NCBI GenBank assembly: GCA_002842755.1
Contig: PHDU01000026.1
Location: forward strand, 1 to 42,266
Reading direction: 5' to 3'
From: Bacteroidetes bacterium HGW-Bacteroidetes-1
GTDB taxonomy: Bacteria; Bacteroidota; Bacteroidia; Bacteroidales; F082
DNA length: 42,266 nucleotides
Shown here: positions 1 through 42,266 of the stretch, piece by piece
Numbering within the stretch: the stretch's first letter is position 1
Layout of the letters: each line of letters opens with the position of its first letter
Program-made: the position numbers and the translations under genes
The notes under the pieces: model-generated
Told to the model about the DNA's origin: nothing
Databases searched by the model: none
Seen by the model: the letters and a program-made list of their open reading frames with translations, nothing else

Positions 1-104
1 CATGCACAAATATAGTGCGGGACACCCAAATCTCAAAACGTGTTATTGATAACCAGTGACTTACGTGTCTTTTTTTGAAATGTGCGGAAAACAAGAAAGA
101 CATA

Positions 105-143
105 AAAGAAGAGGCTGTCCGATTATTAGACAGCCTCTTCTTT
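105..143. terminator. Strong bidirectional intrinsic terminator
   Basis: A perfect 15-bp inverted repeat (105-119 and 129-143) encloses a 9-nt loop. On the + strand the stem runs into TTTTT (141-145). On the - strand it is followed by TTTTATG. It lies 58 bp beyond the stop of the leftward Omp28-like gene and would also end any rightward gene entering from the left edge. Confidence 0.85.
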
Positions 144-201
144 TTGTCAATTCGATGAGATATTATAAATTTCCGAAGATTTCGATTGGAATAATAAAGG
201 C

Positions 202-2280
202 CTATTTCACACTAAGCTTAGTTGTAATCGTGCCCATTTCTGAAATCATTTTTACAATATAAAGCCCTTGCTGAAGATTATGGATGTTAACAGACTCCGA
301 ACCATTCACTGTTTGATTGAAAATAGTTTTGCCCGTCATATCCAATATTTCAATTGATTTTAAATTTACTTTTCCATCAAAATGGATCACCCCTGATGAA
401 TTTGGATTAGGAAAGATTCTAATAGAAAGATTTTGGCTGTCAGTAGGCTGAAGCCCAACGCCGATATTAAACCAATTGAGGGCTGAAGCTATGATTTGAT
501 TCCGAACATCCATGTTTTGAATCATTTCAAGTCCAACACCAAAGTATACAACTTTATAATTTTCAGTTTCTGCGCGCACAGCCCCGCACTTTGTTTTCGC
601 TGCATCATAATAGAATACCTGAAATGCGTTTTCGCGAGCCGTTATCTGCTCAGGATACATGTTGCCACCATAAACATCCACCACAGCAGATTGACCAACT
701 GCGCCAAATATTTCATCTGTTGGATCAGCTATAAACTGATTATTTATTGAACTACCGTCGCTTACATAGTTTGAATGAAGATAATTCTGAAAAAAATCAG
801 TCGCTTCAGGCGAGCTATGCCCGGCAGCGTTTCCACTCATAAAGTCCCAACCAATATCCTGACCAGCAATTAGGAGGTTTCCACCACCATTCATAAATGC
901 TTTAACAGCCTCAATTTGTGGGATTGTAAGTGCAGGAAAAGTCCATGCCACATTTAAAAATATGTTTCTAACATTATTAAACGCTTGCGCATTAATGCCT
1001 TTTACCATTATTTCTGCATCAGTTAGTCCAACATTAGAGCTTCCGGCTGCTGCAAGTCCATTTAGATAAACACCCTGGTGAAGAGCCGCTTCAGGACCAC
1101 CAGTCGCATTTACCACAAGATTTTCTACACCAAAAACAACATATAAATGAGCATATTTTGCCGGCGCCTGAGGAATGCTGTTTGAACTCATGGTAAGGGT
1201 ATATTTTGCCAATGCTGCTGTAGAACCAGGAGAAACATTGATTTGTATCGGGGTTTCAACATTATAAGGTAAACTTATCGTTGCCTGACCGATATAAGTT
1301 TCACCATTGATTGAAATGGTAGCTTCCCAATCAGATGGTGCATTTTCAGAAGTCAAAGAGATCGAAAATTCTTCACCTTCAGGAAGATTACTTTTCGCCA
1401 TCACATCAAATATCAATGGATAAACATCCGAAACTGATTGAATATTTTCATTGACAACAGCTAAATTACCTATATATTGATTTGTTCCACCAATTGCATC
1501 AACAACATCACCTGTTATAACTTCCTGATGTGTTTCTGTAACAAAAACAGCAATTTGACTATTCTCTACTATGCAAGGAACACCAAGAAAGTCCTCAGGT
1601 ACAATGTAAGTATAAGTTCTATCAACAAATGATCCTTCTGTTGTGGTTGTAATTTCATCCCCCCATTGACCTGTAATCAAATCACGAAGCATGTGCATAT
1701 GTTCGTAGTTGCTTCCTGCATTTCCGCCTGTTTGAGGTCCAAATACATGATCCTGGATTAGCGCCACATTGATAAAATTTGAAGATTGGGCAGCATTGGA
1801 ATTATAATACAATTCAACATGAATTGTTAATTCACGTGTAGCTTCGTCATAATTACTTTCTACACCAATGTTCAATGGAGAATCTTGTGCCATAATTTCA
1901 TTACATCTCGAAACCCAGTCACCACGGTTAAGAGCTGTAATACTTCCACTAAAAACATGTCTGTTGACAGTACCGCTTGGATAACCCGAAACACTGGCTT
2001 GAGAAGCCAGAGCATTTCCCCAGGGTGTTCTGAAATCGGGTTCACCTACATTTGGTGCTGCAAAACTACCTTGATGGATAGCAATGGTTAATGCCCTGCC
2101 AGGATTATTCTCAAGAATTGTAGCAGCTATGGCATGTCCCTCCGGACAATATACACAATGTATACCCGTAAATTCTTCGAGCACAGCATTTCTTGGTTGT
2201 ACTTCCGTTGAAACGAGGGTTTGAGCCCCTACTCTGATAAAGAATAAAAACATTAATAAAAGTAAAGATTGACGTTTCAT
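202..2280 (-). CDS. Omp28-like exported protein with T9SS type A sorting domain
   Basis: 692 residues. A signal peptide (about 1-19, ending VGAQ) is followed by a thioredoxin-like segment of the Omp28 family, with EEFTGIHCVYCPEGH around residues 35-49 and a CxxC pair at C42/C45. The middle (about 100-400) is beta-rich and of unknown function. Around 395-560 is a Gly-rich alpha/beta segment (GGGNLLIAGQDIGWDF) that resembles a glutamine-amidotransferase-like fold; that reading is an inference. The last about 75 residues (IFPNPNSSG to TTKLSVK) are a Por sorting domain, so export through the outer membrane by type IX secretion and surface anchoring or release are expected. The ATG start precedes a good signal peptide. 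It is the last gene of the leftward block but is 336 bp from its neighbour, so it probably has its own promoter. The family is described from membranes; its biochemical role is unknown to me. Confidence 0.85.
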   Translation of the reverse strand: MKRQSLLLLMFLFFIRVGAQTLVSTEVQPRNAVLEEFTGIHCVYCPEGHAIAATILENNPGRALTIAIHQGSFAAPNVGEPDFRTPWGNALASQASVSGYPSGTVNRHVFSGSITALNRGDWVSRCNEIMAQDSPLNIGVESNYDEATRELTIHVELYYNSNAAQSSNFINVALIQDHVFGPQTGGNAGSNYEHMHMLRDLITGQWGDEITTTTEGSFVDRTYTYIVPEDFLGVPCIVENSQIAVFVTETHQEVITGDVVDAIGGTNQYIGNLAVVNENIQSVSDVYPLIFDVMAKSNLPEGEEFSISLTSENAPSDWEATISINGETYIGQATISLPYNVETPIQINVSPGSTAALAKYTLTMSSNSIPQAPAKYAHLYVVFGVENLVVNATGGPEAALHQGVYLNGLAAAGSSNVGLTDAEIMVKGINAQAFNNVRNIFLNVAWTFPALTIPQIEAVKAFMNGGGNLLIAGQDIGWDFMSGNAAGHSSPEATDFFQNYLHSNYVSDGSSINNQFIADPTDEIFGAVGQSAVVDVYGGNMYPEQITARENAFQVFYYDAAKTKCGAVRAETENYKVVYFGVGLEMIQNMDVRNQIIASALNWFNIGVGLQPTDSQNLSIRIFPNPNSSGVIHFDGKVNLKSIEILDMTGKTIFNQTVNGSESVNIHNLQQGLYIVKMISEMGTITTKLSVK

Positions 2281-2616
2281 TTTAATTTAATTAATTGATA
2301 ATAAATATATTCAGCCTATAATAACGGTCAAATTTACAAAGTTATCGAAATAAATAAAATTAATTCTATTAAATAATGATGCCATTCGTGACAAAGGCAA
2401 TAAATCAATCAAAATGCATGCCTCCTGAAAAATCTAAAGGTGATCAAAAAATTATTTCAATAAACTATTAACTGTCTTATTATTAGACGTGTTTTGAATA
2501 GTAAGTTATGGTATGAAATAGTACTCCAGTTCTTATTTTCATAAATTCTAATCAGAATGAAGGATCACCTAAACTATGACAGTCTGCTTAAAATGTCCTC
2601 CAATAAAAAGCAAAAT
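2281..2616. other. 336-bp intergenic region, possible -7 elements for the Omp28-like gene
   Basis: No coding potential seen. On the - strand two overlapping candidates for the Bacteroidota -7 box (TAnnTTTG) occur at 2329-2336 (TAAATTTG) and 2337-2344 (TAACTTTG), about 50-60 bp upstream of the start at 2280. No convincing -33 TTTG partner is visible. The rest is plain AT-rich sequence without a clear hairpin or repeat. Confidence 0.4.
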
Positions 2617-3582
2617 TCAATGTTGAGAATTCTTGTTCATTAAAATCATTTCAAAAAAACCAAGCGCTTCCTTTTTAACGTTCTCAGGATGCTCATGACC
2701 TAATCCCTTAAAGGTTTTAATTGTAGCATTCACACTTTTCATATTATAAATTTCCTTGCATTTAATCCATCTCTGTGCCAGCATTTCTTTGCCAAGGGAT
2801 GAATAGATCAAAGCTCTCTCTGTGCTGTCATACCCATCCTCAAAGCTTATGGCATCGTTATCGTCCAACTCACCCATAAAAAGGAATTGAGGAATATGAT
2901 TGAATGTTTTTGCATCAAATACTTTCCCAAAAAGTTTCTCATAATCGTTAATTCCCAGAGGATAATCCAGATTTTTTCCATTAATTTCGCTTAAAGGAAG
3001 CATAAGCAAGCCATTCAATCCACCTGCTACAACAGCAAATACCTTATCAGGATGAATCATAGAAAATCTGTTAACAAAAGTCCCTGATGCGGAAAAACCG
3101 GTCAACAATATTTGATCATTCATAATAAAACCTTGTTTTTTTATTGTCGAAATCGCATCATCAATCATTGCAATTAATTGATTATCTATGCGCTCCAAAG
3201 AATTTCCTTGTTGCAACATGACATCCAGATCAAGCGCATGTGTATAAATTTTCCATTCACTTTCTGATCGTGGGAATACTGGCACCAGTAATGGGATTTT
3301 CAATGATCTTGAAGTGTAATTGCCTATATAGAAATCTTTTACAGCTGTCCTTCTGGCTTTTTCAATATGTTCATTGAATGTATCACTCACAAAACCTGAA
3401 TTGTTTGGCTCAACAATCAAAAACAGCTCCTTCTCGTACGACATGCCATTGGGAAAATACAAAAAGTATGGAAATTGAAAACCTTTCTGAGGGTCAGCCT
3501 CAACAAAAATCAATTTGCCATCATCAAGATTTGAAGCGCACGAATGAAAAAGTAAGAGAGCAAAAAAGAGTATGCTTTTCAT
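2617..3582 (-). CDS. Lipoprotein alpha/beta hydrolase (esterase/PHB-depolymerase-like)
   Basis: 321 residues. The N-terminus is a lipoprotein signal (residues 1-15, LFHSC, with C15 as the lipidation site). The body reads as an alpha/beta hydrolase: a nucleophile elbow TGFSASG at 161-167 (S164 as the likely nucleophile, in the G-x-S-x-S-G form seen in PHB-depolymerase-like esterases), a candidate acid after strand FLFMGELDDND (D240/D241), and a C-terminal histidine in GLGHEHP (H296 or H298). The substrate cannot be read from the sequence. The gene starts 46 bp after the last permease and is probably cotranscribed with the transporter block, which suggests processing of something in the envelope linked to that transporter. 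The hydrolase call is fairly secure; the specific subfamily is not. Confidence 0.75.
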   Translation of the reverse strand: MKSILFFALLLFHSCASNLDDGKLIFVEADPQKGFQFPYFLYFPNGMSYEKELFLIVEPNNSGFVSDTFNEHIEKARRTAVKDFYIGNYTSRSLKIPLLVPVFPRSESEWKIYTHALDLDVMLQQGNSLERIDNQLIAMIDDAISTIKKQGFIMNDQILLTGFSASGTFVNRFSMIHPDKVFAVVAGGLNGLLMLPLSEINGKNLDYPLGINDYEKLFGKVFDAKTFNHIPQFLFMGELDDNDAISFEDGYDSTERALIYSSLGKEMLAQRWIKCKEIYNMKSVNATIKTFKGLGHEHPENVKKEALGFFEMILMNKNSQH

Positions 3583-3628
3583 TGAATTTTCGATTTATGG
3601 ATTTTAAATTAAAATCTTCTCATGAATC

Positions 3629-5992
3629 CTATTCATATTTTACGATTTCAGCCATATTGATGAGGGTATTTTTCCAGGATTGCCAGCCAATACTTATACC
3701 TGCTATAATAATAGTTACAAAAGCAGTAGCTAAGAACATCCAAGGCGAGAGCTGTGTACGATAATTAAAATTGTTTAACCATTCAGTCATAACCAACCAT
3801 ACAGGAATAGCTGCAATTGCATTCGCCAGAATGACCAATAGTATAAAACCGAAAGTTGTTGAAATTATTAAATTAAATGATGTGGCACCAAGTACTTTTC
3901 GAATGCCAAGTTCCTTCGCCCGTTGACGTATAATGAGAGAAGAAAGGCCAAACAGACCGAGACCTGCAATAAGGAATGCCAAAGCTGTAAACCAGCTTAT
4001 AATAGTCCCAAAACGGCTTTCGCTATCGTATGTTTTGTGAAGAAAAGTATCCATATCAAAAATAACAAAGGGATCATTTGGTAAAACACTTCGCCAGGCT
4101 GCTTCAATTTCATCGGATAATAGCTTATTGTCCGCTAGGGTTGTATGTATCACCAAGAAGGAATATCCACTATAAGGGTGCATGGTAAGAATCAATGGTT
4201 TAATGGGTTGGTATAAGGTTTCAAAATGAAAATCATTAATCACACCAATGATTGGGAAATTGCCGTCACGTTGAATAACCTTTCCCAAAGGCTCATCGTA
4301 TCCAAACTGTTTTACAAAAGTCTCATTCACTAAATATGCTTTTTTATCAGAGAGCACTCCGTCTTCAAAATTTCTTCCGGCTACCAATTGAATATCAAAT
4401 ATGTCTAAAAATGAAGGATCAATATCCATCACATTAATCATCACAGGATTATCATACCCTTCAGGTTTATAGCCGTTCATATCCACTCCTCCGCCAGGAA
4501 GGCTACTAACAGCCCCACAGGATTCCACCCAAGGCAGCTCTTTGAATACTTGCTCCAGTATTTCATACTTCTCACGAGCCTGCCCACTTGGTAGTACAAC
4601 TGCTTTTACATTATCGGAACGAAATCCCTTGTCGAAATTCCGGATATATTGAAGCTGTGTGAAAATGATCCATGAACAGTTAAAGAGTATCACTGCAGCC
4701 ACAAATTGGATAAAAACCAGTATTTTTGGTACTATACTACGCACGCGGGATGTTTCAAACCCTCCTTTAAGAACTTTTACAGGGCGGAATGATGAAAGAT
4801 AAAAGGCCGGATAAGCTCCTGCCACAATTCCAGTAACCAACACCAACAATAGAATGGAGGGTATAAACCATGGAAGTGTTTGATAAATTGTCAATGAACT
4901 ACCAATCAATGCATTGTAATAAGGCAACACCAATTCTACAAGGAGCAGTGCAATTAGAAATGCAATAAAACTTAATAGTATTGACTCGCTCAAATACTGT
5001 AGAATTAATTGATTACGACTGGCACCAATTACTTTTCTTACACCTGTTTCGCGCGCTCTCCTTATTGCGGATGCTGTTGCCAGGCTGGTAAAATTAAAGC
5101 AAGCAATTAAAAGAATTAGAAACGCTATCAGTAAAAAAATATGAAGTCTTTCAAGATCTCTCTTCTCTCCACGGAACATCATAGAATAAAGGTGAACATC
5201 GGCAATAGGTTCTATTTTCAAATCAACTCGAAATCCAGAACTTTCGATTTGCTTATTGATCTTTTCATCTAAAAAAGAAGGGAGTTTTACATAAAAATCT
5301 TCCTTATTGATATTTGGAATTGTTTTAACATAGGTCAGATACTGGTTACCTCCTTTCCAGTTCATATGGAGAGTGCTGTCGAGGTAAAGTGTTTCAAAGG
5401 AAAGGATTGCATCGAACTGGATACTTGAATTCGCTGGTGCAGGCTGAGAAATACCACTTACAATCCAACTGTCACCACCATTGAGTTGCACAATTTTACC
5501 GATTGGATTGATGTCGCCAAAAATTGTGGATGCTAATAAAGGCGTTAAAATGACGCGATGCAAACCTGAAAGCACTTCACCTGGACTTCCTTCAGTCAGA
5601 TTAAATGAAAACATTTTGAAGAATGTAGAATCCGCATACATTATCTTATCGGCTTCAATGAAATTGCCATCATAAGTGAAAAACCCTTTTTCATTATTTG
5701 TCATCCGGCATACAGAAGAAATTTCAGGAAAATTCTCAACAAGAGAGGGTCCAACCGCTGCTGGGATCGTTGGTGCGCCAAACACATTCTCCTGTTGCTG
5801 ATAATTAAGAAAAACACGTTGTAGATTGATAGCATTCTGATGAAATTTATCAAAGCTCAGTTCATTAAATACATATAGCAGAATCAATATGGATGCAGCC
5901 AATCCAATGGCCAGACCAACCAGATTGATAAGTGTATGACTCCATTTGTTCATAGCATTTCTGAAGAAAAACCTAAAAAAGTGAATGATCAT
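3629..5992 (-). CDS. MacB/FtsX-family ABC permease, paralog 4 (double-FtsX type)
   Basis: 787 residues, in the usual range for Bacteroidota permeases with two MacB_PCD + FtsX halves. A first membrane helix (about 22-45, LINLVGLAIGLAAS) precedes a large extracytoplasmic domain (about 46-280). Three helices follow, bearing the coupling motif RARETGVRKVIGA (about 310-325). A single helix near 425-448, a second periplasmic domain and a last three-helix FtsX unit with RAKELGIRKVLGA follow, ending NMAEIVKYE. No ATPase domain is present, so it must work with a separate ATPase; the only one nearby is at 13915-14601. It probably acts as a mechanotransmission or efflux permease for peptides, lipids or drugs. 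It sits 79 bp downstream of the preceding permease. Its C-terminal NMAEIV is the most divergent of the four (the others have NPVxAxKYE). Confidence 0.9.
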   Translation of the reverse strand: MIIHFFRFFFRNAMNKWSHTLINLVGLAIGLAASILILLYVFNELSFDKFHQNAINLQRVFLNYQQQENVFGAPTIPAAVGPSLVENFPEISSVCRMTNNEKGFFTYDGNFIEADKIMYADSTFFKMFSFNLTEGSPGEVLSGLHRVILTPLLASTIFGDINPIGKIVQLNGGDSWIVSGISQPAPANSSIQFDAILSFETLYLDSTLHMNWKGGNQYLTYVKTIPNINKEDFYVKLPSFLDEKINKQIESSGFRVDLKIEPIADVHLYSMMFRGEKRDLERLHIFLLIAFLILLIACFNFTSLATASAIRRARETGVRKVIGASRNQLILQYLSESILLSFIAFLIALLLVELVLPYYNALIGSSLTIYQTLPWFIPSILLLVLVTGIVAGAYPAFYLSSFRPVKVLKGGFETSRVRSIVPKILVFIQFVAAVILFNCSWIIFTQLQYIRNFDKGFRSDNVKAVVLPSGQAREKYEILEQVFKELPWVESCGAVSSLPGGGVDMNGYKPEGYDNPVMINVMDIDPSFLDIFDIQLVAGRNFEDGVLSDKKAYLVNETFVKQFGYDEPLGKVIQRDGNFPIIGVINDFHFETLYQPIKPLILTMHPYSGYSFLVIHTTLADNKLLSDEIEAAWRSVLPNDPFVIFDMDTFLHKTYDSESRFGTIISWFTALAFLIAGLGLFGLSSLIIRQRAKELGIRKVLGATSFNLIISTTFGFILLVILANAIAAIPVWLVMTEWLNNFNYRTQLSPWMFLATAFVTIIIAGISIGWQSWKNTLINMAEIVKYE

Positions 5993-6071
5993 GCTATTTG
6001 TTACTAATATGTAATGTATAATTCTAATCTTTTATTTATCTCCTAAAACCAAAAAAATATTTATTCTCTGA

Positions 6072-8522
6072 CTACTCATACTTTATAGCTTCAACCGGAT
6101 TAGACCTGATGGCTTTCATTGCCTGAATCAATACGGTAAGGAGTGCGACAACAGCAGCAAGTATAAATCCCGAAAGGAATTGTAAAACATTCAAGTCAAT
6201 CCTGAAAGCAAAACCACTAAGCCATTCCGACATAAGAAAATATACTATCGGCATAACCAAAACACCGGCCACCAATACCAAGATCATAAAACTTGCGGTT
6301 ATCAACTTAAGAAGAGCGAATGGGTTACTACCAAGAACCTTACGAATTCCTATTTCACGTGTTCGTTGTTCAATTGAAAATGCTGAAAGACCATACAACC
6401 CAAGACATGATATGAGAATTACAATAAGTGAAAAATATCCGAACAATGATAGCATACTTTGTTCATGTTTATATTGTCGGGCAAACCGTTCATCAAGAAA
6501 GGTGAAGTGAAAAAAGTGTTTCTGATCAAAATTTTGCCAAATATTTCCAATTTTTTCTATCACCTGTTTCAGGTTGCCTGAATTAAATTTCACAGTAAGG
6601 TAGTCTGCTTTACTCTCATCCAAGATAAATACCAATGGTTCGATAGGATTGTGAAGTGATAAATAATGAAAGTTCTCAACAACACCAACTATTTTCCCCT
6701 TCACACCCAATCCACAATTCATTTCAACATCCAGGGTATTGGGATAGCCAAGATAATCAGCTGCTGCCTTGTTCACAACAAATGCTGTTGAATCGTCATT
6801 GGGGAACTCTTTTGAAAAAAGCCTTCCCTCATGAAGCTTTATTTTGAGTAAATCGAAAAAATGATGATCAACCACAAACAGGTTCATCGTATGAATCTCT
6901 GATTTGACGGTATCGCCAACGAAAAACATCAGGCGACCTGACTTATATCCAGGCAGGCTTTTACTGGCCGAAACATGGCTAACTTCAGGTATCATAAGCA
7001 ATTGTTGCCTTATCACTTCCTTATTGGCATACATCATTGAATCGGCAGGGTAATGAATAACCATCACCTGCTCCAAATCAATGCCTTTTGGATGTGAATG
7101 AATAAACCTTAATTGACTTGAAACAATCAATGTGCTTATTATCATCCCGGTTGATATCATAAACTGCAATACAACAAGAGCCCTTCTAAAGTTTACATGC
7201 CGTAACTGTCCATTTACCGCTGAAGCCAATCCAGGACGTAGCACAACAACTGGGGAGAATGAGGACAACACCAACGAGGGGAATAACCCGCTCAGCAAAC
7301 CAAGAAGAATTATAGTTCCAACAAGAATAAACAATGGTATAGGATTATCAGAAAAGATGAGGTTTGATAACGAGAGATCCATACCAATCAATCCATTGAA
7401 ATAAGGCATGAGAATTTCTGCTAATGACCATGCGGCACCAAATGCCAGCAAGGTGAGAATATAACTTTCGCCCAGAAACTGAAGAATCAACTGACTCCTA
7501 TGGGCGCCGACAACTTTTCTTATTCCGATCTCCCGGGCATGCTTCATTGATCGCGCAGTAGCCAGATTCATATAGTTAATGGCAGCAATCATCAGTAAGA
7601 AAAATGCAATAAAGCTAAAAATCTGCACTAGACTTGGATTGGTATTTGTACCGCTGTCATATTGAAGACTATTGTTGAAGTGAATATCATTTACAGCTTC
7701 ATGCCGAAGTTCAATAGAGCCATCGACATTGACACCTTTAATCCAGGGTTTAATAGTCTCTCCAACCAAATAATCCAGCTTGCTACCAAAGTTTTCCGCA
7801 GCTTCATCATTATTGAAGCGCACATATGTATATCCCAAAAGCCAGAACCAATCTGATTTGAATTGTTCAATTGATTTTTGTGGATAAGTACTCATGGAAG
7901 CCAAAGCATCAAACTCCAAATGGCTTGGATGTTTACTTTTATCGATTACACCAGTAACTACAAAGCTGGTTTTATTGATTCGCAGAATTTTACCTAAAGC
8001 TGTTTCCGTTCCAAAAAATCGCATTGCCAATTCAGTAGATAGTACCATGCTTTTTGGTTCGACAAGCGCAGTATTTGGATTTCCTTCCACAAAAGGATAA
8101 TCAAACACATTAAAAAAATCTTCATCTGCATAGGTAAAAGAAGGCAATTCAAGCATTCTGTCCTTATGCCAAACGGTAATCCCAATCTGATCATCATTAA
8201 AATGTGTACGAAAAATCATGGTTGCAGCTTCCACCTCAGGAAAATCAGTTTTCATAGCTTGTGCAACATTGTAGGAGGATAGCGCAAAATGATCAATGCG
8301 GCCATTAAAATTCAAAGAGGCATTGATGCGATAGATTTGATTGAATGATTTCCATTGACGGTCGTATGCATGCTCCTGAACCACATAGGAAAAAATTAAT
8401 AAGAAAACCATGATGCCTGCAGTAAGACCAATTAAGTTGATGAGTGCATATGTTGGTTGCTTCATCATTTTTCTGAATGCTGTATGCAGGTAGTTTAAAT
8501 ACAATATCCTGTTATGCTTCAT
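6072..8522 (-). CDS. MacB/FtsX-family ABC permease, paralog 3
   Basis: 816 residues from the ATG at 8522. A longer reading would begin with GTG at 8546 and add 8 residues (SFNICRS-type) that do not resemble the N-termini of the other paralogs; the ATG form gives MKHNRILYLNYLHTAFRKMMKQ, which does. Layout: N-terminal helix (ALINLIGLTAGIMVFLL), periplasmic domain, mid FtsX block with HAREIGIRKVVGA, a lone helix, a second periplasmic domain, and a C-terminal FtsX block with RTREIGIRKVLGS, ending NPVEAIKYE. There is no ATP-binding site. The start lies 24 bp after the stop of the 86-residue protein upstream, so the two are probably translated from one mRNA. The role is as for the neighbouring permeases; the substrate is unknown. 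Confidence 0.9.
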   Translation of the reverse strand: MKHNRILYLNYLHTAFRKMMKQPTYALINLIGLTAGIMVFLLIFSYVVQEHAYDRQWKSFNQIYRINASLNFNGRIDHFALSSYNVAQAMKTDFPEVEAATMIFRTHFNDDQIGITVWHKDRMLELPSFTYADEDFFNVFDYPFVEGNPNTALVEPKSMVLSTELAMRFFGTETALGKILRINKTSFVVTGVIDKSKHPSHLEFDALASMSTYPQKSIEQFKSDWFWLLGYTYVRFNNDEAAENFGSKLDYLVGETIKPWIKGVNVDGSIELRHEAVNDIHFNNSLQYDSGTNTNPSLVQIFSFIAFFLLMIAAINYMNLATARSMKHAREIGIRKVVGAHRSQLILQFLGESYILTLLAFGAAWSLAEILMPYFNGLIGMDLSLSNLIFSDNPIPLFILVGTIILLGLLSGLFPSLVLSSFSPVVVLRPGLASAVNGQLRHVNFRRALVVLQFMISTGMIISTLIVSSQLRFIHSHPKGIDLEQVMVIHYPADSMMYANKEVIRQQLLMIPEVSHVSASKSLPGYKSGRLMFFVGDTVKSEIHTMNLFVVDHHFFDLLKIKLHEGRLFSKEFPNDDSTAFVVNKAAADYLGYPNTLDVEMNCGLGVKGKIVGVVENFHYLSLHNPIEPLVFILDESKADYLTVKFNSGNLKQVIEKIGNIWQNFDQKHFFHFTFLDERFARQYKHEQSMLSLFGYFSLIVILISCLGLYGLSAFSIEQRTREIGIRKVLGSNPFALLKLITASFMILVLVAGVLVMPIVYFLMSEWLSGFAFRIDLNVLQFLSGFILAAVVALLTVLIQAMKAIRSNPVEAIKYE

Positions 8523-8546
8523 GGATCGACAGATATTAAACGACAC

Positions 8547-8807
8547 TTACAACATCTTTTTCCGAAACATGAGAGAAATATTCTTGTCGGTAGGTGGCCC
8601 AACTTCAACAAGCTCCCAATTTTTATCGTATGCTTCAATTTTGTGGCGAAGCACTTGAACTTTTTCCTTTGGAGGCACTTCATTGCCTTCCCAATCGACC
8701 AATTCAACCCGATATTGCATGGTCTGTTTGCGACCATTTATTCTTACATCAATCTCGATGTTTTGTTCGGTTTCCAGATCAGGGATCAAAATGACAACTT
8801 CTTTCAT
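8547..8807 (-). CDS. Small conserved-looking cytosolic protein inside the permease cluster
   Basis: 86 residues from the ATG at 8807 (MKEVVILIPDLETEQNIEID). A 27-residue upstream extension to 8888 is possible but starts in A/T-rich, hairpin-containing leader DNA and looks non-coding. The protein has no signal peptide or membrane segment. It is rich in charged residues and short beta-like strands (ILIPD, IEIDVRING, YRVELVDW) with a DWEGNEVPPKEKV turn, and ends in a basic tail. It looks like a real Bacteroidota hypothetical protein rather than a shadow. It is sandwiched on the same strand between permeases 2 and 3, with a 24-bp gap downstream and a 146-bp gap upstream. I cannot assign a function; a regulatory or accessory role for the transporter is speculation from position. 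Confidence 0.7.
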   Translation of the reverse strand: MKEVVILIPDLETEQNIEIDVRINGRKQTMQYRVELVDWEGNEVPPKEKVQVLRHKIEAYDKNWELVEVGPPTDKNISLMFRKKML

Positions 8808-8953
8808 GGCATTTTTTATTTTTCCTAAGTAGGAAGTTAATATTTTAACGAAAATTATTTTTTTGCTGTTCAAAACAGCTTGAAACATTTATATTGATTT
8901 GTACTTATAGATTTTTGTTCATTTTTTGTTTCATCTAAACATATGTTTCTCAA

Positions 8954-11374
8954 TCACTCGTACTTTAATGCATTTACAGGGTTGGATCGTGCTGCTTTAA
9001 AGGCAAGGAAAAAAACTGTAAGCAAAGCGATGGCAAAAGACAAGACAGCTGCACCCACAAAAGCTGACCAAGGCATAGCGATACGATAGGCAAAATTGTT
9101 TAACCAGTTATCGGCCAACCAAAATGCAAATGGCCAGGCAATTAAATTAGCAAGCAATACGTATTTGGTGAACTCTTTTGTAAGCATGAAGATAATCTTC
9201 GATATGTTGGCTCCCAACACTTTACGAATACCTATTTCTTTCGTGCGACTTTCCGTTGTGTAAGCAGCCAGGCCAAAAAGACCAAGAGAAGCAACAAATA
9301 ATGCCAGCAGACTGAAAATCGTATAGATGATCCGTGTGCGATGATCATTCTGGTAGAAAGATGCCATGTTTTGGTCCAATGTTGTATATGTAAAAGGTTG
9401 ACCAGTTTCCATGTTGTTCCATTCTTTCTCCATTACTTGAATTAATTCCTGCAATTTTTCCCCTTTCACCTTCACAACCATCCTGTTGAGCCAGCCGTCG
9501 TTTCTCAGATAGATTGCCATTGGCCGGATTCCCTTATGCAGTGACTCAAAATGAAAATCTTCTACAACACCGATAATCGGGCTAACAAGATGCTCGTAGG
9601 GAGGTGTAGCATGACGTATTACTTTTTCACGGTTTAGATCAGTGATTCCAAGTGCACGCATTGCTGCTTCGTTCAAAATTACAGCCGATGAGTCAGTTCC
9701 AAAATCCTTACTAAACCATCTTCCTTCAGATAACTTAATTCCAAGTGTCTCCAACAGGTCATAGTCTGCAAACATTACCATCAAAAGATTCACTTCCTCA
9801 AGGGGTCGGCCGGCTACTCCCATACTATTAGAGCCAAAATCGTCACCAGGAAGATCAAGCGTGTAAGAAGCATTGAGAATTTCAGGGTGTTGAAGTAATT
9901 TCTGTTTAAAAACCTGTAATCCTGTATTAAGACCATGGACTCGTTTTATTATCAACATATTCTCTTTTTCATATCCCATGTTTTTTTTCTGAATAAATTT
10001 TAGCTGGCTAAAGATCACAAAAGTTGAAATCAATAGAACAATAGAGATACTATACTGAAATAAAACAAGTAGGCTTCGAGGTCGATTTTTTGTCATTCCT
10101 TGAAAAAATTGACCTTTAATAACTTGCAATGGTTGAAAAGCCGACATAAAGAAAGCGGGATAGCTACCTGCTATCAGCCCGGTGATAACAATAAATACAG
10201 GAATGCTAAGCAAAAAATAACTTGGTGTGTTGAAGCTAAAAGAAAGATGTTTGTTTGATATATGATTAAAAAAGGGCATACTGATTTCAATCAGCAAAAC
10301 AGCCAAAATCATTGCAATAAATACATACACGAATGATTCAGCTAAAAATTGAAAGATAATGTCAGCTCTTTGTGAACCTAAAACTTTTCGAATTCCAACT
10401 TCTTTTGCTCTTGAAACAGAGCGGGCAGTTGACAAATTCATAAAATTTATACAGGCAATCAGTAGAATAAATAAGGCAATCAGTGAAAACAAATACACAT
10501 AAGTGATGTTTCCATTGGCTTCAAGTTCACCATCAAGGTTTGAAAGCAGGTGAATGTCTGTCAGTTTTTGAAAATTATAACCATAGGTTTGTCCCGATTT
10601 AGCAAACTCTTCAAATGAAATTCCAATAAACTGAAATAGTTGATCTTTTATATTTCTATAGATAAAAGGATTCAGTTTTTCTTCTGTAAGAGTAACATCT
10701 GTTCCTTTGGCAAAGACAAGGTAGGTTTGAGCACTTTGATTAAACCAGCTTTTGTTGCTATGCCAGGCAAGTGAAGTGAAGGAGGCCAGTGCATTAAACC
10801 GGAAATGCGAATTGTAGGGTATATCCTTTGCAATTCCAGTAACGCGATAGTGATGCATATCATTTTCAATAATCATCTTTCCCATTGGATCCTCTTTCCC
10901 AAAATAACGCCGGGCCGTTGATTCTGTAAGAATAATCGTTCTGGGTTCAGTGAGCGCCCTTTTGGGATCACCTTCAATCAGTTCGAAACTAAAAACATCA
11001 AAAAAAACAGAGTCGGCATAAGCAAAGCGATCTTCAATAAACGTTTTTTCACCCACACGTACCGAATGTTGCGATAAAACCATAAGGCGAGTGACAGACT
11101 CAACTTCCGGAAACTCACGAATAATTGCTTCGGCAAAAGGAGCTGGTGTATAGGTGCTATGAAATTCATTATTTCCAAATTTTCCATACGTTGTCACACG
11201 ATAAATTCTGTCGGCTTTTTCATGAAACCGGTCATAGCTCAGTTCATCCGTAATATAAAGCAGTATCAGTAAACAAGCTGCTAACCCGATGGCAAGTCCG
11301 AAAATGTTTATTAGGCTAAAACCAGGTTGCCTTAGCAAACGACGATAAGACGTTAAAAAAAAGTTTTTTAGCAT
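8954..11374 (-). CDS. MacB/FtsX-family ABC permease, paralog 2
   Basis: 806 residues. An N-terminal helix (FSLINIFGLAIGLAACLLILL, about 19-39) is followed by the first periplasmic domain (to about 285). The central FtsX block has RAKEVGIRKVLGS and the PAFFMSAFQPLQVIKG loop. A lone helix near 430-450, a second periplasmic domain, and a C-terminal FtsX block with RTKEIGIRKVLGA ending NPVNALKYE complete it. No nucleotide-binding motifs. Its start is only 12 bp after the stop of paralog 1, so the two are certainly in one transcript. The two RKVLG coupling helices fit the mode of MacB-type permeases, where ATP hydrolysis by a separate subunit drives periplasmic movement. Confidence 0.92.
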   Translation of the reverse strand: MLKNFFLTSYRRLLRQPGFSLINIFGLAIGLAACLLILLYITDELSYDRFHEKADRIYRVTTYGKFGNNEFHSTYTPAPFAEAIIREFPEVESVTRLMVLSQHSVRVGEKTFIEDRFAYADSVFFDVFSFELIEGDPKRALTEPRTIILTESTARRYFGKEDPMGKMIIENDMHHYRVTGIAKDIPYNSHFRFNALASFTSLAWHSNKSWFNQSAQTYLVFAKGTDVTLTEEKLNPFIYRNIKDQLFQFIGISFEEFAKSGQTYGYNFQKLTDIHLLSNLDGELEANGNITYVYLFSLIALFILLIACINFMNLSTARSVSRAKEVGIRKVLGSQRADIIFQFLAESFVYVFIAMILAVLLIEISMPFFNHISNKHLSFSFNTPSYFLLSIPVFIVITGLIAGSYPAFFMSAFQPLQVIKGQFFQGMTKNRPRSLLVLFQYSISIVLLISTFVIFSQLKFIQKKNMGYEKENMLIIKRVHGLNTGLQVFKQKLLQHPEILNASYTLDLPGDDFGSNSMGVAGRPLEEVNLLMVMFADYDLLETLGIKLSEGRWFSKDFGTDSSAVILNEAAMRALGITDLNREKVIRHATPPYEHLVSPIIGVVEDFHFESLHKGIRPMAIYLRNDGWLNRMVVKVKGEKLQELIQVMEKEWNNMETGQPFTYTTLDQNMASFYQNDHRTRIIYTIFSLLALFVASLGLFGLAAYTTESRTKEIGIRKVLGANISKIIFMLTKEFTKYVLLANLIAWPFAFWLADNWLNNFAYRIAMPWSAFVGAAVLSFAIALLTVFFLAFKAARSNPVNALKYE

Positions 11375-11386
11375 TCTTAATTCTTA

Positions 11387-13783
11387 TTATTCATATTTCA
11401 AAGCCTCAACAGGATTGGCCTCAGCAGCATTACGAGCATGATAGGCGATGGTGAGGGTAGCAATAAACAAAGCCGAAAACAATGCAATAAAACCATCAAG
11501 CACTGATATACGGATAGCATAAGCAAACTGACCAAGTATCTGACTAGAAATATAATATCCTATCGGAAGCGCAATCAGTCCAGCCAATCCAACCAGCAAT
11601 AGAAACTCTTTAAAAATCAATTGTATCATCTGTGAAACAGTACCGCCTAATACTTTTCGGATGCCAATTTCTTTGGTTCGTTGCTCCACCCTTAATGCAG
11701 TTAGGCCATAAAGTCCCATTGCCGAAATCAATAGAGAAAGTAAAGTAAACATTGTGAAAAGATGCATGGTATTTTTATCATTCCGGTATTGTTTTTCAAG
11801 ACGCTCGGAGGCTGATACCCAATTGAATGTTGTGGTTGGAAAAAGACTCAACCACTCTGCTTCAATTTGTTTGATTATGTCCTTGCTGTTGTCTGGTTCA
11901 TATTTAACACACATAACACCGAAGCCTTCAGGATAAATTACATAAGCGGCTGGCTCTATTTTGCTATGAACAGAATAGTAGTGATAATCGTTGATAACAC
12001 CAATCACCGTCCTTTTGTTAAGCGTATCCATTCCAAAAGGTTTAAAACGCATTCCAATTGGATTTTCCCAGCCAAGGTAACTCACTGCAGCCTGATTAAG
12101 AATTACAGATTCTTTAGCATCTGCAGGATAATCAATACTAAAATTGCGTCCTTCAAGCAATTTTATTTCCATTAATGGAAAGAAATTTTCATCGACATAT
12201 CCAAACCGAACCATAATACGGGTTGAAGCAGAATCATCAACAATAATGGTTGATTGATTGCCTGCAACACCATTTATAAAAGATGCTGTTGCTGTTGTCT
12301 TTATTCCGGTTATTTGTTGTAGCCTGGGTTTGAGCAGCTCTGCTTTTTGCGCTGCGTTCCCGGTCTGAAGATAAATGCCTAATACTCTTTCATAGTTATA
12401 TCCTAAGTCTTTGCCTGAAATATAATTTATCTGACGATTTGTTACCATAACAATAAAAATGAGAACAATTGCAACTGAGAACTGGAATATCACCAAAGCT
12501 CTGCTAAGCCATCCTCCCGATTGATGTTTCTGGCTTTTTACCCCTTTTAAAACTTCCACAGCCTGATATCGACTCATAAAAAAAGCAGGATAAATCCCTG
12601 ATAACAAACTTATTAACAACCACAACCCCAATAAGCCAATATTAAACAATGGGTTGTTGAGGAATTGCATTTGTAACTCCATATCGAGCAGCCTGTTATA
12701 AACCGGAAGACTAAGTTCGACGAGTATCAAAGCCAAAAGCAATGACAAAAAAGTAATAATAACAGATTCTCCCATAAACTGGTATATGAGATTTAACCTA
12801 TCTGCACCAAGAACTTTTCGAACACCAACCTCCTTTGCACGTTTCACTGATCTTGCGATTGCAAGATTGATGAAATTGATGCAGGCAATCACAATGATGA
12901 GGATTGCCACAATCATAAATACAAACACCATACGGTAATTGCCCTGCTTTTCGTTGATCTGAAACTTGATGTGTCCTGATCGCAGATGAATTTCTGAGTT
13001 TGGCTGAAGGTACATTTTGGGGGCATGCGAAAATGCATCTCCCTTGTAGAATTGATCCACAAGTTTGTTAATCTTCTCTGAAACAGCTTTATAATTAGCT
13101 TCCGGGCTCAGTTTCACATAAACCGGCATCGAGTTTGAACCCCATCCTTTGAGCCAGGGAAAACTTATCAGAGCAGATTGATAAGAAACCATCATATCAA
13201 TAAACAGGTGGGAGTTACGTGGTTGATCTTCCATTATCCCAGTAACGATATATCCACTTTCATTGTTAAAACCAAGTAACTGACCAATTGCTTTTTCTTT
13301 ATCACCAAAGAATTTTTTTGCAGCCGTTTCCGAAAGGACAATTGATTGGGGTTCGGCGAGAGCAGCAGCAGTGTCACCCATCAACAACTTCACTCCAAAA
13401 AGCCTGAAAATGGACGGATCAGTCCAAACAACGTTTTCCTGTGAGTAATAGGCATCGCCAACCTGCACCGGAGCCGATCCCCAGCTCATAACCCTAACCG
13501 CATCAATAATCTCAGGAATATCTTTTACAAGCGTTTCGGACAAAGGTCCCATATGAACAGCTACATGTTGTTCACCAACACCATCAGCCTGTTGAATTTG
13601 AACTACCCTATACAGCGATTGTATTTCTGGTATATGCTTGTCGAATCCAAGATGATACTGAATATACAGCATAATAAGTAAGAAAGAAGCAATGCCCACG
13701 CTGAGACCTATAACATTGATAGCAGTATAGGAAAATTGGCGCAACAGCCTTCTGAGTGCTATTTTGAAATAGTTTTGTATCAT
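11387..13783 (-). CDS. MacB/FtsX-family ABC permease, paralog 1
   Basis: 798 residues. First helix FSYTAINVIGLSVGIASFLLIMLYI (about 16-40), a periplasmic domain (about 42-285), a mid FtsX block with RAKEVGVRKVLGA, PAFFMSRYQAVEVLKG, a lone helix near 428-448, a second periplasmic domain, and a C-terminal FtsX block with RTKEIGIRKVLGG, ending NPVEALKYE. No ATPase motifs. It lies 131 bp downstream of the ATPase gene and 12 bp upstream of the next permease. As the permease closest to the ATPase and adaptor, it is the best candidate for their primary partner. Substrate unknown. Confidence 0.92.
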   Translation of the reverse strand: MIQNYFKIALRRLLRQFSYTAINVIGLSVGIASFLLIMLYIQYHLGFDKHIPEIQSLYRVVQIQQADGVGEQHVAVHMGPLSETLVKDIPEIIDAVRVMSWGSAPVQVGDAYYSQENVVWTDPSIFRLFGVKLLMGDTAAALAEPQSIVLSETAAKKFFGDKEKAIGQLLGFNNESGYIVTGIMEDQPRNSHLFIDMMVSYQSALISFPWLKGWGSNSMPVYVKLSPEANYKAVSEKINKLVDQFYKGDAFSHAPKMYLQPNSEIHLRSGHIKFQINEKQGNYRMVFVFMIVAILIIVIACINFINLAIARSVKRAKEVGVRKVLGADRLNLIYQFMGESVIITFLSLLLALILVELSLPVYNRLLDMELQMQFLNNPLFNIGLLGLWLLISLLSGIYPAFFMSRYQAVEVLKGVKSQKHQSGGWLSRALVIFQFSVAIVLIFIVMVTNRQINYISGKDLGYNYERVLGIYLQTGNAAQKAELLKPRLQQITGIKTTATASFINGVAGNQSTIIVDDSASTRIMVRFGYVDENFFPLMEIKLLEGRNFSIDYPADAKESVILNQAAVSYLGWENPIGMRFKPFGMDTLNKRTVIGVINDYHYYSVHSKIEPAAYVIYPEGFGVMCVKYEPDNSKDIIKQIEAEWLSLFPTTTFNWVSASERLEKQYRNDKNTMHLFTMFTLLSLLISAMGLYGLTALRVEQRTKEIGIRKVLGGTVSQMIQLIFKEFLLLVGLAGLIALPIGYYISSQILGQFAYAIRISVLDGFIALFSALFIATLTIAYHARNAAEANPVEALKYE

Positions 13784-13914
13784 AACAAATTACATTAATT
13801 CACAGAGACTCAAACCACTCTTTCAGGTTATGAATTTTCAGATATGATTTTAAGCGTCTTATTGCAAATCCAGATTAGTAGGGAATTTAACGCACTACAA
13901 CTTGATGAATTTCT

Positions 13915-14601
13915 TTAAAGCGCCGATTTTTTTATGTTCTCATTAATAATCTGACCATCGAAAAGCCGAATGACCCGCTGGCTGTATTCTGCATCACGTT
14001 GAGAGTGTGTTACCATTATTATAGTAGTCCCATTGTTGTTGAGGTCGTTGAGTAGATTCATAACTTCTTCCCCATGTACTGAGTCAAGGTTACCAGTAGG
14101 CTCATCAGCAAGAATTAAAGCAGGTTTAGCAATCACAGCACGTGCTACGGCTACCCTTTGTTGCTGTCCTCCAGATAATTGAAGTGGAAAATGTTTGCTG
14201 CGATGAGAGATTTGCATCTGCTCGAGCACCACATCAACTCTTGTTCGGCGTTCGCGAGCCGGCATACCTAAGTATATCAAAGGAAGCTCAACATTTTCAA
14301 AAACTGTAAGCTCATCAATAAGATTAAAATTCTGAAATACAAATCCGATATTGAACTTACGTAGATTTGCCCTTTGTCGTTCTGTGCTTTTTGAAACATC
14401 TTTGTCGAGAAAGAAATACTTTCCTCCTGTCGGATTATCGAGTAATCCAAGAATGTTTAGCAAGGTTGATTTGCCACAACCTGAAGGCCCCATAATAGCC
14501 ACAAACTCACCTTTTCGAATTTCGAAAGAAACATCGTTTAAGGCTGTTGTTTCCACTTCATCGGTGCGGAAAACTTTGGATAAATGTTCAGATCTGATCA
14601 T
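13915..14601 (-). CDS. ABC transporter ATPase, MacB/LolD type
   Basis: 228 residues, a stand-alone nucleotide-binding subunit of usual family length. Walker [10 protein letters not shown] (38-46), Q-loop Q90, signature LSGGQQQ (142-148), Walker [10 protein letters not shown] (162-170), D-loop NLDS and switch histidine H199 are all intact. The QQQ after LSGG and the overall sequence match the o228/MacB/LolD subfamily, which energises FtsX-like permeases by cycling open and closed rather than by lining a channel. It is the only ATPase in the window, and four permeases lie downstream on the same strand, so it may serve all of them. It starts 99 bp after the adaptor gene. Confidence 0.95.
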
Positions 14602-14700
14602 TTTAATTTAGTTTAATGTTGAAATTATTCTACTTTTCATATTTTACAATAAGAATCTAAATACATCAAAATAAGCAATAAAAACTTTTTCAGATTTTAT

Positions 14701-15951
14701 TTATCTAAATACAATTTTGTCCTTGTCACCAAAACTTTCATAGGATGAGACAATCACTTTTTCCCCAGGGGTAAGACCTTCCATTACTTCATAGTGAAGG
14801 GTGTTTTGCCTGTTTATGCGAATGGCTCTCTTTGTTGCAAAACTTTCTGTTGGATCCAATACGTATATCCAGTTTCCACCGGTTTGCTGAAAGAAACCTC
14901 CACGTCGAATAATCAATGCGTCCGTTTCTCCGCTAAATTTGAGTCGAAGCTGAAGAGTCTGCCCTCTTTTAATGTGTGGAGGATATCCCTCTGAAAACTG
15001 TAAATCAACCTGAAAAGTACCAGATGTAACGTCCGTGTAAATTTTTTGAATAAACAGCTTATAGGTCATTCCTCCAAATTCAAATTCAGCCTCCTGCCCA
15101 ATAGTTACTCTTGAGATATAGCGTTCGTCTATATTGGCGCGTAACTTGAAATCATCAGGAATGTCGATCTGGCCAAGGTGAACACCTGAAGTTGCCGTTT
15201 GTCCAACCTCGATACTGAACGACGACAACTGGCCATCGGCCGGTGCTTTGACATAAAGGTTTCCAAGACTGGCACGCAAAAGATCAAGATTGTTGTAGAG
15301 TCGATTCATTGATATTTCAATTTGCGAACTGCGATGAATGGCTGAGACGGAGTCAAGTCTTTGTAATTGAAGTGAGATTTCAATTTGTTTTCTGGTAAAG
15401 CGGAAATTTCTTTCGGCTTCTTCAAATTCAAGATCAGAAATCAGGCTATCTCCATAAAGCTGGCATTGACGCTCGAAATTCATCTTGAGTTTTTCCAGTT
15501 CCTGCTGAACGTTAACAATCTCACGCTGACGGGTATATTTATTCTGTTCAAGGCCAATTTTTGTATTCTGAAGATTATTTATGGCCTCATAGATGCGAGT
15601 TTCCTGCTCCATGTAACTCAATTCAAGATTGGTATTAACCAGTTTAAGAATAGTATCATTTTTTTTCAGCATGGCACCGTCTTCAACATATACTTCCTTA
15701 ACATTGCCTCCCATAATGGCATCAATATAAATGGTTGTTTTGGGCAGCACAACACCATCAACCGGGATAAACTCCTGGAACTTATCTTTTACAACTGTGG
15801 CAAAAGATACTTGATCACGATTGACATAAATCTTGCTGCTTTTGTCACGAAAAAATAACAGATACACCAAAAAAACTATAAATAAGCTTGCAAAACCTAA
15901 AAGTGTAATCTTTTGGGTAGTCCATTTTTTCTTTTCAATCTTACGGTCCAT
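14701..15951 (-). CDS. Periplasmic adaptor (membrane-fusion) protein, MacA/HlyD-like
   Basis: 416 residues from the ATG at 15951 (MDRKIEKKKWTTQ). A 14-residue longer form from 15993 would place the sigma-54 -24 element inside the gene, so the short form is preferred. There is one N-terminal helix (about 15-35), then a biotinyl-lipoyl-like half (VYVEDGAMLKKNDTILKL), a long coiled coil (roughly 95-195, rich in Q/E/L, with NLQNTKIGLEQNKY), the second lipoyl half (LYVKAPADGQLSSF), and a beta-barrel and membrane-proximal domain ending ESFGDKDKIVF. The family bridges an inner-membrane transporter to an outer-membrane channel. No TolC-like gene is in the window. It is the first gene of the leftward transporter operon and is divergent from the sigma-54 activator. 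Confidence 0.92.
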   Translation of the reverse strand: MDRKIEKKKWTTQKITLLGFASLFIVFLVYLLFFRDKSSKIYVNRDQVSFATVVKDKFQEFIPVDGVVLPKTTIYIDAIMGGNVKEVYVEDGAMLKKNDTILKLVNTNLELSYMEQETRIYEAINNLQNTKIGLEQNKYTRQREIVNVQQELEKLKMNFERQCQLYGDSLISDLEFEEAERNFRFTRKQIEISLQLQRLDSVSAIHRSSQIEISMNRLYNNLDLLRASLGNLYVKAPADGQLSSFSIEVGQTATSGVHLGQIDIPDDFKLRANIDERYISRVTIGQEAEFEFGGMTYKLFIQKIYTDVTSGTFQVDLQFSEGYPPHIKRGQTLQLRLKFSGETDALIIRRGGFFQQTGGNWIYVLDPTESFATKRAIRINRQNTLHYEVMEGLTPGEKVIVSSYESFGDKDKIVFR

Positions 15952-15976
15952 GAGGTAAAAATTTTTAACAGAAATT

Positions 15977-15993
15977 AACCAAGATTGTGCCAA
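15977..15993 (-). promoter_or_regulatory. Candidate sigma-54 (RpoN) promoter of the transporter operon
   Basis: Read leftward, the sequence is TTGGCACAATCTTGGTT. The -24 half (TTGGCAC) is a perfect match to the sigma-54 consensus. At the -12 position the match is partial (TTGG shifted by one base instead of TTGC). The predicted start point near 15967 leaves a leader of about 16 nt to the adaptor ATG at 15951. Support from context: the divergent gene is an NtrC-family activator. The weak -12 half keeps confidence moderate. Confidence 0.55.
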
Positions 15994-16078
15994 TCAATGT
16001 ATTTGATTTATAATCAGTAAATTAATAATTATTTTATACATAAGTGTAACATTCACTGTTCGTTTTCGTCCATTTTGT

Positions 16079-16094
16079 TGTACAATTGCGTACA
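16079..16094. promoter_or_regulatory. Palindrome TGTAC-N6-GTACA, candidate activator-binding site
   Basis: A 16-bp inverted repeat (TGTACAATTGCGTACA) lies in the divergent intergenic region, about 90 bp upstream of the -24 element of the transporter operon and 47 bp upstream of the activator gene. That distance is typical for enhancer sites bound by Fis-type HTH dimers of NtrC-family proteins. A second, looser pair (GTTCGTTTTC at about 16049 and GAAAACGTGAAC at about 16115) flanks it. Confidence 0.45.
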
Positions 16095-16140
16095 GATGAT
16101 TATTTTTATCACTTGAAAACGTGAACAAATTATTGATGTT

Positions 16141-17520
16141 ATGGAAAAAACCAAAGCCCGCATACTAATTGTTGATGATGATGCAGACGTTTTACTTGCA
16201 GCCCGCCTGTTTCTGCGTCAACATGTTGAATTCGTTCATACGGAGAAAAATCCTGAAAACATTCCTGATTTGCTCAAGTCAGAAAGCTATGATCTGATTC
16301 TACTTGATATGAATTTTTCGCGTGATGCCACGAGTGGTAAAGAGGGTTTTCACTGGATGAATAAAATACTTGAAATTGACCCATCCTCTGCAATTATCCT
16401 CATCACTGGTTATGGGGATATTGAGTTAGCTGTTCAGGGGATCAAGGAAGGCGCTACAAATTTTCTTTTAAAACCCTGGGAGAATAAAAAGCTGCTTGCA
16501 ACAATCAATGCAACTTTAGAAGTGCGTAAATCAAGAGTAGAACTGCAAGATTTAAAAGGAAAACAAAGAGTTCTCATAGCTGATCAGGATGCTGCTTACA
16601 GCAATATTATCGGCACCAGTCCTGCCATGCAAAAAGTAATGTCAACAGTTAATAAAGTTGCCAAAACTGATGCAAATATTCTGATTTTAGGCGAGAACGG
16701 GACCGGAAAAGAAGTGATTGCCAGAGCTCTACACAGAGCCTCTCAACGAGCTGGTGAAGTTTTTATCAGTGTTGACCTTGGTGCTATTACAGAGAGCCTT
16801 TTTGAGAGCGAGCTATTTGGATATAAAAAAGGAGCATTCACCGATGCCAAGGAAGATAGGGCTGGACGGTTTGAAGCAGCCCACAAAGGCACTATTTTTC
16901 TGGATGAAATTGGCAATCTCTCGCCTAATCTACAGTCTAAACTGCTTTCTGTGCTCCAAAGTAGAAAAGTAGTAAGATTAGGATCAAGTAAGGAAATAAC
17001 AATTGATGTAAGGTTGATATGCGCTACAAATATGCCTTTGTACCAAATGGTGAACGAAGGTAAATTCAGACAGGACTTGCTTTATCGAATCAATACCGTT
17101 GAAATAAAACTACCGGCATTACGCGAGCGTACCGAAGATATAGAGCCTTTGGTAGATCATTTTCTTGATTTGTATTGTAAAAAATACAAAATGCCCAAAA
17201 AGCGTCTCAATGCAAGCACTCTCAAACGACTCTGTACGCATCACTGGCCGGGAAACATCCGTGAGTTGCAACATGCAGTTGAAAGAGCTGTAATCATGAG
17301 TGAAGGCAGCATGCTCGAACCCCATGATTTTTTCCTTTCAGAAAATCAGGAAACTTCGGAAGTCGAATCCTTACCAAACAATATGAATCTTGAAGAGACT
17401 GAAAAGATGCTGATCCGCAAAGTTGTTGACAAACATGGAGGTAATATAAGTCGTGCAGCAAAAGAACTTGGTCTAACCCGCGCATCTCTTTACCGTAGAT
17501 TGGAAAAACATGATATTTAA
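16141..17520 (+). CDS. Sigma-54-dependent response regulator (NtrC/ZraR family)
   Basis: 459 residues. Receiver domain (1-125): acidic pocket D12-D14, phosphoacceptor D56, K111. AAA+ domain (about 155-390): Walker A GENGTGKE (184-191), Walker B FLDEIGN (253-259), arginine-finger region LLYRINTVEIKLPALRER. The C-terminal Fis-type helix-turn-helix (about 420-457) has NISRAAKELGLTRASLYRRL. The sigma-54 contact loop reads GAFTDA (231-236) instead of the canonical GAFTGA, a variant I recall among Bacteroidota members. Its stop codon overlaps the start of the kinase gene by 11 bp, so the two are translationally coupled. It is divergent from the adaptor/ABC operon, whose upstream region has a -24 element and a palindrome, so it probably activates that operon. 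Confidence 0.95.
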   Translation: MEKTKARILIVDDDADVLLAARLFLRQHVEFVHTEKNPENIPDLLKSESYDLILLDMNFSRDATSGKEGFHWMNKILEIDPSSAIILITGYGDIELAVQGIKEGATNFLLKPWENKKLLATINATLEVRKSRVELQDLKGKQRVLIADQDAAYSNIIGTSPAMQKVMSTVNKVAKTDANILILGENGTGKEVIARALHRASQRAGEVFISVDLGAITESLFESELFGYKKGAFTDAKEDRAGRFEAAHKGTIFLDEIGNLSPNLQSKLLSVLQSRKVVRLGSSKEITIDVRLICATNMPLYQMVNEGKFRQDLLYRINTVEIKLPALRERTEDIEPLVDHFLDLYCKKYKMPKKRLNASTLKRLCTHHWPGNIRELQHAVERAVIMSEGSMLEPHDFFLSENQETSEVESLPNNMNLEETEKMLIRKVVDKHGGNISRAAKELGLTRASLYRRLEKHDI

Positions 17521-18865
17521 ACGATTTCGCTTGCAAATAATCATCAGGGTGCTGCTTCTTGTAGCTACTATCAATGGAATTGCCATGTTATATGGCAAAG
17601 AACAATACCTTGTAAGTGTTATTATTTTAGGATTATTGGTTGTTTTACAAACAATTTCTCTGATTTTTTTTACAGAACGTACCAACAGGAGACTGGCTAA
17701 ATTTTTTGCAAGCATACGGCATTCTGATTTTTCTTCTTCTTTTTCAGAGAAAGGATTAGGTAAGAGTTTTGATGATCTCGGACATGAGTTCAATCAGATC
17801 ATTCAAGAATTTAAAAAAAACAGAGCTGAGAAAGAAGAACACTTCAACTATCTGCTAACGGTGATTCAACATGTTAGCATTGGAATCATCGTATTTCGCC
17901 GTGATGGGAAAGTGGATGTATTTAACAATGCTATTAAAAAAATTCTAAGGGTAAGCCACCTGCGCGACATTCATGAGCTAACGTCAGTAAAGGAAGATTT
18001 TCCCGAATTGTTACTACGGCTCAAGGCAGGTGAGAAAACTTTAGTTAAAATATTTCTTGAAGATGAACTGATTCAACTTTCAATCAATGCTACTGAGTTT
18101 AAAATGCGTGGCGAATCATATGTATTGGTATCATTGCAGAACATACATCCTGAACTCGAAGAAAAAGAAATTGAAAGCTGGCAGCGATTGATTCGCGTAC
18201 TGACGCATGAAATCATGAACTCAATTACGCCAATTTCTTCACTAGCTGCAACCGTCCAGGAAATGCTCATCAATCCCGAAACGAACAAAATGGATGTATC
18301 AAAGCTTGATGATGAAGACTTTGAAAGTATTCATAGTGCCATGTCAACCATTGAAAGTCGTAGCCTTGGCTTGTTAAATTTTGTTGAAATATATAGAAAT
18401 CTAACCCGTATCCCAAAGCCAAATTTCCGACATTTCAAAGTTCAGGAATTATTCGACAGGGCACATGAACTGCTAAAACCAAAATTCGATTTGCTTCAAA
18501 TACATTGTGTGTGCAAAGTTTTTCCGGACGAACTTTTATTGCTTGCAGATCCTGATTTGATCGATCAGGTTGTTATTAACCTTATGCTTAACGCCATTGA
18601 TGCAGTTAAGGAGCAGCCCAATCCTCAAATTTCCATTGTTGCATCAACCAATTTGAACAACCGGATTACAATTGACTTTGCAGATAATGGACATGGGATC
18701 AAACCTGATTTGATGGATAAAATTTTTATGCCCTTTTTCACCAGCAAAAAAGAGGGTTCAGGTATCGGTCTTAGTCTTTCCCGACAGATAATGCAAATGC
18801 ACAAAGGGGCAATAACCTTTAAATCAAAGCTTGATGAAGGGACAGTATTTACACTTACTTTTTAG
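17510..18865 (+). CDS. Membrane histidine kinase, NtrY-like
   Basis: 451 residues. Two N-terminal membrane helices (about 8-27 and 32-54) are separated by only a few residues, so there is almost no periplasmic sensor; signals are probably sensed in the membrane or cytosol. A HAMP-like linker and a PAS-like domain (about 112-212, VIQHVSIGIIVFRRDGKVDVFN) follow. The H-box is LTHEIMNSITPISSL with phosphoacceptor H233. The ATPase domain has an N-box (NLMLNAIDA, 357-365), G1 DNGHGI (392-397), F-box FFTSKKEGSG and G2 GSGIGL (416-421). All catalytic residues are present. The 11-bp overlap with the upstream regulator makes that regulator its likely partner. A cross-strand phosphorelay to the Hpt protein next door (18942-19298) is possible but unproven. 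Confidence 0.93.
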   Translation: MIFKRFRLQIIIRVLLLVATINGIAMLYGKEQYLVSVIILGLLVVLQTISLIFFTERTNRRLAKFFASIRHSDFSSSFSEKGLGKSFDDLGHEFNQIIQEFKKNRAEKEEHFNYLLTVIQHVSIGIIVFRRDGKVDVFNNAIKKILRVSHLRDIHELTSVKEDFPELLLRLKAGEKTLVKIFLEDELIQLSINATEFKMRGESYVLVSLQNIHPELEEKEIESWQRLIRVLTHEIMNSITPISSLAATVQEMLINPETNKMDVSKLDDEDFESIHSAMSTIESRSLGLLNFVEIYRNLTRIPKPNFRHFKVQELFDRAHELLKPKFDLLQIHCVCKVFPDELLLLADPDLIDQVVINLMLNAIDAVKEQPNPQISIVASTNLNNRITIDFADNGHGIKPDLMDKIFMPFFTSKKEGSGIGLSLSRQIMQMHKGAITFKSKLDEGTVFTLTF

Positions 18866-18941
18866 AAAAGAAATTTTTCAGAATACCGAGATTGATTAAG
18901 GATGAAATGTGCTTAATAAACCATCATTCTTAATATTAAAA

Positions 18942-19298
18942 TCACAAACTGTAATCCTCACGCATTTGAAGTATGGCTGGTTTCAGCCGATTTTCAAGCT
19001 GATCTATTCGTTGCTTGATTAAATCCGGATTTGTTTTATTTCGTGCGTTGAGTTCAATTTCACGAATCGTATCATACATATCATCAATACCAAAAATATC
19101 AAGCGATGGTTTCAACTTGTGAGCAGCTTTCGAAATTTTTTCAAAATCCTGTAACGTTATTCCTGTTGAGATGTCTTGCAATAATTCCGTTGATGACTGA
19201 AGAAAAATAACTACCATTTCCTTTACAGGACCAGGCTCCTCACCAATAAAAGAATAGAGTTTGGTTAAATGATATTGATTTGAAGCTTGGTTTGGCAT
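18942..19298 (-). CDS. Hpt-domain phosphotransfer protein
   Basis: 118 residues, almost entirely helical and soluble. The Hpt motif AAHKLKPSLDIFGIDDM lies around residues 55-71, with the histidine of AHKLK as phosphoacceptor and the conserved downstream Gly in IFGI. It starts 5 bp after the stop of the NtrC-family regulator upstream, so the two form an operon. Single-domain Hpt proteins shuttle phosphate between hybrid kinases and response regulators. No hybrid kinase is encoded nearby, so its donor must be elsewhere or be the convergent kinase at 17510-18865. Confidence 0.85.
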   Translation of the reverse strand: MPNQASNQYHLTKLYSFIGEEPGPVKEMVVIFLQSSTELLQDISTGITLQDFEKISKAAHKLKPSLDIFGIDDMYDTIREIELNARNKTNPDLIKQRIDQLENRLKPAILQMREDYSL

Positions 19299-19303
19299 TT
19301 TTA

Positions 19304-20647
19304 TTAAAGCTTATTTTCCTTTATTAGCCTATATATTGTTGATTTTCCAATATCAAGTTTCTTTGCCACCAATATTACATTGTTATTGTACTTATCGAGA
19401 TAATATCGAATAATTTTAGTATTGTATTCGTTAAGCGTATTTTCTTCAAGCAAAAAGTTTGATGAGGCATTGGTCGAGTTGAAAGAAATCTGCTGCTCAT
19501 CTATCTGCTCACTATCAGAGAGCACTGCTGACAACTCAATCACCGCTTTTAACTCTCGTATATTTCCAGGATATGGGTACTGCATAAGTTTTTGCTGGGC
19601 AGCTTCAGTAATGCTGAGCTTAGGGAGTTTGTTTTCAAGACAAAATTCGTCTAAAAAATGCTTGGCAAGCAAAATAATGTCGTTACCGCGAAAGCGCAAA
19701 GGAGGCAGTTCAATGGGCAATCCAAGCAAGCGGTAGTATAAGTCTTCCCTGAAATTTCCTTTATGCACTTCTTCTGCAAGATTCCGGTTGGTAGCCACAA
19801 TGAGTCGAACATCTATTTTAATCAGATCATTGCCACCAACACGAGTAAGTTCACGTTCCTGAATAACACGAAGGAGTTTCGATTGCATGTGCAAATCCAT
19901 CTCTCCAATTTCATCTAAAAAAATAGAACCTCCCTGTGCTTGTTCAAACCTTCCTGTTTTTCGCGTCACTGCACCGGTAAAACTTCCCTTTTCGTGGCCA
20001 AACATTTCACTCTCTATTAACTCGCGAGGTATTGCTGAAACATTAACTGCCACAAAAGGCTTTTTTGCGCGTGTTGAATTATAATGAATAGCTTTAGCAA
20101 CAAGCTCTTTCCCTGTTCCGGTTTCTCCAGTTATAGAAACTGTAATATTTGTTTTGATTGCTTTTTCAATCAAACTAAATATCTGCTTGATGGCGGGGCT
20201 ATTCCCTTTGATAACATTTCTAAACTCATACTTACGACCAATTTCTTCCTTCAGGTAACTTATTTCACTTTTCAATAATAGGTTTTCACGAATCTTTTTG
20301 ATGATATTCCAAAGCCTGTCCTTTACATCATCATCTTTTACAAAATAGTCATAAGCTCCCTCGCGAAGTAAGGTAACGGCAGTCGATATATCTTCCTGCC
20401 CTGAAACAATAACGACAGGAATATCACTGCTTTCTTTTTTGATATGTCTCATCACTTCAAGACCTGATAGGTCAGGCAAGCTGTAATCAAGGGATATCAA
20501 TGAAGGATTTTTATATAAATTCTTTAAGCAGTCAGAACCCGTTTTGAATAAATGAACTTCATTGTCAGGGTTGAGAGATAAATGATGCTTAAGCATCTCC
20601 CCATACAAGGGGTCGTCTTCAACAATAAAGATTCTGAATGATTCCAT
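19304..20647 (-). CDS. Second sigma-54-dependent response regulator (NtrC family)
   Basis: 447 residues. Receiver domain with acidic residues D11/D12, phosphoacceptor D54, S82 and K104. AAA+ domain: Walker A GETGTGKE (174-181), sigma-54 contact loop GSFTGA (221-226, Ser for Ala at position 2), Walker B FLDEIGE (243-249), and DLYYRLLGLPIELPPLR. The C-terminal Fis-type HTH is NNVILVAKKLDIGKSTIYRLIKE (split here as NNVILVAKKLD and IGKSTIYRLI). All motifs needed for activation of sigma-54 RNA polymerase are present. It is the first gene of a two-gene leftward operon with the Hpt protein and has no adjacent kinase. Targets unknown; I saw no clear -24/-12 site immediately beside it. Confidence 0.94.
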   Translation of the reverse strand: MESFRIFIVEDDPLYGEMLKHHLSLNPDNEVHLFKTGSDCLKNLYKNPSLISLDYSLPDLSGLEVMRHIKKESSDIPVVIVSGQEDISTAVTLLREGAYDYFVKDDDVKDRLWNIIKKIRENLLLKSEISYLKEEIGRKYEFRNVIKGNSPAIKQIFSLIEKAIKTNITVSITGETGTGKELVAKAIHYNSTRAKKPFVAVNVSAIPRELIESEMFGHEKGSFTGAVTRKTGRFEQAQGGSIFLDEIGEMDLHMQSKLLRVIQERELTRVGGNDLIKIDVRLIVATNRNLAEEVHKGNFREDLYYRLLGLPIELPPLRFRGNDIILLAKHFLDEFCLENKLPKLSITEAAQQKLMQYPYPGNIRELKAVIELSAVLSDSEQIDEQQISFNSTNASSNFLLEENTLNEYNTKIIRYYLDKYNNNVILVAKKLDIGKSTIYRLIKENKL

Positions 20648-20840
20648 TTTTCGTCAATTAAGTGGTTGATCCGGTTTCCGTATTTGAGAATATTCCAAAA
20701 CTGAAAATGAATGTTGAAAACTCTCAAATTTGGAAGAATGACAAAATTAACGACATTTATGTCTCAAAACAAATTCTTATTCATTTTTTTTATTTTTTAG
20801 TCCCTTTAGGGTTACACATATGTAATACACAAGGATTCTG

Positions 20841-20848
20841 TACATTTG
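20841..20848 (+). promoter_or_regulatory. Bacteroidota -7 promoter element (TACATTTG)
   Basis: TACATTTG matches TAnnTTTG exactly and lies 27 bp upstream of the ATG at 20875. It argues against the longer reading frame that begins at 20662, because that frame would run through the promoter. No clear -33 partner is seen. Confidence 0.5.
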
Positions 20849-20874
20849 TTGTGTTTAAAAAGTTTTTCAATGAA

Positions 20875-22098
20875 ATGAATATTGCTAATCCACTCCGCCG
20901 TTTGTTTCTCTTTTTAAGAAGATCTATCACCTGGCCTTTGTTGATACTATCTATTGTAATTTTGATTTTTTACCTCACTGCTCCCTTTTATAAATTTGAG
21001 GCTCCTCAGCCTTTTTCAGGCAATTTCATTCATAATCCTTATGAAAACGTATTGCTAGAGAATTGGAAAAACTACAATTTTCAAACGCATACAAATTATT
21101 GGAAAAACTTAATGAAAGGCAACAATAGTACTGAATATTTCATTGACAGCATATATCAACATTTTGGTTTCATAAATATTACGATTTCCGATTACCAATA
21201 CATCAATAAAAGGAGACTTCAAAATGAAAACTATATTCCCACTTATAAACACGGCTTTGGATTTCAAAATATCTACCAGATATGTATTGGAGCAAACAAA
21301 GTTCAATGGACAGATTATCCTTTCTATCAAGCGCTCAGGCACAAGCAAAGTATAATTGACAAACTTCGCTCTGATTGTGACCTAATTGCTATTTCATCAC
21401 CTTTAAGTAAAAATGGTTACCAACCATCCGATTTGAAATATTTAAGCGGCTATGATTTAATTGAAGTTTCAAACAATCAAAGAAATTCTATTAGTTTGTG
21501 GGATACAGCACTGACTTATGGCCACCGGGTTTATATTTTCGCCGGCGATGATCACCCTGAAGGCTTTATCAAGGGCGAAGAAGGTCATCATTTTACAATG
21601 GTCAACCTATCAGACCAACAAAGAGATAGTTTTGTTGAAGCACTCCGACAGGGAGCTGCATATGGATTGGATTTCTTTGCCATTGAAAATGAACCATTGG
21701 CTGACAAGGCAGAAAGACTTAAAAATAAACCACAACTTATAAACGCTGAACTTCTTTCTGATACTTTCAAAGTTGCAGTGGATCAGCTTGCTGAGAGCTT
21801 TAAATTTATTGGTCAACACGGCAAGTTGTTTTCCCTTGTTGAGGATACCAACGCGGCTGAATACATCATAAAAGTAGAGGATTTATATGTTCGAACCGAA
21901 GTCACATTCCCTGATGGTACAATATTGTACTTAAATCCCCTTATCCGACATCCGGAGGAGATAATCAGGAAACAGCATCTGGCAAAAATTGATATCAACA
22001 AGACTGCTATTATGCGGGGAATTTATATTGTTGTTATTGTTTTCTTGCTTCAAATGATTTTCAAAGGGAAAATACGTAAAAATATGACAAGCCTATGA
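20875..22098 (+). CDS. Membrane-anchored degenerate PHP-phosphoesterase-like protein
   Basis: 407 residues from the ATG at 20875 (MNIANPLRRLFLFLRRSI). An N-terminal helix (about 18-35) and a C-terminal helix (about 375-393) bracket an extracytoplasmic domain. That domain follows the motif order of PHP phosphoesterases with most metal ligands altered: FQTHTNY (H72; cf. LHTHTN), ITISDYQYI (105-107 SDY where TDH is usual), AISSPLS (SP where HP is usual), LIEVSNN (E197), LWDTALTYGHRVYIFAGDDHPE (shown as WDTAL 209-213 and GDDH 224-227). Only the last GDDH and first H remain. Loss of ligands suggests a non-catalytic or altered enzyme. Its stop overlaps the next gene (a glycosyltransferase) by 4 bp, so the two are coupled and probably act in the same cell-surface pathway. 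The PHP assignment comes from motif order, not a search. Confidence 0.65.
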   Translation: MNIANPLRRLFLFLRRSITWPLLILSIVILIFYLTAPFYKFEAPQPFSGNFIHNPYENVLLENWKNYNFQTHTNYWKNLMKGNNSTEYFIDSIYQHFGFINITISDYQYINKRRLQNENYIPTYKHGFGFQNIYQICIGANKVQWTDYPFYQALRHKQSIIDKLRSDCDLIAISSPLSKNGYQPSDLKYLSGYDLIEVSNNQRNSISLWDTALTYGHRVYIFAGDDHPEGFIKGEEGHHFTMVNLSDQQRDSFVEALRQGAAYGLDFFAIENEPLADKAERLKNKPQLINAELLSDTFKVAVDQLAESFKFIGQHGKLFSLVEDTNAAEYIIKVEDLYVRTEVTFPDGTILYLNPLIRHPEEIIRKQHLAKIDINKTAIMRGIYIVVIVFLLQMIFKGKIRKNMTSL

Positions 22099-23678
22099 AA
22101 ATTTCTGCTTGCAGCAAGGCTATGAAAAAGAAAATGATTCTCTTGCTCTCGTTCAGCGTGATAGTAAGACTTTTTTTTGCCTCCTGGCTCGAACTGGGCA
22201 ATGATGAAGTTTATTATTGGACCTATGCACTTTATCCCGACTGGAGTCATTTTGATCATCCTCCCATGGTTGGATGGATGATACAGCTTTTTAGCCTGAA
22301 TCTATATTTTGATAGTGAACTTTTTATCCGTCTTTCATCTGTCATACTTACAACAGCAAATACGATTCTGGTTTTTCTTATTGGAAAAAAAATCCGAAAT
22401 GAATCCACGGGTTATTATGCAGCTTTATTATATACCGCTTCCATTTATGCTTTTGTAATCACGGGTATTATGATATTACCCGACACACCACAAAATTTCT
22501 TTTGGATGCTCGCTTTGTGGTTGATGATGCTTGCGCTGGATGAAACCATTGGTAAAGGTAAATTGAATCTTTTTCTTCTTCTTATTGGATTAACAATAGG
22601 GCTTGGAATGATTTCGAAATACACTTCCGTTTTTGAATGGGTTGGTTGGGGTCTTTTTATCCTTATTTATAAACGTGAATGGCTTAAAAAACCTGCACTT
22701 TACGTTTCAGTGATCATTTCCGCGCTTTGCACATTACCCGTTATTCTATGGAACATCGACAATGATTTTATCAGCTTTAGTTTCCAAAGTGAACGGGTAA
22801 ATATTTTCAGTGCATCATTAAGACCTGATCTTTTTGCATCTGAACTATTAGGTCAGTTTTTATACAATAACCCCATTAATGTTACATTAATTGCAGTTAT
22901 GCTTCTGGCAGTTTTCAGAGGAAAGCAATGGCTTCTAAGCGATTATCAACGCCTACTGTTACTAATTTCGCTTCCTATGATTGGATTGTTTTTAGCCTTT
23001 TCTTTGTTTCGTGCCACTTTGCCGCATTGGACTGGTCCGGCCTACAACACGCTGCTTATTTTAGCTGCTGCAAGGCTCGCAGTAAAACGTCCGATGAGGG
23101 ATGGGATAATACAATTACCTGATAGTATTAAACTTTCATTCGCACTCCTCATCTTTGTTTTGACCATGGCAGGCCTTCAGATTAAATTTGGTATTATTCC
23201 ATTTCCTGACAATAACCCTTATCATCGCCTGGGACGCAACGACATTACTTTAGATATGTATGGTTGGAGAAAATTAATGCCCGCATTTAAAAAAGTGAGG
23301 GAAAAGCACCTGACAAACGGACTGATGCAATCCGGGGATGCTTTTCTGGGTGAAAACTGGTTTCCGTTAGCCAACATCGACTACTATTTAGCCAAGCCTC
23401 TTGAAATGAGGGTTATGGGCTTAGGACAGCCACAACGGTTACATAAATACTTATGGATCAATGAAAAAAGAGGAGGCTTCAGCAAAGGTGACAATTTCTG
23501 GTACCTCACCACGAGCCGCGATTACAAACACCCTGATGAAGTTTATAATGACATGTTCGATAGCATTGTACCTTCTGACACCATTACCATTAACAGGAAT
23601 GGAAAGCCGGCAAAAAGAGTGTTCATATTCCTTCTTAAAGACCTTCAAAAATTACCTGAGCCATTTTTTAAAAAATGA
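22095..23678 (+). CDS. ArnT/PMT-family membrane glycosyltransferase (GT39/GT83-like)
   Basis: 527 residues with about 10-12 predicted membrane helices. The N-terminal periplasmic loop after helix 1 carries the catalytic-type acidic site NDEVYYW (36-42) and then the DHPPMVGWM motif (54-62), both hallmarks of undecaprenyl- or dolichyl-phosphate-sugar-dependent transferases (PMT_2 family). The C-terminal third (about 375-527) is a soluble periplasmic domain. Such enzymes transfer a lipid-linked sugar to lipid A, protein or polysaccharide at the outer face of the inner membrane; the acceptor here is unknown. It starts inside the last codons of the PHP-like gene (ATGA overlap). An internal ATG at residue 10 (MKKKMILLL) is an alternative start. 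Confidence 0.88.
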   Translation: MKISACSKAMKKKMILLLSFSVIVRLFFASWLELGNDEVYYWTYALYPDWSHFDHPPMVGWMIQLFSLNLYFDSELFIRLSSVILTTANTILVFLIGKKIRNESTGYYAALLYTASIYAFVITGIMILPDTPQNFFWMLALWLMMLALDETIGKGKLNLFLLLIGLTIGLGMISKYTSVFEWVGWGLFILIYKREWLKKPALYVSVIISALCTLPVILWNIDNDFISFSFQSERVNIFSASLRPDLFASELLGQFLYNNPINVTLIAVMLLAVFRGKQWLLSDYQRLLLLISLPMIGLFLAFSLFRATLPHWTGPAYNTLLILAAARLAVKRPMRDGIIQLPDSIKLSFALLIFVLTMAGLQIKFGIIPFPDNNPYHRLGRNDITLDMYGWRKLMPAFKKVREKHLTNGLMQSGDAFLGENWFPLANIDYYLAKPLEMRVMGLGQPQRLHKYLWINEKRGGFSKGDNFWYLTTSRDYKHPDEVYNDMFDSIVPSDTITINRNGKPAKRVFIFLLKDLQKLPEPFFKK

Positions 23679-23768
23679 CTTGCTACCGGTACTTGTTTTT
23701 ATTCATGAAGACCCCTCACTGATTTCATCTCTTAAAGATAACAGGCATATTTGACACGAAATAAACCC

Positions 23769-23776
23769 TACTTTTG
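23769..23776 (+). promoter_or_regulatory. Bacteroidota -7 promoter element (TACTTTTG)
   Basis: TACTTTTG fits TAnnTTTG and lies 85 bp upstream of the T9SS-exported protein gene at 23862. A TTTG at about 23750 is only 15 bp upstream, closer than the usual -33 spacing. Confidence 0.45.
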
Positions 23777-23861
23777 TTTTTGCCTTTTAAATGAGGTTAT
23801 GGAAATATTAAATACATCGAATAATGCTTCCTGTTTAATCAACTAAACTGCTACAAACATT

Positions 23862-24884
23862 ATGAAAAAAATTCTACTTCTTACATATTTTGTTGTTTCA
23901 ATCCAATGTGCGAATGCCCAAACCCCTTCCACCTGCACAATACCTCAGGAATTAACCGATGCCTACGATCGCGACATTAAAAGTCTTGCACTAAAAAGGA
24001 TGTCAGCTGTTAATAGTCCTGACCTGCACCTTATAAACATCCCTCAAAGTTGGCAGGATACCATTGCAGAAGGATTGGCAGCGATAATGAACGCACATTC
24101 ACTACCGGAATCTGATACCGTTTTCAATATATATTGTGTTCACGACCTTACTACACCATTTCAGATTTACAATGACCTTCTCATTCAGGTGGATGTTTCA
24201 TATCCCTGGACTGTTGCCTGGCAAAATTTAAATGCTATTACAGGAAATCCAAATATTGATACATTGGTTACAAGGTACGGCCTGAGTGTAAGCGCTTTTT
24301 ATGACTGGAGTTTTGCTGATTATGCCCTGCTTCATACTGACGCTCTCTTGAATATTTATTCCTTGATCGATAGTCTTGTTATTGTTCCAGGCGTGATTAG
24401 TGGAGAACCTGATGCTATTATTGGTACTGCCGGAAAAATCGTTTATGACAAAATTGGGAACAAAAGGTATTATGATTTCTATTTTCAATTTAATGATTGC
24501 TTCGATGGGTGCGACAATTACAGAAAATGGCAATTCAAAGTAAATGAGGATTGTTCGGTAGATTTCCTTGGGGCATCTGACTGGGGTGTTTTTGGAATAG
24601 ACCCTTTGCCTGAGCCCGTCAATTGCAATATTTTTACCTCCCTAAAAGAAAACTTATATGCAAAAAGATTGAATATCTACCCAAACCCCGCAAATGGTAT
24701 TATAACCATCTCCGATCTCAAAATCGGAAATACAATTGTCATTTATGATGCCTCAGGTAGAACAATATTCAAAACAAAAGCGCAACAGTCATCAATACAA
24801 ATTAATCTGACCTATAAAGGAGTTTATATTCTTGAAGCAATAATCCAAGGTGAAATTACAAAACAAAAATTTATTATTCACTAA
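23862..24884 (+). CDS. Exported protein of unknown function with T9SS type A sorting domain
   Basis: 340 residues. Signal peptide 1-19 (ending CANAQ). The middle (about 20-255) is acidic, with many aromatic and Asp residues and a Cys cluster FNDCFDGCDNYRKWQFKVNEDC (C residues near 209-230) that may form disulfides. I do not recognise its fold. The last about 70 residues (LNIYPNPANG to KQKFIIH) form a Por sorting domain, so it is a type IX cargo. It is a single-gene unit: a -7 element lies 85 bp upstream and a terminator overlaps its stop. Confidence 0.8.
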   Translation: MKKILLLTYFVVSIQCANAQTPSTCTIPQELTDAYDRDIKSLALKRMSAVNSPDLHLINIPQSWQDTIAEGLAAIMNAHSLPESDTVFNIYCVHDLTTPFQIYNDLLIQVDVSYPWTVAWQNLNAITGNPNIDTLVTRYGLSVSAFYDWSFADYALLHTDALLNIYSLIDSLVIVPGVISGEPDAIIGTAGKIVYDKIGNKRYYDFYFQFNDCFDGCDNYRKWQFKVNEDCSVDFLGASDWGVFGIDPLPEPVNCNIFTSLKENLYAKRLNIYPNPANGIITISDLKIGNTIVIYDASGRTIFKTKAQQSSIQINLTYKGVYILEAIIQGEITKQKFIIH

Positions 24885-24901
24885 AAAGGGTGTCCTTTTT
24901 T
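24883..24901. terminator. Short intrinsic terminator after the T9SS cargo gene
   Basis: AAAAAGG (24883-24889) pairs with CCTTTTT (24894-24900) around the loop GTGT, overlapping the stop codon of the upstream gene and ending in a T-run. The A-run on the left makes it usable from the opposite strand too, which suits the convergent gene ending at 24981. Confidence 0.65.
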
Positions 24902-24980
24902 ATATGCAGAATGCGTTCTAAATCTTATACTTTGATCAATAAAACGAATTTATCCTTGGCAGGAAAGATTGATCTTTAAC

Positions 24981-26432
24981 TTACTCAATCCAAAGCACAG
25001 AGTTATCTGTGCCAAACTCATTTTCTTCCCAGAGCGGATTGGCTTCATCCAGAATCCACTGCCCATCCACAATGAATTTATAAGAATATCGTCCAGGTTT
25101 AAGGTAAATCGGCATAATCCAATTATCTTCTTGTCGAACCATCCGATAACCCTCATTTGACCAGCCATTGAAGGTTCCAGTGACTCTTACATCTTTGGTC
25201 TTACTATTCTCTTTTAAAATAAATTTATGGTTTGGTTTAAATGCAACAAAGGAATTTAAAAAAGGGTCGGATCCAGCAAAGAATGGGTTTAAAGAATCAA
25301 CAACCCACTTGCCATCAACGATAAATTTATATTCATAGTTTCCAGCGCTGAGAACATAAGGCAGTTGCCAGCCATCGGCAGTATTTTTCATAAAAAGCTC
25401 TCCTTCATTCCAGGCATTAAAACTACCTGTAAGGATCACATTCTTTGCATTTTGAGCTCCTTTTAACTGAAAAATCAAAGTGTCGCCAATGCCCATAAAA
25501 GAATTAAAATTCCCCTTCCCATCTGGCCGGACCACTTTGTTAGCCGGATCATTGATCCATATCCCGTCAACAATAAACTTATAGGCATGGGTTCCTTCTC
25601 TGATAAAAACCGGTAAAGACCAACCTGTCATTGTTTTGGTCATTTTCAATTCTTTTTCATTCCACCCATTGAAACTTCCGGTTACTATAACATTTTTGGC
25701 ATCTGTATAACCATTAAGATTAAAAGTGTAATTATAGCAGTATGCGACAGAATTATATCCTGATTGACCATCTTCTTCTTTGATTCGATTCTCAGGATCA
25801 TGCATCCATCTCCCGTCAACAATAAACTTATAGGTATATTTTCCAGGAGGCATTTTCAAACAACAAATCCAACCACGACCTGTTGGTTCCATTTGGGTAT
25901 TCATCGTGCTCCAATTGTTGAACGAACCTGCCAAAAAAACTTTCCTGGCATCTGTTTTTCCAAAAAGAAAAAAGCAGGCGCGACCATTATAATAACGGAA
26001 AGATTGTTCATTTCTGAAATTATTGATGCCATAATTCGACTCAACAGGTTGAATTTTAAAACCATCAGCAACCATCTCTTGTTTGTAAGTTTCGGAAAGC
26101 AAGGCAGCCATTTTGATCGCAGGAGCACCTGCCTCTGTTTGCATCTTCTTTGAAAGCTCGATCAATCCTGGGCGAATAATTTTCACTTCCCAGTCACTGC
26201 TATCCGAAATAAAAGTGTAGTCGCCAATAAATAAATGCTTTAATGTTACGGTATCTACATCAAATCGGGATGCAAAAGAGCTTTGCTGTTTTTTGTTCCA
26301 TGATAGATCAACGGCAAGAATAAATCGTCCGTTTTCAATACGACCTGCTTTCTCAATAGATGTCTGACTTAAGACACTTTGGCAAGTAATTAGATACAAA
26401 ACCACAAAAAGTAATAAGTATCCTCGCTTCAT
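24981..26432 (-). CDS. Secreted protein with four tandem CBM48/AMPK-GBD-like repeats
   Basis: 483 residues. Signal peptide 1-22 (ending VLSQ). An N-terminal region (about 25-150) of unknown fold is followed by four repeats of about 80 residues (roughly 153-233, 234-315, 320-397, 401-482). Each has the pattern V-x-L/V-x-G-S/T-F-N-x-W, then an aromatic-rich strand, then KFIVDGxW and a D-P/D-x-N turn. This is the glycogen-binding / isoamylase-N domain pattern (E-set fold, CBM48), here repeated without an enzyme domain. It is expected in the periplasm or at the surface and may bind alpha-glucan or act as a scaffold. The start overlaps the stop of the aspartyl protease gene by 4 bp (ATGA), which ties the two functionally. 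No sorting domain is present. Confidence 0.88.
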   Translation of the reverse strand: MKRGYLLLFVVLYLITCQSVLSQTSIEKAGRIENGRFILAVDLSWNKKQQSSFASRFDVDTVTLKHLFIGDYTFISDSSDWEVKIIRPGLIELSKKMQTEAGAPAIKMAALLSETYKQEMVADGFKIQPVESNYGINNFRNEQSFRYYNGRACFFLFGKTDARKVFLAGSFNNWSTMNTQMEPTGRGWICCLKMPPGKYTYKFIVDGRWMHDPENRIKEEDGQSGYNSVAYCYNYTFNLNGYTDAKNVIVTGSFNGWNEKELKMTKTMTGWSLPVFIREGTHAYKFIVDGIWINDPANKVVRPDGKGNFNSFMGIGDTLIFQLKGAQNAKNVILTGSFNAWNEGELFMKNTADGWQLPYVLSAGNYEYKFIVDGKWVVDSLNPFFAGSDPFLNSFVAFKPNHKFILKENSKTKDVRVTGTFNGWSNEGYRMVRQEDNWIMPIYLKPGRYSYKFIVDGQWILDEANPLWEENEFGTDNSVLWIE

Positions 26433-27436
26433 TCTTTTTGGTTATTATGAAAGCAAACTCCTAAATTTTTCTGCTTTAAGTCAATATAAAATACTCCTTT
26501 TTCAAAAAAATCACAGCCCAGCATCCCATCAATGTGCAGCCCGTATGATTCAGCCATAGCCGTCAAATTGGTAATCAGTGTTTGCATTCCCTTGATGCTT
26601 TGGTTTCCAATAGAAAAATCATTCATAATGCCATGAAAAACATCCACTTTTTTTGAACCAACGCCCCTTAGGCTCGAACGACGAAGGACAGTAACCGTAC
26701 TTAAAATTTTATCGGGAAGCTGGCTGCTAAGAACATTTGACTCGGCTCCTGTATCAAGACAAAAAACATAATTGCGCTTATTGATTTTTGCCTCTACAAA
26801 AAGAACATCAGAAGAATTAAAAACTGGAAGGTTGAGATCAAACGAGGGACGCTTTTCTTTTGAATTCAACCGATTGCCATCCCGATCAGTCTTATGAAGT
26901 TCAAGTACATTATTAGAAATATCTATTACAATCTCAAAATCTGTAAGCATAGATAAACCAAAAAAACCCAGAATCTTAATATTTCGCGCATTCTCAAGAT
27001 GTCCCAAATCTGTAACATCGGCCTCTATATTTTGGTAAAACACGTCAGAAATCTGTAGCATTTTGATCATTGATTTTGAAATTGTTTTCATTGCACCTGT
27101 GATACCACCTGAAACCTGATTTCCCGACCTACGTGATTTCCTGAAATAAATACTGTTGAGCACCAAACTGGTAGATCCAGTATCAAGAATCAGGTTGCCC
27201 TGAACGCTATCAACTACTCCTTCTATCATGATCAGTTTTCCTGCCCGTTTAAGTGGGATAACCAAAGATTGGAAATCGCCTTGTGCCTTTACCATCAATG
27301 CAGGAAGGAAAATTTCAGGCAAAGGTCGTCTCAACAATACCTGTACTTCATCGGTTTTGTTTTCAGCCACCAAGTAATTAACATCCAAATAAATGCTCAG
27401 CAAAAAAAATAAACTGAAAAACAAGATTCTCTTCAT
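26429..27436 (-). CDS. Secreted aspartyl protease with two DTG motifs (clan AA, retropepsin-like)
   Basis: 335 residues from the ATG at 27436. A 4-residue extension would start with TTG at 27448 and is not needed. Signal peptide about 1-24 (MKRILFFSLFFLLSIYLD). Two lobes each carry an active-site signature: LILDTGSTSLVLN (DTG 85-87) and FCLDTGAESNVLS (DTG 228-230). Each lobe is followed by a downstream flap and hydrophobic-Gly element (ILGFFGLSML near 156 and GMLGCDFF near 304-310). This makes a single-chain pepsin-like arrangement built from two retropepsin-like halves. It should be active as a protease if folded, since both aspartates are intact. It is first in an operon with the four-repeat CBM48-like protein, and a -7 element lies just upstream. 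Confidence 0.88.
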   Translation of the reverse strand: MKRILFFSLFFLLSIYLDVNYLVAENKTDEVQVLLRRPLPEIFLPALMVKAQGDFQSLVIPLKRAGKLIMIEGVVDSVQGNLILDTGSTSLVLNSIYFRKSRRSGNQVSGGITGAMKTISKSMIKMLQISDVFYQNIEADVTDLGHLENARNIKILGFFGLSMLTDFEIVIDISNNVLELHKTDRDGNRLNSKEKRPSFDLNLPVFNSSDVLFVEAKINKRNYVFCLDTGAESNVLSSQLPDKILSTVTVLRRSSLRGVGSKKVDVFHGIMNDFSIGNQSIKGMQTLITNLTAMAESYGLHIDGMLGCDFFEKGVFYIDLKQKNLGVCFHNNQKE

Positions 27437-27465
27437 TTGAAGACCCAAATTTTTAATTAAAAAAG

Positions 27466-27473
27466 CAAATTTA
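27466..27473 (-). promoter_or_regulatory. Candidate -7 element for the protease operon (TAAATTTG)
   Basis: On the - strand TAAATTTG fits TAnnTTTG and lies 29 bp upstream of the protease ATG (27436). The -33 partner is unclear in this AT-rich DNA. Confidence 0.4.
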
Positions 27474-27598
27474 AAAGAATATTTAACTGTAACACTTAAA
27501 GGAATGAAACAGCGTGAAAATAAGCTTTGAATTATTAACTACAAAAGCATTGATCGCCAAAGACAGCGATCAAACATGCAGTATAACACATAAAATCT

Positions 27599-27606
27599 TA
27601 CCTTTG
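27599..27606 (+). promoter_or_regulatory. Candidate -7 element for the TPR lipoprotein gene (TACCTTTG)
   Basis: TACCTTTG fits TAnnTTTG and lies 18 bp upstream of the ATG at 27625. It supports that start over the GTG at 27514, which would put the promoter inside the gene. Confidence 0.5.
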
Positions 27607-27624
27607 CGCTTTAAAAAATTCTTC

Positions 27625-28506
27625 ATGAGAAATACGGTTTTCTTTTTTATACTTCTTTTTCTTACTTCTTGTGCTGCTCTGCATAAAACACCATCCAAAG
27701 AAGTAGCAGCTGAGTCAGCGACTTCAACCGGAATGCATGAAAAAGCACTTGCATTGTGGGAGCAAATCATTGCCGAACATGAACAAGCCGGTTTGCAAAA
27801 TACATCCATTGCCTATGATAAAGCAGGACATTCAGCGCTTGCGATTGGCGATACACTAAAAAGCGAAAACTATTTCAAGCTTTCAATGTACTATCAAACT
27901 GCTTCAGTTGCAACCTATTCATTTTTAATCGATTATTATCAGAAAACCAATAATCTATCACGGGAGGTTATGGCTTTAGAAGGACTTTTGTCACATTATC
28001 CGCAAAGTCAAGTAACTGCAAAAGTAATGCCCCAGCTTTTCCAACTTTACACACAAACACAACAATGGGAAAGCGCTGAAAAAATATGGCCACTAGTAAA
28101 AAATGAATATCATTCCGAAAATCTTGTCAACAGCTGGTTGAATGTTAACAAAGCGTTGGACAACAAGGATTTGTGTGATGATATTGCCAGTCAGTTGCTA
28201 GCTCTGAATCCCAAAAATAGAGTTGCTCTGGAGTGGAATGCAAAAAAATATTACGATAAAGGCGAGCAGCGTTTTCAAATGGAAATGGAGGCATATGAGA
28301 AAAACAAAACACGCAGTCAATATGCTTCGCTCCTCAAAGGCCTAGAGGTTTCAACTGATCATTTTCAACAAGCGTTAAAGCTTTTTGAAATGCTACACAA
28401 AACGCATCAGGACAACAGCTATGCATTATACATATCCAATATTTATGCTCGTTTTGGGGATGAAAAAAATTCCATGCATTATCGCAGTATGATTAAGAAT
28501 GACTAA
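27625..28506 (+). CDS. Lipoprotein with TPR-like repeats
   Basis: 293 residues from the ATG at 27625; an open frame extends back to a GTG at 27514, but that stretch lacks signal-peptide character. The lipoprotein signal is MRNTVFFFILLFLTSC, with C16 as the lipidated Cys. The rest is alpha-helical with repeated TPR-style pairs (for example MHEKALALWEQIIAEHEQAG, ALAIGDTLKSENYFKLSMYY, and a closing YALYISNIYARFGDEKNSMHY). It probably acts as an envelope scaffold. It precedes thiL by 53 bp on the same strand, so cotranscription with thiL and uvrC is possible. Confidence 0.8.
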   Translation: MRNTVFFFILLFLTSCAALHKTPSKEVAAESATSTGMHEKALALWEQIIAEHEQAGLQNTSIAYDKAGHSALAIGDTLKSENYFKLSMYYQTASVATYSFLIDYYQKTNNLSREVMALEGLLSHYPQSQVTAKVMPQLFQLYTQTQQWESAEKIWPLVKNEYHSENLVNSWLNVNKALDNKDLCDDIASQLLALNPKNRVALEWNAKKYYDKGEQRFQMEMEAYEKNKTRSQYASLLKGLEVSTDHFQQALKLFEMLHKTHQDNSYALYISNIYARFGDEKNSMHYRSMIKND

Positions 28507-28559
28507 TTGGATTCAATGCAATCTCTTTTAAAAGTTAGATTTTAATTAAAAACACCTAT

Positions 28560-29612
28560 ATGATAGAAGCCAACAATACACAAAGAACTGAAATAGATCA
28601 ACTTGGAGAGTTCGGACTTATTGAACACCTCACACGTTCGGTCGAGTTGGTGAATCCTTCCAGTGTGGTTGGTGTGGGGGATGACGCTGCAGTGATTGAC
28701 AACAATGGTTTTCAAACGCTTGTTTCTGTCGATTTACTTGTCGAAGGTGTTCATTTTGATTTGTCCTATACCCCGCTTAAACATTTGGGATATAAGGCTA
28801 TTACAGTTAATTTATCAGACATTGCCGCCATGAATGGCATTCCAAAACAAATCATAGTGGGCCTTGCCATTTCTAACCGCTTTTCTGTTGAAGCTGTTGA
28901 AGAAATCTATAGCGGCATACGAATGGCTTGTCAACGTTATAATGTGGATCTTGTTGGCGGCGACACCACATCAAGCACCTCGGGCTTGTTTATATCAATT
29001 ACCGTTATTGGGCAAGCTAAAAAAGAAGAAATCTGCTTTCGAAATGGGGCGAATAGTGGCGATCTGCTTTGTGTGAGTGGCGATTTAGGCGCTGCCTATA
29101 TGGGCTTGTTACTGCTTGAGCGTGAAAAAGCTGTTTTTAAAGCCAATCCCAATATGCAGCCCGATTTGGAAGGCTATGATTATGTTCTTGAAAGACAGCT
29201 CAAACCCGAACCCAGACTTAACATTGTCAGCCAATTGAAAGAAGCCGGAATTAAGCCAACTTCGATGATCGACATTTCAGACGGACTTGCTTCAGAGATT
29301 CTTCATCTTTGCAAAGCATCCAAAACTGGTTGTCAAATCTATGAAAACAAATTGCCCATTGATCCCACAACCATCAATGCAATAGAATCTTTTAATATGA
29401 TTCCAGCTATTGCAGTACTTAACGGAGGTGAGGATTACGAGCTGCTCTTTACTATTAGTCAGAATGATTTTGAAAAAGTGCAGCACATGAAAGGTATCAG
29501 TATCATTGGCCACATGACCGAAATAATTGGGCAGGCATATATGATTACAACCGATAATCAAGCCATTGAACTGACTGCCCAGGGTTGGGATGCCTTAAAA
29601 AAACAGGAATAA
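28560..29612 (+). CDS. thiL: Thiamine-monophosphate kinase
   Basis: 350 residues, normal family length. It phosphorylates thiamine phosphate to thiamine diphosphate, the last step of vitamin B1 synthesis, in the cytosol. Visible motifs: GVGDDAAV (38-45), VDLLVEGVHF (57-66), NLSDIAAMNG (84-93), GGDTTSS (133-139), a signature of the PurM/ThiL fold, MIDISDGLASEI (about 238-249) and GGEDYELLFT (about 289-298). These cover the ATP, Mg and substrate sites. It starts 53 bp after the lipoprotein and ends 16 bp before uvrC. Confidence 0.96.
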   Translation: MIEANNTQRTEIDQLGEFGLIEHLTRSVELVNPSSVVGVGDDAAVIDNNGFQTLVSVDLLVEGVHFDLSYTPLKHLGYKAITVNLSDIAAMNGIPKQIIVGLAISNRFSVEAVEEIYSGIRMACQRYNVDLVGGDTTSSTSGLFISITVIGQAKKEEICFRNGANSGDLLCVSGDLGAAYMGLLLLEREKAVFKANPNMQPDLEGYDYVLERQLKPEPRLNIVSQLKEAGIKPTSMIDISDGLASEILHLCKASKTGCQIYENKLPIDPTTINAIESFNMIPAIAVLNGGEDYELLFTISQNDFEKVQHMKGISIIGHMTEIIGQAYMITTDNQAIELTAQGWDALKKQE

Positions 29613-29628
29613 ATACGGTTCTAAACCC

Positions 29629-31476
29629 ATGTCTCAAATGGAGCAAACACCTGTGTCCCCAAATAAACAACTGCAGGCATTGATTGCCTCCATTCCGCAT
29701 AATCCAGGTGTATATCAATACTTTGATGATCAGGAAAAGGTAATCTATGTAGGTAAAGCCAAAGACCTTCGCAAAAGGGTTACGAGTTACTTTAACAAGG
29801 ATCATTCAGGGAAGTTGAGGGTGCTTGTAAAACGAATCCATGATATCAAATTTATTGTAGTAGATTCGGAAACAGACGCCTTACTTCTGGAAAACAATCT
29901 CATCAAACAACTCCAACCCCGCTACAATGTATTGCTTAAAGATGACAAAACCTATCCATGGATTTGCATCAAAAATGAGCCATTCCCGAGGATCTTTTCG
30001 ACTCGTAACATCATTCAGGATGGCTCTGAATATTTCGGACCATATGCTTCGGGCAAAATGATGAAAACTTTGCTTGATCTCATTCGCCATCTTTATACGA
30101 TACGCAGCTGTAGTCTTAACCTTTCGGAAAATGAAATAGGGCGAAAACAATACAAAGTATGTCTTGAATACCATATCGGAAACTGCAAAGGCCCCTGTGA
30201 AGGCTTGCAAAGCAGCACAGACTACAGCGCCATGATAAAGGAAATAAGAATGATCATCCGGGGCAAAATACAGGTGGTTTTGCGAGATATGAAAAACCAA
30301 ATGATGGAACATGCAGAAAATATGGAGTTTGAAAAAGCACAACTTATCAAAGAAAAACTTGATCTGCTCGAAAATTACCAAAGCAAATCGACCATTGTAA
30401 ATGCAACAATTGACAATATTGATGTGTTTTCCATTGTTGATGAACCTGCTGTTGCCTGGGTGAACTATCTGAAAGTGGTTGAGGGTGCCGTAGTGCAATC
30501 GCACTCCATCGAACTGAAAAAAAAACTTGATGAAAGCCCCCATGACTTACTCATGCTTGCTATCACTGAAATCCGTTTAAGGTATGGTAGCACCTCTCGA
30601 GAAGTTATCATCCCTTTTGAAACAGATGTCTCTCTGCCTGATGTTCAATGGGTCATTCCACAAAGAGGAGAAAAAAAACACTTGCTTGATCTTTCTGAAA
30701 GAAATGCGCGCCATTTCAAAATGGAGACCGAAAAGAAAAGAAGCCTCATTGACCCTGAACGCCATCAAAAACGAATTTTGCAACAACTTCAGCTTGACCT
30801 TCGCATGCCGGTACTTCCCACAGTTATTGAATGCTTTGATAATTCGAACTTTCAGGGAGATTATGCTGTGGCTGCAATGGTGCAATTTAAAAATGCAAAA
30901 CCTAACAAGAACGAATACAGACACTATAATATCAAAACAGTAGAAGGCCCGAATGATTTTGCCTCGATGGAAGAAATCATTGAAAGACGTTACAGCCGAT
31001 TATTGAAAGAAGAAAAGTCTTTGCCCCATTTGATAGTGATTGACGGCGGAAAAGGGCAACTCAGTGCAGCAGTCAATACACTTGACAAGCTTGGTTTAAG
31101 AGGTAAAATGACAATCATCGGAATCGCGAAACGTCTCGAGGAAATTTATTTTCCAGGCGATCAGATTCCAATTTATATTGACAAGCGTTCAGAGTCACTC
31201 AAAATTATTCAATTTTTACGGGATGAAGCCCACCGCTTTGGTATTACCCATCACAGAAAAAAATTTGAAAAAGGATTTGTTAATTCTGAATTAAACCAAA
31301 TTAAAGGTATTGGAGAAAGTACTGCCCAAAAACTACTTTTACATTTTAAATCCGTCAAAAATATTGGAAATGCTACTTTAGAACAACTTGCATCTGTGAT
31401 TGGAGCAGCAAAAGCTAAAATTGTAATGCTTCATTTTCAGACAACTCAAATCACCAATGACCAATCAGACTCCTAA
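29629..31476 (+). CDS. uvrC: Excinuclease ABC subunit C
   Basis: 615 residues, full length. It makes both incisions around bulky DNA lesions in nucleotide excision repair, working with UvrA and UvrB (not in this window). The N-terminal GIY-YIG nuclease domain (about 20-105) has GVYQYF and IYVGKAKDLRKR (catalytic-type Y and R). The zinc-like Cys motif CLEYHIGNCKGPCEG is at about 179-193. The UVR helical domain (about 210-245, MEFEKAQLIKEKLD) binds UvrB. The RNase-H-like second nuclease domain (ECFDNSNFQGDYAVAAMV, with D401/D463-type acids in CFDNSN and VIDGGKGQL) is followed by helix-hairpin-helix motifs (about 555-610). Start at ATG 29629; an ATG four codons on is an alternative. Confidence 0.97.
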   Translation: MSQMEQTPVSPNKQLQALIASIPHNPGVYQYFDDQEKVIYVGKAKDLRKRVTSYFNKDHSGKLRVLVKRIHDIKFIVVDSETDALLLENNLIKQLQPRYNVLLKDDKTYPWICIKNEPFPRIFSTRNIIQDGSEYFGPYASGKMMKTLLDLIRHLYTIRSCSLNLSENEIGRKQYKVCLEYHIGNCKGPCEGLQSSTDYSAMIKEIRMIIRGKIQVVLRDMKNQMMEHAENMEFEKAQLIKEKLDLLENYQSKSTIVNATIDNIDVFSIVDEPAVAWVNYLKVVEGAVVQSHSIELKKKLDESPHDLLMLAITEIRLRYGSTSREVIIPFETDVSLPDVQWVIPQRGEKKHLLDLSERNARHFKMETEKKRSLIDPERHQKRILQQLQLDLRMPVLPTVIECFDNSNFQGDYAVAAMVQFKNAKPNKNEYRHYNIKTVEGPNDFASMEEIIERRYSRLLKEEKSLPHLIVIDGGKGQLSAAVNTLDKLGLRGKMTIIGIAKRLEEIYFPGDQIPIYIDKRSESLKIIQFLRDEAHRFGITHHRKKFEKGFVNSELNQIKGIGESTAQKLLLHFKSVKNIGNATLEQLASVIGAAKAKIVMLHFQTTQITNDQSDS

Positions 31477-31610
31477 ATAGTTGTTTTTCAATACATACTT
31501 AAATGAAAATTTACTGAGATAATGGTGTAGAAGTTTCTGACGATAAGCTCAAACTATTAATATTTTAATCCTTTTCGAAATTTTTTACGCCTGCTGATCG
31601 CCAATTCCAT

Positions 31611-31618
31611 TAACTTTG
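31611..31618 (+). promoter_or_regulatory. Candidate -7 element for the M28 peptidase gene (TAACTTTG)
   Basis: TAACTTTG fits TAnnTTTG and lies 43 bp upstream of the ATG at 31662. No good -33 match is visible. Confidence 0.45.
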
Positions 31619-31661
31619 TTGCAATGAAATAATTATATTCTTCACATAAAAAATTTTAATA

Positions 31662-34600
31662 ATGAAATTCATTTCAAAACTATCCTTGCTGGTCCTTTTT
31701 ACTTTTATGTTGAATGCGACTATACTTGGCGATGAACTTGTGTTAATCAAAACCGGAAACCCTGAGCTTACTCATAAATTGATATCAAATCCGGCTTTTA
31801 AAGTACATCACTACAAGGATGATTTTGTAATTGCCACAACCTCAATTACACCCAAAGAAACATTTGTGCAACTGGCCTCACAACCTTGGACTTCAGGAAA
31901 AAGTTTTTACATCTTATACATCGGAAAACAAAATCTGGAATCTTATCTTCAAAGCAATCCTGAAAATATAGAGGTTTTATATGCTGAAGATGCATTTGCT
32001 ATCATTTCAAGTAATGAAAAAGTATTCGGGCAGGTTCAGCCCTATAAATCAGATGGACTGGTTCGCATTCAGCCTATAGTTGTCACCCTGCCAAAAAAAC
32101 AGCTCATAAATACTTCGCGTGCTATCGATGTAGATCCATTTGTAGAGCAGCTGCTTGCTCAGGTTGAGGCAAGTAACATTACTTCAACTGTGCAACACCT
32201 TGAAAACTATGGCACTCGTAATGCGTACACCCCTCAAAGTGTTACAGCACAAAACTGGATCAAAGATCAGTTTCAATCGATGGGTCTGAGTGTTGAAGTT
32301 ATGGATTTTAACATGCCATCAGGTAATGCGAGCGATAATGTGATTGCAACTTTGACAGGAACAAAATATCCGGATGAGTATGTGATTTGCGGTGGACATT
32401 ATGATTCATACAGCAATTCGGGTGGAGCGCCAGGTGCCGATGACAACGCTTCTGGCACGGCCGGTGTTATCGAAATAGCACGTATTTTGAGTCAGTATTC
32501 TTTTGATAGAACCATTGTCTTTTGTGCATTCTCCGGAGAAGAATACGGTCTTTATGGAAGTGCCGCTTATGCTTCAAGAGCAGCACAACAAAATATGGAT
32601 ATCCACGGATATTTTAATCTTGATATGATTGGTTATCTCAAACCCGGCAACACAACCATTAAATCAACCCTCATTTACCCTTCCTCTGCGCAGGAGCTGG
32701 CAGAGTTTTACACTGAAGTTAGTGCTACCTATTTACCTGATTTTGTCATTCAATCGGGTTCACTCTCAGGTGGAGACAGTGACCATACTTCATTTAACAA
32801 CAGCGGGTTTATGGGAATTTTTCCTTTCGAAGCCGTTCCTGATTACAGCCCCTACATCCACACTTCAAACGATCTCGTTGGCCCAAGTTATAACAACGCT
32901 GTTCAGGCAGGCATTTTTACCAAAGCTTCTCTGGCTTCTATTGTAACCATGGCTAACAGACTTAATCCACCACGCGGCCTAACAGCTATATCAGGTGATC
33001 AAATGGTTGAACTGAACTGGTCGGAGCTCGTTGATGCAGCTTATTTCAACATATACCGTAATGATGTTTTGCTTACAACGGCACAAACCAATCATTATTT
33101 TGACCTTGATGTTATGAATGGAACACAATATCAATATTACATCACAGCCATTTATAGTGACTCCGGCCTCGAATCGCCACCTTCTAATATTGTTAATGTT
33201 ACGCCAATGCCTCCACTTGTTCTTCCATTGATGATCAATTTTGAGAACGGAGCCCCTTATTGGGAATTTACTGATTCCTGGGGAGTTACTTCAGCACAAT
33301 CCTACTCTCCTCAGCATTCTATGACAGAAAGTCCTATCGGACAGTATCAGAACAACATTGAAAGTTTTGCTTATCTGCGTCCGTTCAGCCTAAATTTAGG
33401 TTATACTTCAGCAAATTTATCCTTTTGGACCAAGTTTGATCTCGAATTAAGTTACGATTATATGTACCTTGAAATAACAACCAATGGAAGCAACTGGTCT
33501 CAATTGGCGCAGTACAATGGCACCCAAAACACCTGGCAGCAGAAAAACTATTCGCTTAACACTTATCTCGGAAATCCTTATGTTCAAATTCGCTTCCGAT
33601 TTGAAAGTGATTATACTGTTACAAAAGAAGGGATGTTTATCGATGACTTTCTCATTCAGACCGAGGGTGGGTATATGGCCCAAAGCGTACCTCTTTTTTC
33701 GGGATGGAACAGCCTCTCAAGTTATATTGTCCCTGCTGAGAATTCATTAAGTCAGGTTTTTGCTGAATTAGGTGACAACCTGATTGCCGTTCAAACCATT
33801 GACGGGGTGTACATTCCACAGCAAGGAATCAACACCATCGGATATTGGGATGCTGCTTCGGGTTATAAAATAAAGGTGTCCAATCCAGCAAGCCTAACCA
33901 TTGCCGGTGCAAACCAAGCTACTAGCCTGATTAATCTGAATGTAGGATGGAATCTTATCCCTGTAGTTTCTGCCTGCGAAGTTGAATTAACAAACTTGCT
34001 TCAGAATGTTGGCAATCAAGTAATCATTGTAAAAGAAATTGGGAGCAATCAGGTTTTTTGGCCCGAAACAGATGTACAAACACTTCAGACACTCATGCCT
34101 GGAAAAGCATATCTGGTGAAATGTAACCAACCGGTTCAGCTGGAGTTTCCAGCATGTAAAAAGGATCTTGGTAAGACCGTGTTTAAAAGTGACCCAACAG
34201 AACTTACAATTACATCAAACACGCATATTGTTGCCATTGCTGAAGGAGCTTTGGAATTCAGTCAACAAGGAGATCAAATCATCGCTTTCAATTCAGATGG
34301 ACTTGCCTGTGGAATGCTTACCATAATGAATCCATCACAAGTTTCAGCAGTTGCCCTGTTTGGCAACGACTCATTAAGCAGCACTATTGATGGTTTTATG
34401 CCAGGGGAAACAATCATCTGGAAACTGAGAGAAACCTCAACTGGCTTCTATTATGATCTGATAGCTGAATATGACGAACTCATGCCCAACCTAAATTTGT
34501 ATTCACATGAAGGCCTTTCGCGCATAACCCATTTTGAAAGAGATGTAACCTCAATTGCTGAGAAAAAAGAAAAAGCGACTATTTATCCTAACCCCGTCAG

Positions 34601-34796
34601 CAACAAAATAAAAATAGAATGTAATACTGATCAGATGAAATCAATAGAACTAATTTCATCTGATGGAAAGAAAATAATGATGATTACTTTATCTGAAAAT
34701 TCCTCTGTTGATGTTTCGATGCTTAAACCTGGCCTTTACTTTTTAAAGATTTTAACAACTTCGGGTGTGGTGATTGAAAGATTTATCAAGGAATAG
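31662..34796 (+). CDS. Secreted M28 metallopeptidase with FN3, beta-sandwich and T9SS domains
   Basis: 1044 residues. Signal peptide about 1-22. A propeptide-like region (about 23-160) precedes the M28 aminopeptidase domain (about 165-425). Its metal site is intact: GGHYDSY (H246), PGADDNASG (D260), FSGEEYGLYGS (E293 base, E294), NLDMIGY (D321) and YIHTSND (H400). An FN3 domain follows (about 432-515, with typical TVSNI-like strands), then a jellyroll/MAM-like region (about 525-670, WSQLAQYNGTQ), a further beta region (about 675-960), and a Por sorting domain (about 970-1044, IYPNPVSNK to VIERFIKE). It is a type IX cargo, probably a broad aminopeptidase that feeds on extracellular peptides. 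It stands alone, with a -7 element upstream. Confidence 0.93.
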   Translation: MKFISKLSLLVLFTFMLNATILGDELVLIKTGNPELTHKLISNPAFKVHHYKDDFVIATTSITPKETFVQLASQPWTSGKSFYILYIGKQNLESYLQSNPENIEVLYAEDAFAIISSNEKVFGQVQPYKSDGLVRIQPIVVTLPKKQLINTSRAIDVDPFVEQLLAQVEASNITSTVQHLENYGTRNAYTPQSVTAQNWIKDQFQSMGLSVEVMDFNMPSGNASDNVIATLTGTKYPDEYVICGGHYDSYSNSGGAPGADDNASGTAGVIEIARILSQYSFDRTIVFCAFSGEEYGLYGSAAYASRAAQQNMDIHGYFNLDMIGYLKPGNTTIKSTLIYPSSAQELAEFYTEVSATYLPDFVIQSGSLSGGDSDHTSFNNSGFMGIFPFEAVPDYSPYIHTSNDLVGPSYNNAVQAGIFTKASLASIVTMANRLNPPRGLTAISGDQMVELNWSELVDAAYFNIYRNDVLLTTAQTNHYFDLDVMNGTQYQYYITAIYSDSGLESPPSNIVNVTPMPPLVLPLMINFENGAPYWEFTDSWGVTSAQSYSPQHSMTESPIGQYQNNIESFAYLRPFSLNLGYTSANLSFWTKFDLELSYDYMYLEITTNGSNWSQLAQYNGTQNTWQQKNYSLNTYLGNPYVQIRFRFESDYTVTKEGMFIDDFLIQTEGGYMAQSVPLFSGWNSLSSYIVPAENSLSQVFAELGDNLIAVQTIDGVYIPQQGINTIGYWDAASGYKIKVSNPASLTIAGANQATSLINLNVGWNLIPVVSACEVELTNLLQNVGNQVIIVKEIGSNQVFWPETDVQTLQTLMPGKAYLVKCNQPVQLEFPACKKDLGKTVFKSDPTELTITSNTHIVAIAEGALEFSQQGDQIIAFNSDGLACGMLTIMNPSQVSAVALFGNDSLSSTIDGFMPGETIIWKLRETSTGFYYDLIAEYDELMPNLNLYSHEGLSRITHFERDVTSIAEKKEKATIYPNPVSNKIKIECNTDQMKSIELISSDGKKIMMITLSENSSVDVSMLKPGLYFLKILTTSGVVIERFIKE

Positions 34797-34877
34797 TTGC
34801 GATATACGATTTTGAAAAGCATGCTTTTTCATAAAATTGTTTAGAAATAATCCAAACTGTACCCTGGATTTAAAAGC

Positions 34878-34909
34878 TTGCATTCAATTAAAAAAAAATA
34901 GTACTTTTG
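34878..34909 (+). promoter_or_regulatory. Promoter of tRNA-Ser: TTG at -33, TACTTTTG at -7
   Basis: TTG (34878-34880) is separated by 21 bp from TACTTTTG (34902-34909), the Bacteroidota -33/-7 arrangement. The tRNA begins 36 bp downstream. A TTGGCACC at 34907-34914 resembles a sigma-54 -24 box, but its -12 half is misplaced, so I ignore it. Confidence 0.65.
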
Positions 34910-34945
34910 GCACCTGTTTATGCGCACAAAATGCTGATTAATTCA

Positions 34946-35033
34946 GGAGAGATGGCCGAGTGGTTGAAGGCGCACGCCTGGAAAGTGTGTGTACCTCAAA
35001 AGGGTACCGCGGGTTCGAATCCCGCTCTCTCCG
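34946..35033 (+). tRNA. tRNA-Ser (anticodon GGA)
   Basis: 88-nt class II tRNA. The acceptor 5' GGAGAGA pairs with TCTCTCC (35026-35032), with discriminator G at 35033. The anticodon loop CTGGAAA gives anticodon GGA (codons UCC/UCU). A long variable arm (GTACC ... GGTAC region) and T-arm GGGTTCGAATCCC follow. CCA is not encoded in full (GCA follows). It stands alone between the M28 peptidase gene and the exb operon. Confidence 0.97.
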
Positions 35034-35078
35034 CAAATGAATTAATGTTTTAAAAAGTTCATCTAAAGAATTATTTTA

Positions 35079-35086
35079 TAAATTTG
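35079..35086 (+). promoter_or_regulatory. Candidate -7 element for the exb operon (TAAATTTG)
   Basis: TAAATTTG fits TAnnTTTG and lies 70 bp upstream of the exbB-like ATG (35157). The -33 partner is weak. Confidence 0.4.
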
Positions 35087-35156
35087 TTTTTTTTACTCAA
35101 ATAAATATCATTTAATCACACAAACGGAATTAATGTAGTAATCAACACTATCAACT

Positions 35157-35960
35157 ATGAAAAAATTAATTGCCTTACTTACCATTGCCGGTATAATGAC
35201 TTTTGGCTTGAACAACGCTGTTCTTGCCCAGGATACTGCAGGACAAACTGTAGATCAACCCGTTGAAGCACAGCCTGAGGTTGTTGAAACCGAAACGTTA
35301 GAAATGCAAGCTCAACCAGAGGAGTCACTTACTTTTCATGAAGTGATTAAAGAACAATTTATTGCTGGAGGTCCTGAATTTATGGGAATCGTTTTGCTTA
35401 CCCTTATTTTTGGCTTGGCCATCAGTATCGAAAGGATCATTTACCTTACCTTGAGTGCTACAAACACAAAAAAACTCCTTGAGAACATTGACAATGCTTT
35501 AAAAACTGAAGGCGTTGAAAAGGCCAAAGAGATTTGCCGTAACACCCGTGGACCGGTTGCCAGTATTTTCTATCAAGGACTTTTACGCTACGATCAGGGT
35601 ATTGAAGTTGTTGAAAAATCAATTGTTTCCTATGGATCAGTCATCACTGGCCGTTTGGAAAGTGGTGTAAGCTGGATTTCTTTATTTATTGCTTTGGCCC
35701 CTATGCTTGGTTTTATGGGAACTGTAGTTGGGATGATTAAGGCTTTCGACGATATTGCTGCAGCTGGTGACATTTCTCCTCAGATTGTTGCTACTGGTAT
35801 CAAAGTTGCTCTTTTAACAACAGTGTTTGGTCTTATTGTTGCTATTATTTTACAGATTTTCTATAATTATATCGTTTCAAAGATCGATAATCTCGTCAAC
35901 GACATGGAAGATACATCCATTTCTTTCATCGATATGATTCATAAATTCTCAAAAAAATAA
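35157..35960 (+). CDS. exbB: ExbB/TolQ/MotA-family proton channel
   Basis: 267 residues. A signal-peptide-like helix (1-24, ending AVLAQ) is followed by a Glu/Gln/Pro-rich periplasmic segment (about 25-60), then three channel helices (about 75-98, 171-193 and 215-240). The family signature APMLGFMGTVVGMI lies at 181-194 and the helix 3 segment TGIKVALLTTVFGLIVAI at about 213-230. It forms the proton-conducting ring that couples the proton motive force to TonB- or Tol-type work. It is the first gene of a four-gene rightward operon with 5-6-bp gaps. The N-terminal extension is unlike E. coli ExbB but common in Bacteroidota. Confidence 0.92.
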   Translation: MKKLIALLTIAGIMTFGLNNAVLAQDTAGQTVDQPVEAQPEVVETETLEMQAQPEESLTFHEVIKEQFIAGGPEFMGIVLLTLIFGLAISIERIIYLTLSATNTKKLLENIDNALKTEGVEKAKEICRNTRGPVASIFYQGLLRYDQGIEVVEKSIVSYGSVITGRLESGVSWISLFIALAPMLGFMGTVVGMIKAFDDIAAAGDISPQIVATGIKVALLTTVFGLIVAIILQIFYNYIVSKIDNLVNDMEDTSISFIDMIHKFSKK

Positions 35961-35965
35961 GCATC

Positions 35966-36382
35966 ATGGTTGATAAACTATCAAAAATAGTAAGCTGGGT
36001 GCTATACGGCCTGATGGCTGTTTCTGCACTTTTAGGTATACTCTTCTACGCAGGTGCTGTTGATTCATCAACATTTTTGCGATGGGGCTACGTGCTTTTA
36101 ATTTTAGGCGTAGTAATTGCTCTTTTTTCGCCTATCTATGGATTCATCCTCAGTCCAGGTAACACTGCAAAATTGCTCATCAGTTTTGGTGCGGTTGTAT
36201 TAATCGCAATCGTATCGTATTCTTTCGCTGGCAACACTTTCAGTGAGATGAAACTTGAAACCTTAAATATTACTGAGCAAACCTCAAAAATGGTTAGTAC
36301 GGGCTTGTTATTTACATATATCACAGCCTCCATCGCAATCCTTGTTATCATTTTCTCAAGCTTTTTCAAAATCTTTAAATAA
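35966..36382 (+). CDS. Four-helix membrane protein between exbB and exbD
   Basis: 138 residues, four predicted membrane helices (about 10-30, 39-60, 68-88, 110-133) joined by short loops. No enzyme motif. It starts 5 bp after exbB and is followed 6 bp later by the first exbD, so it must be cotranscribed. I do not recognise it as a named family, but a small membrane protein at this place in ExbB/ExbD/ExbD operons is plausible for Bacteroidota; it may assemble with the motor. Function unknown. Confidence 0.85.
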   Translation: MVDKLSKIVSWVLYGLMAVSALLGILFYAGAVDSSTFLRWGYVLLILGVVIALFSPIYGFILSPGNTAKLLISFGAVVLIAIVSYSFAGNTFSEMKLETLNITEQTSKMVSTGLLFTYITASIAILVIIFSSFFKIFK

Positions 36383-36388
36383 AATAAA

Positions 36389-36964
36389 ATGGCTAGAAGA
36401 TCATCACCAGAAATCAATGCAGGCTCAATGGCTGATATCGCCTTCCTGCTATTGATATTTTTTCTGGTAACTACCACCATGGATGTGGACTCGGGCATTA
36501 CCCGACGTTTGCCACCTCCGGTAGATAAACCGGAAGATATCCAGATCAAGATGCGAAATGTATTGAACGTTTTGGTTAACAAAAATGACAGGCTTTTGGT
36601 TGACGGCAGAGAAGGTGATATTAAAACATTGAAAGATGTTGCCAAAAAGTTTATGACTCCTGTGTTCCCGGACAATGTAAACTTCCCTGAAACAGAAATA
36701 AAGGAAATTCCTCTTTTAGGAAGTGTTTATTCTTCAAAAGGAGTTATTTCACTCAAAAATGACAAAGGTACTTCTTATGATATGTACATCAATGTTCAAA
36801 ATGAACTTGCACGCGCTTTTAACGAGTTAAAAGATGAAATGTCCATGCGCTATTTCGGAACAAAGTTTGCCAATCTGGTTAAAGAGGATCAAATAAAAGC
36901 GATAAACGAGGCTGTTCCTGTTCGTATCAGTGAAGCTGAACCTGAAAGTATAGGAGATAATTAA
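36389..36964 (+). CDS. exbD: ExbD/TolR-family motor subunit, long form
   Basis: 191 residues. A single N-terminal membrane helix (SMADIAFLLLIFFLVTTTM, about 13-31) carries the essential acidic residue D16, which takes part in proton transfer with ExbB. The periplasmic remainder is longer than typical (about 160 residues) with an NEAVPVRISEAEPE-type tail. It is the first of two consecutive ExbD-type genes. The two paralogs could form mixed dimers. Confidence 0.92.
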   Translation: MARRSSPEINAGSMADIAFLLLIFFLVTTTMDVDSGITRRLPPPVDKPEDIQIKMRNVLNVLVNKNDRLLVDGREGDIKTLKDVAKKFMTPVFPDNVNFPETEIKEIPLLGSVYSSKGVISLKNDKGTSYDMYINVQNELARAFNELKDEMSMRYFGTKFANLVKEDQIKAINEAVPVRISEAEPESIGDN

Positions 36965-36965
36965 T

Positions 36966-37436
36966 ATGTCAAAATTTAAAACAAAAAAAGGAAAAGGCTC
37001 TCCCGCCATCAATACCTCTTCTTTGCCTGATATTATTTTCATGTTATTGTTCTTCTTTATGGTTACAACAGTGATGCGTGAAGTTACATTGCGCGTAAAA
37101 GTCTCACTTCCCTCAGCTACAGAAGTGCAAAAACTGGAAAAGAAATCATTGGTTAGTTATATATACATCGGACCTCCTACTAATACTGCTCAGTTTGGTA
37201 CAGAATCCCGTATCCAGCTTAATGATCAGTTTGCAAGAGTTCAGGACGTTCCTGAGTTTGTAGCGCGTGAGCGTGAAGCACGAAATGAGGCCGACCGTAC
37301 TTTCCTGACAACAGCACTTAAAGTACATAAAATTACCAAAATGGGCGTCGTTACTGATGTGAAACAGGAATTGCGCAAAGCAGGAGCTTTCCGTATTAAC
37401 TATACTACTATTAAAAGTTCTACTAAAAAGAAGTAA
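36966..37436 (+). CDS. exbD: ExbD/TolR-family motor subunit, short form
   Basis: 156 residues. Membrane helix LPDIIFMLLFFFMVTTVM (about 20-38) with conserved D22, then a periplasmic domain typical of ExbD. It starts one base after the preceding stop, so the two are coupled. The basic N-terminus (FKTKKGKG) fits a cytosolic start. It is the last gene of the operon, with a strong terminator 24 bp downstream. Confidence 0.92.
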   Translation: MSKFKTKKGKGSPAINTSSLPDIIFMLLFFFMVTTVMREVTLRVKVSLPSATEVQKLEKKSLVSYIYIGPPTNTAQFGTESRIQLNDQFARVQDVPEFVAREREARNEADRTFLTTALKVHKITKMGVVTDVKQELRKAGAFRINYTTIKSSTKKK

Positions 37437-37460
37437 CCCTTTTTGTGAAAAAATCCGATG

Positions 37461-37489
37461 AAGCCCGAAGCAAACCTTCGGGCTTTTTT
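37461..37489. terminator. Strong intrinsic terminator of the exb operon
   Basis: AAGCCCGAAG (37461-37470) pairs perfectly with CTTCGGGCTT (37476-37485) around the loop CAAAC, followed by a T-run to 37489. It ends transcription of the exb operon. It overlaps the 3' end of the convergent CPBP gene, so it may work from both sides. Confidence 0.9.
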
Positions 37490-38402
37490 ATTGCGATTTT
37501 ATCTTGTAGAACCTGCTTGCAATGATTAACAATAGACCCGAGAAAATCGCACTAGAAATAAATAGAAAATTACCGGATGAGGCTCCAAATTCATCCATAG
37601 GCGTGTCGGTAAAACCATTGAAATGAAGGTAGTAAGCAATAACAGCAGCAGCATTGTTAGCCAGATGCATCACCACAGGAACCCAGATAGAACCACTCCA
37701 ATGATAAAAATACCCCAAAAAAAGACCAAGTGCAAAACGAGGTATCAACCCATAAAACTGAAAATGCATAAGGCTAAATACCAATGCCGCAAAAATAATC
37801 CCTAAATGCTTATTCTTTAATAACCTGGCCAGAACAGGCTGAAAGATTGAGCGAAAAACCAACTCTTCACCTAAAGCAGGCAGCAGCCCTATCATCAACA
37901 AGTTGATTAATAAGCTATTTATTGTTGTTACATTCAAGAAAAGTTGTGTCATTCTTTCTGCTTCCTCTTCCTTTTGCTGCATCCAACTTTCTAATCCCGA
38001 AAGCCATTCAGGCAATTGAATCATCTGGTTTAACTGGGCCAAGGAATGTATAAACGGGAGACTGGCAAACATCAGCAGAATTGCCGGAATAAATATCTTC
38101 TTCTCTGAGAAGCTATTCCATCCCAGAAACGTCAAAGGATTTTCACTTACCAGCCAACTAAATAAAAAGGGCGGTAAAATGAATAGTCCAAGCTGTGTTG
38201 ATATCTGTAAGATTATTGCTGCATTCAGATTGCCAGCATCCAATAAATTAATTCCTGACGTAAATATATTGACACCTTGAGTAAATTGTACGATAATGAA
38301 GCCAATAAGCATTCCAAACAAAGCACCAAACAAGAGCAATCCTAAAAAAAGAAATAGCTGAAAAGAAGCAGAAGTATCTCTGAAAAGAGGGAATTTTTTC
38401 AT
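37488..38402 (-). CDS. CPBP-family (CAAX/Abi) intramembrane metalloprotease
   Basis: 304 residues, about 8 membrane helices. The three family motifs are intact: GEELVFRSIFQP (about 178-189, EExxxR), SLMHFQFYGL (about 211-220, with His) and VVMHLANNAAA (about 242-252, HxxxN). This family cleaves prenylated or other membrane-bound proteins, or acts in bacteriocin immunity. No substrate is evident here. It is a single gene, convergent with the exb operon and divergent from dus. Confidence 0.9.
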   Translation of the reverse strand: MKKFPLFRDTSASFQLFLFLGLLLFGALFGMLIGFIIVQFTQGVNIFTSGINLLDAGNLNAAIILQISTQLGLFILPPFLFSWLVSENPLTFLGWNSFSEKKIFIPAILLMFASLPFIHSLAQLNQMIQLPEWLSGLESWMQQKEEEAERMTQLFLNVTTINSLLINLLMIGLLPALGEELVFRSIFQPVLARLLKNKHLGIIFAALVFSLMHFQFYGLIPRFALGLFLGYFYHWSGSIWVPVVMHLANNAAAVIAYYLHFNGFTDTPMDEFGASSGNFLFISSAIFSGLLLIIASRFYKIKSQ

Positions 38403-38519
38403 GTTTAAAATAATCTTTTAAAAATAAACAGTCAAATTAATTTTCAAATCTCTCATCTTTTAGATTTTCGTCAGACATTAACAATTCCAAAAGCTTCAAT
38501 AACAATGTGTTTTTCATAC

Positions 38520-38552
38520 TTGTCGAAAATCAGGACAAAAATAGTACTTTTG
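38520..38552 (+). promoter_or_regulatory. Promoter of the dus gene: TTG at -33, TACTTTTG at -7
   Basis: TTG at 38520-38522, 22-bp spacer, TACTTTTG at 38545-38552. The predicted leader is about 60 nt to the GTG start at 38621. Confidence 0.6.
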
Positions 38553-38620
38553 CCGCCGCAAATAGAAAGTGTTGATTTCGATTGGCATTGAAATATTAAA
38601 TGTAGAATAAGAAAATAATT

Positions 38621-39613
38621 GTGATTAGAATTGGTGATATAGATATCGGAGAATTTCCCATCCTGCTAGCGCCGATGGAAGATGTAAGTGATCCGCCATT
38701 TCGATATGTTTGCAAGCTCTTTGGAGCAGATATCATGTACACAGAATTTATCTCATCCGAAGGTTTGATACGAGATGCAGCAAAAAGTGTCAAAAAACTT
38801 GATTTCTCAGAATTCGAACGTCCAATCGGAATTCAAATTTTCGGTCATGACATTGATTCAATGGTAAAAGCTGCCGAATATGCAGAAAGAGCAAATCCTG
38901 ATATTATCGACATCAATTATGGTTGCCCTGTGAAAAAAGTTGCTTCAAAAGGAGCCGGATCAGGCATCATGAACAATATCCCAAAAATGGTGGAGATGAC
39001 GAAAGCCGTTGTAAATGCTGTTAAGCTTCCCGTCACAGTAAAAACGCGATTAGGTTACGATGGAGATCGAAAGGATATTGTTGAGATTGCTGAGCGACTG
39101 CAGGATGTAGGAATTCAAGCTATTACCATCCATGGCAGACTTCGCACCACACGATCAAGTGTCCCTGCTGACTGGAGTTTGATTGGTGATGTAAAACACA
39201 ATCATCGGATGAAAATACCTGTTTTTGGAAATGGCGACGTATTAGACGGCCCTTCAGCAAAATATTTCCGGGATAATTTTGGCGTGGATGGCTTGATGGT
39301 AGCCCGTGGCAGTTACGGCAATCCATGGGTCTTTAAGGAAATAAAGCAATACCTAACATCAGGCACATTGCCAGTCTCTCCTGATATTCACGAACGTATC
39401 CGTATTAGCAAAATACATCTTAGCAAATCCGTTGAATGGAAAGGTGAGCGGCAAGCTATGATGGAAATGCGAAAGCACTGGAGCGACTATTTCAAGGGGT
39501 TTCCTAATTTTAAACCTTTCCGGATTCGCATGATGCAAACAGACCATTTTGATGAAATGCAATCTATTATGGACGAAATTGGTGAAACCTTCGATGGTGT
39601 TCAACCCATATAG
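38621..39613 (+). CDS. dusB: tRNA-dihydrouridine synthase (DusB-like)
   Basis: 330 residues, starting with GTG at 38621. No usable ATG exists upstream in this frame, since a TAG closes it at 38603. It reduces specific uridines in the tRNA D-loop with FMN and NADPH. TIM-barrel motifs: LLAPMEDVSDPPFR (15-28, FMN-binding start), DINYGCPVKKVASKGAGSG around 97-115 with catalytic C102, TVKTRLGYD (about 138-146), ITIHGRLRTT (about 165-174, active-site His) and FGNGDV (about 203-208). It belongs to the DusB/NifR3 type by these motifs. It has its own promoter and converges with a HAD gene 16 bp away. Confidence 0.93.
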   Translation: MIRIGDIDIGEFPILLAPMEDVSDPPFRYVCKLFGADIMYTEFISSEGLIRDAAKSVKKLDFSEFERPIGIQIFGHDIDSMVKAAEYAERANPDIIDINYGCPVKKVASKGAGSGIMNNIPKMVEMTKAVVNAVKLPVTVKTRLGYDGDRKDIVEIAERLQDVGIQAITIHGRLRTTRSSVPADWSLIGDVKHNHRMKIPVFGNGDVLDGPSAKYFRDNFGVDGLMVARGSYGNPWVFKEIKQYLTSGTLPVSPDIHERIRISKIHLSKSVEWKGERQAMMEMRKHWSDYFKGFPNFKPFRIRMMQTDHFDEMQSIMDEIGETFDGVQPI

Positions 39614-39629
39614 CATCAGGAAGATTCAC

Positions 39630-40286
39630 TCAATCAATCTTCAGATCTTCCCTTAGAATGCCGTCTTTAAAAAGATCACGCACTCTTTCAGGTTTTAATA
39701 GATGATAAGTACGCAACCCTAATTTTCTTGCTGACTCAATATGTTCCGGCGTGTCATCAATAAAGAGTGTTTGTTCAGGAATCATTTTGTGCTGATTCAA
39801 AACAAACTCAAAAATTTCAGGATTGGGTTTGCTTAAATGTAAATCGAAAGAAAAATATGCCTTATGAAAAAGTTGATCAAACTCTCTATAACCAAAACGC
39901 AACTGAAGATCTCTGACATATACCTCGTAATGTATTTCGTTTGAATTACTTAGCAACATAATAGTATAATTTTTCTTTGCTAGTTCAAGTACTCTGATTC
40001 GTTCGATTGGAATATCGAGCAGCAAAGCATTCCAGGCTTCATCAATATCCTGATCACAGATATTCGTGCCGATAAACGCTCTTACTTTATCTCTGAAAAC
40101 TTCAGGAGTTAAAATTCCCCGTTCAAATTTGTTCATCACCTCCTGCTGAAATTTTGGTGTATTAAATATTTCAACGTCTTTAATACCAAGCTTTTTGAGA
40201 TGATTCATGGTTTGTGAAGGATCTATATCAAGGATAACACCTCCAAAATCGAAGATGATATTGCGGATAGGTTCTTTTAATATCAT
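39630..40286 (-). CDS. HAD-superfamily hydrolase, YihX-like
   Basis: 218 residues. Motif I is IFDFGGVILDID (D13 nucleophile; the usual second Asp is Gly, as in the YihX-type group). Motif II is MLLSNSN (about 111-117). Motif III is LSKPNPEIFEF (Lys about 156). Motif IV is LFIDDTPEHIESA (about 174-186). An alpha-helical cap (about 25-100) lies between motifs I and II (HAD IA type). It probably dephosphorylates a sugar phosphate or nucleotide; the substrate is unknown. The gene diverges from the tRNA-Ile2 promoter. Confidence 0.87.
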   Translation of the reverse strand: MILKEPIRNIIFDFGGVILDIDPSQTMNHLKKLGIKDVEIFNTPKFQQEVMNKFERGILTPEVFRDKVRAFIGTNICDQDIDEAWNALLLDIPIERIRVLELAKKNYTIMLLSNSNEIHYEVYVRDLQLRFGYREFDQLFHKAYFSFDLHLSKPNPEIFEFVLNQHKMIPEQTLFIDDTPEHIESARKLGLRTYHLLKPERVRDLFKDGILREDLKID

Positions 40287-40304
40287 AGGAAATATTTTTT
40301 TTAC

Positions 40305-40336
40305 TTGTTTAATTGGGATACAAAGTTGTAACTTTG
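40305..40336 (+). promoter_or_regulatory. Promoter of the CAU tRNA: TTG at -33, TAACTTTG at -7
   Basis: TTG (40305-40307), a 21-bp spacer and TAACTTTG (40329-40336). The same 21-bp spacing as at tRNA-Ser supports both. The tRNA starts 53 bp downstream. Confidence 0.6.
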
Positions 40337-40389
40337 CGCGCTCAAAACAAATTCATTTTGTTTTTTTCTTGTTAAAAAATGCTAATGCA

Positions 40390-40463
40390 GGGCCTATAGC
40401 TCAGTTGGTTAGAGCAACTGACTCATAATCAGTAGGTCCCAGGTTCAAGTCCTGGTGGGCCCA
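40390..40463 (+). tRNA. tRNA with anticodon CAU, probably tRNA-Ile2 (lysidine-modified)
   Basis: 74 nt. Acceptor GGGCCTA (40390-40396) pairs with TGGGCCC (40456-40462) and discriminator A is at 40463. The anticodon loop CTCATAA gives CAT. The body resembles Bacteroidota tRNA-Ile (GGGCCTATAGCTCAG start). C4-G69 and C5-G68 pairs, determinants for the lysidine synthase TilS, favour tRNA-Ile2 over elongator tRNA-Met. CCA is not encoded. A terminator follows directly. A damaged partial copy lies about 110 bp downstream. Confidence 0.93.
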
Positions 40464-40469
40464 CAACAC

Positions 40470-40500
40470 AAAAAAGACTGTTTAGTTAGCAGTCTTTTTT
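40470..40500. terminator. Intrinsic terminator after the CAU tRNA
   Basis: AAAAAAGACTG (40470-40480) pairs with CAGTCTTTTTT (40490-40500) around the 9-nt loop TTTAGTTAG. It directly follows the tRNA. Confidence 0.85.
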
Positions 40501-40509
40501 ACTTTAACG

Positions 40510-40538
40510 ATCAAAACAGCAACTGACTCTGCCGAAAG
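40510..40538 (+). repeat. 29-bp direct repeat, copy 1
   Basis: A 29-bp exact direct repeat with 40921-40949. It begins ATCAAAACAG, includes the tRNA-derived AGCAACTGACTC block, and ends TGCCGAAAG. Copy 1 is the start of the tRNA-derived element upstream of the GIY-YIG gene. The two copies differ in the bases flanking the repeat. Confidence 0.9.
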
Positions 40539-40588
40539 CTTTCGGCACAGTAGGTCCCAGGTTCATTCCGAAAGTGATCGGAAGGTGG
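40518..40588 (+). pseudogene. Damaged partial copy of the CAU tRNA, with two 18-bp inverted-repeat insertions
   Basis: Blocks AGCAACTGACTC (40518-40529), CAGTAGGTCCCAGGTTCA (40548-40565) and GGTGG (40584-40588) match the intact tRNA at 40413-40424, 40430-40447 and 40454-40458, in order. Between them the anticodon-loop ATAAT is replaced by TGCCGAAAGCTTTCGGCA (40530-40547, a perfect palindrome). The T-loop AGTCCT is replaced by TTCCGAAAGTGATCGGAA (40566-40583, inverted arms of 6 bp). The two inserts share 13 of 18 positions. The 5' half of the tRNA is absent, so this cannot make a functional tRNA. Confidence 0.85.
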
Positions 40589-40610
40589 TCTGCCTATCAA
40601 AAAGAACGTG

Positions 40611-40633
40611 CTGTTTATCAAAGCAGTTTTTTT
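40611..40633 (+). terminator. Hairpin with T-run before the GIY-YIG gene
   Basis: CTGTTT (40611-40616) pairs with AAA(G)CAG (40620-40626, one bulge) around ATC, followed by seven T. It resembles the terminator after the intact tRNA (both have TGTTTA, AGCAG and a T-run), suggesting tRNA and terminator were copied together. Confidence 0.5.
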
Positions 40634-40644
40634 ATTCAAAACTT

Positions 40645-40937
40645 ATGAAAGCATGTTGTTACATTCTTTATAGCAAACAGACAGGAAAATATTATACAGG
40701 TGCCTGCCATGATGATTTGGCTGAAAGAAAAAACATAATCTTCATGAATATGGCAAACATCGTTATACAGCCACTGCAAGCGATTGGGAACTATATCTTG
40801 AGCTGCCAGCAAAGGATTACCCGCATGCAATTCGCCTTGAACGCCTGATCAAATCGATGAAAAGCAGTAAATACATTGAAAACCTGAAAAAATATCCCGA
40901 ACTTATTCAAAAAATCATCAATCAAAACAGCAACTGA
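40645..40937 (+). pseudogene. GIY-YIG endonuclease gene (URI-type), frameshifted
   Basis: The ATG at 40645 gives MKACCYILYSKQTGKYYTG, a GIY-YIG N-terminus (YIL and YYTG in place of GIY and YIG, then CHDDLAER). After LAER the original frame is lost. Shifting by one base at the A6 tract 40728-40733 restores a normal continuation: KHNLHEYGKHRYTATASD, then WELYLELPAKDYPHAIRLER and LIKSMKSSKYIENLKK, to a TGA at 40935-40937. Total about 97 residues, typical for the small URI/YhbQ-like family. The intact C-terminal half suggests a recent lesion or a sequencing error in the homopolymer. Its last codons lie inside copy 2 of the direct repeat. Confidence 0.85.
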
Positions 40938-40949
40938 CTCTGCCGAAAG
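40921..40949 (+). repeat. 29-bp direct repeat, copy 2
   Basis: Exact match to 40510-40538, 411 bp downstream. It supplies the last codons (INQNSN and stop) of the GIY-YIG gene, then breaks off in the middle of the palindrome, so only its left half (TGCCGAAAG) is present here. Confidence 0.9.
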
Positions 40950-41020
40950 GTCGATTTATTTTACATTTGGGCAACTTATTCCAAACTTGAAGCCTCTAAC
41001 TGTTAGTGATTAAAAGTAAC

Positions 41021-41544
41021 ATGGCATACCATTCCGAAAAAGATATTGTTGCAGGTTGTTTAAAAAATAACCGGATAGCTCAAAAGGCGCTGTGTATACA
41101 TACAAAACCCGCATGAACACCCTTGCCTACAGTGTTACTGGTAATTTCGACGATGCCAATGACATGCTTCAGGAAGGCTTTCTACAAATTTTTTGAAAGT
41201 TGGAAACTTTTAATGGGGAAGCAAAATAAAGTTCATGAATCTATACCATTATTGCACGCATAGCTATTCGTAAAATTAAGAGCCAGATATTTTTTGAAGA
41301 TATCGAAACCATCGATTCAGCTACAATTATAGATTGGGGAACACTGATCGATATCGATTACCTCGAAAAATCTATTGCGAATCTTCCGGTAGGCTATCGA
41401 ACAATTTTTACTTTATACGAAATTGAAGGTTTCAAACATCGTGAAATAGCCGAACTGATCGAAATCTCAGGAAACACATCCAAATCTCAGCTCTTTAAAG
41501 CAAAAAAAATGTTGCGTGAAACCCTGAATACCCTTGAAAAATGA
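41021..41544 (+). pseudogene. ECF sigma-70 factor pseudogene
   Basis: A degraded RNA polymerase sigma-70 factor of the ECF type, about 174 codons. ATG 41021 gives MAYHSEKDIVAGCLKNNRIA (region 2.1-like). A frameshift near 41090-41100 leads to YKTRMNTLAYSVTGNFDDAN and DMLQEGFLQIF (region 2.2-2.3). In-frame stops follow at 41194, 41227 and 41236. The frame then continues IYTIIARIAIRKIKSQIF, and after 41341 region 4: YLEKSIANLPVGYRTIFTLY, EIEGFKHREIAELIEISGNT, SKSQLFKAKKMLRETL, to TGA at 41542. Four lesions mean it cannot be functional. Its stop overlaps the start of the next gene by ATGA. Confidence 0.88.
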
Positions 41545-42179
41545 GCGAATCGAACCATAAAACCTTACTTAAATCCCTAAAGCTATTACAACCTCATTCG
41601 CCTGATAACAATGTTTGGACAAAAATCCTAACGCTTCTGAATGATGAAATGAAAATCAAGAGCATATCACAGCAGAAAACAAAAAATCCCTGAAACATGT
41701 CCACTGACAATCAATAACTACTTTGGCGAAATCTTCGTAAAAACACAACAGCGCCAGTTACGATCATAAGCGAGTTCGCCAAAATTGAGCTGCTCCATAC
41801 AAAGAGTAAAATACAGATAACTTCCAGTTTTGGTGACATCTCAGGAACAGAAATCATCGGAGGAATCACCATAAACTCCAACCGATCAAATCTTACCCTT
41901 GAAAGTGTTTCAGGGACACTTGCCATAAATGCCTCATTGGCTAAAATCACGCTTAAGAAATGTTCCAACATCTGTAATATTCAAATCGAAGCCGAAAAAT
42001 CCGAGATCATGATTGATTCAGACTCTACGTTCAGCTATTCATTTGACATTAAAAATGTCGAGTTCGAACCGCCAGCCTGGATGAAATTAGATCCTCCGAT
42101 TAAGAATGAAAATACGACAAAGGTCCATTTTACCAATTTGGCTAACAGCCCACGCATTAAAATAAAAGGTTCTGTTTGA
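41541..42179 (+). pseudogene. Frameshifted partner of the ECF sigma gene (possibly anti-sigma or adhesin-like)
   Basis: The ATG at 41541 overlaps the sigma stop. The reading MSESNHKTLLKSLKLLQPHS continues to a TGA at 41691. One frame over, PETCPLTINNYFGEIFVKTQ (41689-41748) continues the protein. A second shift near 41750 returns to the first frame: TAPVTIISEFAKIELLHTKS, then DISGTEIIGGITINSNRSNL, and the open frame from 41937 ending KGSV at 42177. The last part is beta-strand rich with repeated short hydrophobic patterns, like bacterial DUF4097-type beta-helix proteins. Genes in this position after ECF sigma factors are often regulators. The function call is an inference. Confidence 0.65.
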
Positions 42180-42266
42180 TAATATTGTAGGTTAATCAAT
42201 TTTTTGTACCGTAATTGAATTTCTCTATAGTTTTCTAATGTTTCAGAATTATCAGCAACAGCTTTA
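42180..42266. other. Right-edge stretch without supported gene
   Basis: 87 bp of AT-rich DNA. On the - strand one frame is open from the window edge (KAVADNSETLENYREIQLRY), but it runs back into the region of the decayed + strand gene and stops at about 42050. I do not call a gene. Confidence 0.3.

Follow-up and report, generated by a model that had tools for sequence, protein, structure and literature searches.

The 42,266-nt contig from Bacteroidetes bacterium HGW-Bacteroidetes-1 analysed here, referred to in its entirety as the window, carries near its end an intact tRNA gene, a frameshifted GIY-YIG nuclease gene and displaced fragments of that tRNA in which hairpins stand in place of tRNA sequence. 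We consider this locus to be probably (roughly 60%) a decayed member of a Bacteroidota-wide family of very small, homing-type GIY-YIG mobile units. Each unit would consist of a single-domain GIY-YIG gene of about 95 codons, typically with an intact tRNA on one side and a displaced fragment of the same tRNA on the other, the junction in the displaced fragment being overwritten by a hairpin.

In the window, the intact tRNA lies on the forward strand at 40390-40464 (Rfam RF00005, 76.4 bits); ARAGORN reads its anticodon as CAT and calls it Met, while hallmarks of its sequence lead us to take it as probably tRNA-Ile2 of the lysidine type. A terminator-like stem followed by a T-run can be read 3' of the gene at 40467-40502. 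As an earlier note on this DNA had described, with coordinates and sequence that agree with ours, blocks of the CAU tRNA recur in order on the same strand at 40518-40588 with two 18-nt inserts between them. Sequence comparison identified the left arm of this displaced copy as tRNA positions 24-35 (AGCAACTGACTC, 40518-40529), which is followed by hairpin 1 (TGCCGAAAGCTTTCGGCA, 40530-40547) in place of ATAAT (tRNA 36-40), a middle arm corresponding to tRNA 41-58 (CAGTAGGTCCCAGGTTCA, 40548-40565), hairpin 2 (TTCCGAAAGTGATCGGAA, 40566-40583) in place of AGTCCT (tRNA 59-64), and a remnant, GGTGG (tRNA 65-69, 40584-40588), which alone is too short to beat chance. The inserts are identical at 13 of 18 positions, as had been reported. 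Hairpin 1 is the perfect palindrome that it was said to be, symmetric at 18 of 18 positions, and hairpin 2 is an imperfect inverted repeat, symmetric at 12 of 18. The inserts had been placed exactly at tRNA loops; hairpin 1 does overlap the anticodon loop but extends beyond it, taking the place of anticodon bases two and three, of two further loop bases and of the base that opens the 3' stem (cloverleaf positions were assigned by eye for the window tRNA and by script for the tRNAs of relatives). Even when three mismatches were allowed, each 18-mer occurred once in the window, against chance expectations of 0.01 and 0.06. Folding of 40505-40640 gave a structure only mildly better than those of shuffled sequences (z -1.9, with 9 of 200 shuffles as good). 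Absent from that note is a second, truncated displaced copy on the forward strand beyond the nuclease gene (40921-40949), whose 29 nt are identical to 40510-40538 and which ends after half of hairpin 1.

The nuclease gene itself spans 40645-40937 on the forward strand and is frameshifted, its N-terminal part lying in the frame of 40645 and its C-terminal part (approximately 40725-40937) in another frame. The family profile described below matches 40728-40922 with an E-value of 1.3e-24, covering the C-terminal part, and the TGA stop codon (40935-40937) falls inside the second tRNA-derived arm. A search of the window's own genome with PF01541 at a threshold of 0.001 missed the frameshifted gene and returned only two other genes, whose open frames have 625 and 493 codons; at the DNA level, that genome holds a single copy of the unit. 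Judged from its reading frames, the unit in the window has either decayed or been mis-assembled: the frameshifts in the nuclease and in the frames that follow it reflect decay or consensus errors. From 40645 to 42180 the nuclease gene and the following frames, presumably sigma-factor-like as named by eye, are each split over several frames near homopolymer runs, at the end of the contig.

Better-preserved versions of the gene were found in relatives. In three intact proteins of 94-98 residues PF01541 scored above its cut-off and was the only domain found, and NCBIfam returned no match for any of the three. The AlphaFold2 model has a pLDDT of 94.4, and the nearest solved structures by sequence and by fold are UPF0213 protein BH0048, plant HIGLE and Slx1 (1zg2, 7cq2, 6sei and 7wme), with weak Foldseek E-values (best 5.9e-3). 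The title of the Slx1 PDB entry refers to the processing of branched DNA, and we take HIGLE to act on branched DNA also. Membership of the GIY-YIG superfamily is thus indicated by PF01541 in the relatives, by the family profile on the window gene and by the fold matches. The accessible text of a paper on this superfamily mentions tRNA three times, in no case with regard to gene neighbours (PMC1564403). When viral contigs were scanned once, none of the 185 pattern matches was confirmed as a relative.

A DNA search of 198 related genomes returned 46 matches at an E-value of 0.01, many of them weak, and nine genomes besides the window's own matched at 1e-6 or better (G003, G004, G006, G007, G008, G032, G041, G049 and G053). 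Congeners of the window genome contain intact GIY-YIG genes between hairpin-bearing tRNA copies. G006 holds two such genes alternating with copies that bear one or both hairpins; G004 holds two genes alternating with copies that have a hairpin at the anticodon site and a normal T-arm; and G003 holds two double-hairpin copies without a gene. The copies of G004 bear the anticodon-stem variant of G004 itself, which indicates that the fragments follow the local tRNA. In G041, from another genus, CCCCGATAGCTATCGGGG and CCCCGATAGTGATCGGGA occupy the same two tRNA sites; a comparison of its downstream flank with possible empty sites found no match in seven other genomes. In a survey of nine genomes of the genus, the tRNA site is occupied in six (G000, G003, G004, G006, G007 and G008) and empty, with the tRNA present and no unit, in three (G001, G002 and G005). 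The proposal in the earlier note of a tRNA-derived element that was remodelled and is linked to a GIY-YIG nuclease is supported by its recurrence in relatives with inserts at the same tRNA positions; the outcome that the note had named as fatal to a mobile palindrome, 18-mers found nowhere else and unmatched insertions in relatives, was looked for and the results went against it.

The architecture also recurs well beyond the genus. With a profile built from an alignment of nine nuclease genes, one scan of a genome collection yielded 254 confirmed relatives, of which the best 80 were analysed. By record title, their hosts are nearly all Bacteroidota, mainly Flavobacteriales, Bacteroidales, Cytophagales and Chitinophagales, while three loci are labelled otherwise (one Rickettsiales, one Chlorobiota and one 'Algicola' MAG), and six of the 80 matched nuclease frames contain stops. 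A tRNA gene lies within 1.5 kb of the nuclease in 62 of the 80 loci and within 600 bp in 59, and in none of the 62 is there an opposite-strand tRNA within 1.5 kb. These neighbours comprise Met/Ile2, Leu, Phe, Asn and Thr tRNAs. Partial tRNA copies of at least 12 nt were detected in 49 of the 62 loci, compared with none when reversed tRNAs were used as a control; a count based on 9-nt blocks (60/62) was withdrawn, because reversed tRNAs matched in 34 of 62 and the number is therefore not meaningful. When nothing was assumed about the insert, an insert-bearing tRNA copy was recovered from 42 of the 62 loci (control 0/62). This unbiased test gave 77 inserts, 54 of them exactly 18 nt long and 64 with a clean stem of at least six pairs; by reading, the other 13 were the motif with extra bases (nine), degenerate versions (three) and one, at locus L078, without a hairpin. 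Once the motif was assumed and a tRNA panel added, 128 hairpin inserts of 18 nt could be placed in 60 of the 80 loci, while no motif-bearing tRNA copy was found in the remaining 20, some of which lie at contig ends. Among 62 distinct placements relative to the locus's own tRNA, which are not independent of one another, 58 take in bases of a loop (D-, anticodon-, variable or T-loop) and four do not. Within the hairpin, positions 1/18, 2/17 and 7/12 change together on both sides and the inner four positions are the least often paired; positions 3-6 and 13-16 are uninformative here, as the search pattern fixed them.

Analysis of the 60 hairpin loci revealed two main layouts that are mirror images of one another. 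In the first (17 loci, with eight more that have copies on both sides), the order is intact tRNA, gene, short arm, hairpin and the rest of the tRNA; in the second (14 loci), it is the 5' part of the tRNA, hairpin, short arm, gene and intact tRNA. Eleven loci have no intact tRNA in the stretch and two are arranged otherwise, while in eight the gene has both the intact tRNA and the sole hairpin copy in its vicinity on the upstream side, an arrangement that a simple two-sided layout would not produce. It is the displaced copy that is altered by the hairpin, while an intact tRNA stays beside it. The gene-proximal arm is short, with a median of 13 nt (range 7-21) in 34 loci and of 10 nt in 15 loci of the mirror layout, and in 30 of the 34 the stop codon of the nuclease lies at or past the start of this arm. 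Arrays also occur; one, at locus L099 (1733-3328) of Niabella hibiscisoli, has nine tRNA copies with a hairpin at the variable-loop site around one matched nuclease gene, most of them approximately 165 bp apart.

The nuclease tree suggests that clades and tRNAs belong together. The tRNA type requires eight changes on the tree over 73 rows, compared with a mean of 28.8 and a minimum of 23 in 300 shuffles, whereas for host order the number is 25 over 60 rows (in shuffles, a mean of 35.0 and a minimum of 28); some of the tRNA labels were taken from the tRNA copy, seven of the 80 rows were dropped, host order could be assigned from record titles for 60 of the 80, and the tree rests on 96 columns with 39 of 76 inner branches left open. 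As the tRNA type changes far less often than host order, a nuclease tends to keep its tRNA across host orders. A combined label of tRNA and hairpin position requires 19 changes over 60 rows (shuffled mean 35.2), and hairpin position is thus less faithful than tRNA type; in the Phe clade it varies between the D-loop, the anticodon and the T-loop. Traces of movement are also visible in the displaced arms: compared with the intact tRNA beside it, the arm of L097 has four differences and that of L084 five. The T-stem changes in both loci are compensated, such that pairing is kept, suggesting that each arm derives from a different functional tRNA. The displaced arm of L084 is one base from the tRNA of locus L112, and in the L084 array a second, different GIY-YIG unit and an arm of native type follow.

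These observations are consistent with a mechanism in which the tRNA gene would be the target of the nuclease. The enzyme would cut or nick a particular tRNA gene at a favoured site within or beside a loop, and repair from a unit-bearing copy would bring in the unit along with a tRNA end by which the tRNA is restored. The end pushed aside would stay behind, and its hairpin would preserve the stem-loop while removing the sequence that the nuclease recognizes, perhaps preventing it from cutting again; tandem arrays would arise by recombination between copies. That the rebuilt, intact tRNA leaves the presumed target in the host counts against the homing reading.

A second sample extended both the range of tRNAs and the range of hairpins. 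At an E-value of 1e-12 or better, the nuclease family is present in 69 of 296 genomes of the phylum that are at least 90% complete, and 40 regions were picked near the top of the list of matching places, with one for each cluster so far as could be judged. A same-strand tRNA lies within 600 bp in 35 of the 40 loci, and in the other five no tRNA was found in the fetched region. Insert-bearing copies passed the strict test in 18 loci, and eight more, at Ala, Lys, Val and Pro tRNAs, have the complete anticodon arm replaced by a different hairpin. Additional target tRNAs in this sample are Asp, Ala, Lys, Pro, Val, Gly and Ser. The hairpins range from 14 to 21 nt, those of the Asp group having the form TCCCGA-tip-TCGGGA with a tip of varying length, and their sequence varies in other clades as well. 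These findings suggest that what is conserved is a stem-loop at the junction, often with a TCCCGA/TCGGGA base. The varying tip length would point to recognition of a hairpin, or to a mere need to stay folded, instead of the binding of a fixed double-stranded palindrome. A fixed 18-bp double-stranded palindrome had been entertained as the conserved object and was rejected in view of the 14-21 nt lengths, the asymmetric tips and the exchanged anticodon arms. In tRNA-Lys copies at loci L251 and L256 the swapped anticodon arm differs in its stem, and at L251 its loop keeps the run CTTTT of the intact tRNA.

The rival that fares best, although we regard it as unlikely, holds that the hairpins are an independent, dispersed palindromic repeat of Bacteroidota that was captured in duplicated tRNA fragments, the GIY-YIG gene being a passenger or a separate element. 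In its favour, TCCCGATAGCTATCGGGA is dispersed at 40, 6, 5, 4 and 2 sites in five genomes, with no hits for a reversed-pattern control in any of them, and the core of the palindrome is present in 65 of the 296 phylum genomes. A GIY-YIG gene lies within 700 bp of three of 94 dispersed sites, leaving 91 without one, and a tRNA within 700 bp of five; at least two of the 94 were counted twice through overlapping loci, and these counts are a rough background for the tRNA adjacency seen in 35 of 40 loci. The core is only somewhat commoner in genomes with the nuclease (22/69) than in others (43/227), and this weak association suggests that the palindrome in its dispersed form and the hairpins in tRNA copies may be recognized by a common factor without being one element. 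The ten genomes in which the nuclease match reaches 80 bits or more all hold the core, a figure that we do not rely on as the threshold was set post hoc and some of the palindromes lie inside units. Against capture of a single repeat stand the insertion at the same tRNA positions across host orders, the tracking of nuclease clade by tRNA, and the several clades with hairpins of other length or sequence, which one repeat would not be expected to produce.

The same data bear on the suggestion in the earlier note of a tiny mobile palindrome that prefers loops. A dispersed repeat does exist in some relatives, with 40 sites in Leptobacterium flavescens and 32 and 28 in two members of the family (control 0 in each), but the window's own genome is not enriched, with two sites for the core against one for the control. 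A preference for loops found no support, as flanking inverted repeats scored at least 6 at 6 of 89 dispersed sites compared with 10.9% in controls. A single mobile 18-mer is likewise not supported, since in other clades the inserts in tRNA copies differ in length (14-21 nt) and in sequence and it is the hairpin that is kept. Direct-repeat flanks scored at least 8 at 17 of 89 sites (control 4.5%), although these flanks are partly of low complexity. The forty copies in Leptobacterium flavescens (L151-L190) have the sequence YCCCGATAGCTATCGGGR, and many lie inside short direct repeats of the attgagtacaaagtattgag type. G003 and G006 carry a separate multi-copy repeat, gtttgggYaRatgg...TGCCGAAAGCTTTCGGCA...caaaaggac (L202, L203, L206, L207 and L208), with no tRNA within 700 bp.

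Less probable again is a cellular or defence device, in which the arm-swapped, tRNA-like copies would be transcribed decoys or guides and the GIY-YIG protein a structure-specific nuclease whose substrate is either tRNA or invading DNA with attachment sites in tRNA genes. Retention of the stem-loop while its sequence changes would fit such a role, as would long arrays with few nuclease genes, such as the nine copies and single matched gene of L099, and the presence among the nearest solved folds of Slx1. Most copies, however, lack one tRNA end and hence could form no cloverleaf, and the patchy presence of the units within a genus and their sometimes broken genes (the six frames with stops and the window gene) are as in selfish DNA. 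It is very unlikely that the units are remnants of ordinary tRNA-integrating islands of the tyrosine recombinase type, with the tRNA fragments as attachment repeats. Such islands follow the same logic, rebuilding an intact tRNA and leaving a displaced fragment at the far side, but the units read here are a few hundred bases long with the GIY-YIG gene as their only evident gene, no recombinase is evident in them, and the displaced fragments hold hairpins inside the tRNA sequence in place of the junction region. Chance or an assembly artefact, suggested by the fact that the window is a whole contig with frameshifts at its end, can be set aside as the same structure is found in many unrelated assemblies, including isolate and complete genomes.

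The reading as homing-type GIY-YIG units has its closest precedent in phage T6, whose GIY-YIG nuclease SegB cuts inside tRNA genes and drives tandem amplification of a tRNA locus (PMC13096335). Like the loci described here, SegB and the T4-type freestanding GIY-YIG homing nucleases have the GIY-YIG gene beside tRNA genes, and by our reading the SegB motif RAWTSGAAC gives a T-loop-like sequence when reverse-complemented, yet SegB is a phage gene and the accessible part of that source describes neither hairpin-swapped tRNA copies nor a preference for a single tRNA (PMC13096335). The units differ from SegB in that they occur in bacterial genomes, are single-domain and tRNA-specific by clade, and leave hairpin-marked copies. 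As for freestanding homing endonucleases in general, the gene sits at its own presumptive target with occupied (six) and empty (three) alleles, whereas a separate DNA-binding module, usual in homing endonucleases without strictly defining them, is absent from the 98-residue protein, in which PF01541 is the only domain. The small UPF0213 and Slx1-like GIY-YIG proteins, which give the best solved-structure matches, are housekeeping proteins or of unknown role. REP sequences and their RAYT transposases likewise combine short palindromic repeats with a nuclease gene, in arrays with and without the gene. RAYTs are HUH enzymes, however, and in the three proteins scanned the only domain was GIY-YIG and not TnpA_REP; here, moreover, the repeat sits inside a fragment of a tRNA. 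Mitochondrial palindromic or double-hairpin elements are small palindromes in genomes sometimes rich in GIY-YIG genes, but they are organellar, and the accessible text on them shows no link to the replacement of tRNA arms.

A search of the open-licence literature, by titles and the beginnings of abstracts, found no description of such units among the matches listed, and the palindrome string is absent from the open-licence literature searched. We therefore put forward only tentatively, at somewhat less than even odds, that these single-domain GIY-YIG units constitute a minimal class of mobile element new to science, each lineage using one tRNA gene, spreading through Bacteroidota, rebuilding the tRNA, and swapping the junction arm of the displaced copy for a structure-preserving hairpin that would serve as an immunity tag or as a structure recognized by the nuclease. 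If so, tRNA arms would be interchangeable parts of a mobile element, and many small 'GIY-YIG family proteins' of Bacteroidota would be selfish units with predictable targets instead of stray repair enzymes. The target tRNA and the position attacked could be read from the hairpin-marked copy beside each gene, and an otherwise puzzling class of tRNA pseudogenes would be accounted for. Dozens of natural trios of nuclease, target and decoy would become available for asking how so small a GIY-YIG domain locates its site, and these would bear on how tRNA genes host homing units without loss and on why the stem-loop is retained.

Two further sets of loci deserve mention. At L067 (approximately 950-1085, genome G023), a tRNA copy with the D-loop hairpin TCCCGATAGCAATCGGGA lies directly upstream of an intact CAU tRNA, and a shortened nuclease-like frame comes after that tRNA. 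At L145 (position 2542) and L257, a hairpin or palindrome lies beside tRNA-Gly and tRNA-Ser fragments near other tRNAs, which suggests that these may be remnants of units at further tRNAs.
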